Shown here in pieces: positions 1-64,000 of a stretch of DNA of 64,000 bases. The stretch lies in the NCBI GenBank assembly GCA_025174535.1, contig JALBUN010000003.1:2004993-2068992 (forward strand), in the 5' to 3' direction. The position numbers were made by a program, and so were the translations under genes. Positions within the stretch are counted from its first letter, which is position 1. Each line of letters starts with the position of its first letter. The notes beneath the pieces are model-generated. The model saw nothing but the letters and a program-made list of their open reading frames with translations. It was not told where the DNA came from and made no database searches. Source of the stretch: Cantharellus purpuraceus (taxonomy: Eukaryota; Basidiomycota; Agaricomycetes; Cantharellales; Hydnaceae).

Positions 1-258
1 ATAATTACTCCAGTGATGAGTCTCCGAGGCCGACGGCCTTATGTGAGTATGTCTGAGTCCGACAGGGACAGATGTCCAGGTTCCTATGGTGATGCTGATG
101 CATCAATCGGAACCGGAGACGGATGGGCAGAATCGGCGGTGACAATCAGACAGGTAAATGGAGACGTAGCGGTTTCCAAATGGAGTATAGATTTCATGTG
201 CGTGAGGATCTGAGTGGATTGGACGGGGATCTGGATGTTAATGAATATAGTCATAACA
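1..258 (-). repeat. LTR-A, partial, reverse orientation
   Basis: This is the inner part of the LTR-A family, cut by the window start. It ends on the plus strand in ATATAGTCATAACA, the reverse complement of the LTR start TGTTATGACTATAT seen at 4324 and 20940. The same sequence recurs at 3696-4235 and 13934-14462. The bases after it (259-399) match the chromovirus 3' untranslated segment, so this is a 3' LTR of an element whose sense strand is minus. Confidence 0.8.
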
Positions 259-399
259 GTATCTCTCCATTTAAGGCCAAGCCCCTGAGGCCTCATGTCC
301 GTGGATTGAATAGGTGAGATGATTGGGCACGGTCGGAGTTATGCTGGGGGTCTGGAGACATATAAAAGGAGGGGCATGATTGAGGTCTTATCCTCAACG
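259..399 (+). other. Chromovirus 3' untranslated segment and 5' leader of the antisense gene
   Basis: The segment is conserved next to each 3' LTR (also 14463-14594 and 20801-20939). Read on the element's sense strand (minus here) it ends AAATGGAGAGATAC directly before the LTR, a plausible polypurine tract. Read on the plus strand it is the leader of the antisense gene that starts at 400. Confidence 0.6.
361..369 (+). promoter_or_regulatory. TATA box of the antisense gene
   Basis: TATAAAAGG lies 31 bases before the ATG at 400. The other copies carry CATAAAAGG (20801-20939) and CATAAAAAGG (14463-14594). The box lies inside the retrotransposon but points away from its transcription, so it looks like a dedicated promoter for the antisense gene. 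That role is inferred. Confidence 0.5.
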
Positions 400-1802
400 A
401 TGTCAAACCCTTTGACAAGCATGAGCGTGGCCAAGCTTGAGCAGTTGCTCTTGGCCCGACGGAAGGAAGAGGAGGAGGAGTGGAAACGGAAGGAGGAGGA
501 GGAGGTGGAATGGAGACGGAAGGAGGAGGAGGAGGCGGAACGGAGACGGAAGGAGGAGGAGGCGGAATGGAGACGGAAGGAGGAGGAGGAGGCGGAATGG
601 AGATGGAAGGAGGAGGAGGAGGCAGAATGGAGACGGAAGGAGGAGGAAGAGCAGCGGCGGAAAGAGGTGGCGAAGATGGAATGGAGAAGGAAAGAGGAGG
701 AAGCAAAGGCCGAGAGGGCCCACATAGTGAAGGAACTTGTGGCAGTGATGGAGGCCACGAGACTGAAGGAAGTGGAGGAGCAGGCGCACGAGCTAGAGGC
801 CGCCATGGAGGTAGAGGAGGAGGTGACTGGGGCAGGGGGAACCAGCCACCCAGGAAGTCCGAGTGTGCCAATACGGCCAGGGACCCCTGAAGTCGCCATC
901 ATCTCTGTTACATGGACGGAGATGACTTGTTCGAAGACTGTCACTGCGGAGGACTTGCCGTTATGTCCGCGGGCACGGCCCTTATTTGAGTTGGGGGCAG
1001 CTGAGGAAGATGATATGGTGGAGACAGAGAGGGTGGAGGTGGAGGCAGATCCCGATGCCAATGTGGAGCTCGATGCCAATGTGGAGCCTGAGGTGGGTGT
1101 GGATGTTGGGATGGATGCGGAGCCGGATCCCACTTCAAATTCTTATGAGGAGATGGCTTGGGTAGCTGCGGTTGAGGCTCGCAAAAGAGCGGAGCTCTAT
1201 GTGGCTACCACCAAGAACCTTGACGTTGCGGTCTTTTCATTGAAGGCATACCCGAGTGCTGATACGGAGAAGCGGGAGGTGGATTGGAGGGTCATATGGT
1301 GTAAGGCGGAGAGTTGCGTTTTGGCGACCCGTAAGAAGGAGCTGCGTGTCACTAGGTTGGCGATCCAGCTTCGCAAGCGCGAGATGGAGAAGGCAGCAGC
1401 TGAACAGCAGAACAAGGAGGAGGAGAGGGAACGTTTGGAGGCCACAGCAAGAAGGGGCGGACCACCCAAGGCTCTGGCTCCAACAGAGCCATTTGGCGGA
1501 CCTGGCGTGACTTGTGACTTATGTCGTGATGTGGGTGTGGAGTGCGTGTGGCCTACTGGCCCAACTCGCCAACTTCGGTCCTGTGATTGTTGTCGGGGTC
1601 GGAAAGGAGGGTGTAGGATCGATGGGAAGTTCGATCCCTGGAGTTGGAGCGTCAAGCCCCGACTAGTGGTACAAGGAGAAAGAATCGGAAGGTCATCCAA
1701 CCAAAAAGAGGCGGATGGAGATGGGTGCTGTGGCAGCCGGGGGTAGCGGCGTTGGATTGGAAGGGGCAACGACCAGTGCAGGTACAGGGCGCGTCTCTGC
1801 GC
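400..1802 (+). pseudogene. Antisense Glu/Arg-rich Cys-cluster gene, copy 1, truncated
   Basis: The product starts MSNPLTSMSVAKLEQLL and then has a long charged coiled coil built of EEEEAEWRRK-like repeats (bases 460-700). An acidic middle follows, then a Cys cluster (CDLC...CVWP...SCDCCRGRKGGC, bases about 1510-1620). The cluster resembles the DNA-binding Zn2Cys6 type in outline but has different spacing. Such Cys-cluster proteins are, as I recall, expanded in mushroom genomes. Their function is unknown. Compared with copy 2 (18445-20800), a small indel near 1674 shifts the frame and gives a stop at 1747. Homology then ends abruptly at 1802, at the conserved residues TGRVS, where an LTR-B begins. 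It is a dead copy. A nucleic-acid-binding role is inference. Confidence 0.75.
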
Positions 1803-3234
1803 TGTTTTGGAACCCGCAAAATTATGGTGTTAGGGCAAACTCTAAATTACCACAATTCCGTGAATGAACAGCTGAGAAGAATATCAAATCCTACTGCAGC
1901 ACAACTCCAGAAACAATTTAATGTTTGTACTTTGGTTACAATCCGTTGTAATGGTCAATGCAGACAATATGCAGGAAGGTAATACGTTTCTTAGCAGTAG
2001 GGAATGAATAAGACTTCCAGAGTCTAGAGTTCACGGACGCTTAGGGGTCCAGATATTCCAAAAAGAGGGGAATGCACTTAGAGGCTAGAGGAAGTAGGTG
2101 GATGAATCCGACCGTCCAACCAGTGACACTCTGAAGCGGGTAACAGCGATGTGTGAAGTAGTCTAGCAACTGCTTCACACGAGTTCAAGATTCTAATGCT
2201 CTGCAAAGGCAGTACACACTAGTAACTTAAACAAGAGCACTAATGGCAGGACTATTGACAGACAATCTCACCCTGTAGATTCGTAGTCATGCAAGGTAGA
2301 TACTACACTCACGCCCAAAGCAGGACAATCACTACTTCGAGTGCAATCGAATACAGTTACACAACTGTAAGCGACCCTTGAACTGGACAATCAACAGTTA
2401 CTGAGATATAGAGGATGACACTGTATGTCACTCTAGTCACACTGATGTGCAAATGATGGGGTAGAAAATGGTTATTTATTTCAGAGGCAGAATGGGCTCC
2501 TTTTATATTGTATTTACAGGAGCTGACTAATACTACTGGAAATTTCTACCTATTAATAGATGGAAACTACTGGAAGCTAGTGGAATATGTGAGAAGGGGG
2601 TGGAAGTTTCCTAGCCAATGAGCTGCTTGGATTTGCTCTGACTCATGGCATGAGTCATGGATGGAGTCATAGTGTGACTCAGAGCAGGAGTCATAGTATG
2701 AGTAATCACAGGAGTCATGGTATGAGTCATGGAAGGAGTCATAGCATGAGTCACCATTACTCAAATAACTCGGTCAATACTTTGTTTCCCGGGCTGATTA
2801 GCACAGCTATGGGTAGGCACAGCTTCTATTGAACTCTCCACTGAAAATGGAGTCAGGAGGTGCAGTGGTTGCGAAGATATTGAGCATTTACTGGCAGTGG
2901 TGACCAGATTGAGTCGGAGATTGAAATGAGTCATGTGATCGAAAATGAGTCAGTTGTCCAGGTGACTCCGGCTGACTTTGAGGCTGCTGACATCTGCCAA
3001 GGTTTGTGGGTCCATGTGGGTCCCAAACTTCGCCCAGCAGAACAATAAGTTTGTAGACTCATTTCTGCATGGAAAATTCCCGAAAAAAATATGAAAAAAT
3101 AGAGAATATTTGAATGGCCCTGAATCAAGAGAAAGCAGCAGATATATGCTGATATTTTAAGGCCATGAAGCGAAATTGTACAGTTTCGGGACTTTAAACA
3201 AGATCTTTTTTAAGGGAAAACCAGTTCCCATACA
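1803..3234 (+). repeat. LTR-B copy 1 (about 1.43 kb, both ends present)
   Basis: Starts TGTTTTGGAACC and ends GGGAAAACCAGTTCCCATACA, giving terminal TG...CA and short inverted ends (GGAAC/GTTCC). The flanks do not match each other: antisense gene on the left, Ty3 gag on the right. It therefore marks a rearrangement breakpoint, not a clean insertion. The other copies are at 16373, 59146, 60462 and 61779. No long ORF is seen. Confidence 0.75.
2642..2760 (+). repeat. Short tandem repeat of GAGTCATGG-type units
   Basis: Imperfect units of about 12 bases (ATGAGTCATGG, GGAGTCATAG) are repeated inside LTR-B. The array is also in the copy at 60810-60930, with a different order and number of units, so it varies between copies. 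Confidence 0.75.
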
Positions 3235-3640
3235 AGTAGTCCTCTGACCATATTGGGTCATCAGAGTCATCCATGAGTGCTGGTTCGAAGTAGTCCAGTG
3301 CGGTGCCCTTGAGATAGGACATGGCGAAGGTCACCTTCACCCGGTCGGATGTGAATGCATTGGGGCAGTCATGGAAATTCAACTGGCATTGCACCAAGAA
3401 TGGCTGGAGTTTGCACGGATCAGAGCCATCAAATGGGTCGGGTTCTTGGACCTTGGTCTGGGACTTAGGGGCTTGTGGGTTATGGATGCTGCTAGCGAGC
3501 AGGGAGATGGCTTGCGCCAGATTTGGAGAGGACGGGGTGTCGTCTTCTTCATTGACGGCCTCTATGTGGTCCATTGGTTCTTCGACGACCTCAGGAATGG
3601 TGTCAATGCTGGGGGCGGGCACCTTGACAGTTCATGCACG
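3235..3640 (-). pseudogene. Ty3/chromovirus gag fragment
   Basis: The minus-strand reading gives a Gag N-terminus (MPAPSIDTIPEVVEEP... at about 3622), then a capsid-like core with FDGSDPCKLQPFLVQCQLNF and SYLKGTALDYFEP. These are typical of the retrotransposon gag family in fungal chromoviruses. Homology stops at 3235 where LTR-B begins, leaving about 130 codons. A stop lies just upstream of this start in the same leader. The 5' LTR (3696-4235) follows on the minus strand, so this is the 5' end of an element that has lost the rest. Confidence 0.8.
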
Positions 3641-3695
3641 TTCAGAATTGGTGGTGGATTGTGGCATTGGTAGGAGTATGGCAGTTCGAATATAC

Positions 3696-4235
3696 TGTTA
3701 TGCACTAGGTCCGATTGGGGGTCAGAGATTGGGTTGGAGGTTGGGTTGGAGGTTGGGTTGGAGGTTGGGTTGGAGTCGGAGTATATCGTGGGAGTCGGAA
3801 TGGACTTGGCTTCAGCTTATATGCTGCACCCTCACTAATACCAGTGTCCGAGATTTCGGAGATGGAGTACGACTTAGAGAGTTAGGATTGGACTTAGGAG
3901 CTAGGCGTGATTCGATATTCGAACTGGGGAATGAAGTCCCCAGTTGGGCAACTTAAATACATATTTGAAATCTAATAATAATTACTCCGGTGATGAGTCT
4001 CCGAGGCCGACGGCCTTATGTGAGTATGTCCGAGTCCAATGGGGATGGATGTCCAGGTTCCTATGGTGATGCTGATGCATCAATCGGAACCGGAGACGGA
4101 TGGGTGGAATTGGTGGTGACAATCGGACAGGTAAATGGAGATGTAGCGGTTTCTAAATGGAGTATAGATTTCATGTGCGTGGGGATCTGAGTGGATCAGA
4201 TGGGGATCTGGACGTTAATGAATATAGTCATAACA
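3696..4235 (-). repeat. LTR-A, full length (540 bp), reverse orientation
   Basis: Plus strand runs TGTTATGCACTAGG...ATATAGTCATAACA. It is the 5' LTR of the gag fragment at 3235-3640. Near its start it holds tandem GTTGGGTTGGAG units (3726-3775). In the middle is the LTR-A hallmark palindrome CTGGGGAATGAAGTCCCCAG. Confidence 0.85.
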
Positions 4236-4323
4236 GGGATTCAAACCATCTATAATGTCCAGATGTGTTATGCAAGGCTTGGCAGACAGACTTAAGCATC
4301 AGACATATTCCATGTTGATGGCT

Positions 4324-4811
4324 TGTTATGACTATATTCATTAATGCCCAGATTCCCATGCATATGAAATCTATACTCCATTTGGAAACCATCACATCTC
4401 CATTAGTCCATCTGATCATCATCATTGACTCTGTCCATCCATCTCCAGTTCTGCTGATGCATCACCATCACCATAGGAACTGGACATCTGTCCCTGTTGG
4501 ACTCAGACATATTCACATAAGGCCATCAGCCTTGGAGATCCATCACCAGAGTAATTATTAGATTTTGAATATGTATTTAAGTCATACTACTGGGGACTTC
4601 ATTCCCCAGTTTGAATATCAAATCATGCCTAGCTTCTAAGTCTGGTCTGAACTATCTGAGTTGTACTCCATCTCTGAAATCTTGGACACAGGTGTTAGTG
4701 AGTGTGCAGCACATAAGCTGAAGCCAAGTCCATTCTGATCCTTACAATGTACTCTGACACCAACTCTGACTCTGACCCAAGATCCAACCCCCATCGGACT
4801 AGTGCGTAACA
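4324..4811 (+). repeat. LTR-A, full length (488 bp), forward orientation
   Basis: Runs TGTTATGACTATATTC...CTAGTGCGTAACA. It is followed by a 5' leader and a gag start at 4917, so it is a 5' LTR in forward orientation. It faces the LTR at 3696-4235 across an 88-bp spacer (4236-4323) that matches no other repeat here. It has more TG and CA dinucleotides than its sisters, a sign of age. Confidence 0.85.
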
Positions 4812-4816
4812 GTATA

Positions 4817-4863
4817 TTTGAACTGGCATGCTTTTGAACTGGCATGCTTTTGAATTGGCATGC
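4817..4863 (+). repeat. Three tandem TTTTGAACTGGCATGC units
   Basis: Three near-perfect 19-base units lie just after the 5' LTR, where the primer-binding region would be. The matching leader at 3640-3695 has only one unit, so this is a local expansion. Confidence 0.7.
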
Positions 4864-4916
4864 TCACTTCTACCCTCATGCCTACACAATCCACTGCCAA
4901 CTCTGAACATGCATGA

Positions 4917-5160
4917 ATGGTCAACATGCTGGCCCCCAGCATTGAGACCATTCCCAAAGTTGTTGAAGAGCCAATGGGCCACATAGAGACTGTTGACAAA
5001 GAGGATGATACTCCACCTCTGCCAAATCTTGCAGAGGCCATCTCTCAACTCACCAGCAGCATCCATATCCTGCAGGCTTCTAAGTCCCAGACCAAGGTCT
5101 GAGAACCTGACCCCTTTGACAGCTCTGACCCACACAAACTCCAACTGTTCCTAGTGCAAT
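4917..5160 (+). pseudogene. Ty3/chromovirus gag fragment, second copy
   Basis: The reading MLAPSIETIPKVVEEP... is a diverged version of the gag at 3235-3640. A TGA stop at 5101 interrupts it (KSQTKV*EPDPFD). Homology ends at 5160, where a reverse LTR-A is inserted. Only the N-terminal 80 or so codons remain. Confidence 0.8.
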
Positions 5161-5347
5161 TGTTATGCACTAGGTCTGATTGGGGGTCAGAGATTGGGTT
5201 GGAGTCGACAGTTGGAGTCGGAGTCGGGATTGGGGAGCGTCATGGGGGTTGGAAACAGACTTGGCTTCAGCATATGTGCTGCGCCCTCACTAATACCGGT
5301 GTCTGAGGTTTCAGAGATGAAGTACAACTTAGATAGTTAGGATCAGA
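5161..5347 (-). repeat. LTR-A, first part, split by an 8.3-kb nested insertion
   Basis: Begins TGTTATGCACTAGG and runs in register with the other reverse LTR-A copies to GTTAGGATCAGA. The next LTR-A base is found only at 13667. Its last five bases TCAGA (5343-5347) pair with TCGGA at 13667-13671 as the target duplication of the inserted LTR-C. Confidence 0.8.
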
Positions 5348-5405
5348 TGTTACATCCTGTAAGACCAAGTCCGATCTCTGGATCTGATCTCCATCTCCTT
5401 TTAGA
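5348..5405. repeat. LTR-C, left part of a split solo LTR
   Basis: Starts TGTTACATCCTG. The right part is 13122-13666 and ends CTTAACA. Together they form an LTR of about 600 bp with TGTTA...TAACA ends and five-base flanks TCAGA/TCGGA (one mismatch). The 7.7-kb unit is inserted after base 58 at TTA. Confidence 0.65.
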
Positions 5406-5969
5406 CGCTTGTTCGGAATCATGTCAGTATACAATATTCTGATGTATATGAGATATACATCAGAATTTCAATGATACATAAAGCCAGGGAGTTACAATTT
5501 GGATATCTTAAAAGATTTCGGATGTGTGAAATTTTCATAAATATAAACATATATTCTATATTTTAATAAACTTTAAAAGATAAGACATTTGGTTGAGATG
5601 AACATAACTGTTTATATGAATATAACAGTAATGTATGTATTAATATAATTGGTATTATATAGGGTATTTAGATATACAAATACCAGGTGGGGATTAAAGA
5701 TAGTTCAAATTATGTTACAAGTATTGTATAAGAAAGAATCAATGATATTTGGATGTTCCCTCAAGAGAGTTGCCACCACTAAATCAGGAAAAAAAGAATT
5801 ATTTTTGAGAATTATGCCAAAATATCAAAATATGTTTTAATCTAGTATATTGTGTAAAATTTGAGAATCATGTTGAAATATGAAAATAAGTTTGAATTGA
5901 AGTGTATTGTATAAAATTTGAGGAAAATAGGTTGTACATACGTATTTGTTGTATTTCTGAATAAGCGTC
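5406..5969 (+). repeat. 565-bp repeat, copy A
   Basis: Ends are GACGCTTGTTCGGAA and, inverted, GACGCTTATTCAGAA (15 bp, two mismatches). TTA flanks both sides (5403-5405, 5970-5972). It differs from copy B at only a few bases. A perfect 14-bp palindrome with loop GAG lies at 5438-5468. No ATG-started ORF of note is present. Confidence 0.85.
5438..5468. repeat. Subterminal perfect hairpin in copy A
   Basis: ATTCTGATGTATAT, loop GAG, then the exact reverse complement. Copy B has the same loop. Copy C (about 19866-19896) has identical arms with the loop as CTC, that is, inverted. Confidence 0.85.
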
Positions 5970-6376
5970 TTAGGAAAGTCTTGGAAACAAACACCTTTAA
6001 TGCAGTGAAGCTATTTTTAAAACAAAGTAACTTAGTTAGGGCATAGTGGTAGATAATCTTGTTCTAACATAAGACTGTATGACTATCCCTCGTACTTTAG
6101 GGTGCAATACCATCAGATTTTCCATCCAAAGTGGTGGAAAATAATGATCCTGCTCCATACTAGTATATAACTCTGTTAATTTCTGTTCCAGAAGTGTGCC
6201 ATCAGTACATCTGTATAAAGTCAGTGATTGGAACCTTGATATTTATAAAGGAACTTACCTCAGAAACAAATCATGGAGGGATCCTATCCGAGATATATAC
6301 CAATCATTAACTCTTCTATCAAACTCTATCTTGCATTGAAGCATAAAAGAGAGCATCTTCATAATGCTTATAACAT

Positions 6377-6473
6377 AAAAACATAATAATCATTTTATTA
6401 AGAAAGCAAGATGTATATATCTACTGCCTATACAAAATATCAAATGTTCAGAAAAAATGATTATTATGTTTTT
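6377..6473. repeat. Perfect 20-bp inverted repeat before the first ORF of the unit
   Basis: AAAAACATAATAATCATTTT at 6377-6396 recurs inverted at 6454-6473, with a 57-base spacer. It ends 35 bases before the ATG at 6509. It could be a regulatory hairpin or a transposase-binding site. Neither role is shown. Confidence 0.7.
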
Positions 6474-6508
6474 TCATTTCTGTTTTATAAGCAGAGAGGG
6501 ATTTGAAA

Positions 6509-7575
6509 ATGCCACAAATCTTTGAAGATATAAAAGCAATCAAAGGCTGGATAAGTGACAATGATGCACTGATAAAAGCTATGGCAAGTCAAATGGAAGT
6601 AAAAGATGAATTAATATCTGATCTTATAAATGTCAAGTCTTGGATGAGTGAAAAGGATAGGCAGATCACTATGCTTGAACAACAGGTTAATTCCCAGAGT
6701 CAGGAAATTCAGGTGCTTAAGAAACAGGTTGAGGAAAAAATACAATTATAACTACTTTGACAGACAGGAAAGAGAATTTAGATGAATGGATGAGTGAAAT
6801 GAATGATATTGTATCAGGATTTGGAACAGATATTCATAAACTTCAGAGACAGGTTAATAGGTGTGTTGCCACAATATCAGACCATGGAACAGATATTCAT
6901 CAACAGGTCAATACACATAATGCAGAGAATCTTATATTGGACTATAGAACAGATATTCATAAACTTCAGAAACAGGTTAATAGATGTATTGCAACAATAT
7001 CAGACATTGTGGAATGGAAATCTGAAGTGCATGAGTGGATTGTAGAAACAGATGATACTGTAGTGGAACTTGGAACAGACATTAATAAACTTCAGAAACA
7101 GGGTGATAAATATAAAGCAATAATATCTGAGATTGTTGACTGGAAATTTGATATGAATCACTGGGCTGGAAAACAAGAACAGGAGGTAACAAGGTTACAG
7201 GAAAATGGTACCAGAAAGGTGACATTTAAGATAGTGAAAAGAGGTGTAGATTATATACTTATAGACTCAGATCAGTCTTGTAGACTAAATAGAATGGAAT
7301 TATTCATAAATGGTGAGCCTAGAAAACTATCTACAATATATACTAGGAAGAATGAAATGTCATCATATGACGTAGATGGTAATAGGATTAATTTTCAAAC
7401 ATGGAAGCAAGGAATGACTCAAGGTTCAAGGCATCAAGAAAAAAGGTCTAAGGAACGATCTCAAACTCCTAGTTCAAGGCATCAAGAAAAAAGGTCTAAG
7501 GAACGATCTGATTCAGACTCTGATCAATCTCAAATTCCTAGTTCAAGAAAAAGATGTAGAGGGAGAACCCAGTAA
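6509..7575 (+). CDS. Coiled-coil protein with SR-rich tail, in two ORF segments
   Basis: The first segment (6509-6751) starts MPQIFEDIKAIKGWISDN and is heptad-rich. The second (about 6757-7575) is in another frame and has no ATG at its start. It holds repeated GTDIHKLQ(R/K)QVNRC units, which suggest a repeat-built coiled coil. A compact region follows with YILIDSDQSCRLNRMELFI, then a basic Ser/Arg tail with SRHQEKRSKERS twice. The two segments are probably one gene joined by an intron or a frameshift near 6713-6767, but I found no intron that restores the frame cleanly. No family recognised. The SR tail suggests nuclear location (inference). Confidence 0.5.
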
Positions 7576-7589
7576 TGTAAGCCTCCAAA

Positions 7590-8371
7590 GACGTAGGATA
7601 CAAGGTCACCTTGGAGTGAATGGCTGTCCATGAGCAGTCTAATGATGTCCCTATCTGTCGTTTCATTTCTCCATGATTTCCCCTTTAGTAGCTCAACTTC
7701 ACACGCTTCGTCAGCTGGCTTGATCAGCATTTCTTGCATCATTTGCTCCTCATATTGTGTTGTTGTGCCCTGGGAATTTGTATATAAAAGGGCGCTAGTT
7801 TTTGCCTTTGGAATCAAAAAACAAGTTTTCAGCCAACGCTCTAGTCTACACTCTACATCACAATCCATCATCTCTACACTGAGGTAAAACACCTTGGTTC
7901 AACGATCAGATTTCCCTCCGCCACCGAGAGGTTGCTTCTCCTGAAACCAGCTTTCGCGTACCTCCCAACCGGGCTCCGCATTGTCATCCAGTCACAGAGC
8001 ACGATCAGCCATCGGGACCGACCTTTTGCTCCCATCCTCATCCAACCACAGAGCACTATCCCACTTCCCTGTTACGTACCCCTCGCCCTGATTGATCTTT
8101 GGAGTGCTGAACAACTGCGTTACACACCGTCTGCTTGCTAGGACCATTGCACGCAGGCTTATAGGATCTATTCCATAAGCGAACCGACACCGAGTGACAT
8201 CATCGGGCTGCTCAAGGACAACGATTCAATTATCTGGTACACCATGCCACTGCAAAGTCTCACCTACTGTCTGCTCAGTAAGTGCATCATTATCAACCCT
8301 CACAGCCAAAAGGCTGTCCTTTGATAATGTGATCAAACTGCTCCTGACAAGGTGACCTTCCATCTGACGTC
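7590..8371. repeat. Possible 0.78-kb insertion with 24-bp inverted ends
   Basis: GACGTAGGATACAAGGTCACC (first bases from 7590) recurs in inverted, imperfect form as GACGTCAGATGGAAGGTCACC ending at 8371. Between them the sequence is richer in GC than the rest of the unit and contains a strong core promoter (TATATAAAAG at 7781). No target duplication is clear, so it may be a short element, an LTR-like fragment or the original promoter of the neighbouring genes. Confidence 0.45.
7781..7790 (+). promoter_or_regulatory. TATA box inside the AT-rich unit
   Basis: TATATAAAAG is followed by a pyrimidine-rich stretch (7835-7880, with CTACACTCTACATC) typical of fungal start sites, and then by GAGGTAAAAC, a possible intron donor. 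No long plus ORF follows directly. The first ATG ORF downstream is the 55-codon one at 8682. Confidence 0.4.
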
Positions 8372-8681
8372 ATTACCATGATATGATAATATCCAATCGG
8401 CTGGTACACCTATTTAGCTATGCAGCAAAGAATTTGGAATGAAAGACTGGCAAGATAGGAAACAAGGAACTGGTAGAAGAATGATAGATGAAAGGACAGG
8501 GAATTCTGTATGGGACTTTGTTGTAGTATTCAGAACGAGTGCATGCATCTGGCTATTGACAACTTTAGAAAATATATATAATTCAATTTATAAATATTAG
8601 ATAAAAATATGGACATTCTGCTCTTCAGAACTATGCACATATCTAGTAAATAAATTTTATATATCCTTCTTTATTGACATC

Positions 8682-8849
8682 ATGGGTAAAGATAAGAAGT
8701 GCAATGATTGGAGTTCTCATGATCTTTGGGATTATGGTATAATGGTTGACACACAATGGACTAAACAGTTTTTTGAGACAGATTTTAGAGATATTACTTT
8801 AGATACTGATGATGAGATCCTCAGTTTTGATTACAAAAAGATGATGTGA
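8682..8849 (+). CDS. Small acidic ORF (55 aa) of unknown function
   Basis: ATG to TGA without a break. It starts MGKDKKCNDWSSHDLWDYG and is rich in Asp and aromatic residues (ITLDTDDEILSFDYKK). It shares the AT-rich codon use of its neighbours. It may be an exon of a larger spliced gene including 8927-9172. No family recognised. Confidence 0.35.
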   Translation: MGKDKKCNDWSSHDLWDYGIMVDTQWTKQFFETDFRDITLDTDDEILSFDYKKMM

Positions 8850-8926
8850 AATGTTTAAAGGAGTCTTCAAGAAAATTTTTACATACTTAGATAAGGAAGA
8901 ATAAGGGAAAAAGTGCTTTAGAGGAA

Positions 8927-9172
8927 ATGACAATACCTTGCATTCAAACATCGAGAAAAGTCCCCCAGTTTTACCTAGTAACTGTTACAAGAGAGCTTGA
9001 TCATACTATCACAGAAGGGTTGTTTTCAGAAGTGATAACAAATGTAAGGTGTTGTTTCCCTGTAACAGTAACAGGTATGAAACATATTAATAGTAGAAAG
9101 AATGTTCTACAGTGTTTTGAAGCATTTAAGAAGTTTGTAGATATACTTGATAGGAAATTAGATGAGAAATAA
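8927..9172 (+). CDS. Small ORF (81 aa) of unknown function
   Basis: Starts MTIPCIQTSRKVPQFYLV and ends KFVDILDRKLDEK. It has an alternating hydrophobic pattern (beta-rich first half, helical second half). It lies 78 bases after the 55-aa ORF, 39 bases before the next small ORF and on the same strand, so the three may be exons of one gene or a set of small genes of the mobile unit. Confidence 0.4.
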   Translation: MTIPCIQTSRKVPQFYLVTVTRELDHTITEGLFSEVITNVRCCFPVTVTGMKHINSRKNVLQCFEAFKKFVDILDRKLDEK

Positions 9173-9210
9173 TGAGTTTTGAAAATTAATATATAATAAC
9201 CAGAGACACC

Positions 9211-9390
9211 ATGTTGAATATACCCGAGATTGGTGATAAGGTATCATTTATCAATGCAAGAACACAAATGACAGTGACAGGTATTGTTACATTAGTAACT
9301 GGCACTTTGTCAGATGACACTTTGCTAATAACTGTTACTTATGATGACAATGAGATTCAGCTACCACTATGTGCACTACAACAAGTATAA
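9211..9390 (+). CDS. Small ORF (59 aa) with a beta-rich domain
   Basis: Starts MLNIPEIGDKVSFINARTQM. The pattern GDKVSF...VTGIVTLV...LITVTYDDNEIQLPL resembles a small SH3- or Tudor-like barrel, such as are found next to transposase domains. This is only a shape argument. Further downstream (9500-9665) an open, ATG-less stretch with several Cys pairs (CPKSSEHS...YCCV...CCECRN) may be another exon. Confidence 0.35.
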   Translation: MLNIPEIGDKVSFINARTQMTVTGIVTLVTGTLSDDTLLITVTYDDNEIQLPLCALQQV

Positions 9391-9683
9391 GATAAATCAG
9401 ATAAGTGAATATGCAATATTTTTATTCACTCAAATGAAGGTATGTGTGGTGATAGTGAAAAATTCAAATTACTTGGAAGTGCAATCATATAACTACTACA
9501 TCTGTAGTTACAGATTGTAAGGATATTAAATGTCCTAAGAGCTCTGAACATTCAAAAAATACTCATCATGATACTAATGGTACTTATTGTTGTGTGAACA
9601 AAAGTTCAAATCTTGAAATTATCCAAGTGAAAATAGATGAAAAATGTTGTGAGTGTAGAAACTAGGACTTTTAAATCAACTCC

Positions 9684-10334
9684 TTATGAGGATTCTTTGA
9701 ACATCTGATTTCTTATACTTTGGAATATAATGTCAATAGCATTAGAACACTCTTCAAACTGAGCTTCTATGCTGTATCCAGAGGAAGGATATACAACAAT
9801 TGAAACACCCTGATTGTTATTGGTGGTTTCATATAATTTTAACCTACCATCCTTAGTTATGATCATACCATAGATTGTGATTTTACTTTTCTTGAAAACT
9901 CTCTGCTGTTGTTTCAATGCAACAACCATTGATGTAACCAAATTGTTATACACATCACAGTTCTTACAAGTTTCCCCAGCAATAGAAATATCACACTTCT
10001 TGCCAGTTTCTCTAGCAATAGAAATATTACAACTAGGCAGATTATCCTGTTGCATGGTTTGCAGGCTTGACATACAATGATTTTGTTGAATCCAGGTTGA
10101 ATTACTTATTTCATTGCCCTTTTCAATCATCTTATTGTACAGTGCTTCTGGTGTTTTATCTCTTTCCTGAGAAACCGATCCAGCTGGAAAGAAGTCCTTT
10201 GGGGGATTTCTTAATCTGAATTTTATGTAGATGGTGTCAGAGTCTATATACAAAGGATTTTCATCATCCTCTGGTTCTTTTTTAACAAAGACAGTAGATA
10301 TTTTACGAACAACTTGCTTAGAGACAGACAACAT
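9684..10334 (-). CDS. Minus-strand ORF (216 aa) of unknown function
   Basis: The only minus-strand gene of the unit. It starts MLSVSKQVVRKISTVFVKKE, has an acidic patch, and carries a doubled Cys/Thr motif (ISIARETGKKCD, ISIAGETCKNCD) near residues 105-130. Its C-terminal domain reads KITIYGMIITKDGRLKLYE and may be a beta-barrel. The start is divergent from the transposase start at 10431, with a 96-bp shared promoter region. Two-gene divergent layouts (transposase plus DNA-binding partner) are normal for Harbinger elements. Whether this is such a partner is unknown. No Myb motif seen. Confidence 0.55.
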   Translation of the reverse strand: MLSVSKQVVRKISTVFVKKEPEDDENPLYIDSDTIYIKFRLRNPPKDFFPAGSVSQERDKTPEALYNKMIEKGNEISNSTWIQQNHCMSSLQTMQQDNLPSCNISIARETGKKCDISIAGETCKNCDVYNNLVTSMVVALKQQQRVFKKSKITIYGMIITKDGRLKLYETTNNNQGVSIVVYPSSGYSIEAQFEECSNAIDIIFQSIRNQMFKESS

Positions 10335-10430
10335 AGCTTCATAGAATAAATATTATTTAATTTAAAATTCAATTATCAAAAAAATGAACATATTTTTGTT
10401 TTACTGTAATATAAGAGTATCTTAGTCAAA

Positions 10431-11921
10431 ATGCCCTCAGACCAGCAAAAACGCACAAAGGAGCAAAAAGAGAAAGAGCAAAAAGAGAAAGAGCAAAAAG
10501 AGAAAGAAGAAAAAGAGCTTCAGCAACTTAAAATGTGGAATGATCAAAGGGACAGAGCATATAATAAGTTGATGGACAATCATTGGAATTTTCTATACAC
10601 AAAGTGGCCTGTCTTAGAACACAAAAATATCATAGAACAAAACTAAAAGATATGAATGACATGGATGATGTAAAAAAAGTAGTATATAACAAGCTTGGAC
10701 CAATACCAGTATTTTTCTTTCTTGTGGTATTGTTTTCAGTTGAAGAACATTCTACACCTTATAGAGAGATAGAAAAAGGCTTGTTAGTACTATATCATCT
10801 ACTCAAAGGTCCTACTTATGAAGAAATAGGAAATTTCATGCCATCAAGTAGCTTTTATGATGTTCATAAGGAATTTTATGGTCATCTGCATCATCTTAAC
10901 TTTGATCTAGATAAACAAGTTACTGATTCACTGCGTACAATGTTCTCAAATATAATAATAAGGATATTATCAGCTCTTATAAAGAATCCTCCAAAAATGG
11001 AATCAGTGACATTACTTCTTGATGGTCATGATACAAGAGGAATTTTGATTGGATCGACATCTGAAGAGGGGTACTCACATAAATTTAAAAAGGCAGGATT
11101 TAGTACTCAAGTATGCATTGACATTAATCAAATGGTTCTATTCACCTCACCTTCATTGGCATGTAAACTAAATCCTGATGCAAAAATGTTTGTAGAGATG
11201 GCTGTATGGAATAAAATAGATAAGAATGATCAGATAGGCTTTGATGGAGCTTATCCATCTGCTATTCCAGAAGTAGTAAAGGCAAGTATATTAAAGCCTA
11301 AGAACTTCTTTTATCCTTTTCGGAAGCCAAAAAATGTTGAACTTAAACCTGAAGAAAAGATTTTTAATAAGAAGTTTGGTGCCTTTCGTTCAACAGTAGA
11401 AGCATTCTTTGGAGGGTTTGCAATATTGTTTGAAAAATTTGATAATAAGAGATCTATTAGAACTACAAATCCTGCTGTCTTTAATCTGGAATTAAAGGTA
11501 GCATGTCTATTATGGAATATTAAGAAATTTGTAGAACTACGTAAGATCAAACCATCCCCTTATCATGAAAAATGGTGTGAACAATATTTTGATTACCCTG
11601 AGGAAGAGGACCCAGATATTGAGCCACCCAGATCATTACTGGAAAGAGCAGAAGATGTTGACAAGATGACTCTATCTCAACAACGACTATTAGAAAGATG
11701 TGAGTATGATGTGGAGATGCATTATGAGACTGAAAATGAAGTAGAACAAATAATAAGGCAAAGAAAAAGGAAAGTACGTAGAATATTTAGTTAAATGGAA
11801 ATGTTATGCAGAGAAAACTTGGGAAGCAACATCAAGCTTTAAATCTACAGAATGTATTAAAGAGTATTGGAAAGACAATAGTAATAGTATTATTGTATAC
11901 CTATGCTACATTCAACTGTAA
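10431..11921 (+). CDS. DDE transposase (Harbinger/IS5-like, DDE_Tnp_4 type) with C-terminal chromodomain, two frame breaks
   Basis: Starts MPSDQQKRTKEQ with a run of EKEQK repeats. The core shows the DDE pattern: first Asp in TLLLDGHDTRG (about 11010), second in IGFDGAYPSAIP (about 11240), and Glu in RSTVEAFFGGF (about 11390-11420). The ERCEYDVEMHYETENEVEQII tail leads into a chromodomain, YVEYLVKWKCYAEKTWE (11775-11825), ending at 11921. Two single-base frame changes break it: near 10640 (after NIIEQ) and near 11770 in an A-rich run inside the chromodomain. They may be decay, sequence errors or programmed shifts. Cut-and-paste activity on the unit and on copy C is inferred. Confidence 0.75.
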
Positions 11922-11978
11922 ATTTTTTTTTCCCAGAATAAAATTGAATATTTGTATGTTTTATACTTATAGGTATCT

Positions 11979-12476
11979 ATGGAGACTGATCCATTACTGA
12001 AACAGCGTCTCAATCAACAGTTTTACCAAAAGCCTTTTCACAGCAATCCACACCGGCTAGCTAATTGTACAACGTGTGACTGGTACCCCTTTGGGCAGTA
12101 TCTGGACCGTTCATATGCTGAAGGTGAAGTGTTCCAGCTTTCAAAGTATCCTCATATCAAATATGTATTTCTTGGTCTACAACCTGATAAAATAGGCTAT
12201 AATGAAAGTGATCCTATTTTTGTAGCAGAATTTGTAGGTTTTCTGAATAAAACCAACAGATTTGTAAGTGGTTCTGATCCAACCTCTGGATATGCACACA
12301 TTATAACCACACATGTGAATCAGGCGTTTGTTAGACAGCCAGGCCCAGATATAAATAGGCAGAAACTATATCTTGGCCGTACAGTGCACATGATCTACAT
12401 AACTAGTATTGGTATACTATTGGCTTTGCTGTGTTGGACAGTGTCCAGATGTACCAATGAAGATAAGAATTCATAA
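11979..12476 (+). CDS. 165-aa ORF with C-terminal membrane segment
   Basis: Starts METDPLLKQRLNQQFYQKPF. It contains a paired Cys (NCTTCDWYPFG), many aromatic residues, and one hydrophobic helix near the end (IYITSIGILLALLCWTV) followed by a short polar tail. That is the layout of a tail-anchored or single-pass membrane protein. An AG acceptor (TTATAG) lies just before its ATG, so it might be a late exon after the transposase. No family recognised. A membrane protein in a DNA transposon would be odd. Confidence 0.5.
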   Translation: METDPLLKQRLNQQFYQKPFHSNPHRLANCTTCDWYPFGQYLDRSYAEGEVFQLSKYPHIKYVFLGLQPDKIGYNESDPIFVAEFVGFLNKTNRFVSGSDPTSGYAHIITTHVNQAFVRQPGPDINRQKLYLGRTVHMIYITSIGILLALLCWTVSRCTNEDKNS

Positions 12477-12555
12477 TGGCATGTCTAAATCTATGGAGAA
12501 AGAAGCTTGTTGATGATATAAGGTGATGATTTTTGTTTTTAAAATGACCTCCCTA

Positions 12556-13121
12556 GACGCTTGTTCGGAATCATGTCAGTATACAATATTCTGATGTATA
12601 TGAGATATACATCAGAATTTCAATGATACATAAAGCCAGGGAGTTACAATTTGGATATCTTAAAAGATTTCGGATGTGTGAAATTTTCATAAATATAAAC
12701 ATATATTCTATATTTTAATAAACTTTTAAAGATAAGACATTTGGTTGAGATGAACATAACTGTTTATATGAATATAACAGTAATGTATGTATTAATATAA
12801 TTGGTATTATATAGGGTATTTAGATATACAAATACCAGGTGGGGATTAAAGATAGTTCAAATTATGTTACAAGTATTGTATGAGAAAGAATCAATGATAT
12901 TTGGATGTTCCCTCAAGAGAGTTGCCACCACTAAATCAGGAAAAAAAGAATTATTTTTGAGAATTATGCCAAAATATCAAAATATGTTTTAATCTAGTAT
13001 ATTGTGTAAAATTTGAGAATCATGTTGAAATATGAAAATAAGTTTGAATTGAAGTGTATTGTATAAAATTTGAGGAAAATAGGTTGTACATACATATTTG
13101 TTGTATTTCTGAATAAGCGTC
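12556..13121 (+). repeat. 565-bp repeat, copy B
   Basis: Same orientation as copy A and nearly identical to it. The left flank is CTA (12553-12555) and the right flank is TTA (13122-13124). Its own flanks thus differ by one base, while its right flank equals the left flank of copy A. Confidence 0.85.
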
Positions 13122-13666
13122 TTACTCCACCTCCGTTAACTCCACCTCCATCAACCCTAAACTCCATTATTGTTCTCCTTATATGTAGTTTTCTTCTTAT
13201 GGGTTACAACAAGCTGTTACCATTTATATTGTTTAGTATTAGTTCAGACTTGAGTCCAAACTCCAAACTCCTTTCTGTGTTGTTCCATATCCATCTTATT
13301 GTCCTATCACTTTTAATTTATCATTCATTTCTTCACATACTTATATGGGCTACTCTCTGTATGTTACAGCAGTTCAACTAAGATTCCCCATCAGCTTCTT
13401 GGTTGCTAGCTTCTTGACAAGTATCTTCTTGACAAGTTGAACTCCAGATCCTTGATTCAACTCCATACTCTGATCTCTGAAATATTGGACTGACAATTTG
13501 AGGGGATGCAACACACAAGGTGAAGCCAAGTCCACTCGATCTGACTCAGTAGTTATTGTCAACATCTGTCTCTGGTTGAACTGGAACAGTAAAGTCCCAC
13601 CCTCTTCCTCACTAGCGTCCAAACTCCAGTGACTCCTTTGCACTCTGAGATTTTCAATGCTTAACA
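13122..13666. repeat. LTR-C, right part of the split solo LTR
   Basis: Continues the LTR that starts at 5348. CT-rich at first (CTCCACCTCC repeats, like the last bases before 5403) and ending CAATGCTTAACA. TCGGA follows at 13667-13671. It contains a stretch (13500-13540) weakly similar to LTR-A in forward orientation, so the two families may be related. Confidence 0.6.
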
Positions 13667-13933
13667 TCGGACTTAGGGGCTAGGCATGATTCAATATTCA
13701 AACTGGGGAATGAAGTCCCCAGTTGGGCAACTTAAATACATATTTGAAATCTAATAATAATTACTCTGGTGATGGGTCTCTGAGGCCGATGGCCTTATAT
13801 GAATATGTCTGAGTCCAACAGGGACAGATGTCCAGGTTCCTATGGTGATGCTGATGCATTAACTGGAACTGGAGGCAGATGAGTGAGATCAATTGTGACA
13901 ATCAGACAGATAAATGGAGATGTGATGGTTTCC
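13667..13933 (-). repeat. LTR-A, second part of the copy begun at 5161
   Basis: Picks up at TCGGACTTAGGGGCTAGGC where 5161-5347 left off. It includes the CTGGGGAATGAAGTCCCCAG palindrome and runs to GATGGTTTCC, where a further LTR-A copy is inserted at 13934. The remaining 3' part is not seen nearby. Confidence 0.75.
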
Positions 13934-14462
13934 TGTTATGCACTAGGTCCAATTGGGGGCCAGAGGTTGGGTTGGAGGTTGGGTCAGAGTCGGAGCGGGA
14001 ATTGGGATGCATCGTGGGGGTTGGAACGGACTTGGCTTCAGCTTATGTGCTGTGCCCTCACTAATACCAGTGTCTGAGATTTCAGAGACGGAGTACAATT
14101 CAGATGGTTAGGATTGGACTTAGGAACTAGGCATGATTCGATATTCAAACTGGGGAATGAAGTCCCCAGTTGGGCAACTTAAATACATATTTGAAATCTA
14201 ATAATAATTACTCTGGTGATGGGTCTCTGAGGCTGACGGCCTTACATGAGTATGTCCGAGTCCAATGGGGACAGATGTCCAGGTTCCTATGGTGATGCTG
14301 ATGCATCAATTGGAATCAGAGATGGATGGGCAAGATTTGGTGGTGACAATCAGACAGATAAATAGAGACATGATGGTTTCCAAATGGAGTATAGATTTCA
14401 TATGCGCGGGGATCTGAGTGAATCGGACAGGGATCTGGGTGTTAATGAATATAGTCATAACA
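13934..14462 (-). repeat. LTR-A, full length (529 bp), 3' LTR of the minus-strand pol
   Basis: Plus strand runs TGTTATGCACTAGG...ATATAGTCATAACA. It is inserted in the preceding LTR-A copy. The untranslated segment 14463-14594 and then a minus-strand pol follow, so it is that element's 3' LTR. Confidence 0.85.
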
Positions 14463-14594
14463 GTATCTCTCCATTTAAGGCCAAGCCCCTGAGGCCTCAT
14501 GTCCATGGATTAAATAGGTGAGACGGTTGGGTGCAGTCAGAGTTACACTGGGGGTCTGGAGACATAAAAAGGGGGGCATGATTGAGGTCTTATC
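14463..14594 (-). other. Chromovirus 3' untranslated segment without the antisense gene
   Basis: Matches 259-399, but here it joins pol directly. The pol reading ends YPDKR at 14590 and the antisense gene between pol and this segment is absent. The copy either lost the gene or represents a form that never had it. Confidence 0.65.
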
Positions 14595-16372
14595 GTTTGT
14601 CTGGATAAGTGGAGTGGAAATCAGAGACGGATTTGGATGCATGATCGAGTTTGGATGTGGAGATCCATGAGGACTCTTCATTGGTGCCTTCATATCCAGT
14701 CCATTTGACTAGGTACTGGAGCTTGCACTTGTACCAACAATTGATCTTTGAGTCCAGGATCTCAGATATCTCATATTCATTATCTCCTTCAATGATGATC
14801 AGAGGAGGCAGAGGTTGTGTGCGACTGGAGATCTTGTTTGTAGTAGCAGGTTCAAGCATTGATATATGGAAAACTGGGTGAACTGCTTGGAAGTGGTCAG
14901 GGAGGCGGAGGGTGAAAGACCTGCTGCCTGCGCAAGCAATGACCTCATAAGGACCTAAGTATTTCTGAGAGAGTTTCTTCAATGGATGGGTGGTCCGGAA
15001 GTGTTCAGCCTTGACGAATACTTTGTCTCCAATTTGCAGGTCCGGAGCTGGAATGCGGTGTTGGTCTGCAGAGACTTGGTATTGTTTCTGGGCATTGGAG
15101 ATGGTTTCTTGGAGATGTTGGTGTAGTTGATTGAGGTTGGCTACAAATTGGTGGGCTTTGGTGGAGGTGAGTTCCTTCTCAGGGTGGATGGAGATGTTCA
15201 GATGGTAGCCTTTATTAGCAAAGAACAGAGAGACACCAGTAGTCACGTTTGGGGCATTGTTGTAGGCAAACTCTGCAATTGGAAGTAGGTCAGCCCAGTT
15301 GTCTTGTTGATAGTTACAATAGACTTGGAGATATTGTTCCAGGGACTGATTCATTCGTTCTGTTTGTCTGTCTCCCTCAGGATGGTACCCAGAGGTGAAA
15401 TGAAGCTTCATGTTGAGAGCCTTTCCTAATGTGCAGAAGAAGGAGGACATGAACTCTGAGCCCTGATTGGATGTGACATGTGATGGGACTCCATGTTTAG
15501 AAAATATGTGGAGGATGAACAACTTAGCTAGTGAGGTGGAGGTGATGGTGTCATGTGTTGGAATGAATAGTGACTGTTTAGTGAACCTGTTGACAATCAC
15601 AAGTATGGTGTCGTATCTGAGTGATGGGGGAAGCTTCTCTATGAAATCCATGGAGATGGAGTTCCATGGTTGCTCTGGGACCAGAAGTTGCTTAAGCATT
15701 CCATAGGGTTTGTGCCTTTGTGATTTTGAGCACATACATGTGGTACAAGAGTTACAGTAGTGTTGAATGTACTCTCGCATTTTTGGCCATATGTAGTCTC
15801 ATCAGACTAATCCTTGTGTGTGATTTTGCCCAAAATGGCCAGAGATTGGGTGATCATGATAATACTGCAAAACTCAGAGTCAGAGTCCATTGGCATTGGG
15901 GACATATATCCAGTTGTTGTGTTGGAGGTGTCCCTTGGGGTCAAGTGACCACTTTGGATCAGAAGTGTCATCCAAGTGTTTAACTGCAACAGGATCAGAC
16001 CAGAGTGATGAGTGGATGTCGGAGCAGAGTTGGTCAATGTCCATAATGGTGACAGCTTGGAGGGTAGGAGTCATGAGGGTGATGCTCATAGGGATGATGC
16101 CAGCTGCTCATTAGTGAACACAGGATGAAAGCTGTGTGGGTTTACAGTGGCATAGTCGCTACTCCCCTCTTTAGGGTAGATGTCCCAGCATCTAGTTAAT
16201 GCATTGAGCTTTGCTCCGAGTTGACCAGGATGGAAATGGATAACAAGGTTGAACTGAGACAGGTATTCGGACCATTGGACTTGTCTCCAGGTGAGTAGTT
16301 TCATTGTGGAGAAGTATTCCAAGTTCTTGTGGTTCATTATGATGTCCACTGGATTGGAGGGGCCTTCAAGGT
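14590..16372 (-). pseudogene. Ty3 chromovirus pol fragment: RNase H, integrase, chromodomain
   Basis: Reading the minus strand from 16372: the end of RT/RNase H (MDIIMNHKNLEYFSTMKLL, then LIHFHPGQLGAKLNALTR), a degraded linker, the zinc-binding region (CNSCTTC), and the integrase core from 15780. Integrase residues are Asp in [11 protein letters not shown], the expected second Asp as Asn in TSNQGSEF, and Glu in GDRQTERMNQSLEQYL. A chromodomain (LQYLVKWTGYEGTNEESSW) ends it. The 5' side is cut at 16372 by LTR-B. The N-for-D change and linker breaks mean it is inactive. Typical sushi/Tf1-like domain order. Confidence 0.9.
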
Positions 16373-17158
16373 TGTTTTGGAACCTGCAAAATTATGGTGT
16401 TAGGGCAAACTCTAAATCACCACAATTCTGTGAATGAACAGCTGAATATCAAACCCTGCTGCAGCACAACTCCAGAAACGATTTAACATTTGTACTTTGG
16501 TTACAATCCTTTGTATTGGTCAATGCAGACTATATGCAGAAAAGTAATATTCTTAGCAGCAAGAAATGAATAAGACTTCCAGAGTCTAGAGTTCATGGAT
16601 GCTTAGGGTCCAGATATTCCAAAAAGAGGGGAATGCACTTAGAGGCTAAAGGAAGTAGGTGGATGAATCCAACCATCCAACCAGTGGCACTCAGAAGTGG
16701 GTAACAGCAATGTGTGAAGTAGTCTAGCAACTGCTTCACATGAGTTCAAGCTTCTAATGCTCTGCAAAGGCAGTACACACTAGTAACTTAAACAAAGAGC
16801 AGTAATGGCAGGACTATCAACAGACAATCTCACCCTGTAGATTCATAGTCATGTGAGGCAGATACTACACTCACACCCAAAGCAGGAATATCACTACTTC
16901 AAGTATCAAGTACAGTTAGACAACTGTAAAAGATCCTTGAACTGGTAATCAACAGTTACTGAGATATAGAGGATGACACTGTATGTCACTCTAGTCACAC
17001 TGGTGTGCAGAAGATGGGTAGAATATGTTGGATATGTTAGGGGCAGAATGACCTCCTTATATATTGTATTTACAGGGGTTGACTAATGGTTCTGGAACAT
17101 TCTACCTATTAATAGATGGAAACTACTGGAAGATTGTGGAAGGTGGAAGAAAGGGGTA
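16373..17158 (+). repeat. LTR-B copy 2, truncated at its 3' side
   Basis: Starts TGTTTTGGAACC and matches copy 1 and the copy at 59146 to about GGAAGAAAGGGGTA, where it gives way to chromovirus protease sequence. About 790 of 1290 bases remain. Confidence 0.75.
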
Positions 17159-17165
17159 TTTCACG

Positions 17166-18391
17166 AGCTATAGATTTGTCTATCCGTTTTTCTGTCGGAG
17201 AAATCCAGACCCTTACATTCTATGTTACTCCGCTTGACTCCAGCTGTTCTGTGGTTCTTGGACATAACTGGCAGAACGCTTAAGCAACTTCCGGTCCCAG
17301 AGCAACCATGGAACTCCATCTCCATGGATTTCATAGAGAAGCTCCCCCCATCACTCGGATATGACACCATACTCATGATTGTCGACAGGTTCACCAAACA
17401 GTCACTATTCATTCCAATGCATGACACCATCACTAGCTAAATTGTTCGTTCTCCACGTATTCTCTAAACACAGAGTCCCATCACATGTCACGTCCGATCA
17501 GGGCTCAGAGTTCGTGTCCTCCTTCTTCTGCACATTAGGAAAGGCTCTCAACATGAAGCTTCATTTCACCTCCGGATACCACCCTGAAGGAGATGGACAA
17601 ACAGAACGAATGAATCAGTCCCTGGAACAATATCTCTGAATCTATTGTAACTATCAACAAGACAACTGGGCTGATCTACTTCTGATCGCAGAGTTTGCCT
17701 ACAACAACGCTCTGAACATGACTACCGGCATCTCTCCGTTCTTTGCTAATAAAGGCTACCATCTGAACATCTCCGTCCACCCTGAGAAAGAACTTGCCTC
17801 CACCAAAGCCCGCCAATTCGTAACTGACCTCAATCAACTACACCAACATCTCCGAGAGACCATCTCCGATGCCCAGAAACAATATCAAGTCTCCGCAGAC
17901 CAATGTCGCATTCCGGCTCCGGACCTGCAAATTGGAGACAAAGTATTCGCTAAGGCCGAACACTTCCGGACCACCCGTCCATCAAAGAAACTCTCCGAGA
18001 AATACTTAGGTCCTTATGAGATCATTGCTCACATGGGCAGCAGGTCTTTCACCCTCCGCCTCCTGGACCACTTCCGAGCAGTTCATCCAGTCTTCCACAT
18101 ATCAATGCTCAAACCCGCTACTACGAATGAGATCTCTGGTCGCACGCAACCCCCACCTCCCCCGATCATCATCGAAGGAGACGATGAATATTAGATATCC
18201 GAGATCCTGGACTCAAAGATTGACTGTCGATACAAGTGCAAGCTCCAGTACTTAGTCAAATGGACTGGGTACGAAGGCACCAATGAAGAGTCTTCATGGA
18301 TCTCTGCGTCTGAACTTGATCATGCATCCGAATCTGTCTCCAATTTTCACTCCGCTTATCCAGACAAACCTGGCCCTCTTATGAATCTTTA
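17166..18391 (+). pseudogene. Ty3 chromovirus pol fragment with internal deletion: protease joined to integrase and chromodomain
   Basis: The first 110 bases encode the end of a retropepsin ([18 protein letters not shown]...VVLGHNW). The sequence then jumps, near 17280, to integrase ([20 protein letters not shown]), so RT and RNase H are deleted. Frame breaks occur near 17430 and stops at 17637 and 18192. The catalytic Asp is kept here (TSDQGSEF). The chromodomain YLVKWTGYEGTNEESSW is intact in sequence. Pol ends SAYPDKPGPLMNL at about 18391, and the antisense gene begins its 3' end 54 bases later. Confidence 0.85.
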
Positions 18392-18444
18392 AGTTTGATT
18401 ACTAATGCTAATTCTATTATTTCATATCACCATTTTATTACAAG

Positions 18445-20800
18445 TCAAGGGAAATTACCAGCCTGCCCAAAAAAATCCGAAGGAATATCACTCCGCCTCA
18501 TTCTTTCTCCGTTCTGAAATTTATAATCATTTTCATTTTTTACGCGTTTCCTTTTCCCCTTTCCCTTATCTACCTCAGGCTCCATCTCCGACTCCTCATC
18601 ACTCTCTACATCCGACACCCAATCCTTCTCATCTCCCATGTCTGAATCCTCGTCCAATGGGGCCATGAACTTCCGCAACTGACATAACTCGGCTGTCCAA
18701 CGACCCTCTAGAACCTCCTTCCATTTCATTGTCCTCACCAAGTCTACTAACAGCCCCTCCATCCGCCAAAGGTGCTCCGACTGCAGGTTAACCAGCCTGA
18801 TAAGCTGGCCCATGGTGCTATTGGGCACAGAGACACGCCCCGTACCTGCACCGGTCATTGCCCCTTCCGATCCAACGCCGCTACCCCTGGCTGCCACACC
18901 ACCTGTCTCAGTCCGCCTCTTTTTGGTCAGACAACCCTCCGATTCCTTCTCTGCCCCTCCTTGTACCACTAGTCGGGGCTTGACGCTCCAACTCTGGGGA
19001 TCGAACTTCCCATCGATCCTACACCCTCCTTTCCGACCCCGACAACAATTGCAGGACTGAAGGCGGCGAGTTGGGCCGGTAGGCCACACACACTCCACAC
19101 CCGCATCACAACATAAGTCGCAAGTTACGCCGGGTCCACCAAATGGCTCTGTTGGAGCCAGAGCCTTGGGTGGTCCGCCCCTTCTTGCTGTGGCCTCCAA
19201 GCGTTCCCTCTCCTCCTCCTTGTCCTGCTGTTCTGCTGCCACCTTCTCCATCTCACGCTTGCGAAGCTGGATCGCCGACCTCGCAACACGCAGCTCCTTC
19301 TTACAGGTCGCCAACATGCGACTCTCCGCCTTGCACCATATGACCCTCCAGTCCGCCTCCCGCTTCTCCGTATCAGCACTCAGGTAGGCCTTCAGTGAAA
19401 AGACCGCGACGTCGAGGTTCTTCTTAGTGGTAGTGGCATAGAGCTCTGCTCTTTTGCGAGCCTCGACCGCAGCTACCCAAGCCATCTCCTCATAGGAATT
19501 CAAAGTAGGATCTGGCTCCGCATCCGTCCCAACATCCACACCCGCCTCAGGCTCCACATTTGCGTCGAGCTTCATATTGGCATCAGGATCCGCTTCCACC
19601 TCCGCCCTCTCTGTCTCCGCCGCATCATCTTCCTCAGCTGCCCCCAACTCAAATAAGGGCCGTGCCCACAGACATAACAGCGAGTCCTCTGCAGTGACAG
19701 TCTTTGAACGAGTCATCTCCATCCATGTAATGGAGATGATGGCGACTTCCGGAGTCCCTGGCCATATGGGCACGCTCAGACTTCCTGGGTGGCTGGTTTC
19801 CCCTGCCCCGGTCACCTCCTCCTCTACCTCCATGACGCTTGTTCGGAATCATGTCAGTATACAATATTCTGATGTATATCTCATATACATCAGAATTTCA
19901 ATGATACATAAAGCCAGGGAGTTACAATTTGAATATCTTAAAAGATTTTGGATGTGTGAAATTTTCATAAATATAAACATATATTCTATATTTTAATAAA
20001 CTTTAAAAGATAAGACATTTGGTTGAGATGAACATAATCATTTACATGTACATAATAGGAATGTATGTATTAATATAATTGGTATTATATAGGTTATTTA
20101 GATATACAAATACCAGGTGGGGATTAAAGATAGTTCAAATTATGTTACAAGTATTGTATAAGAAAGAATCAATGATATTTGGATGTTCCCTCAAGAGAGT
20201 TGCCACCACTAAATGGGGAAAAAACAATTATTTCTGAGAATTATGTCAAAATATCAAAATATGTTTTAATCTAGTATATTGTGTAAAATTTGAGAATCAT
20301 GTTGAAATATGAAAATAAGTTTGAATTGAAGTGTATTGTGTAAAATTTGAGGAAAATAGGTTGTATATACGTATTTGTTGTATTTCTGAACAAGCGTCCA
20401 TGGCCGCCTCTAACTCGTGCGCCTGCTCCTCCACTTCTTTCAGTCTTGCAGCCTCCATTGCTGCCACAAGTTCCTTCACCATGCAGGCCCTCTCGGCCTT
20501 CGCTTCCTCCTCTTTCCTTCTCCGTTCCGTTTTTGCCGCCTCTTTCCGTCACTGCTCCTCCTCCTCCTTCCGTCTCCATTCTGCCTCCTCCTCCTCCTTC
20601 CATCTCCATTCTGCCTCCTCCTCCTCCTTCCATCTCCGTTCTGCCTCCTCCTCCTCCTTCCATCTCCGTTCCGCCTCCTTCCGTCTCCATTCCGCTTCCT
20701 CCTCCTCCTTCCGTTTCCGCTCCTCCTCCTCTTCCTTCCATCAGGCCAAGAGCAACTGCTCAAGCTTGGCCACGCTCATGCTTGTCAAAGGGTTTGACAT
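18445..20800 (-). pseudogene. Antisense Glu/Arg-rich Cys-cluster gene, copy 2, split by the 565-bp repeat
   Basis: Minus strand, ATG at 20800-20798. The first 134 codons run to HELEAAM at 20399. Copy C of the 565-bp repeat follows (19834-20398), then the frame resumes at 19830 with EVEEEVTGAG and runs to a stop at 18445. Without the insertion it would be 595 residues: coiled coil (residues 25-110), acidic region, Cys cluster (CDLC...CNCCRGRKGGC), a second helical region (LIRLVNLQSEHLWRMEGLL) and a Lys-rich tail (KGKGKRKRVK). Outside the insertion the frame is fully open, so insertion is recent relative to pol decay. Function unknown; position between pol and the 3' LTR is the notable point. 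Confidence 0.75.
19834..20398 (+). mobile_element. 565-bp repeat, copy C (solo)
   Basis: Same ends as copies A and B: GACGCTTGTTCGGAA and, inverted, GACGCTTGTTCAGAA, one mismatch in 15. CAT flanks both sides (19831-19833, 20399-20401). The target reads TACCTCCATGGC when the insert and one CAT are removed, as in the uninterrupted copy 1, so this is a clean insertion with a 3-bp duplication. Its hairpin loop is CTC where A and B have GAG. Confidence 0.9.
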
Positions 20801-20939
20801 CGTTGAGGATAAGACCTCAATCATGCCCCTCCTTTTATGTCTCCAGACCCCCAGCATAACTCCGACCGTGCCCAATCGTCTCACCTATTCAATCCACAGA
20901 CATGAGGCCTCAGGGGCTCAGCCTTAAATGGAGAGATAC
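20801..20939 (+). other. Chromovirus 3' untranslated segment and leader of antisense copy 2
   Basis: Matches 259-399 inverted. Ends AAATGGAGAGATAC before the LTR at 20940. On the minus strand it carries CATAAAAGG where copy 1 has TATAAAAGG. Confidence 0.65.
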
Positions 20940-21481
20940 TGTTATGACTATATTCATTAACGCCCAGATCCCCGTCCGATCCCCTCAGATCCCCACGCAT
21001 ATGAAATCTATACTCCATTTGGAAACCGCTACATCTCCATTTACCTGTCCGATTGTCACCGCTGATTCCGCCCATCCGCCTCTGGTTCCGATTGATGCAT
21101 CAGCATCACCATAGGAACCCGGACATCCATCCCCATTGGACTCGGACATACTCACGTAAGGCCATCAGCCTCGGAGACCCATCACCGGAGTAATTATTAT
21201 TAGATTTCAAATATGTATTTAAGTTGCCCAACTGGGGACTTCATTCCCCAGTTCAAATATTGAATCACACCTAGCTCCTAAGTCCAATCCTAACTCTCTA
21301 AAAGTCATACTCCGTCTCCGAAATCTCAGACACCAGTATTAGTGAGGGTGCAGCACATAAGCTGAAGCCAAGTCCGTTCTGACCCCTACGACATACTCCA
21401 ACTCCAACCCAACCTCTGACCCAACCTCTGACCCAACCTCTGATCCAATCTCCAACTCCCAATTGGACCTAGTGCGTAACA
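20940..21481 (+). repeat. LTR-A, full length (542 bp), 3' LTR of the plus-strand element
   Basis: Runs TGTTATGACTATATTC...CCTAGTGCGTAACA. It is the 3' LTR for the pol at 17166-18391. It sits within further LTR-A sequence. Confidence 0.85.
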
Positions 21482-21867
21482 AGTGTGTAAATCAGCATCA
21501 CCATAGGAACCAGACATCTGTCCCCGTCGGACTCGGACATACTCATGTAAGGCTGTTGGCCTCAGAGACCCATCACCAGAGTAATTATTAGATTTCAAAT
21601 ATGTATTTAAGCTGCTTGACTGGGGAATTCATTCCCCAGTTTGAATATCGAATCATGCCTAGTTCCTAAGTCTGATCCTAACTATCTAAGTTGTACTCTG
21701 TCTCCGAAATCTCAGACACCAGTATTAGTGAGGGTGCAGCACATAAGCTGAAGCCAAGTCCGTTCCGACCTCCATGACGTACCCCAACCCCCTCCCCAAC
21801 TCTGACCAAACCTCCAACCCAACCTCTGACCCAATCTCTGATCCCCAATTTGGACCCAGTGCGTAAC
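21482..21867 (+). repeat. LTR-A, partial, forward
   Basis: From about 21490 (AATCAGCATCACCATAGG) it matches the 3' two-thirds of LTR-A and ends CCCAGTGCGTAACA. It is probably the interrupted host copy of the LTR at 20940. Confidence 0.75.
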
Positions 21868-22087
21868 AACCTGTCCATCTGATCATCATCACTATTCCTG
21901 CCCATCTGTCTCTGGTTCCAATTGATGCATCAGCACCACCATAGGAACCTGGACATCTGTCCCTGTCAGACTCAGACATAATCATGTAATTCACTGAAGT
22001 AATTATTATTAGATTTCAAATATGTATTTAAATCATACAACTGGGGACTTCATTCCCCAGTTTGAATATCAAATCACATCTAGGTAT
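21868..22087 (+). repeat. LTR-A, partial, forward, second fragment
   Basis: Matches the middle of LTR-A (GTTCCAATTGATGCATCAGC and the palindrome region) and fades near 22080. Confidence 0.65.
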
Positions 22088-22203
22088 TATGACTATATTC
22101 ATTAACACCCAGATCCCTGTCCAATCCACCCAGATCCCTGTCCAATCCACCCAGATCCCTGTCCAATCCACCCAGATCCCTGTCCAATCCACCCAGATCC
22201 CTT
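22088..22203 (+). repeat. LTR-A start with a 21-bp tandem repeat
   Basis: TATTATGACTATATTC is a mutated LTR-A start. It leads into five tandem copies of ATCCCTGTCCAATCCACCCAG (22111-22203). Other LTR-A copies have one or two such units. This marks the right edge of the mobile block. Confidence 0.8.
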
Positions 22204-23683
22204 CTCAATTTGCAGGCAATTGACCCCAAGTTTGTCATCATTTTGAACTTGAAGTCCACACGCACACCTGAAAATTTTTGCATTACAATCTGTTTATTGG
22301 TGAGCATTCTGTTATTAGCCACAACAACAGCTCTCACTGAGGAAATTCATAATTCCTCTGGCGCATCATATTTGCAGTTGGGCTCATTCTGGACTGGAAT
22401 CAAACAGTATGTAGATACATATACAGTGTTTGCATGGTGCAACTATCTTCCCAGAATGAACGTTTCTTCATCTACTGGAAAACCATCGTCTCACTAGCTG
22501 TTCGCACCACGGACGGTGGTGCCATAGAAGCAAGCTCTATGTTCGAATATGGGGGCTATTATTACCTCTTCACCTGTTGGCATCTCTGCTGCAAAGGGAC
22601 CTCGAGCACGTACGTGTCGTGCGGTCTACCTCGTAAAAACCGTGAATTTGACACATGCTAATATGAGATAAATATAGTGTCAGCGGTCCATTCACGGATA
22701 AGTCCCGGCTGGTGGAGGTTCGTCAACGTTTTGAACTTGGATTCATCTGACATTTATTGTCACAGGGAGCCGAGTCCTTGGTACACACGGTTCTGTGAGT
22801 TTTAAGTGACGTATCGGAAAGCCTGGCTGCTTAGACTCCTTAGATCATCGGACCCGGCGGGCAATCAGTCTTCTTGGATGACGACGGCCCTATCCTTGTG
22901 TATCGTGGGTCATTTATAGTTCTGATGCGGCAGAAATGTGTTATTGAGCGTCTCCAGACTATTACGTCTCTGCAGGAAACTTCGTGGGTTGTTCTCTCTA
23001 GCCCTTGTGTCTATGAAACCCAAGTAACACTGACCCGCCCGTGTTGGTTTAGTTAGGCATCAATCGCTTGGATTTTTCGTCAGGATGACCGGCGGCTGTG
23101 TAAGACTGTGATGCGGGATGCAGATTATTATACCCTTTTTACCAGGCAACTGGATTTGACATTAAAAAAAAACATGCCTGTCATACAATTACATCGGCCT
23201 TGAGCAGCGCTTGTGAATTTTTATCTAGCGTTAGGTTTATGAATAGCTGACTCCTTGCTTTGTTTAATCCTTACACCCACAGGTACCACAGGTGCTATTA
23301 CTGTGCAGTAAGTACTGCTGCGATTTCAAGTGCTTACATAAGTGACTATTTTGAAATCCGCCAAGCGTATGTTTACATAAGGGTCGTAAGATCATGAAAA
23401 AAATGCAGATATCACTTATGGGACGACAGCTGGATCGCCTATAAGAATAAGAAGCCTCGAATAGTGTCCACGCTCACACCCTCACCTACTCCTCCTTCCA
23501 TACGCCAAACGGTGAGTCACAATCTCTACCGGCTTTCATGATGCAACTTTATCTGCAATCTTCGCGACGTGCTTACAGCACGCTGGGGTGAATTCCTTCG
23601 GGAACCATTCAAGTCTCTGACCTGTCACTTCCGATCTTGTCGTGTTTGTACTTAGAAGTTGACCCCATTCTGTGTTCACACAG
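22204..23683. other. No gene recognised
   Basis: Transition from repeats to unique DNA. A 95-codon open stretch at 22210 has one hydrophobic segment but no ATG context or homologue that I recognise. The last 200 bases, with pyrimidine tracts (CTCACACCCTCACCTACTCC, 23469-23488), look like the promoter of the ERG6-like gene. Confidence 0.5.
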
Positions 23684-24985
23684 ATGACCACTAATGCTTC
23701 CGACGGACGCGTTGACTCGCGTATTCAAAACTATACTGGTTTCTGGCAGAAGGATACGCTGCAAGACTCTAAAGTTGACCTGGACACACGAGTGGAGAAT
23801 TACACCGAAGTGATCAACGGTGAGAGTGATCCATGAATATTTCACACTTTGTTAGCTGATGAAGTGTAGGCTACTATGACGGAGCCACGGAATTGTACGA
23901 GTATGGATGGGCACAGTCGTTCCATTTCTCTCGTTTCTACAAAGGGGAAGGCTTTCATCAATCAGTGCGTCGTGTGTTTGCTTTATCTTTTGCGAGTCGT
24001 TGACCGTTATATGTCTAGCTGGCACGGCACGAGCATTATCTTGCGGCACAGATGCAGCTCAAGCCGGGGATGCGTGTCCTCGATGTTGGCTGCGGTGTCG
24101 GCGGACCTGCGCGAGAGATTGCGTGTTTCGCAGACGTCCGTATTATTGGTGTAAATAACAATGACTTTCAAATCGGCCGGGCGCGCAAGTACACCGCTAG
24201 GCAAGGTTTACAAAATGAGGTTACGTTTGTCAAGGGCGACTTTATGAAACTGTCTGAACAGTTTGGGGAGGACTCTTTTGATGCTGGTGAGCAGCTTCTG
24301 CGGCTGGAGGTGACAACGTCAATTGACCCGATATGGCTTGTAGTATATGCGATCGAGGCGACGGTCCATGCACCAACATGGGAGGGCATATATGGTGAAA
24401 TCAAGAAAGTTCTCAAGCCTGGAGGCATTGTGAGTTGACTCTCCTGATTCATATGATCTTCCCTCAGCCTTGCTGTAGTTTGGTGTGTACGAATGGTGCA
24501 TGACAGACATTTGGGATCCATCCATTCCAAGTCACAAAGACCTTGCACATCGCATCGAGCTCGGTAATGGCATCCCACAAATGCGGCCCGTCTCCTCCTG
24601 TCTGGCGGCCTTCAAGGCCGTTGGCTTTGAAATCCTACACCAAGAGGACCTTGCCGAGCGCAGCGATGCGGTTAAATGGTACTACCCATTAGAAGGCGAC
24701 ATACGGAAAGCTCAGACGCTTTGGGATATACTCACATGCTGGCGAACGAGCTGGAGTGGAAAGCTTGTCACACAAAACGTGATATGGTTGATGGAAAAGA
24801 CGGGATTGGCGCCAAAAGGTACATATGATGTTGGCGAAGCGTTGATCGTAGCTGCGGATTCTCTGGTAGCAGGTGGACAAACGAAGGTAGATGTCAACAT
24901 TCCACTGGGTTATATGTTGCTGATGTTCCCGTTATAGCTTTTTACGCCAATGCTTTTAGTCATTGCTCGGAAGCCTGAAGTATAG
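23684..24985 (+). CDS. ERG6: Sterol 24-C-methyltransferase (ERG6-like)
   Basis: Six exons by hand: 23684-23819, 23870-23964, 24019-24286, 24344-24429, 24479-24886 and 24938-24985, giving 346 residues. It transfers a methyl group from S-adenosylmethionine to C24 of the sterol side chain in ergosterol synthesis, on the ER or lipid droplets. Motifs: the N-terminal [19 protein letters not shown] block, SAM motif [29 protein letters not shown], the [19 protein letters not shown] region, and KVLKPGGI. The C-terminal sterol methyltransferase region includes [15 protein letters not shown] and ends [14 protein letters not shown]. Length fits the family. All introns are 50-57 nt and keep the frame, so the gene looks functional. 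Start chosen for frame and family N-terminus. It may be one of several paralogues. Confidence 0.9.
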
Positions 24986-25822
24986 TCTTGATTGTATCCA
25001 TACATAGCCCTCCTTTATCCCATCATCATGGAGCCTTTCTGATGCAAACGATGTCCTACGGTATATACCATTTTACTAATTGGCAAGAGCTTGCGAAGGT
25101 GTGATGCAGGGCTCATTCCTAGCTGAATTGCTGCAAGTGTTGTCGCGTGCCGTTGCTCGATCAGCTACCGGTTAATTATCGCCATTGACTTTCTTATGCC
25201 ATGAAATGGCAGCCAAGTGCAAGTCTGCTTGAAGTGGCATACGCTACCGTATGTATTCCCAGATTGGCGCTAACGAGCGTAGTGACGATAAGTACTGCTC
25301 CAAACGCTGCTCGTAACGCGTGACACGAACGGGACACGTGACTAGAAAAAGGTTGTGGTCACATACTCTTTTGGTCCCGTCCAGGGCCATTTTCGGTCAT
25401 CCTGTGGAAACAATAGCATCCCGGTACTGTGACCTCTCAGCAACACAGGTAAGCGGCTTACTATCCGCATTCTTGGAGATAGAATCGGAATCTCAAAGAC
25501 TTTATTATGCTGTCCTTTACCGTTAGACGCAGCTTACAAGAGCAGAGGCACTTTATCAGTGTGACACAAAAGCCACCGAGGAGACAGAACTGCCATCTGG
25601 CGAGTCATTATTCATTTTAGCAACGGTAAACATGGTAAGGCGGTCCGCGCACGGTCTCGTGTTGGGTTCCAAGCTGCAGCTGTTCACAATCAAGTCATGG
25701 GGCGGCGGAAACTATAAAGCTGACTGAAATGCAGCCGGCTCAGGAACAATGCATTCCTCTCGTCGGATCAGTTATAAACGAAAGTACTGTTGGGACTCGT
25801 GGTTCTGGGTTGATTCGCAACC
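24986..25822. other. No gene recognised
   Basis: Intergenic between the ERG6-like gene and tannase 1. A TATA-like CTATAAAG lies at about 25712, 110 bases before the tannase ATG. Nothing else seen. Confidence 0.5.
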
Positions 25823-27529
25823 ATGCCATACCTTCTTGCAGCTCTGTTAGGCCTAAACTCTGTGATCGCGGCATTGGCAGCCACTTCAGCGCATGGTTCG
25901 CCATCTGAGAGATGCGCGGCTTTGAAGAAAAACCTTCGGCTGGAAAACACGACGATCATTGATGCAGTACATGTTACCGCAGGATCCAATATTACGACCC
26001 CTGGATCATGTCAGTCGTCTGCTATTTCTACAGCAGCTGTGTGTCGAGTGCAGGCTGTGGTCAATACGACCTCGACATCGGCTGTCCACTTTGAGGCATG
26101 GCTTCCCGATGAGTGGTTCGGTAGATTTCTTGGTCTTGGAAATGGCGGACTCGGGGGATGTGGGTTTTTCGCAGTTGTGTCCCCGATTTTCTGATATATC
26201 CCGAGCAGGCATCGACTATCTCAATCTCGACTATGGCAGCACTCTCCACTTTGCAAGCGTAGGGTCCGATAATGGCCATGACGGCACCGATGGACATCAG
26301 TTCCTTAACAGTCCAGAAATTATCAACGACTTTGCCTTTCGCGCCATTCATGTCGAGGTAGTCTTGGGAAAACAAATTGTTGATGCATACTACGGTACCC
26401 CCCATTCCAAGTCGTACTATCTAGGCTGTTCCACAGGTGGACGACAGGCCATACAATCATCACTCCTATATCCCGACGATTTCGATGGACTCCTTGCCGG
26501 GAGCCCCGCGACGGATTTCAATCACCTTAGTAGTTGGCAGGCGATGCTGGGACGATTCGTCGGTGCTCCTTTGAATACCACAGATGCGTTCATACCTGCT
26601 ACACTCTGGCCCATTATCTCACAAGAAATAATGAAGCAATGCGACGGCTTGGATGGAGTCGAGGACGGAATCATCACGGACCCAGACCAATGTGTATTCC
26701 GACCTGAGGCTCTCCTTTGCTCAGCACAGCCAAAGACGAATAATTGCATCACCACTCCTCAAGTCGATGCCCTCAGACAAATTTATCAGCCTCTTTTCGG
26801 GACGGAAGGTCAATTATTGTATCCGCGTTACGACCCACTTGCTGAGTCCCTTGGGGAGTTTGTCAACATGTTCAGTGGAGACATATTCTCTATTGCACGT
26901 GTGAGCATATCTAGTCAGACTTCTCTGACCTTTTCAATAACGAAAGATAACTTCATAGAATTGGTTCCAGTTTGCGATATTCAATGATACAGCGCACTCG
27001 TTTGACAACTTCAGTCTGAAGGATGTCGAGTTTGCCGACACCATCAATCCAGGAGGTATTGCTACTTATAATGGCGATCTCTCTGCATTCAGAAACAGGG
27101 GTGGGAAGATAGTTACTTACCATGGCCGCCAAGATCAGGTAAACATTTCAATCTCCTAAACATTGTGTGCAATGACGAGCGTCTCTTAAGCTAATATCCT
27201 CCGACAACTCGATCCGGTTTTACAACCTCATATCCTCAGTACTATCTCTTCCCAATTTAGACGACTTCTACCGTCTGTTCCTCGTCCCCGGTATGCAGCA
27301 TTGCGTCGGAGGCCCGGGTGCGTGGGCGTTTGGCCAGGAGGGAAGCATGTCGAATCTAGTCAATGCGTCCTCAAACAACGCGCTTTTGGCACTGGTGGAC
27401 TGGGTGGAGAAGGATGATGCACCTAAGCAGATTATAGGGTCTAATCCAGGAACTAAGGCACAGAGGGCGCATTGCAGGTATCCCCAAAGAAGCGTTTTTA
27501 ATGGGAAGGAATTCCAATGCGAAGCCTGA
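25823..27529 (+). CDS. Tannase/feruloyl esterase family protein, intact
   Basis: Four exons: 25823-26159, 26209-26900, 26959-27138 and 27191-27529, giving 515 residues. Secreted ester hydrolase that acts on gallate or ferulate esters of plant material. It starts with a signal peptide (MPYLLAALLGLNSVIAALAA). It has the family's CS-D-HC layout: nucleophile in GCSTGGRQAIQS, and the His in GMQHCVGGPGAWAFG, whose neighbouring Cys pair with each other in the family. The lid and calcium region DGLDGVEDGIITDPDQC is present. Final Cys residues are at HCRYPQR and QCEA. Introns keep frame. Substrate (tannin, feruloyl or other) cannot be told from sequence. It is paralogous to 29405-30597 and 31018-33161. 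Confidence 0.9.
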
Positions 27530-27880
27530 GGGGTTCTTGTGGTGAATGCACCAGAAATACAATAAAGTGGAGGAGGGATGCACTTGTATCGTTCATGATG
27601 CTGCCATTCGCATGTGTGGAGATGCATGAGTATGTAACATTTGGTTTGGGAGCCATGACAGCTGCGAAGAATCGATGGAGTAAGGTATAGTGAGGCAGGT
27701 GCAATTCAGCAGAGAAACTTAGATCCACACGTGATGCAAAACGATATCTGTCCGAAGATCTAAGCCGCAAACCCGTGTGTGCCCTTTTCAAGGACACTGA
27801 TTGATTGTAGTGTGTGTGTGCCGGCACATTGAGAGAACCGCCCTCTTGTAAAATAAGGGTTCCTCCCACATGAATCAATT
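27530..27880. other. No gene recognised
   Basis: 3' flank of tannase 1. Nothing seen except AATAAA-like sequence (ATACAATAAAGTGG at about 27556). Confidence 0.4.
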
Positions 27881-28512
27881 ACTATAGGTCACGCAGTTCG
27901 GACACCCCCTCTAGCAGCTCATTTGAGTATAGTTTTTTAATATTTACTGCCTGTTACCTCGCTGAGCAGGTTGCTTTATCAATGCTCACTGACAGGGCTA
28001 AGAACTGACATAAAAGCTGGGGGAAGCCCATGGAAAGCAGCAAATCCTTACACCCACACAGGAAAGGGTGCTTGCCGAATGGTGCAAACAGTCATCAAGT
28101 ACCGGTCGTTCTTAGAGTGGTGTAGTATCCCGCACACACGCACAACGACTAACCGGCACATATCCTAGGAAATGGATCTATAATTTCTGGAAGCAACATC
28201 CCGAACTTACAGTGGCAAAAGTAAACAAGCTCAACCCGAAGTATCTTGAACCATAGAGACCAAGCTCAACGGTATCCCGGGCCATCTCTTCCATTGGTTT
28301 CCCCTAGCACTTCAGACCCATATTACTATATTACAATACCTACAATACTCATGGTAATTATTTAATGAATAGAGGCCGGTTCATAAATAGTCTTACACTT
28401 CGTGTTTGAGTGACTGACCGATTCCCGCTCTTGCCGCGACCGGAGTCAATAACGCTATCAAGAGCGTGACTGATCGACTGGAGGGGGTGTCCGAACTGCG
28501 TGACCCTATAGT
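27881..28512. mobile_element. Short non-autonomous DNA transposon (about 0.63 kb)
   Basis: The left end, ACTATAGGTCACGCAGTTCG at 27881 and on to CCCCCTC at 27911, recurs inverted at 28481-28512 with one extra base. That gives inverted ends of about 31 bp. The outermost TATA is symmetric, so a TA duplication is possible but cannot be proved. No ORF inside. The transposase source is not in the window. Confidence 0.7.
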
Positions 28513-29404
28513 GCATATTGGATGCACATTGCGTGTTTCATTCCAGGGCTTCTGAAGACCAAACTTCGACCTTATTGAACTCACTGGCATTTCGACACTG
28601 GGCTGCCTGTTCTCGCACGTAATCTTGAATATTCAAGCTCAAGGGACAGTCATCTTTTACCTGCAATTCTGGATCTTTCATCCTTGCTTATGAAGCATAG
28701 AAGCCTGAAGTTCAAACCTTTGCCAAAGCTGCTCGCCTCGGCTCCGGCAGATACCGAGCTAAGCTGCACTGCAGTGGATGCAATCACGTCTCAAAAAGAA
28801 TATCCGGTGCCCTTAGGTAGCGTACGTCGCTTGCGTCTGCTTCCTGCGTGTATTCGGCCATTGCACACGAAGGAATAACCACGTTGTAACTGTCATGAAT
28901 GATACGCATCGCATTTCACCGTACCTCACAATCAATCTCGAACTTTATCCGAACATCAGACACCAAACGATCATGTTACCACCGCACACACGAACCTCCG
29001 TCCGTTTAACCAATCACCGAGTACACTCAGGAGTAATAGGTCTATATGCCAAATTTTATATTTGTAACTATCCTATTGATTCAACCTCCCCTCTATGTCT
29101 GATTGCTCCAGCTTACTTGTTAAACATATCCAATCCACATCTCGTTTTATACATCTACATTCACTAATCCATCACACGGTCAATTTCTCTCCTATCTGTA
29201 TATATGACGTCATGTTCATGATCCGGATGCCAAGCTCATTCTCATATGTATAAGCACGCGTACTGCCAATATGTAGTTCTGTAGTTAAAAAAACCGAATT
29301 GTATTCCACTCACCGATTCATCATTATCTTTCTGAAAATCCAGTTATATACTGGAATACTACGCTCTCGCTATACATCTTGTCTACTTAATCTCACAACA
29401 GTAT
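28513..29404. other. No gene recognised
   Basis: AT-rich in its second half. It separates the short transposon from the tannase relic, which lacks its 5' half. The missing half is not found here. Confidence 0.4.
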
Positions 29405-30597
29405 CCTAGTAGAGCCGGACAACTGTGCTTTCAATCCCAAGGCCTTACTTTGCGGTGCGACTGTTGGTGACGAGGTGCGTCATCCACGCCGTGATCTTGA
29501 TGCAGAAAGGGATGTGAAGTCGGAACAGGTGAAGTGAGTCGAGCTAGTTCACATTCTTGGTGCATTGGAATGCCTGCTTACAGGACTTGTACCACAGTCA
29601 TTTGACAACATTACTATAGAAGACATCGACTTCGCTGATATGACTAGACCATGGCCAGCGCGACTAGGTGCGTGGGTTGTTCAATGGTTTGTCTTCTTCC
29701 TTCACGCCAACATCCTTCCTGGCTGCTTCCCACTTCCGGTAACTTAATGAAGGTTGTCCTTGGAGATGCGAGCCCTGGCACGGATGACAAGAAATGTCTG
29801 ACTGCTCCGCAGGTGGACGCTCTGACTCGAATATACCAACCCTTACTTGGAACAAGCGAACAGCTTCTTTACCCAAGGTATGATCCCGATGCAGAAGCCT
29901 ATGGGAGCTTTGAGGCGGTGTTTGGTGGCACTATGTTTCCCATCACAAGGGTGAGTGGTTATTTGAGTTTATGATATCCTGAATGGCTCTGCACACCTCA
30001 GGACTGGTTTCGATTCGCTGTCTATAATGATTCGAACTATATGTTTGACAACTTCAGCGTAGCAGATATCGAATTCGCTAATACAATCAATCCTGGTAGA
30101 ATCTCTACTTGGAATGGAGATCTTTCGGCGTTTCAAGAACGGGGTGGAAAATCCTGTTGTATCATGGTCGCGTCGGGGTGACCAGGTGCGTTGACGGTTT
30201 CTCACAATTTCTGTCTCCATTAATGCATATATATCCTCTCCCCTTACTGATAGCTCATCGCATCTGGCAATTCAAAGCGTCTCATTTCCTCTACCTTCCC
30301 TAAATGTACTATTGACGATTTCTAGCGGCTGTTCCTTATACCGGGGTTGGACCATTGTACCAAGGGCCCTGGCGCATGGGCTGTCGCACAATCAGGGGTC
30401 GCATCCAACCCTGTAAATGATTCGGCGCACAATGTACTACTCGCGCTTGTGGAGTGCGTAGAAGCGGGGCGTGCGCCTGATGTGATTGTGGGGGTGACAC
30501 GATCGGGGAATGTGAAGGGTGGTGCAACGCAGCAGCAGAGGGTACACTGTCGGTACCCGCACCGGTGTGTTCAACGGGACATAATTTGTTTATGAGG
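29405..30597 (+). pseudogene. Tannase/feruloyl esterase relic, 5' half missing
   Basis: Begins mid-protein at LVEPDNCAFNPKALLCGAT. The homology is then broken, and a piece reading FDNITIEDIDFAD (about 29598) is out of order relative to the family. The reading resumes at VVLGDASPGTDDKKCLTAPQVDALTRIYQPLLG and continues through YNDSNYMFDNFSVADIEFAN to the His region (GLDHCTKGPGAWAVAQ) and HCRYPHR. The nucleophile motif and signal peptide are absent and several frame breaks are present. It is closer to the copy at 31018-33161 than to tannase 1 (shared NDSAHNVLLA(L/V)VE and APDVIVG). A dead copy. Confidence 0.8.
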
Positions 30598-31017
30598 ATT
30601 GAGCTCACGGCGGTGTAGATGAAGGCGTTGGTTTCTTATAGGAGGCTGCGCAATTTTAGATCAACCTTTCACTTTTGCCATGGATTCTGATTCTCTAATG
30701 GCGCGCTCTCATCCTTCTCACAGCGTGGAATCAAAATTAATTCAGAAGTGACATGTGTGAGTTATCCTCACATTGCATATGGGGTGCCATTCTAATTACA
30801 ATATCTGATTTGCTTGCCACCTAAGATAGAGGTTCAAGAACACAACAGACATGAACACTGATCACATGTATCATATTTCTTCAGATCAATTATCACATGT
30901 TGTTCACAATACCTGTTTGTTCAGAGCTTTGGTAATTGCCACTGCAGTCGGCTATCCCACCTTCATATCTATGAAGGTAGTAATCCGACTCACTTCGACT
31001 ACAAACCAGTCGTGAAC
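30598..31017. other. No gene recognised
   Basis: Spacer between convergent tannase copies. Nothing seen. Confidence 0.4.
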
Positions 31018-33161
31018 TCAATTCTCACAAACAAACTCTGAACCATTGAACATGCTCCTCTGCGGGTATCGACAGTGCACCCTCTGCTCCTGCGTTGCGT
31101 TACTGTCCACCGGCAACGTCGTCCCCACAATAACATCAGGGGCATTCCCCTTTTCCACCCATTCCACAACGGCAAGTAGCACATTATGTGCTGAATCATT
31201 GACCACATTCGACGCGACTCCCAGCTGGCCGAAAGCTCTTGCGCTCTGACCACTGATGCAGTGGCCCATCCCAGGAATAAGGAACAGGCGGTAGAAATCG
31301 TCCAGCGAGTGCTGTGAAAGGGTGGAGGCGATGAGGTTGTATTGACGCTTGGAGTTGCCGGATGCGATAAGCTATTAATGAGAGTGCGAATTACGTTTAC
31401 CTTACTGAAGAGAGACTGCATCGAAATAGCGAACATACCGAATCGCTTCGGCCATGATACGTGAGGAATTTGCCACCTCGATTCCGGAACGCTGATAGAT
31501 TTCCATTCCAGGTAGAGATCGCTCCAGGATCGATGGTATCGGCGAATTCGATATCCTCCACGCTAAAGTTATCAAGCGAGTGACTCGAATCGTTGTGGAT
31601 AACAAATCGATACCAATCCTAAAGTTATACACAGCTATTCCACGAATTCAGTCTCCCGAACAACCACTCACGGTTGTGATATTCCATATAGTCCCATTTA
31701 GAACACCCATGGCACGGTCATAACTTTCGGCGCCAGGATCAAACCGCGGATAGACAAGCTCCCCTCTTGTCCCAATCAAGGGTGCATATATTTGCGTCAG
31801 CGCATCCACTTGCGCGCCAGTCAAGCAGTTATTCCTGTCACTCGCAGTATTGACTTCACCAAGGAAAACCTTTGACGTATCGTTGGCAACAATTGGGAGG
31901 AAAGGTTGAATATATCGTTACGTTAACGAATGAAGATGAGAAACAGGAAATGCACCTGGTCCCTTCGGTTATAGGATGTCATCTGGTTTTCCTCACGATT
32001 TTGCAACCCTGAGTTTTTATCCGTCACGTTGGAGTGTTCAAAAGGTTCATTGAGGTCCTGTGAGCAACCCCAGTCGCGTAATCCATCAGATATGTGACCT
32101 AGCTCGACTCACATTTGTAGATGCGAAGAAACTACAATCATCTCCTGCCTCAGGATAATGAGGGAGTTGTTGGCTGAAACCACACAACTGCTCATTCGTT
32201 TGCCTTGGCTTCTCGACCTGAGGGTTAGCGAAACAATCACTCTCTTTAAGTGCAGCGGTCGTATCGCAAAGTAAAGTCTTGGGATCAAAAATACACTCGT
32301 CAGGTTCGGATATAATCCCATCTTGCAATCCATCCAGACGATCACACTGGTTTAGGATTTCAGCCGAAACGACGGGCCAAAGGGATGCCGGGATGAAGCT
32401 ATCGCTGGTGCCTGGATTTGGCGCGCCTAGATGGCGAGCAAGCATCCCAGACCACCCTACTAACCGATTGAAATCCGTTGCAGGCGCCCCAGAAACGATT
32501 CCATCAAAGTCGTCCGGATACAGCAGGGCCGACTGCATGCCTTGTCTTCCCCCAGTCGAACACCCAATATAATACGACTTGTCGTGCGTGCGATTGTAAT
32601 ACGCGTTTGCGATTTGCTTCCCAAGGACGGCCTCGACATGGATCGCCCGGAAAGCGAAGTCATTGATGACCTCCGGCTGGTTTAGGAAAGGAGCACCGCC
32701 CCACCCGTCGTGCCCATTGTCGGATCCAATTGTTGCAAAATGAAGTGTGTTTCCGTAGTCCAAGTTGTCATAGTCAATACCTTATGTATACGATTCATTT
32801 ATTTCTGAATGACAGTTGGGTGAGCGTGAGAAACGAGCTTACACCCTCCGAGACCACCATTGCCAAGGGCCAGAAATCGACCAAACCACACATCGGGGAG
32901 CCACATCTCGACATGGACAGCAGATTCTGCAGTAGTATTCACAACAGCATAGACACGACAAGCATCAGTAGTCACGAAGGCCGTGGATTGGCAAGAGCCC
33001 GGCGTGGAGATTGTTTGTCGCTCCGTAATACGCTCCGCAGTCAGAACGGTCGTGTTCTCGAGGGACAGCGTCTTTAGGAGACTGGTGCAGGCATCAGGTG
33101 TAACTTGAGCTGCTGCTAGACAACTCAGGATAATGGCAAGCAGTAGAGTGAATAGTGGCAT
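31018..33161 (-). CDS. Tannase/feruloyl esterase family protein, inverted copy with an odd middle
   Basis: ATG at 33161-33159. Signal peptide MPLFTLLLAIILSCLAAAQ. First intron 32842-32781 splits the Cys codon of GGC-IDYDNLDYG exactly as in tannase 1. The nucleophile region GCSTGGRQGMQSALLYPDD is intact. The C-terminal part includes YRFVIHNDSSHSLDNFSVEDI, the His motif GMGHCISGQSARAFG (usual GGPG replaced by SGQS) and an end at FVCEN (31018). Between LLCDTTAALKESDCFANPQ (about 32230) and VFLGEVNTASDRNNC (about 31870) about 340 bases do not read as family protein. This may be a long intron or an insertion, and the relic at 29405 has a break at the same place. Probably secreted; activity uncertain. 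Confidence 0.75.
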
Positions 33162-34324
33162 TGTTGCAATGGAAGGAGGTTGCCAACTCCGGGATGGCTT
33201 GGCCACTTGAGCAACGCAGAGAGGTACATCCAGTTCCATTGCTCTGTAAATAGAGTGTATGTTGGTCACATGAGCTTAGCACTAAAATAGAATGCGAGGT
33301 TGGAAATCTAGTAACTGAGGTACCAGTACAAACAAACAATCGGCGGCTATGACTGTGTCACGTCATCTGAACGTGCATAACCTCAACTACATCCCCCTTT
33401 CGCATGCACAGGTCATGACACGAACTACTGTGATGTACAACAGCATCTTCGCGGGAAAGTCCACGCAGGCGATAAGACAACTGCACTAGTCTAGATCGGT
33501 GGAATATTAACTTGACAGTTAGATTTTCACGAGAACGATGGGATTCCGACATCTTCCTCCAGCTCCCTTTCTAAGCGCAGGCAGTCCAGCCTATTGCCAC
33601 TTCTGGCCCTAATTATGTAGGGTGCATTGGGTATGGTACTTTTCCAAGAGACAACGCGAAGCCCATGGAAGCAATAATCGTGGTCAGCGGACAACAGCGT
33701 TCCCCAGAGTCTATACATACGACAAATGGGCAGATAGAGGACATTGTGCTCCCCCTTCCCTAAGCGCAGAGCTCTATGGAGGGGCTTTTTTCTCTTTTTC
33801 TGTGTGCACTATCAGAAAGGTGCGGCATCACAGTCTTTTGATTCCCCATACTGAAACAACATTTCAGTCCACACTCCATCTTCTCGGATTACAGCTCACA
33901 ACGCAGCTATAGTGATCCCAACAACTCCTTGGACAGCGTTCAAAGTCTGCAAGTTTGCTACTCGGGTGGGAAGACTAGATTTTCTGAGCGATTCTGTCTA
34001 TTTCTTATAGAGGTGTAAAAAGAATGATCTAAAATGTGTACGACGACAGACAATGAGCCATAGCCAGTACTTTGCTGGAGTTGTTGATAGTGAGGGCTAA
34101 GGTCCGGGCCTTGAGGGGTTGGCCACAGTGGGGCACCAAGCTGCATAGAGCTGCACTATAAATTCCGTAGGACAAGGCTCGGTTTCTGTGGGGTTTGTTG
34201 CCCGGTACCATGGGCACGTCAGTGGGGATCTTTCAAGAATTCGCCATCTTCCATTTCCTAAACTGAATTGCAATATCTCGCGCTGAAAGAGTTGGAGAAT
34301 CCACGTTGACACCATTACCCAAGC
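33162..34324. other. No gene recognised
   Basis: 5' flank of the inverted tannase and unique DNA up to the MFS relic. Nothing recognised on either strand. Confidence 0.4.
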
Positions 34325-36100
34325 TCCAGATGTTTATCTTGCTCTACGTTCAGCTTGAGCCAATAACGGTGAGTTATAAATGTTGGTCAAGGAAATATGA
34401 TGATCTGATCCCGTTGCCCAGGCATTTGTGATTCTTCCATCTATCAACCAGGTGACAGCTTATCTACATCTGTTGACTCACTCTCAATGTCGCGGATAGA
34501 TGATATATGAGTATGGCATTACACACGGCGATCACGCGATAATGTGCTATTATGCGGGCACCATTGCAATTGCATTCTTGGAAATGTCTTGCGCTCCAGT
34601 TATCCTGACGGGCTTGATTGTCTATCAGAACAGACTATTTCTTTTCTTACCGAGATGATTTTTGTAGTTGCTTGGGGTAGAAGGAAAGCCCTTTTCTTTC
34701 CCAAAAGAACTGGACATCGTCCCGTGATACTCGCCGGTCTCTGTGGTCTTATACTCTCCATAACGCTCTTTGGGGTCTCCAAAGCATTTCTGACGCTAGT
34801 AGTCAGCAGAGCCTTATCCGGTGCACTCAATGGCGATGTAGGCGTAATGAAGAGCATGATGTCTGAATTAACAGACCCGACAAATCAAGCTCAAGAATTT
34901 AGTTATATGCCCCTAATTTTTGTCGGTGAGTATGGTAATCCGCGACGCATAGTGTCAGACTATTTTGATCCCTCTCAATTACCAGGTGGAACTAGTGCCG
35001 CAAGCTTTATCGGTGGGTGGCCTTCCCATCCGTATGAATGATTTCCCGGAGTTTTCATGTGGTCCAAGTTTTGGAAAGATTACCCATACGCATTACGGGT
35101 TTGTGAGTTTATTTTAGACTCTGTGATTCGCATGACTTTGTTTACGGACTCTCAATTCCAGAAGTCAAAGGCAAGGTAATTGAGGACTATAGGACATTGT
35201 CGACTACCCGTCATAGCGTTGCCAATCAAATTCAGAAGCAACTTCTCTTCTATCAAACACTTCGCTGGCTCCTCTACCTTCAATGCATGAAGTATTAACT
35301 CCCAGAGTTCTTATAACTATTCTGAACAATGGTACCTTTGCATTGGTAAGCAAATATCTTGACGAAAATATTCCCTCATTGATAAATACACGCTAGCTTA
35401 CCATTATGCTCGCCTTCCTCTAACCACTTATCTTGTCCTCTCCTATCTCACTGGGTCTTAGATTTGGACGCGTCTATCATCAGTCTAGTTTTTGGCCTAT
35501 GCGGAATCAAGAGTGGAATTTTCCAGGTCATCTCTTTGCCCCTTTGCATCGCCGGGTTCGGAAAAAGAACAATATTAATGGTCACACTTGCATCTTATGC
35601 CATGATATACTTGGCCTGGCCATTAATGTATTATCTCGCAAAGCGAGCAGGAAAATAAATGCGGGCGTGATCACGGTTTTAGCCATGCATCAAATTATTA
35701 TTGCATTGATGGGGGTGGGATTTGTTAAGTCTTCCTGTACCATTCATATATATGCAGTTGCAATGACGGTAAGTAATGCCTGAGCTTATAGGTTGCGCGC
35801 ACATTGTCATCACAAGCGCGGCTCCCACCCCAAATCCATTAGGCCCAACTACCGGCCTGTGTCAGAGCCTTGTGTCTCTGGTACGAGCATTTGGACCGGC
35901 TGCCTCGTCCTCAGTATTTGTCTTTTCCATTAAACATCATGCTTGGGGTCCAATTTTTTTATACCGTGCTCATATTGTTCGTCTTGCTAGCATTTGCGGC
36001 GTCATTGCGCCTACCCGCATGTCTCTTGGTATCACCTACCGAATATTCTCTAGATGTATCTGTGGGCGACTGGGTTATTGATCGTTGTTATAGCCAATAA
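34325..36100 (+). pseudogene. Major facilitator superfamily transporter relic
   Basis: Pieces in family order but in different frames. A first-helix region (AFVILPSINQ, then YEYGITHGDHAIMCYYAG) starts near 34420. The loop 2-3 region is degraded, then GHRPVILAGLCGLILSITLFG...SRALSGALNGDVGVMKSMM covers helices 3-5 (34710-34860). FGLCGIKSGIFQVISLPL and SYAMIYLAWPLMYYLA (about 35490-35640) follow, and finally APTPNPLGPTTGLCQSLVSL and VRAFGPAASSSVFVFS (35820-35930). The pattern fits the fungal MFS group related to yeast YCR023C and plant ZIF1. Several stops and frame shifts mean no intact 12-helix protein can be built. Some breaks might be introns, but not all. Confidence 0.7.
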
Positions 36101-36391
36101 TGAAGGAGAAGCAAGGATTGGGCGGTATAGCAACATGATGTATCCACGCTATGCATAGTCAGTCCCTCTTAGGTTTACGATCTTTAGTTTCCTGTGAAAA
36201 TGGAACATCATACGGAGGCCTTCTGCAGCAGGCTGTCTACCTCAGGTGGATGTGTAACACGAGCTCGCTGTGAGTGATAGCACACGGACTCATGGGGCCA
36301 TTCTATTCAAATACCTGATGTTTTCAGGCTCATCATGTTCAAAGTTCCAGAAAAATGTGATCGCTGATGACGACATTGCTCTCCTTGAGAC
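36101..36391. other. No gene recognised
   Basis: Spacer between the MFS relic and the 3' end of the RlpA-like gene. Nothing seen. Confidence 0.4.
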
Positions 36392-36898
36392 CTACAATAA
36401 CGTCCATTGCACGTCATGGAGACGTCCGACGGACGGATCTGCCAGTTGGTTGAATGCTGCAGGAGCCATGTCGAGGTCGAACATTGCGCAACCTTCGCAC
36501 TTGTCTTGTACCGTCACTGTGACACTTTTGCCACCAGCTACGAAGCATGCCACACGATCAGCAATTTGCCCTGCCTGCACTGATTACGTTTACTCACCGG
36601 TGACCTGGATCTGTCTCCCACACACCGGGTTGCCGTTGGATTGCGAGCCGCTGAAAATGTGATATATACGAGCTGCCACATATCTTGAATGTTGTAAGAC
36701 TCACAAGCTTTCAAAAAATTGGGTGGAGACGGCGACCATGAGGTCTGATGCAGTGTTGGTGCTTCCACAGGCCCCAAGCCCAGGTTCGAAGAATGTAAGG
36801 TCGCCTGTGTGGCTACCGCTATCCCGCGGTGCGACCGGGGCTGTGCTAGCGAGAGTGCTGAAAAGAGCAAGGGAGGCGAGGAAGGTGAATTTGAACAT
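36392..36898 (-). CDS. Small secreted RlpA-like double-psi beta-barrel protein
   Basis: Three exons on the minus strand: 36898-36705, 36650-36598 and 36537-36392, 130 residues. Signal peptide MFKFTFLASLALFSTLASTA. The barrel starts SGSHTGDLTFFEPGLGACGS. Conserved Cys lie in GLGACG, NPVCGRQ and QDKCEGCAMFDLD. The closing motif DLDMAPAAFNQLADPSVGR is typical of the RlpA/expansin-like family often named riboflavin aldehyde-forming enzyme in mushrooms. The Asp of the expansin-like active site is in CEGCAMFDLD. Secreted, probably cell-wall associated. Enzyme activity is not established for most members. TATA-like TATATG lies upstream near 37015. Confidence 0.9.
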
Positions 36899-39493
36899 TA
36901 TGACAGCAGGGTAGTTTGAATGAATAGAGTAGGTGTGTAGAATGTGCCAGACAGAGTGTTAGAAGTGTAAGGTAGCCAGACCTGGGGAAAAGAACACATT
37001 GTATCACTGGCTTTATATGTATGCCCGTACTGTGTCAGGGACAGCGGAGCTATGACATGTGAAGGCTATGGAATGCCGTGTTCATAATTAGATCGAGAAA
37101 GTGATGCAATAACGTCGGTACAGAAGCCATAGGATTGGTGGCGACTTGAGCATTTCACTGTTTCATCTGCGTCTATTGAACTGTGCATACTCAATCAACC
37201 TACAACCTCGTGCTTCTTCTAACGTACGAGCAAGGCATCTCAGGGTCATCCGGATTGGTTTGATTAGCGCGTATCTGCTAGTAGGGCCTGTCAGTGACCC
37301 TTTGCAGGGCGTTCTTGATTTACAGCAGTCAGCAGCGTGCATTGGCGTGGATTATAACAAGACATACCGGCACACCCTGGCGCACGGATCCGACAAGGTC
37401 GAGCCTGTGGGAGATCTCTTGAAGAAGCCTATGGGGGTATGTCCCAACTGAATCCATCTTGCCAAAAAAAAACGTCTCGAGGCCGGGTCCAGTCCGGGCA
37501 CACTAGTCCACAAAAGCATAACATGCCCAGAGTCTGGGTCTGGCACGGGTCTGGGGCTGTGTGGTAGTGGCTGTGATCAGAACCCATATAGGGAACGATG
37601 CAAGAGCGATGGGTAGCACGGATTTGTGATCTCAGGGTTTGATCGCTTCACTACCGGGTGCCTCTAATCAACATCCTGACACAAAATGATTCGTTGCCGT
37701 ACAAGTGCTTTATGCCTCAAGTCGAACACTCTCGGCCGCCTATCGTATACGTGCTAGTCTATAAAACATTGATTGGGTCGATTCCCAATTTGCAGTGAAG
37801 CCGTTCTGTAAAACTCGAGTTGGCTATACACGTGTCGACTCTCAAGCCCATAGTTGCGGGGTTCCGGACACAGTGCCAGGTCTCCCCTAGAATCACCTGA
37901 ACACTTTTACGCTCTCAATGGTGCTACGTTCTCTCAGCAGAGGGAGTCCCAGGAAAATCGCAGGAACACAATGTACGTCGAAGAGTTTCCGAGATGATTT
38001 CCATGCGAGACATAGAGCTCGATGCTCGGAAGTGTACATCTAGGGACGGAATGTAGCCATGGCATAGATGCCGCGGGAGCTTCCGGCACGTTTATCCGAG
38101 TAGGACGAGGACTGCAAAAAGGCACGAGCATGGTGCGAGATAGCCGAAAATCGTGATTTTGATGAGACGGGCTTCTGGGGCGTTGGACTGCATCTTACCT
38201 TATGAGGCGGTACACCGTCCTGTCATGGTTATCCCGGGGCTTTGGACGGGAAGCACATTGCGGCCAATTCAACGTGACCATAACAACACAGACAAAGCTC
38301 GCCCTAGCCCACCCCATTCGCAGTAGGAACTCACAAACACCGAAAGATGAAACCGAGTGGTCGAACGTTGTGCCCTGACATCTCGACAAACGCAGAGTTG
38401 GATAAACCTTTCTCGGTATAAATCACGTCTACCTGTAACGCATTCGTCGCGGTACATGAGCACACGGGTTATCTCGCCTTTTGACATGGTGTATACCCAT
38501 CATCGCAAACCTGGACAACCTGCAATTGGACAAAGGCGGCTTCTCACTGATGTTTCAGGGTCGGTCGTCCTGCACCCATTCGCGCCGCAGTTGTTTGGAT
38601 GATGGCGCGACCGGGCCTGGATGGGCAGTGAGTACGTTACCTCGAGGGCCGGGTCATTTCAATCAAAGGGAAGGGGGTTCGCTGCGATGTTAGCGGATCC
38701 GGTTTACTCGACCGTATACACGTGCGAAGTGTATTTTATAGACCTCTTTGAGGGTCGGCGTCCCAATGCCAGGCACAGCCGCTGTTGATGTATGATCGCT
38801 AACCCTTGTTCGTGTTTGAAACAATGATCATGGAGCCTGTTATCGAAGTTGAGTCGAGTGTGATGAAGGCACTGCTGTGGGCCGCGGCGTAAGAGTTGCA
38901 TAAATCAAGCTCCCATTATATATTGGAGTGGAGGATTCAACGTCGAGCGAGGAGTGACAATGCTAGTGTTGTCTTGAATATCGGATCGGTGGTTGTAAAG
39001 CGATTCCATCGGATAGGGTTGTTGGAGACGCTCGCCGTCATTTGATGATTGGCAAAAGGGAGTGGATCGGCCGCACCATGTTGATGGAGGTCATATAAAG
39101 CCATGCGTGGCTGACTGCGTTTGATGCGTTGCGTCCTGATAGAGGTAGCAAAATATTGACTCTTTCAGATCATGATGCTATTAAGCTTGCACCATTTAAT
39201 ACACTCACCCAAGGCGATGCAGCGGGAGGGGGGGGTGATACCACGAAAAGGATACCTTTGTCGGCGTCAACAAGGACTTGCATCGAAACATCCTATTATG
39301 GCATAAGCTATATACAAGTCACATCTACGACGTCTATGATATCGAGACAATGAGATGGTCGACGCGAATGGAGATAACAAAAGAATCACGCATACGGAAC
39401 GTAGACGTCTAACGTACACGAGTACGCCCTAGCCTGGGTTCTTGCACTACAACACACTCCCCCGCCCCCCAGCTCATACATGTAGGCCACCCA
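36899..39493. other. 2.6 kb without a recognised gene
   Basis: I checked the longest open stretches (37146, 38357, 39129) and saw no domain, splice pattern or codon bias. Three A/G-rich poly tracts only. Possibly relic DNA or regulatory sequence. Confidence 0.4.
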
Positions 39494-40815
39494 CTAGTCC
39501 ATCTGCCCAACCTGATGCGACCCGTTTGATTTCTCTCTCGTCAGAGCGCGGTGCGCAGCTTCGACTTCATCTTGCACGCGTTCGATGGATTTGAAGTATT
39601 TCACAGTCTTGACGCGCAGCTCTGCGCAGAAACACAATGTGGTGTTTCATGCGAAGAGGTGATGCACCTACCAGCTGTTGCGTCCTCGTCTGCAACGATG
39701 AGGGCCCATGGGTGTTGCTGCAACGCACTGAGCGTTGTGAGGTGGTTCACACCTTCTTCAATTGCTGTAATGACACGTGGCATGAGCAAGCGAGGTGATG
39801 GACGGTGTAGACGCACCCTTGCTGAGTGCCAGACTCTTGCGCTGGCCGGTGACGACGACGACGACTTCGCGGGCTTCGAGGACAGTGGCCACGCCGACAG
39901 TGAGGGCCATGCGGGGGACCTGGTGTGTGTCAGCAGAACACAGGGGAGATGGAGGAGTGAGGAGAATGGCAGGGCTGTCAGACCAGCCAGGGGATGTAGA
40001 CATGCCCTGTGCCTGCATACTTGGCGACACGACATTCCCCGGGAAGCAGGAACACTGTCCATAGTCGCATGTGCACCCACCTGGCTGAGGTCGTTTCCGA
40101 AGAAACGCGAGTTTGCAAGAATGGTGTCATAGGCGAGCGTTTTGATCCGCGTGCGTGACGCCAGGGAGGAGCCTGGGGCGTCGAATCATGCGCGCATGGA
40201 CAGGTCACGGGGCGACGGGGACGCACCTGGCTCGTTGAATGCCAAATGACCGTCTTCGCCGATGCCTGCGAGGAAGAGGTCGATGCCGCCGGCGTCCTTG
40301 ATGCGCTGTTCGTATGCGGCGCACTCTGCCTTGAGGTCCTGGACGGTGCCGTTCAAAATATGTGCCTGCTCGGGCGGAATGTCGATGTGCGAGAAGAACT
40401 GCGTGAACCTGCGCGTGGGAGCGTAGTGATCAGCGGCACCTCACGACGACGTCATGTGACCCCCCCCCCCACGGATGGAAGCACCCAGGCATGCACGCAC
40501 ATGAAGCTATGATAGCTCTCGGGGTGGTCGCGCGGCAAGCCGACGTACTCGTCCATGTTGAAGGTGACGACGTGCTGGAAGGAGAGGGTGCCGGCCTTGA
40601 CGAGCTTGATGAGGTGCCTGTAGGCGGGGATGGGGGAGGAGCCGGTGGGGAGGCCAAGGACGAATTTCCGGGACGGGGTGGGTGCGAACTCGTTGATGCG
40701 GAGGGCGATGTAGTTGCCAATGTACTCGCCGACGGCGGCGGGGTCGTCGCGGACGATGAAGCCTGTGCAATGCGTTAGGGATGTGTGGTCGAGAGGGGGG
40801 ATGGCACTGACGCAT
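39494..40815 (-). CDS. NAG1: Glucosamine-6-phosphate deaminase
   Basis: Seven exons on the minus strand: 40815-40812, 40762-40501, 40408-40227, 40172-40081, 39919-39817, 39764-39672 and 39621-39494, 287 residues. Converts glucosamine-6-phosphate to fructose-6-phosphate and ammonia, the last step of chitin/GlcNAc use, in the cytosol. Motifs: [19 protein letters not shown] (phosphate loop), [20 protein letters not shown] (catalytic Asp region), [20 protein letters not shown] (Asp/His active site), [19 protein letters not shown] and AIEEGVNH. The first exon carries only ATGC, and splicing to GCTTCATCG gives MRFIVRDDP, the expected start. It is divergent from SKT5 with 146 bases between the two ATGs. 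The gene looks functional. Confidence 0.92.
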
Positions 40816-40961
40816 GGCGGGCTAGGGTGGGGGAGGAAGACACAGGGCGAGTGATTTAAAGGGAGCTGCCAGGGCAGACCCGGGAGAGGTGTGCTGGCAG
40901 TGTCATTGACAACTGGGCAGGGTGACTGTGACGTGTGACAGCATAGAGAAGAGAAACCACC
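40816..40961. promoter_or_regulatory. Shared divergent promoter of NAG1 and SKT5/CHS4
   Basis: Only 146 bases separate the two ATGs. No clear TATA box on either strand; ATTTAAA at 40854-40860 is the only AT-rich patch. The context before the SKT5 ATG (AACCACCATG) is a strong initiation context. Co-control is inferred. Confidence 0.55.
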
Positions 40962-43664
40962 ATGTCGTATGCGCCTGTTGTTCCACCTCTTCCCCAAGAC
41001 TTCAATCAGCCTCGCAGACGGAATTCCAAGCCGCCGATTCCACCCTTGCCCCCGAATTTCCATCCAGAACACCCGATGGCTGCCCCGATGCCTGAGCGGG
41101 CGATGCCCACGCTTCCTGCAGATGTGCTGTCCCATCTCTCCTCTCATGTCCCATCTCACCTTTTCTCCCAGATGGCACGGTCCCTCGACGAGTCTCTCTA
41201 CCATCCCAGCCGTGCTCCCTCTCTCCACCCCGTCTCGCCCTACCCCCCAGACTACCGCCGGCCCTCTCCTGCCCCCCAGCCGCCCCCGCCCGGCGCAGCC
41301 TTCCCCGGCGGGTTCGCGCCCCCCCCCAGTGGGTATGCCCCCTCGCCGTACGGCCCGCCACGCCCCGGCCCCACGCCTGCCCCGTACGGCGGCCCCAACG
41401 GATTCGCGCACAACTACTCTCTGCCCAACGCCCTCTCGTCCATGACCCTCGCGCCCCAGCCACCCCCACCCCGCTCCTCGAGCGCCCAGGGCTACCGCCA
41501 GTCGCAGCAGCCCGTCGCCGCCGTGCATCCCCCGCAGCCGGCCGGCCCTCCCGCAGCATACCCTCCCGCAGCATACCCTAACCTGCCCGCCCGCCAAGAG
41601 TCTGGGCCCCCGGACCTCACCGCCCCGCTGCCCACCCTCGATTCCCTGGCGGCCGCCCAGCGGGCCCTCCCGCAGCGCCCCGGCCCCGACCACGTCCCGT
41701 GGATCCGCGACGTCCTCTTCCTCGTCGACCGCACCCAGCAGCAGGGCGCCCCCGCCGCCGCGCCCCCGGAGGGCCCCGTCGTCCTCTCCGACCCCGTCTT
41801 TGCCCGTCTCGCCACCGACGCCGTCCAGATCCTCCTCGCGCTCCTCGCCGCCTCTCCCGCACCGCCCCTCCCGCCCTGGTTTGCCGAGGCCACCTATCTC
41901 CGCGGCACCCTCCACTCCAGCGGCGCCTTTCCCTCGCAGGTCCAGCGCTCCCCGCGCGACGCCTTTCGCGAGTTTGAGGCCGCCGCCCGTGCCGGCGTGC
42001 AGCGCGCCTGGTTCCGTCTGGGCAGGGACTACGAGGCCGTCGGCGACGCTTCCCGCGCGCGCGACTGTTTCGAGCGCGGCGTGCGCGCAGGCGTCGAGAG
42101 CTGTCTTTACGTAAGTCTGTAGCGAGCTGGCACCGCACTGGCTGACATGGGGCGGCAGCGCATGGGCATGGCCCGTCTGCTCGGCCAGCTCGGTCTCCCC
42201 GCGTCGCCTCCCGACGCCCTGCCTCTCCTCCACCGCGCCGCCACCCTCGCCAGCACCGAGGCGCCGCAGCCCGCCTATGTCTATGGCCTCATTCTCCTCG
42301 GCGAGTTTTCCCACGTGCGTGTCGACGAACGTGTCATCGCCGCGCTCATTCCTCCCGGTGCGTGGCCATCGTTTCTCCCCCGCACCCGTGTCACTCATCC
42401 CCCCTCTAGGCTCCAGTGCCCCGCTCGAGGCACGCAAATTCGTCGAGCGCGCCGCCTACCTGGGCTTTGCGCCTGCGCAGTACAAGCTGGGACACGCGTA
42501 CGAGTATGCCGTCTCGCCATTCCCCTTTGACCCCCTCCTCAGCGTGCAGTACTACAGGTGAGTCGCGCTGGGTGCGCGCCTGCCCTCACGCTGACCACCG
42601 CCAGCCTTGCCTCCCAGCAAGGCGAGCCCGAGGCGGACATGGCCCTCTCAAAGTGGTTCCTCTGCGGCGCGGAGGGCGCGTTTGAAAAGGACGAGGCACT
42701 GGCGGTGACCTTTGCCGACAAGGTGCGCGTCCCGTGATGCTCTTGACCGCGTATTGACTCTCCCACGCGCAGGCCGCGCGCAAAGGTCTGGGAAGCGCCG
42801 AGTTTGCCATGGGCTATTACTCTGAAGTCGGCGTCGGTGGCCCCAAGGACATTGTGACCGCTAGGAAATGGTATGCCAAGGTGCGTCGGTCTGCGCAAGG
42901 CGCGCGCCGAACACACCCCTGACGCGTCCTCCTGCCAGGCCGTCGAGCACGGCAACGCTGATGCCCCGGAACGCCTGAGCGCGCTCACCCAGCCGGCGCC
43001 GCAGGCACTCTCCCGCACAGAGCACGATGCGATCACGGACGCGCGTCTCGTGCGGCGACGCACGCAGGCCAGAATATCCGCGGTCGCTGCCGGGCGTCAC
43101 TCCTCCTCCCTGCCGTCGGTGGGTGAAGGAGCCATCGATGGCGCAGAGGTCGTCGAACGCATGAGGGCGCAGGCACAGGCCCAGCCATTGAGGCAGTCTC
43201 CGCAGCCCATGCTGCCAGCAGTGGTGCCGCCAGCCGCCGTACCACAGGCCCAGCCGCGACCACCGCCCTCTCAGGTTCCCGAGGCGCAGATACGCTACTC
43301 GCTTACCGATGCCCCAGTAGGCAGTCTCCCCACGTCGCCCGCACCGGCCTCGCATAGCACACACGGCCCAGCACATGGACGTGGGCACGGGCACGGGCGT
43401 GCTGCGGGCCGCCCGCCAGGACGACGCCACGAGTCGAGCGAGCACGTGAACGCCACCGCTGGTGCGCCTGCACCTATTCATGCCACCCCTCCCGCCGGAC
43501 CCTCCCCTGCATCCTCTCACCCGGGGAGCCCGGCACTCCCTTTGCCCAATGGAAATGCGGGGGCTGGAACGCCACGGCCTGGAGGCGTGGGTGGTGCCGC
43601 CACGTTTGCCGAGATGGGCTTCCAGAGCGGCAAGGCGGAAGACAAGGAGTGCGTGATCATGTAG
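40962..43664 (+). CDS. Chitin synthase activator Skt5/Chs4-like, Sel1 repeats, prenylated
   Basis: Six exons: 40962-42110, 42159-42357, 42410-42557, 42605-42722, 42773-42880 and 42939-43664, 815 residues. Yeast Chs4/Skt5 activates chitin synthase III and anchors it at the bud neck. The first 230 residues are Pro-rich and probably disordered. Residues about 250-660 hold Sel1-type helical repeats ([79 protein letters not shown]). The tail is Pro/Ala-rich. The last four residues, CVIM, are a farnesylation box, as in yeast Chs4. Very GC-rich coding sequence, unlike the AT-rich unit. All introns are 47-58 nt in frame. Functional by appearance. Confidence 0.9.
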
Positions 43665-44621
43665 CGTAGAATGGGGGGGTTAGTGGTTCTTTGCTTTCTT
43701 ACTTGCTTTCTTCGTGGGGGGTGAGGTTGAGGGCGTCACGATTGGCATGGGCTTCTGGTTTCCATAGTGCTCTCTTGTTTCGTTTAATACGCACGACGCG
43801 GACTACTTTGTTAGAATACCACACACATTGTCGTGCTGTTCGTCTAAAAAGACTGGTGCGTACGACATGCATGCTATATACACTCAAAAATAGCTACCCA
43901 TAACTTATTTACACCCCTGGGCTTGAATATAATGACCGGTGAGCAAGCGTTTGGGCCTATTCACCCTTGGTGCATCCCTATTCTGTTTATTCACCAACCC
44001 CGACGATGATCGGGCACGCTATACATCGAGGACCACCTGTGAGACCTTGCCGACTGCGTTCATTGGGGCACCTACAGTGGTATGTGGCACTATTTGGATC
44101 TTTGGAACAAGCCACGGTGATCATCGTCGACAGAAACATTGAACGTCGGTGTTATATTGATCCAGGTCCGCTGATGACATGACGATCACTGGTTTGTCCA
44201 TGCCTCGAGTGATTTCCGAGCGATGATATTGCCTGCCTAGGGTATAACACCATTCCCCGTCTACCTCATGATGGACGTTGCGATGCCGCGATACTTTCTC
44301 TGCAAACTAATACTAGCGATCTACAGCGGCAATGCGTGTATGCCCTACTACGAGCTCAATCCATATTGAACCGTTGTGGCCTGGTGGCTCGCCGGGCCGC
44401 CAGGACTTTTAGATCCTCATACTCGGCCATCCATTCGAGGGGCATCGCCAAGGTCCACAAACGCTCTTTCGCCTGCACACGACTCTCCGCGTCCGATCAT
44501 GGCTCTGAACATGGCCTCATCGCGCCGCTTTGCCCTGTGGCGTTGCATTCCGGAGCCATCGGGTCATGCCGAGTGGGTCTGCCGTCTCGTCGTGAGCCCA
44601 GATATGTATGTGCAGGGTTCA
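43665..44621. other. No gene recognised
   Basis: 3' flank of SKT5 and the 3' side of the FAD monooxygenase relic. From 44497 to 44621 an open minus-strand stretch may hold more of the monooxygenase C-terminus in another frame. Otherwise nothing seen. Confidence 0.4.
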
Positions 44622-45928
44622 TCACCGTGGCCGCCCCGTTGCAGGACACGCTTGCACTCGAGGGTCTGCGGGTTGACGCACTCCCAGAACGAACTGCCGC
44701 TGGAGTGTGGCCCATGTATCGAGATGGGTGTCTGGCGCTCGTCTGCGTATCACAGCTGCCAAAGCTCGCGCTAGCGGTCCAGCAGCCAGCAGACCGTTCA
44801 TAAGTCCGAGACCACCTGTCCATAGGATTGGATGAAAGCAGGCTAGGGAGAAAAGGGCCCGGATTTACCGACAGGGTTATTTGAGTGAGCCGCCTCCCCG
44901 GCCAATATAATTGCTGTGCGAAGCTGTGCAGCGCATCGCTGATGCATGTTGTAAGGATTAACTTGAATGAGATCATATTTGATGCTGGGATCGGGAAAAA
45001 TGTCCTCAAAGTGCTTTGGTAGTTCACTCTTGATCTCGTCGAGTGTCATATCAGGTACGCAATACGCCATAGTTGCTGGGACGGGTCAATTGATGCAACC
45101 ACAACCCACGTGACGGGGTGGAGAATAAAGTTGCACGACGGGAATCCAAATTTTGAAAAGGGATATATGAGGTTCGTGGCCACGAATTGTTCTTTGGGCC
45201 AAGTGAAGCCTTCCAACTCAATGTTCGACAGCTTGCGTACGGTGCTCCGAGAGCCATCTGCTCCAATCAGCCAGTCGCATCCTATGTGTGTTTTCTGGCC
45301 GCTTGGAGTTTGATAGACAACACGCACGGGGCTTTTCATAGGCTTCGATCACCTGCGCGTTGAACAAAACTCGAGCGTTTGGGTATGTCTCGAATCCCGT
45401 GAGAAAGACCTTCGCCAACCTCGCCTGGCCGCAGTTGAGACTTGGCAGCAAGCCTGGGACACCCGTGACTTTGAGGAGGTCTGCAAGACGCTCCTTGCAA
45501 GGCCCGTCGCCTGCCCCAAAATGTAAACCCCGTCGACTCACTGGCTACAGCTCGTAGGGCATCGCATACACCTGTCTCGATGAGCTCGGCAAGCACAGGG
45601 GCTTGATGCCCTATCGCACGCGGGGAGTCGCTGGTTTCTGGTAGGGCTTCCAGTATAAGTACCTGCACTCCTTGAGAGGCCAGAATGACCCCCGTCAACA
45701 GCCCAACGGGACCTGCCCCACAGATCACTACTTGTACGTGCAAGACGTTTGCATCACTCTGAACATGCGCATGCCTTGGTTAAGACGAGGAGCAGAACAG
45801 AAACGCGGCCAAAACTCACCTCTGGGGTCGACATCGTCCTCGAACTGAAAGCGTTGCCAGCTGACGCTGAATACATTTGCAAATATTCTAATACATTTGG
45901 TAGTTGGTAAATAGGTTGCCGAAGACAT
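44622..45928 (-). pseudogene. FAD-dependent aromatic monooxygenase, frameshifted
   Basis: ATG at 45928 in MSSATYLPTTKC. An intron (45819-45731) restores VVICGAGPVGLLTGVILA, the FAD GxGxxG fold. The mid motif GCDWLIGADGSRSTVRKL and the second FAD motif AIILAGEAAHSNNPVGGLGLMNGLL (after an intron of about 50 nt ending near 44824) are present, so it belongs to the PheA/TfdB-like class. Frame shifts lie near 45515 (FTFWG joined to AGDGPCKERL needs one added base), near 45335 (EAYEKP to VRVVYQTP) and near 44690 (the C-terminal QPADP frame against the family-like NPQTLECKRVL frame). Three shifts make a pseudogene more likely than errors. Confidence 0.75.
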
Positions 45929-47072
45929 GGATCATGCTCTTAGTTGATCATGGTGCCTACGTTTGAAGAAGTGCCGGATAACTTAAATGGCACGTGTCAG
46001 GGAATCAAGACACGAGGAAGGATATCCTAGGTGGTCCAGAATTGGCAATGATTATGCAAGGGGGGTAAAGGAGAAGCGGTGGGGTGGGAATCAAGGTCGA
46101 CACTATGATCACTCGGTCCCACAAAAAAACTTAACTACATGATGCTGTCAGAGAAACGAAGCAGCTAAGGACCAAGGTTATGACTATACCAAGATGATGA
46201 TGACTTGCGTGATCAAATCGCCACAATGATTCTCATCCGTGGTCAAAGGCCGTTGCCAGATACAGGCCAGACAGAAGTAGGCTGCGACAATAGTTGCAAC
46301 GAGGATAGATGCCCGTATAGCTCAACCCAGAGAAAGTGTCCCTCTATATGTAATATACGGCTCTTTATGAGTTTCCAGGGAGACGTCATCTCAGACCAGT
46401 GCAAGATGAGAAAAAAAGACGGCAAGGGATAATGGTAGGAAATCAAGATCAACATGGAGGAATACGGTAATTGCGGTGCTTGAGCCAGCCCAAAGGACAA
46501 GCTGCCAACCACTAGCCCCATCAAAGCACCCATGGGAGTCTAGTTCTTGAAGGTTTCGCCTGTGCAAGGGCAGATGCTTTGGATCTCATACACTGTGCTA
46601 GTCGTGTTGGGCAGCTGGGTAGTCAAGAGTGGGAAGGAGTGGATGTGGAGGGGGGGTAAGGCATATCTCGTGCAAGGGGGGGGGGGCAGGTAACAAAAAA
46701 GGTGCGCTCAGCGGATGAGATAAGAGGAGGTTGCAGTCTATAGCGGGATTTTGAGTCGTTTGAGGAGGAAGCGCGTTTCGGTTCCGTGTGTAGGTTCCAT
46801 GCCCCGGTGAGGGGCCACGTCCTCCAGGTTCGGGGCCCTGTAATCACCAGTATAATATCTAAACGCTGCCCTCCTTCAGTTCTCGCGACCCCGCGCGCCA
46901 TGCCTCATACAACTGCTCCTCCATCGCTCCAGGTAGTCCAGGATCGTCCTCTCTCTCCCCTCATATGGCCCCAGGCCTGCCACATCCCCAGCGGCGCTCC
47001 CCGTATCGACGCTGGCACTGCTGGCACTAGGCCTGAATACCCGCCCGGCGATGTGAAGCCCGATCCAAGCGT
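45929..47072. other. No gene recognised
   Basis: A minus-strand open stretch at 46243-46533 encodes a hydrophobic piece (MGALMGLVVGSLSFGLAQ) that could be a transporter remnant, but too little remains. A G-run (GGGGGGGG) lies near 46680. Confidence 0.4.
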
Positions 47073-49154
47073 CAATCGTATCCAGACGCACTGGACGCGT
47101 CAGAGAGGACAGAGGACGCCTTGCTGCTCTTGCGCAACAAGCGGTTCATGAGTGCCAAAGGGGCGTCTTCGTCCTCACTGTGGGGGTCGCGAATGTTAGC
47201 TGGTAGAAAGCACGGCTGGAAGCCACAAGCAAGTCAAGCGTGACTCGGAGCGGGACGGGTTAGTCCAATGACGAGCAGTGGTGCACGCTGTGCGTCCAGG
47301 ACGCACAGCTACCTCAGAAATTGTCCGAGGATGAACCACCGTGCCTGCCCCTGCAGTCGTCCCCACGTCCACTCCAGCACTCCCATTCGATGCTGTTATG
47401 CCTCCCTCCCTCATGCCTGCAGTCCACCAACCCCTTTGACCTGCCCCACCAGAGCCGTCGCTGTCACCTGTCTCTATAGCTGTACCGGCATTCCTCGGAC
47501 TGCTGCTCCTCACACCGTCCAGGAGACCCACACTGGCATGCTACTCCGCACATCCCACACCGCCGGCGCACCCTCCCAAGCAGCGATAGCAAACTTGTGA
47601 CCATCGGAGGTCCATGCAGTTGTGAAGCATGCGCGCGGGTGTAAGATTTAATGCAACTGTACGGATGATCTCAACGTTTGCACAGACGGTGTCAAACCAC
47701 TATAATTTGCCTGTGATCTACCAGAGTGTACAGATAAGTAAGAATAAATGCAAGACAGTAGTAAGTATCTTACCTCAGCGTTTGCACAGACGGTGTCAAA
47801 CCACTGAGGAAGAGGTAACGTAGATGTAGCTATTTTATAATCTTTCAAGAAAAAGGAACGTTGAAGGGGGAAACAAAAAGAATGCTCTTGCGACTACGCA
47901 AGAGCCAAATACGGCAAACAACAAATCTGCCGAATAAATCCATGACATGGGGTGACACGGTTTGTCACTCTGCCACGTTAACACTTCTACAGCGGGGCCA
48001 TGAGGGAATGTGTCAAGAGGAAATGTGGGTGGTTATTGTAGTATATAAGGGGGTGGGGGTAGAAATTTGATGTGTATGTGTGAGATGAAGGTGCTCAGGG
48101 ATGTGGACATGGTGATAAATGATCTCTGGGGGGATAAGCAAACGTGGTGTCGTTATTGCTGATGCAGCCTGTCCACTCATCCGCGTAGGTGTAATCCTTG
48201 TCCAAGAATTCTGAAGAGCCCCAACTGGGGGTAACGGAACCGTGTACTTTGCTAGGAAATAGAAAGTAAGCGACGCTCTGGGGATTACCCGGAAAATGTA
48301 CGCGTGCGGGTTGTTGCCTGCACAAAGGAGGGTGCAACCGTCTGGAGAGATGGAGGCTGTAGGAAATGATGTGCCAGTCAGTTCAGAACATGAAGCGGAC
48401 GTGTATGGGTACATGAAGCACGCCCTGTGAGCATGTGATGACAGGTGAAGAGAGAGCTCACCGTGGTTCACGCAAGTGTCGAGACGGACTGGAAATGGGG
48501 ATCGTCCCTCGTTCGTGTGTATGGCGATGTCGTAGAAATGCACTGATGCATCTTTCACACGAGATAAAGGTCCGATGTTGTCGAATTGGATTGGCTGTCG
48601 CAGAGCTGGAGGAGCGTACGCTTCAGTTGATCGTGTCATAGGGCCGGGTGTGCCAGGTGCGGGGCTACAGGTGATGGTTGTGAGAGTGCATGAAGTGAGA
48701 TATGGATATTAGAGTAGATACCGCCGCTGCTACGAGGAGAGCATGTGAGTTGGATGGATGGGCAGCCATCGCAGAGCACTCGGGAGGTAGTGAGCCCACG
48801 ACGTTGGGGGCATCTGACAAGGTGGCGTAGCTGTCTGGAGAGAGAGTAAGAGCATGGAGGGAGTAGAAAAGAGAATACACATTACCCATGAGTTATTGTT
48901 GGTTTCTCAGCTGCTGTTGGACTACTGATCAAGAGAGAACCATCCCTCATTGCCATCATTTTATAATCTCGTCGAGGGTGGTTTTGGTGTAGTGCGGGGC
49001 GGACTTTACAATCTTGAGGGCGACGTGGCGATCTAGCCTGGAAAGAGGGATGAGATGGGAAGAAGTGTGCCCCTGCCAAACACTGCGTTGGATCCGCCAC
49101 CATCACTACCCACGTCCGCTTGTCCAACACCATCACCAACGCTGACACGCCCAC
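47073..49154 (-). CDS. WD40-repeat-like protein, several exons, possibly disrupted
   Basis: Minus-strand pieces joined by plausible introns. The start region is MGVSALVMVLDKRTWVVM, with YKMMAMRDGSLLIS (about 48960). After an intron comes DSYATLSDAPNVVGSLPPEC, then VKDASVHFYDIA, and the blade SFPTASISPDGCTLLCAGNN with HAYIFRV (about 48300). Farther on is WTSDGHKFAIAAWEGAPAVWDVRSS (about 47590-47530), a classic WD40 blade. The C-terminus is SEDEDAPLALMNRLLRKSSK ending GYD at 47073. The piece 47640-48090 does not read clearly and holds a duplicated 36-base segment (47668, 47772), so the middle may be an insertion. Family is a beta-propeller scaffold; partner unknown. Exon limits are approximate. 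Confidence 0.5.
47668..47810. repeat. Two copies of a 36-base segment 104 bases apart
   Basis: CGTTTGCACAGACGGTGTCA and flanks occur at about 47674 and 47778. Read on the minus strand both encode WFDTVCANAEV or shifted versions. It looks like a small tandem duplication inside the WD40-like gene region. Confidence 0.7.
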
Positions 49155-50128
49155 AATGACCCATTCCTGCCATGCTGCCAGAACATCATCATCGCCACGT
49201 CACATGCCTCCGCCACAACTGTTTTCTCCCTTCTTTTTCATTACTCTCTGCCCTCCTACGACGAATGCTGCGTCCTCTGCGGGATATAAGCCCAGATACA
49301 CTATTCCCAACTCGTGAACATCCCCTTTCTTCCATGACCATCTTGCCGTTGTGTAAGCTAAGTGCGTATCACGTTGCATCTTCGCTGGAGATGGTTTTCA
49401 AGCTTTATCCAGATCCTGCGGGGAGTCAATACTTGCGTGACAATCTCTGACTTCAACCTTATCTCATCTAGGCCAGCGATGAGCCCAGTGAGGAATGCAT
49501 GTATCACCTGCCTCTACCATCATCGAGTGCCACTGACCTATGCAGGCTGCCTAACAGGTGGTATGGGCCCAAAAACCACGTTGCATTGGACAACATGGAT
49601 GCTATACAGTTGGGTTCCGATGGGGCACTGGTACCTGTCATAGCGCTGGGAATCTACACATCGTGGATCGAAGTGTACGTCCTTGTGGGCGAAGTCCGTT
49701 TGTCCGCGCTGCCATCTCTCAGTTTATTATTCCAACCCTTTTGTTAGCTTCAGCGGACACCAACCCTCGGGAGGCACCATGCATTGGAATCGTGTTCCTG
49801 CGCCCAGTGCAGCTTCTTCGACTTCATTGTGGGGCGTTTCAACATGGTGTGATGAAGAAAGCACACGATAAAGTGACTTACGCGGCGGAAGGACAGCCTC
49901 ACTGTTTTTTCGGGATACTTCAACATATTCTGTGTTGTCATTACATTAACCTCGCCTTGAACGGCATCAATTACCTTCAGTGTCATTTGAGTCGGTGTTT
50001 CTGAGGGGGCAGCAAATCAGAGCACAGAAAGAGAGGGATTCTTGTGTGGGGCCGAGAGGAAGCTGGGACTAGAGGTGTCATTGATTCAAAAACGAATGCC
50101 TCACCCCCTTGCATGAACTCCCCTGAAC
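49155..50128. other. No gene recognised
   Basis: Several open stretches (49499-50004, plus strand) without a recognisable domain. They may be degraded Copia sequence upstream of the relic at 50129, but I cannot support it. Confidence 0.4.
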
Positions 50129-50420
50129 CATGCCGCAGTCTGCTCAGTCTCTATCCACTGATGAGAAAGCAAGTATGGCTAGCATCCCGTAGAAATCCGC
50201 CATTGGATCCAGTGTATACTTCGTTTTGCCTAGACCCGACCTCGCATTCTCCATTAGCAGGCTCAGATTCGTGCTCTATGAACTTGGCCTACTGGCCATC
50301 TGTCCAACACGTCTTAAGGCACCTGAACATCGCTCGAGAATGTTTGCTAGTCCTCAGAGGGAATCATTGACCACTCACAGGTTTTGTGACTCGTGCTATG
50401 CATCAGACGCTGACCGCTGA
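50129..50420 (+). pseudogene. Ty1/Copia reverse transcriptase-RNase H relic
   Basis: The reading MPQSAQSLSTDEKASMASIP, a stop, then KSAIGSSVYTSFC is the Copia region before the conserved RPDLAFSISRL (about 50226). It is followed in another frame by HVLRHLNIARECLLVLRG (Copia: HVLRYLKGT...L.L) and by FCDSCYASDADR (Copia RNase H: D-ADYAS-DRRS). Stops and frame shifts throughout. It is the only Copia trace in the window. Confidence 0.8.
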
Positions 50421-51698
50421 AAATTAGTATGCTGCACACCCTTTGTTGGTGTAGGCGCTATACTTCCTCGAGCCCGACGAAACACCTTGGCGCTGTGGGA
50501 CTGAGCGCGTATCTGCTTGGCATGCTGTTAGGGGCCGTTTGGGGGGGAAATATTCTAGTGTGCGAGGAAAAACAACCAAATGACGGGATAGCCATTTGAT
50601 GGTCCTGCGTGTGAAGTCACTTAACTTTATTTTTGGATTTATCTCATTGCCTGCACTACGACGCTCATCTTAATTGTGGGGGTATAGTTATACGGACAGT
50701 ACAGCCTGGGAAACAAGAACAGCAAGAATGGATGTATTCTAGTTAGGTACCTTGTTGAAGTGCCGACTAGCACTGTCGCTGATCTCATGTCCCTCCATTA
50801 GCTTGAGATTTACTTGAGTCATAGTGGCAGGTTTTCATCACAATTCAATACTGCGAGTCATCGTGACCGTGCGAATGATGATGCAAACCTTCGTGAGCGG
50901 AACGCCACCTTTATATCAAATATAGTGTGTATAACGGATAAAATGCTCACACGAATTGAAGACTATTTACAGAGTACTTTAATAGCTGCACCTCGTTCTC
51001 TTGGCCGAGAGTACACTATACCGGCACGACGATAACTGAGATCATTCCTTCAGAGAAGGTCGCGCATGCAGACTTTCATCAAAGACATCTTTTGCCTAGA
51101 CAACAATGTAATGGTTGAGGTCTTTCCAAACGTTTCCAAACGGATGGTATGGGTCAGGCGGAAATTGATTATAAGGCGTGCTATTTTCTTACACAGAGTA
51201 GCCGCTCGAAGGCCGCAGCCATTCACCGGTATAGAATGGCAGGTCTTTCCATCCGAATGATCGAGGGCTAGGTGAAGTCTGCAAAGAGATGTAAGTTTTA
51301 GCTTTCGACGCAGACTAGCCGTTCGGAAATCACTGTTATGGACTAACGAATGGTAAGGCTTGGGTAGAGAATATCGCAAAGAGATGTGATGCAACGGAAG
51401 GAGTCAAGCGGACGAAAAATATCCGAAGCAGCCATCTCAATCACCGGTATGAGCTGATACATTAGCAGCGTATGGTCGCCCAAACCAATTATTTGGGACC
51501 CACGAAACATGTGACCTTGTCCTTCCTGGGCGCTAGTATATCTATCGTCTCAAGTGAATAGAAGACATGGGACTGACGGGCTGCCGGAGGCAGTATTGAT
51601 ATGCATCATGTCACGTGCCCCATCCTATTTCAATTTTGCCATGGCGTACTTATATACATGTTACCAGCGTTGCCAACTTCCTCCCAAGCAAGCAAGTT
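50421..51698. other. No gene recognised
   Basis: Intergenic. 5' flank of the carboxypeptidase gene. Nothing recognised. Confidence 0.4.
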
Positions 51699-54600
51699 AT
51701 GCTAGCTGCTTGCCTGTTTGCTGCATCTCTCGCATTGACGTCGGGTCATGCACAAGAGAGTCGCACCTCTCCGCCCAACTCTTTCCCTCAAAATTACACA
51801 GGGATACCTAACACAGTTAATAACTACCAAGACAGCAAGGCATGGCAGGACTGCGAGCCATATCACCTGTCTTTATCCTCCAAGAAAAGCAATTTGCCGC
51901 CGTACTAGACTTTCTTGTAAAGGATCCACTGCCTAACATGACATTCTCGTTGGAACGGAGTTTTGCTGGTAATTTACCCGTGAATCGATAAGGACACCCC
52001 AACAATATCCTGTTCTTTTGGGCTTTTGAGAAAAGTAATGGCTCCCTGACCGGGAACGCGAATGACAGCAGCAACGAGTCAGTCTTTTCTTCTCTCAACT
52101 GCTCTTCTGTTGCATTGTGTCGCCCCACCGCTCACACCTTTTGCTTTATACCCCAGTCCTTGGATGATTTGGCTCAACGGAGGTGGGTTGTCGTGCATTA
52201 TGTATAATGGCCCAGTGCCTGAGATGTCGGCTTGCTAGGCCCTGGATCCTCCAGCATGCTCGGCATGTTATTTGAGGTATGCTCTAACTTTCTATGATTT
52301 GAGTTATGAGAGCAGTCTAATGTTGTTTCCAGAATGGGCCATTGCACGTCGCCGATGACTTGTCACTTGTCAAAAATGAGTTTGGTTGGAATTCACTCGC
52401 AGATACGTAAGTCCTCTGACGTTTTATCTGTTCTCTTCTGTACTCACAGCGTCTGTCAAGCGTCTGGATTGACCAGCCCGTCAGTGCTAGTGAAGCTTCA
52501 TTCCACCCCAGTTTAGTCTCTCCCTTTGTCTGCAGGTTGGAACAGGATTCTCGACCGCCGATAGCATGGGGTACATTTTCTCAGAGGATCAGATGGGAAC
52601 CGACTTTATGGGCTTCCTATCGAACCTAGTTCAGGTCTTCCCCAGTCTTGCAAAACGACCTTTGTATCTCACAGGCGAGGTAAGAACAGTCATGAAACTA
52701 TCTGTCGAGTGTATTTATTGTAACTATTCTCCGTAGAGTTATGCTGGTACGTTCAGCATGGGTGGCCCCTAATCTACCCAACTCATGAAACGCCAGGAAC
52801 GTATATACCATACATTACCAAAACATATTTCTCCACGCCAAACCCCCCAGTCCACCTCGTCAAATTCGCTATTGGCGGTAAGTGGATCCTTGTTGTCCAG
52901 GTGCATCCATTGACACCCCACCCAGATGGTTCCATAGGCTCGGAACCAGTCGTTGAAGACTTGCCGGTGGTACGTTTTCGTAACCTCCTCGTATGATGGT
53001 CAGTATTCACCGACAATCGCTCATAGCTTCGCGTCATAGACGTACCCACAGCTCATAGATTTTGATCCAGAGGTATACAACTACTTCAAGGAACAGTGTG
53101 TCTTTGTTTCGTATTTGATTGTTGTCACCCGTTGATGTCATTTGTATAGACGTCACTTGTGTGGTTACGACTTGAACCTTACATATCCACAAGCCGGCCC
53201 CTTTCCATCTCTCCACCCTAACCAGATCATCAACAGTACAAGCGTTTTCCAGGCAGCTGGCCTCGCGCAGCCTAAGACTCTTACCAAGGAATCATTCCTG
53301 TCTGCCCTTTCCCGGACATCAAAATCATCGTCGAGCATGAGCAAGCGCGAACTAGCAGCGCGAGAGGAGAGAAGGATATCGTGGAAGCGTGATCTATCCA
53401 TGCGCGCCAATGGCACCATTGACCCGTTCTATCAGTGCTTCCTGCTCATTGAGCTGATCGACTACGCAGTCAACTTCACGCTGCCGTGGTGTGCGTGGCT
53501 TGGTCTATGATCAATAGGCACCAAAGACTTACCTATTAACGTTACATGTTTGACTAGCGATCAATGACCCACTTTCCACGCAGCCTGGCTTTGATGTGTA
53601 TAGCATTCCCGATGCGTTGAACCCTGAGGCACCTCAGGTTGGCACCTTTTTCATGAATGGTATGTGCCATGTGTATGCTAGTCTGTCAGGTTTTAACGTG
53701 GTGCGTTTTGTAGATCCTCGTACCCGTGCAGCGCTGCACGCGCCGACGAGCAAGAATTGGATGTCGAGCATCAATTATCCGTTCGAGAACAATGTTACCA
53801 ATTTTTTGAAGCGTGAGTGTGTGCATTGCGCGTCAGTTTCTTCAACTGATCACATGCTGTGTACAGCTGGCACGAATCAGTTCGGTGACCCGAGTAAGTG
53901 CATACGCTATCGGCATTTGACGTCAATCCTCATCCTTGAATTACTCAGGTGTCGAGTAAGAGTTGTATTGATTACGGCGGGAATTGAGACTCACTTACGC
54001 CATTCTTAGATCGGGTGCTTTCTTGACAGACCTGGCTACAAACAGCAGTGCGATGAATATCTCGTGGGTTATCTACTCGGGTAACGACGACCTCCTTGTT
54101 TCACACCTGGGCAGTGAAAGTACGCCGGCTTCCACTTTCGGGACTTTGCAGTACTCACATCAATATCTTGACCAGCCACAATTCAGAACACGACGTTTGG
54201 GGGGATCCAAGGGTTCACGCAAAAGCCATCGACAGCTTGGTTCGGCAATGATGGTGCATTCGCTGGTATCGTCCACCAGGAACGAAACATCACCTACATT
54301 CTTTTCGATAAGGCAGGCCATCTAATCCCACAATGGCAGCCTGAACGGGTGAGCGGTTCACTTTCATACACCATCCCTTTCTGCGCGTGGGTCCAATCTT
54401 GATACTCATCAGCAACTTCAATTTATGCATTTGGCAGGCGCTCGTCTTTGTGCGTGAATTCGTGCTAGGGTCGAACCGTAACGGATCGGTCGTGCCACCG
54501 TCGGTGTAAACCATCCACTTGTGAACGATATTCTTCCTGCAGAGACCAATCCGATCTTCACTGGCTCCGGGACAACGTTGGGGTCGACCATCTGGCCGAG

Positions 54601-54744
54601 TGCGACATCGCTGCGTGGGACAGCTTCATATCGACAGCGACAGCGGTTGCCACCTCTACCGGAAAGAACGGGGCTGCTTCGCATGCTGCCATGACGGGTG
54701 TTGCATGTGTAGTTGCTGTTATTGTATCCATGATATTGGCCTAG
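51699..54744 (+). CDS. Serine carboxypeptidase (S10 family), secreted, probably GPI-anchored
   Basis: About a dozen short exons. ATG at 51699 with signal peptide MLAACLFAASLALTSGHAQ. Removes C-terminal residues from peptides. Motifs in order: PWMIWLNGG joined across an intron to GPGSSSMLGMLFENGPL; the nucleophile in GESYAGTY, spread over three exons (about 52675, 52738 and 52797); the catalytic Asp in WVIYSGNDDLL (about 54070); the catalytic His in LFDKAGHLIPQWQPER (about 54300-54350). So the S-D-H triad is complete. The C-terminus, STATAVATSTGKNGAASHA then a hydrophobic tail VACVVAVIVSMILA, is a GPI-anchor type signal. In the first 600 bases the exon limits are uncertain, with an in-frame TAA near 51989 unless an intron removes it. 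Likely active. Confidence 0.8.
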
Positions 54745-55829
54745 TTAAATTACAGGTCATTTAATGTAAATGCGTAAACGCGTAATGCCGCACAGTCAAT
54801 CTTGAGACATGGAAATGTCAAGGGTTAGGTAAAAAGAACAAGGAACGTACAAAGTGACAATGGTGCGGATGGTGTCATCGGATCCAGTCGATGTAATAAA
54901 GACCTACTGAGAAAGCCGACTGCCTGAGAACCACAACATGATCGCCCCACGACCACATGACCGCTATGAATCTGGAATCGACAGATCTACAAGCCCGAGG
55001 AACATGCAAGTCCCTTGAAACATGTTGCCATTTTTGTAGAATCATGCAGATAAACATGGGGAATTACAGCCGCTAGCATTATGCAAGTCGAGCGTCAGTT
55101 ATGCCTTGGACGGATCAGCCCCTGTGAAAAACAACACGCATCAGGGAGGACGTGCGAAACATGTCCAGACCAAAAGCATATCTTGATTCAAAACGAGAGA
55201 CTCAGAAAACTTGTGGACTCTAATGAATCCTCGAAAACAGGCGATATCTTTCTGCACGCACAAAGCGACTTGGCGTTACATCCCGCAAAGCGGCGTCGCT
55301 AATGCGTTGGATGTGGGCTGGGCTATCGGCAAGACAACTTGGAGACACGCATGTCTGGAGATCCTGTCATTGAGGGCGTACCTGTTGGGGTCACACCGTG
55401 CACGAATGTGTAAACAAGTACGACACGTTTTTGACCTCTGGAGCCCTCTTGCAAACGACGAAAAACCCTCTGTGTCCACAGTAATTGCATATCGAGGCGT
55501 CAACATGATGGGAGTAGGTGGATGTGCCGATGAGTCTGCCAGACCGCAGTGTATCCTACGACATGAAGAGGTGGGTGTGTTGCAAGTTAGGAACTAGGGG
55601 TCCAACAAGGGGTATTATTGGAGTGGAAAAACGAAACAGGCAGCAGATGGCTGCATGCATGCACAGATCCGCGACATATTACATGGATATGTCTCAAAAC
55701 ATGGGGATTCCTAGCATCCGCTTCTTCATTCTGTAAGATGGGCCGGTTCTCTATCGCTACAGTAAATGTGAATGTGTCCTTCATGAAATAGTAAGAGCTA
55801 ACGGTCAGAAAAGTAAATGAGTCACATAC
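54745..55829. other. No gene recognised
   Basis: Contains the first copy of the duplicated segment (54900-55016). Open stretches at 55081 and 55211 show no domain. Confidence 0.45.
54900..55016 (+). repeat. Duplicated segment, copy 1
   Basis: ATCGCCCCACGACCACATGA with flanks matches 56749-56873 at most positions (ATCGCCCCACGACCACGTGA there). Both are in the same orientation, on either side of the hypothetical gene 55830-56693, with a small gap in copy 1. Confidence 0.75.
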
Positions 55830-56693
55830 CTATTGGTCCTCACGATCGTTACCTCTCGCCAAGGCGCGCCGTAATTCTTCGTTCTCTTGCTGCAGCTCCT
55901 GTACAGTTCTCTCTGCACGCTCTGCACGTTCGTCACTCCTCTTTGCATTCTGTTTGAAGTGTTGTAGCTCGGCCCCCTTGGGCCCAAGAGGATCTGGATC
56001 CGCCGCCCGTTTCTCCACGTATACCTTCTGTAGGGCTTCTGTCTTGTCTACGTCAACATGGAACCTCCACCCATTCCAGCTTCCCGCCTGGGATGACATG
56101 GTCCGCTCAATCCTTCCATCCCCGAATTCCAGTTTCGCGATCGACACAATAGTCGATGCAAACCAATAACACATCGTCGTGTTGATCACATAATTTGGCC
56201 TTTGTTCCGAGATCACAGCGACGAGCCGGGTAAATTCCAGCAAGGGAAAGCGCTGGAATGTATATTGATAAACCTTTTCTGCAAGACTGGACGTGAGGCG
56301 CGTGGTGAGAGAGGATCTTGAAATGCCTTGAACCGTATCATGTGCGGAAACCGTCCCGTCTGATAGCGATGGCGATGCGGTGGAAAGTATGGCTTTCGAT
56401 GCTGCGTTTCGGGCGGGTTGCCTCTCGATAAGCAAGGCACAAGAATATGAGAGCTCCGCTACGATGAACTCATGTTTGGAATGAGATGGCTCCTTATACC
56501 ATATCAGTCGCTTGACATGGTACTGAGACCTAACATCGGGATCGGTGTCGCAAATAGAGGTGAAGAAGAATACGGCATTGTGTTCATGACTGGAAGTGAG
56601 GATGGGGATGTATAAATGTTCTGGGGGTCTTTCGTCCATGGGTGGGTACAGTTTGAAGAACTTGTAAATGTATGTCTTGATAAAGTCGAACAT
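55830..56693 (-). CDS. Hypothetical protein with C-terminal coiled coil (287 aa)
   Basis: Single exon on the minus strand, ATG at 56693. Begins MFDFIKTYIYKFFKLYPPMD. Contains a Ser/Thr-rich linker (residues 105-130), then FQRFPLLEFTRLVAVISEQRPNY with NTTMCYWFASTIVSIAKLEF, a pattern I have seen in lineage-specific mushroom proteins of unknown function. It ends with a charged coiled coil (AERAERTVQELQQENEELRR). No catalytic motif visible. Length and clean frame support a real gene. Function unknown. Confidence 0.65.
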   Translation of the reverse strand: MFDFIKTYIYKFFKLYPPMDERPPEHLYIPILTSSHEHNAVFFFTSICDTDPDVRSQYHVKRLIWYKEPSHSKHEFIVAELSYSCALLIERQPARNAASKAILSTASPSLSDGTVSAHDTVQGISRSSLTTRLTSSLAEKVYQYTFQRFPLLEFTRLVAVISEQRPNYVINTTMCYWFASTIVSIAKLEFGDGRIERTMSSQAGSWNGWRFHVDVDKTEALQKVYVEKRAADPDPLGPKGAELQHFKQNAKRSDERAERAERTVQELQQENEELRRALARGNDREDQ

Positions 56694-56748
56694 GTTTTAA
56701 ATGATTTGGACCAAGATGATATCGATGCCTCATGGAAACTTGCACCCG

Positions 56749-56873
56749 ACTGAGAAAGCCCATTGCCCGAGAAGCTTTTGGCCGAATGCCAGTAACTACA
56801 ACATCATCGCCCCACGACCACGTGACCGCTATGAATCCGGGATCGACAGATTTACAAGCCCGAGGTACACGCA
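56749..56873 (+). repeat. Duplicated segment, copy 2
   Basis: See copy 1. It contains about 18 bases (AAGCTTTTGGCCGAATGCCA region) that copy 1 lacks, so copy 1 has a deletion or copy 2 an insertion. It lies immediately upstream of the hypothetical gene. Confidence 0.75.
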
Positions 56874-57230
56874 AGTCTCTTCCATATATCATTTTTGCAG
56901 GTACCAATTTGAGGGAATTTGCATATTTAATCACGCCAGTCGTCGCAAGGATTGAAGACCATTCCTTCGAATAAGTCCTGCAATCTCTGATCAAACTAAA
57001 ACTTGGCCTCCCAGCTCACCCCGCAACCACACCCACTCCCCTTGGATTGCAGATTATCAACGACCCTAAAGCTGCCACCAATAAGCTCTGTGCATAGTCG
57101 ATGATGGAGCCCTTCAGCAGACCGAGGGACACGGCGTCTACTACAATAGATGCGGGTCGGTGAGTGGGATGGGTAAATAGACTGTATATGGATTAGAGAC
57201 GGAAAAAGCAAAGAAAGTAAAAATGACGTA

Positions 57231-58270
57231 CTAGTCGTCTGGAGCCCGCTGGCTCCCATTCCCAACACGATACACCCTCTGCTCCCTCTTCAACACATCC
57301 AACGCATCCATAACCGTATACTCCCCCACATGCTCCCACTGCGCATCCACCCTGCTTAAATACCCGCTCACCTCTGCACCGGTGGGTCCCACCCCCGCCG
57401 TGGCGCATCCCCCGCCGCGGTACGTCCCGGGTGCCTGCTGACCCGCAGGGCCACCCGCGCGCTTAGAGCGGTGCGGTTGCGTTCGCACGATGAGCCCCTT
57501 GATCGCATCAATGGACAACATGGCGGGTGTCAGTGGAACATAGGATTCCTCACGTGCTGGCGGGTCAGAGAGATCGCCATCGCCGGGGTCCTAATGCAAG
57601 ATAAGGCTCGTATCGGCCGTCAGGCCGGGGATGCTGCGACTGGGAGTCATGTCGGCAGCGTCCAGGGTCAGAGAATGGTGCTGCTGTTGCTGTTGGCTAG
57701 CGCGGGATGTCCTCCAAATCCCCGAGCTCACTGTATCCGGAACGGCAAGTTCCCAGACAGGTGCGTCATCCTCATGCAAGATAATACCCCCCCTCTTTGT
57801 GCAACTCTCGCATCGCCCACATGTACAGCCGTTTCGCCTTTCTACCTGATGGCTCTGCAGATATGCGCTTTGACGGGGGCAAGGCATTCCCTTCACCTCG
57901 CCTCGCCTCCCTCTCCTCTCGCGCACGTTTCCGTTCCTGTTCGACGACAGCGATGTCGGCCAGTTTTGGGACTCGGCGCAAGGAGGAAACCGTGAACCCT
58001 TGGCACGCGCTGGTGGCTGAATATAACCACGTGTCCTAGTCCACTGCATGGCTCGAGAGTGACGTCCGATTCCCGCAAGAGTCGGTCCTTTGGCCTCAGC
58101 GTTGCAGCATCATCTTCAAAGTGATGCCTGGGGTGCTTACATGACAGCTCTTCGTCCGCTCCGCTGCAACCAGGCTGAACGCATCGAGAGGGGTCTGACA
58201 GCATGTCCATGTACGTACGCCGCCGCCTGAAATCCCGCCCCGTCATACACACTTCAACGGGCTCCGACAC
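57231..58270 (-). CDS. Hypothetical protein, possible winged-helix segments (tentative)
   Basis: Minus-strand pieces that may be exons of one gene: GRDFRRRRTYMDMLSDPSR (about 58230), KRLYMWAMRELHKEGG and IILHEDDAPVWELAVPD (57840-57750, in two frames), and TGAEVSGYLSRVDAQWEHVG with YTVMDALDVLKREQRVYRVG (57370-57250). The last two have the helix-helix-helix-strand look of winged-helix domains, as in the C-terminus of Stn1 or RPA32. The similarity is by eye only and the splicing is not settled. It could be two separate genes. Confidence 0.3.
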
Positions 58271-58682
58271 CTCGCTCCCCGCTCTCGACCTTTCCCCTGG
58301 CGTCAGTACAGCATCAAATACGGTCTTTAAATATCGAAGCGAGCTTGAAGCCCGGACACGTACCTAATTGCTTCGACTATTATGAGTTTGGGTGAGCATA
58401 TAGAGCTGGGTGTGACGGCACGACGAGGGGGCAAATACGGATACTGAAACGGACATGGACGTATACTCAGCATCAACCGCTGACAATATGGGGGGACTCT
58501 GACGACTCTCATACGGGACCTGGTCTTCTCTATCACCTTCTGGAGGCAACGCGGCGCTCAGGGGGAGAGGTGCGTGAGGATGGAGATGTGGCGAAAGGAT
58601 GAGGAGGCGATGGTGACGGCAAGAATGTCGGAGGCAATGCTACTTTTGTGAGCATGGATCATCTCGTACTATATTCCTCTCT
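58271..58682. other. No gene recognised
   Basis: May hold upstream parts of the P450 relic (plus) or of the hypothetical gene (minus). No motif seen. Confidence 0.4.
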
Positions 58683-59145
58683 CTCACGACCTACAGCCAA
58701 CAGCACCGCCGTAGTACTTTCACGTGATGCGCTCGCCTGGTGTTTTGCACCGTCTTCGCGCCGAGTTGAAGGCCGCTGTCGACGAGCACGAGGACGATGA
58801 CCCGGATGGACTGCTGACCAGGTGCGCTCATCCACCAGCGTTTGTCCAGATTGTGTGGCACATGACACTCACGTCTCTGGCACAGATCAAATCCCTCAAA
58901 TATCTCCAAGTGACATCGACGAAGGTCTACGACTCTTCGCAACCAACGCATTTGGTCTCCTGCGTGGCGTTCAAGGGACAAGTGTGTATGTAGCGGGAAG
59001 GTTGTTCGAGGGTGGTGTAAGTATGTTTTTCGTGGTATTAAATCACAAACTGATGGGTTTGTACACGCAAAATCAGACTGAGCTCTCCGCACCTGCGTAT
59101 ACCATTCAGCATGACCCCGCCATATGGGGGGACCCGGAGGCATTC
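58683..59145 (+). pseudogene. Cytochrome P450 fragment, cut by LTR-B
   Basis: Reads from the helix I-J region (a stop in the frame before YFHVMRSPGVLHRLRAELKAA at about 58720) through helix K (EGLRLFATNAFGLLRGV, with the E-x-x-R motif) to TELSAPAYTIQHDPAIWGDPEAF at 59145. There homology ends in mid-exon against LTR-B sequence. The PERF motif, heme-binding Cys loop and C-terminus are absent and not found beyond the repeats at 63067-64000. The N-terminal half is also missing. A pseudogene. Confidence 0.8.
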
Positions 59146-60461
59146 TAATGTTTGTACTTTGGTTACAATCCTTTGTATTGGTCAATGCAGACTATACGCA
59201 GAAAGGTAATACGTTTCTTAGCAGCAAGAAATGAATAAGACTTCCAGAGTCTAGAGTTCACGGATGCTTAGGGGTCCAGATATTCCAAAAAGAGGGGAAT
59301 GCACTTAGAGGCTAAAGGAAGTAGGTGGATGAATCCAACCGTCCAACCAGTGGCACTCAGAAGCAGGTAACAGCGATGTGTGAAGTAGTCTAGCAACTGC
59401 TTCACACAAGTTCAAGCTTCTAATGCTCTGCAAAGGCAGTACACACTAGTTACTTAAACAAGAGCACTAATGGCAGGACTATCAACAGACAATCTCACCC
59501 TGTAGATTCGTAGTCACGTGAGGCAGATATTACACTCACGCCCAAAGCAGGAATATCACTACTTCGAGTGCAATCAAGTACAGTTACACAACTGTAAAAG
59601 ATCCTTGAACTGGTAATCAACAGTTACTGAGATAGAGGATGACACTGTATGTCACTCTAGTCACACTGGTGTGCAGAAGATGGGTAGAATATGATGATAT
59701 GTTATTCTTTCAGAGGCAGAATGGCCTCCTTATATATTGTATTTACAGGGGCTGACTAATGGTTCTGGAATATTCTACCTATTAATAGATGGAAACTACT
59801 GGAAGGTAGTGGAAGGTGGAAGAAAGGGGTAGAATATTCCAAGCCAATCACAGGATCTGATCACAGCACTAACACTGATCAGGAGCTGAATAATGGTTCT
59901 GGAAAGTTCTATCTAATAATAGAGGGAAACAGCTAGAATGTTATGGAAAGGGGTAGAATATTCCAAGGCAATCACCTGATTTGATCACCCATCAGCTGAT
60001 CTGATCCCTGAACTAGGCACTGATCAGGCAAAAAGAAGGGTGTCCACCCTGTTTTCTGCACTGGTTTGCACAGCCATGGATAGCCACATGTCATGTGATG
60101 ATCTGCACGGAAAATAGTGCCCTGAGAGGCTGTGGTTGTTAAGTTACAGAATATTTATTGATCAGAGACATCTGAGCTTGAATTCAGGCCAAATGCCTGG
60201 TCCAAAAGGGGAGAGCCGGCTGTGCAAAGGTTTGTGGGTGCCTATGGGTCCACAACTGTAGCACAGCAGAAATAAATGATTCTGAGCCGAGTTCTGCATG
60301 GAATATTCCTGAAAAAATATGGAAAAATAGAGAATATTTGAATAAGTCCTTTCCAGGTACAAGCATCAAATATATGCTGATATTTAGGAATGGAAAAGCA
60401 AAGAATAGCACATTGGTGCTGCATAAATGGAATTTGATAGGGAAAAGGTGGTTCCCATACA
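59146..60461 (+). repeat. LTR-B copy 3, 5'-truncated
   Basis: Begins inside LTR-B (AATGTTTGTACTTTGG) and ends GGTGGTTCCCATACA. It is a subtype close to the copy at 61779-63066, to which it is inverted. It joins directly to the next copy. Confidence 0.8.
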
Positions 60462-61407
60462 CTGTGGATTTGTAGTCACGCGAGGTAGATACTACACTCA
60501 CGCCCAAAGCAGGACAATCACTACTTTGAGTGCAATCAAATACAGTTACACAACTGTAAGCGACCCTTGAACTGGAGAGATATAGAGGATGACACTGTAT
60601 GTCACTCTAGTCACACTGATGTGCAAATGATGGGGTAGAAAAATGGTCATTTATTCAGAGGCAGAATGGGCTCCTTTTATATTGTATTTACAGGAGCTGA
60701 CTAATACTACTGGAAACTTCTACCTATTAATAGATGGAAACTACTGGAAGCTAGTGGAATATGTGAGAAGGGGGTGGAAGTTTCCTAGCCAATGAGCTGC
60801 TTGGATTTGCTCTGACTCATGGCATGAGTCATGGATGGAGTCATAGTATGAGTAATCACAGGAGTCATGGTATGAGTCATGGAAAGAGTCATAGCATGAG
60901 TCATGGCAGGAGTCATTGCATGAGTCACCATTACTCAAATAACTTAATCAATACTTCGTTTCCTGGGCTGATTAGCACAGCTATGGGTAGGCACAGCTTC
61001 TATTGAACTCTCCACTGAAAATGGAGTCAGGAGGTGCAGTGGTTGCAAAGATATTGAGCATTTACTGGCAGTGGTGACCAGATTGAGTCAGAGATTGAAA
61101 TGAGTCATGTGATTGAAAATGAGTCAGTTGTCCAGGTGACTCCGGCTGACTTTGGGGCTGCTGACATCTGGGAAGGTTTGTGGGTCCATGTGGGTCCCAA
61201 AACTTTGCCCAGCAGAACAATAAGTTTGTAGACTCATTTCTACATGGAAAATTCCCAAAAAAAATATGAAAAAATAGAGAATATTTGAATGGCCCTGAAT
61301 CAAGAGAAAGCAGCACATATATGCTGATATTTTAAGGCCATGAAGCGAAATTGTACAGTTTCGGGACTTTAAACAAGATCTTTTAAGGGAAAACCAGTTC
61401 CCATACA
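60462..61407 (+). repeat. LTR-B copy 4, 5'-truncated
   Basis: Begins mid-LTR at CTGTGGATTTGTAGTC and ends CCAGTTCCCATACA. Same subtype as copy 1 (1803-3234), with the GAGTCATGG tandem array at 60810-60930. Confidence 0.8.
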
Positions 61408-61778
61408 GAACCACCCCTTGCCAGTAACATTCTGTCAACATGTAGAATCCAAGAAATGGCAACAGGCAACCCAATAGCCCAACTCTTCACTTTTCTGCAG
61501 CTGAGAAGCTCTTCCTCCAAACATGTTATTGTTGGAATGCACTGAAGGTCCCTAGAAAGATTGGTATGGATTGGATTATTCTATAAGGAGATATGAGTGT
61601 TTTATGTGTTACAATTTCACTTTTTTACTGAGTTTGTATTTTGGCTTATCTAATAACACACATCTTCACTTTTGAGCTCTACAGGTTATGGGCCCCAGCC
61701 TCCAGCTCTAAACAATTGCTCAAACACACTTATATCATCAAAATCCTCTCATTTCTATCCATCTTTTCCAACCCTCTC
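61408..61778. other. Spacer between LTR-B copies
   Basis: 371 bases that match no other repeat in the window. Its last five bases CTCTC are the left target duplication of the next copy. Confidence 0.6.
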
Positions 61779-63066
61779 TGTATGGGAACCACCTTTTCCC
61801 TATCAAATTCCATTTATGCAGCACCAATGTGCTATTCTTTGCTTTTCCATTCCTAAATATCAGCATATATTTGGTGCTTGTACCTGGAATGAACTTATTC
61901 AAATATTCTCTAATTTTTCATATTTTTTTTGGGAATATTCCATGCAGAACTCGGCTCAGAATCATTTATTTCTGCTGTGCTACAGTTGTGGACCCATAGG
62001 CACCCACAAACCTTTGCACAGCCGGCTCTCCCCGTTTGGACCAGGCATTCAGCCTGAATTCAAGCTCAGATGTCTCTGATCAATAAATATTCTGTAACTT
62101 AACAACCACAGCCTCTCAGGGCACTATATCCCATGCAGATCATCACCTGAGATGTGGCTATCCATGGCTGTGCAAACCAGTGCAGAAAACAGGGTGGACA
62201 CCCTTCTTTTTGCCTGATCAGTGCCTAGTTCAGGGATCAGATCAGCTGATGGGTGATCAAATCAGGTGATTGCCTTGGAATATTCTACCCCTTTCCACAA
62301 CCTTCCAGTAGTTTCCATCTATTAATAGGTAGAATATTCCAGAAGCATTAGTCAGCCCCTGTAAATACAATATATAAGGAGGCCATTCTGCCTCTGAAAT
62401 AGTAATATATTCTACCACTTCTACCCATCTTCTGCACACCAGTGTGACTAGAGTGACATACAGTGTCATCCTCTATATCTCTCCAGTTCAAGGGTCGCTT
62501 ACAGTTGTGTAACTGTATTTGATTGCACTCAAAGTAGTGATTGTCCTGCTTTGGGCGTGAGTGTAGTATCTACCTCGCGTGACTACAAATCCACAGGGTG
62601 AGATTGTCTGTCGATAGTCCTGCCATTAGTGCTCTTGTTTAAGTAACTAGTGTGTACTGCCTTTGCAGAGCATTAGGATCTTGAACTTGTGTGAAGCAGT
62701 TGCTAGACTACTTCACACATCACTGTTACCTGCTTCAGAGTGTCACTGGTTGGACGGTTGGATTCATCCACCTACTTCCTCTAGTCTCTAAGTGCATTCC
62801 CCTCTTTTTGGAATATCTGGACCCCTAAGCATCCGTGAACTCTAGACTCTGGAAGTCTTATTCATTTCTTGTTGCTAAGAAATGTATTACTTTTCTGCGT
62901 ATCGTCTGCATTGACCAATACAAAGGATTGTAACCAAAGTACAAACATTAAATTGTTTCTGGAGTTGTGCTGCAGCAGGGTTTGATATTCTTCTCAGCTG
63001 TTCATTCACAGAATTGTGGTGATTTAGAGTTTGCCCTAACACCATAATTTTGTGGGTTCCAAAACA
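61779..63066 (-). repeat. LTR-B copy 5, complete solo LTR (1288 bp)
   Basis: Plus strand runs TGTATGGGAACC...GGGTTCCAAAACA. Five-base duplications CTCTC lie at 61774-61778 and 63067-63071. TG...CA ends plus a 5-bp duplication are the signature of a solo LTR, and this copy defines the family's limits. It is opposite in orientation to the two copies at its left. Confidence 0.85.
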
Positions 63067-63071
63067 CTCTC

Positions 63072-64000
63072 ATTCCCCATTAAATAACAACTTCAACCTC
63101 AATCACACTTTGCTTTTTAATCCACTGCATCCTCCCCTTCCCCCTCAGTTTCTCCTAGCAGTCATCTCTTCATCCTATAGACGGGGCATGAAAGCTTCAA
63201 ATGCAAGAACCATGCTCTTGGGCTGAAATCTGGATATGTTGTTCTACTCTTCCTTCTGAATAGAATGGCCAATTTTTATAAAAATTGGCAGACTGGTTCT
63301 TGAGAAAATGACATCTGAAGTTGGCCAGAAGGGGATTGTGCTAAGACATCCTAGAGCTCTAAAAATTTTCACCCAACTTCACATAGTATATATAATAGTA
63401 GGACAAGTGTCAAATGGCCATGATCTGTCTTGGTTGTTCAGACACATGCACAGGAGGTGGCCAAGGAGGCATGTGACAGAATATAGTTCTGGGATTACAA
63501 TCTCTTGTTCCCAGCATTGTTTCAGGTATGTAATTATGGGTATGGGATTAGTTTACATTTTTCCTTGGAATAGGGGAGATCATGATTAACACTCCTCATG
63601 ACCAGGACATACTAGAGCTGGAAAACCTACCTATGTATTACTGGTGCTCCTACAGTACACAAGATATTACTGTATCTTACTTTTATCCCAGCACCCTCAT
63701 ATCATGTATCACTCAGCTCATCTCCTTCCCACTTCAGCTGACAGGAACCCCATCATTTCTGGCGGTGATCAGCTGTCTCTCATCTGAGCGCACCACAATC
63801 CACATGGGTACACTTCCAGTCTAGCAGTGCACACAGCATGTCGAGTTCAGCACATTCTCATGCCATCTACGATCCTGAATCTCATCAAGAAGCACAGCTT
63901 ACATGCGATTCATGACTGCCCGCTGAAGTCTTTTGATGGTTTGACTGCAAAAGTGTAAAGTCAACAACTCATGCAATGGATTATCCCAAATGTCTATCTT
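63072..64000. other. No gene recognised
   Basis: Unique-looking AT-moderate DNA to the window end. Open stretches at 63308 and 63582 have no domain that I recognise. It does not continue the P450 interrupted at 59145. Confidence 0.4.

Follow-up and report, generated by a model that had tools for sequence, protein, structure and literature searches.

What kind of element carries a transposase gene between two long repeats that point in the same direction, and how do its two ends come to be alike? The question is raised by a locus in the window (the whole 64,000-nucleotide stretch of Cantharellus purpuraceus DNA that was analysed), in which the pair of same-orientation repeats is far beyond chance. 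We argue, with a probability of about 0.6, that the unit is a DNA transposon with two 566-bp direct repeats as its ends and that new units receive paired copies of one terminal direct repeat (TDR).

A repeated unit bounded by long direct repeats

Positions 5404 to 13121 of the window are one copy of a repeated 7.7-kb unit that consists of a left TDR, an interior (INT), and a right TDR (Table 1). The two TDRs have the same orientation and are 99.5% alike. The initial annotation had described near-identical repeats of 564 and 566 bp. Their orientation, likeness, and end were given correctly, but both are 566 bp long and the start lies two bases further left, at 5404. It was also right about TTA on both outer sides and about an AT-rich cargo with a DDE transposase and other ORFs, which INT contains.

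The 40.15-Mb genome has more than fifty copies of the unit. We found 61 left and 58 right TDR/INT junctions genome-wide, forming 54 pairs. With up to 3 mismatches allowed, patterns of the TDR 5' and 3' ends matched 481 and 402 places, respectively, and the reversed-pattern control for each matched none. When the outer flanks of the window unit were joined with a single TTA, they matched 11 uninterrupted places elsewhere in the genome (3 with 2 and 8 with 3 mismatches per 40). Therefore, the unit is a clean insertion into repeated sequence, and the earlier view of the whole interval as one insertion holds.

Table 1. Coordinates of the unit, its ORFs, and a nearby solo TDR in the window
Feature	Position	Strand	Remarks
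Target-site duplication, left	5401..5403		TTA; outer 3-bp match in 39/45 units
Left TDR, 566 bp	5404..5969	+	Inverted ends GACGCTT...AAGCGTC
31-bp near-palindrome within TDR	5436..5466		Repeated at 12588-12618
INT, 6586 bp (6.6 kb)	5970..12555	+	AT-rich; 54 left/right junction pairs genome-wide
ORF1, coiled-coil-like protein	6509..7575	+	Variable-length DSDSDQS repeat; reading frame interrupted in window copy (6509-6751, 6790-7575)
ORF of 81 aa	8927..9172	+	No Pfam match
ORF of 216 aa, orphan	9684..10334	-	Opposite strand
DDE_Tnp_4 transposase	10431..11794	+	Frame broken in window copy (10431-10646, 10652-11794)
Chromodomain-coding remnant	11775..11921	+	PF00385, E 5.8e-4, under curated cut-off; out of frame with transposase
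ORF of 165 aa, orphan	11979..12476	+	C-terminal hydrophobic helix in poor model
Right TDR, 566 bp	12556..13121	+	
Target-site duplication, right	13122..13124		TTA
Solo TDR of same family as unit	19834..20398	+	Duplication CAT/CAT at 19831-19833, 20399-20401

Ends, target duplications, and related forms

Each TDR has inverted ends (GACGCTTgTTC and GAAtAAGCGTC) that match at 13 of the first 16 positions. Of 45 readable units, 39 had the same triplet on both outer flanks, with 10 triplets represented, and 6 had unequal ones. By 20,000 shuffles, 8.7 equal outer triplets were expected and the maximum was 19. TTA or TAA made up 22 of the 39 matching duplications. The initial annotation had suggested looking for 3-bp duplications outside both repeats of other full units, and they are there, in this same genome. 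It had named full units elsewhere that never share their outer limits as grounds for refutation, and this did not occur, as many have the same limits.

At the inner junctions, TTA (left) and CTA (right) were present in 32/32 units in which both were read (20 units, L067, and 11 more; the left junction of L012 was read from L030). The two flanks of a single TDR agree only in units whose outer triplet, like the inner one, is TTA. INT ends adjoin a TDR in 59/59 cases on the left and 57/58 on the right, and a search of the genome by exact pattern found no INT-INT junctions. The sequence shows each TDR to be a mini-element, complete with inverted tips, and the outermost tips (the left tip of the left TDR and the right tip of the right TDR) to be the edges of the insertion. 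INT termini also have imperfect inverted repeats (8/10). Repeats as good were found in 129 of 20,000 random place pairs, and as a real feature they are suggestive only.

The TDR also occurs alone, and 35 of 40 solo TDRs have a 3-bp duplication of their own. Tandem multimers are present as well. There are four junctions with a shared TDR, in C38, C44 (twice), and C45, and the C45 dimer has TAA at both outer sides. A TDR triplet in C3 (1362-1377 kb) was rejected as a multimer; it is made up of one unit, whose triplets differ (TTG/ATA), plus a separate solo.

Genes of the interior

Among 20 copies read, the transposase frame is broken in most and open, as 449 aa, in 3. In the window copy, the Pfam match was below the curated cut-off (21.7 versus 24.8 bits). 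Of the other listed copies, three exceeded the cut-off for PF13359, and a fourth did so only when its neighbours in the frame were included. When the same genome was searched with PF13359, 41 candidates were scored and 9 reached E<=0.001, all 9 inside the element's family. The transposase has 53 protein relatives. PF13359 was found in 21 of 22 aligned members, in which D124, D198, and E250 are invariant. The PF13359 DDE domain is typical of PIF/Harbinger-ISL2EU-Spy (PHIS) DNA transposons, and the enzyme is a DDE_Tnp_4 transposase of a putative chromodomain lineage. The best solved-structure match of its model (pLDDT 80) was Tn5 transposase (E 1.7e-3, TM 0.33), and no Foldseek match reached E 0.001. 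Searches with the transposase alignment gave 41 pattern matches in viral contigs and 11 in genome contigs, none of them confirmed.

The ORF1 frame is open to 509 aa in copy L017. No relatives were found at E<=0.01 for the 216-aa ORF (103 candidates) or the 165-aa ORF (7 candidates), and the structure model of the latter (pLDDT 51) was too poor for use. Within the family, the 165-aa ORF has 7 nonsynonymous and 2 synonymous polymorphisms and the 216-aa ORF has 5 of each; clear constraint is not evident from these. We scanned six window ORFs, the L010 transposase, and L017 ORF1 with Pfam. None of the eight matched a nuclease, His-Me finger (His-Cys box) nucleases included, at a sensitivity that a strongly diverged nuclease could escape. 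No match to a Myb/SANT partner was found among the other scanned ORFs, or to reverse transcriptase or integrase in the six window ORFs.

Variation in the repeats and the interior

With gaps counted, the two TDRs within a unit differed by a mean of 3.10 and a median of 1 (30 units). Permuted TDR pairing gave a mean of 12.3 differences, and 0/20,000 permutations were as low as the real value. The partner TDR was nearest or tied in 22 of these 30 units and strictly nearest in 17. In 26 duplication-matched units there were 1.23 TDR substitutions within a unit versus 11.09 between units, and 13 of the 26 had no left-right substitution. None of 31 columns told the left TDRs apart from the right ones (largest bias, 0.1). 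Therefore, the TDRs do not evolve as left and right lineages.

INT diversity was 0.18 to 0.64% by segment (0.35% over the noncoding 3' part), and TDR diversity in the same 18 units was 2.1%. Joint movement of TDRs and INT would predict 1.76 substitutions between units, and 11.09 were seen. TDR types are mosaic, and TDR and INT distances were uncorrelated (Mantel r of 0.16 and 0.14; 969 of 5000 permutations as high; 19 units). Nor did the number of left-right substitutions in a unit follow its number of private INT substitutions (Spearman -0.06, n=16), and 18 of the 32 left-right substitutions had states present in other units.

How the paired repeats might arise

We propose that a unit probably starts out with duplicate copies of a single TDR drawn from an older pool, likely via a one-TDR intermediate. 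The encoded DDE_Tnp_4 transposase would pair the two outermost tips and insert the unit. Perhaps each new unit begins with two copies of one TDR, as LTR elements do and without reverse transcription, because it would have passed through a one-TDR molecule. This could be a TDR-INT circle formed by recombination, or INT might be repaired into a resident solo TDR. Such a step would allow INT to acquire TDR sequence from the older solo pool. The solo TDRs would come mainly from TDR-TDR recombination.

The main rival to one-TDR birth is gene conversion. Here the unit would be an ordinary cut-and-paste transposon with long direct-repeat ends, and whole units would move with both TDRs, which we consider quite possible at well under even odds. 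Gene conversion in cis would keep the left and right TDRs alike, and ectopic conversion with solos would mix their types. Both parts do recombine, the four-gamete test being failed by 101 of 136 TDR site pairs and 49 of 78 INT site pairs. Because INT is mosaic too, ectopic recombination is common among these elements and might make TDRs alike as well. In L022 and L028 the TDRs are identical although INT has 8 and 10 private changes, the outcome expected of conversion after insertion, and the one left/right block difference that L016, L017, and C1:457514 have in common could have been inherited through cut-and-paste. However, almost every unit would then need to have had its 566-bp repeats replaced in full by conversion after the recent expansion of INT, and the same conversion must leave the 13/26 matched units without left-right substitution and no side-specific column. 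Furthermore, the mean left-right divergence of 1.23 is not under the 0.87 expected from private INT change. Therefore, strong continuing homogenisation is unnecessary. We favor birth from one TDR.

A bolder form of that proposal, which we regard as rather doubtful, makes INT a module that homes to solo copies of its own ends. TDRs would spread as short transposons and INT would join later, when freed INT or a one-TDR circle enters a resident solo TDR via gap repair that copies the resident repeat to both INT sides. If this is true, units would retain the old solo's target duplication and TDR type while INT sweeps through, and the element would be a two-layer DNA transposon whose LTR-like ends were gained without reverse transcription.

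We rejected two further readings on the evidence against them. A chance composite, in which two independent MITE-like TDRs beside unrelated genes now mobilise them, was the other suggestion of the initial annotation and would suit the inverted tips of each TDR and the duplications on 35/40 solos, but it is very improbable given the constant inner junctions in 32/32 units, the near-identical junctions genome-wide (61 left and 58 right, 54 pairs), outer flanks that match for the unit rather than for each TDR, a transposase inside INT and not in the TDR, and INT ends without a TDR in only 1/58 right and 0/59 left cases. An LTR retrotransposon, or a non-autonomous relative, with a captured transposase gene would account for direct repeats near-identical within a unit and for solo, tandem, and mosaic forms, but is equally hard to credit. 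The six window ORFs scanned match neither reverse transcriptase nor integrase, the repeats end in GACGC..GCGTC rather than TG..CA, and the duplications are of 3 bp. In 40 bases inspected by eye, there is also no purine tract ahead of the right repeat, and nothing obvious as a primer site follows the left one.

Comparison with known systems

LTR retrotransposons have repeats that are alike within a copy, solos, and mosaic repeats. The present unit differs from them in its DDE_Tnp_4 transposase and 3-bp duplication and in having no reverse transcriptase match or TG..CA ends. It shares direct-repeat ends with IS26 and the IS6 family, which are bacterial, have opportunistic cargo, and carry their transposase in the repeat. 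IS26/IS6-family pseudo-compound transposons have a circular "translocatable unit" with one repeat (PMC9587614).

The unit resembles PHIS elements in its DDE_Tnp_4 domain with a DDE triad and its short inverted tips. Canonical Harbinger elements make 3-bp target duplications (PMC12730594, PMC2213677), as found in 39/45 of the present units. PIF/Harbinger is described as having terminal inverted repeats (PMC2213677), whereas the present unit ends in long direct repeats. Fungal PHISTA, a PHIS group, makes TA duplications, and a Myb/SANT partner, which Pfam did not find in the present unit, is not universal in PHIS (PMC12730594).

Among the open-access papers listed by the literature searches, no DNA transposon with long direct-repeat ends was noticed besides KolobokP. 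Cryptons have 4-6-bp repeats (PMC3212892) and Tetrahymena eliminated segments have short repeats (PMC5182062); the direct-repeat wording in the relevant parts of PMC12210899 and PMC3537659 concerns LTR elements and a DIRS-type retroposon, respectively.

KolobokP belongs to the Kolobok superfamily and occurs in seven animal phyla (Kojima and Bao 2022, PMC9587614). Its authors call the long direct-repeat ends unlike any other DNA transposon and leave open how they are made and kept. The likeness includes the LTDR-INT-LTDR architecture, short inverted ends on each repeat (about 450 or 660 bp, versus 566 bp here), solos, multimers with a common repeat, and a DDD/E transposase inside (PMC9587614). 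KolobokP also has a His-Me finger homing endonuclease, LTDR-excision footprints in some families, and one-sided copies (46 beside 90 monomers in 4N1 and 2 beside 118 in 7N2) (PMC9587614). In contrast, the present unit has a DDE_Tnp_4 transposase of a putative chromodomain lineage, which looks distinct from that of KolobokP, and no nuclease recognised by Pfam in the eight scanned ORFs, although its two orphan proteins might conceal a strongly diverged one. Its family has almost no lost TDRs (59/59, 57/58), excision footprints are absent by exact pattern, and TDR/INT uncoupling has been measured in it.

The initial annotation had proposed a new class with LTR-like direct repeats. Many full units with the same outer limits and inner junctions agree with this, but the class is not strictly new because KolobokP has the same architecture (PMC9587614). 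A probable second origin, apparently with another transposase lineage and no recognised homing nuclease, would mean that the design can recur and that a homing nuclease may be unnecessary for such ends. The genome holds a measurable signature, in that the repeats are alike within each unit, vary about six times as much as the interior, and show no correlation with it. This signature comes from units and solos, and therefore the copying of such ends is directly testable. The architecture was otherwise encountered only in KolobokP of animals, and the present element is probably a separate origin of it.

Structure of the window copy

The unit in the window consists of two terminal direct repeats (TDRs) around an interior (INT), as listed in the table. 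Both TDRs start with GACGCTTGTTC and end with GAATAAGCGTC, which makes each of them a small element bounded by inverted tips. When the outer flanks were fused with one TTA, there were 11 uninterrupted matches elsewhere, with 2 to 3 mismatches in 40. Therefore, the window insertion is clean. The window is part of contig C3, in a genome of 40.15 Mb in 50 contigs, and other copies are referred to here by L numbers or by contig and position.

Each TDR contains a 31-bp near-palindrome (5436-5466 and 12588-12618). Most copies have GAG at its centre, but L013 and L026 carry CTC there in both of their TDRs, which resembles an inversion of the hairpin centre. The INT termini (5970-5980 and 12545-12555) are imperfect inverted repeats, TAGGAAAGTC and TAGGGAGGTC, a match equalled by 129 of 20,000 randomly chosen position pairs.

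Features of the window (TDR, terminal direct repeat; INT, interior)
Feature	Position	Orientation or context	Description
Left TDR	5404-5969	same as right TDR	566 bp, TTA outside
INT	between the two TDRs		6586 bp
Right TDR	12556-13121	same as left TDR	566 bp, TTA outside
Gypsy-type integrase core, Tf2-1-like SH3 and chromodomain	14594-15798	next to the unit	
Third TDR	19834-20398		solo, CAT/CAT; outside the set of 40 single TDRs
Tannase/feruloyl esterase gene	25926-26984		fragment; would be in keeping with a fungal host

Copies and target duplications

At up to 3 mismatches, the TDR 5'-end pattern matched 481 places in the genome and the 3'-end pattern 402 (reversed control, 0 for each). Positions of individual ends were taken among the matches listed, the first hundred per end pattern. 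There were 61 left and 58 right TDR/INT junctions, which formed 54 pairs in the correct order with a spacing of 5 to 14 kb. Eleven junctions were unpaired, 6 of them at a contig end as read from coordinates. Forty of 61 candidate transposase regions were scored and had 98 to 100% identity, and 18 of the best 20 had two full TDRs. (The left TDR of L012 is 13 kb off, as L030, and that of L027 is cut.) Eleven further units were read as TDR pairs, plus L067.

Outer flanks were readable in 46 of the 54 pairs; the C45 dimer counts as a single insertion, which gives 45 rows. The remaining eight pairs (L027, C15:548568, C26:126556, C38, C40, C9:1232176, and two on C44) were left out because an end was cut, unread, or beyond the contig. 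For C23:3508025 and C36:21350, the right end was identified visually in the printed sequence. Outer triplets were identical in 39 of the 45 rows, which are not fully independent (C8:14256 shares its flanks with C29 [L028]), compared with a mean of 8.7 and a maximum of 19 in 20,000 shuffles. Ten triplets were represented: TTA and TAA (11 each), ATA (5), TAT (3), TCA, AAA, and CAA (2 each), and TAG, CGA, and TTT (1 each). They were unequal in L017, L023, L067, C1:457514, C9:1491723, and C45:161193. The inner flanks were TTA and CTA in all 32 units read. Therefore, the triplet match is a property of the outer edges.

By eye, two units (C24:175718 and C23:3508025 [G000]) are nested inside copies of their own family, one with a CAA duplication in sequence resembling the 5' repeat of the transposase gene and the other with TAT inside the TDR palindrome. 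Three units (C1:2360396, C36:21350, and C38:18658) and a single TDR in the opposite orientation (L043) apparently occupy the same position in a repeated sequence, also by eye, which is possibly an insertion hotspot.

Single and shared TDRs

We fetched 38 putative solos among the matches listed with exact 3' ends, a nonrandom sample, and two turned out to be TDRs of units. The single-TDR set was 40, including L004 to L006 and L068; 35 of the 40 had equal flanking triplets (L048 and L057 have the same flanks). For several insertions, the fused flanks extend without a break across the flanks of others located in the same host repeat. At four places (C38, two on C44, and C45) one TDR is common to two INTs, and the C45 dimer has TAA on both outer sides. 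INT ends, found at up to 3 mismatches, adjoined a TDR in 59 of 59 cases on the left and 57 of 58 on the right. No INT-INT junction of at most 20 bases was found in the genome with a pattern that allowed zero mismatches.

TDRs of one unit are mostly alike but uncoupled from their INT

In 30 aligned units, left and right TDRs differed at a mean of 3.10 positions including gaps (median, 1; one outlier of 37). Permuted pairing gave a mean of 12.3, and 0 of 20,000 permutations was as low as observed. The partner was nearest or tied in 22 of these units and strictly nearest in 17, and no alignment column separated left from right TDRs. In the 26 units with matching duplications there were 1.23 left-right substitutions, versus 11.09 between units, and 13 had none.

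INT divergence between 18 units was 0.31% across the 3' 4.3 kb (0.18 to 0.64% by segment; 0.35% in noncoding parts). TDR divergence was 2.1% for the units whose INT was compared by segment and 1.5% for solos. If TDRs were inherited together with INT, 1.76 TDR substitutions would be expected between units, rather than the 11.09 observed. TDR and INT distances did not correlate in 19 units (r, 0.16 and 0.14; 969 of 5000 permutations reached 0.16). TDR types are mosaic (101 of 136 site pairs failed the four-gamete test), and solos share them with units; at most one difference separates 14 of the 40 solos from a unit TDR. The TDRs of one unit are mostly of one type, though that type is untied to their own INT, and it seems to be older than the common ancestor of INT.

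Units probably form via a stage with a single TDR, which would be copied onto both sides and, before copying, could be exchanged with the pool of solos. Because the TDR would be swappable first and then copied, this accounts for both the like pairs and the INT uncoupling. If a circle simply crossed over into a solo, the left and right TDRs would be unlike wherever the partners differ, so a single-TDR stage would require gap repair or transposase-guided copying. Alternatively, gene conversion might equalize the two TDRs. INT is likewise mosaic (49 of 78 site pairs), and left-right differences are not larger in units with more private INT changes (rho, -0.06; n = 16), which favour conversion. 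However, mean left-right divergence was 1.23, versus 0.87 expected from private INT change, which counts only against strong continuing homogenization.

Coding content of INT

The window transposase matched PF13359 (DDE_Tnp_4) weakly (21.7 bits; cutoff, 24.8). Among the nine copies listed as matches, three were above the cutoff and a fourth only when combined with in-frame neighbours. There were 53 protein relatives at 36 to 53% identity, the named ones from Apophysomyces, Rhizomucor, and Mortierella; among 22 aligned, 21 had PF13359 and 16 a chromodomain. D124, D198, and E250 are invariant in the alignment, and we read them as a putative DDE triad. The transposase model had a pLDDT of 80 and its best structural match was Tn5 transposase (E, 1.7e-3; TM, 0.33), with no match reaching E 0.001 in the structure search. 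The window copy has an interrupted transposase frame, with the chromodomain piece out of frame. Three of 20 copies (L010, L019, and L028) retain an open 449-aa frame; the frame is 444 aa in L020 and 420 aa in L027. Therefore, most copies would rely on others.

All 20 copies keep a 165-aa ORF open, and 19 of 20 have a 216-aa ORF at full length; neither ORF had a relative at E ≤ 0.01 in the protein collection. The ORF1 product is coiled-coil-like, with a DSDSDQS repeat of variable number that probably accounts for much of the INT length range. At about 7577-8200, INT has higher GC and a TATA-like motif, and a portion is absent from L014 and L027. By eye, this looks like a solo LTR carried inside INT.

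Comparison with known transposons

The transposase and 3-bp duplications are compatible with PIF/Harbinger-ISL2EU-Spy transposons (PMC12730594; PMC2213677). An open-access literature search found no further case of such architecture besides KolobokP. KolobokP is described from seven animal phyla (PMC9587614). Its elements share this architecture and carry a Kolobok transposase together with a homing nuclease, and a circular intermediate with one repeat is discussed in that paper. One-sided copies are many in KolobokP-4N1 (46 versus 90 monomers) and few in KolobokP-7N2 (2 versus 118) (Table 3 of that paper), whereas TDR loss is almost nil here. This family has a DDE_Tnp_4 transposase with chromodomain relatives, apparently of a lineage distinct from the KolobokP transposase. 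It operates like KolobokP but has no recognized nuclease among the ORFs scanned with Pfam, so we did not file it as KolobokP.
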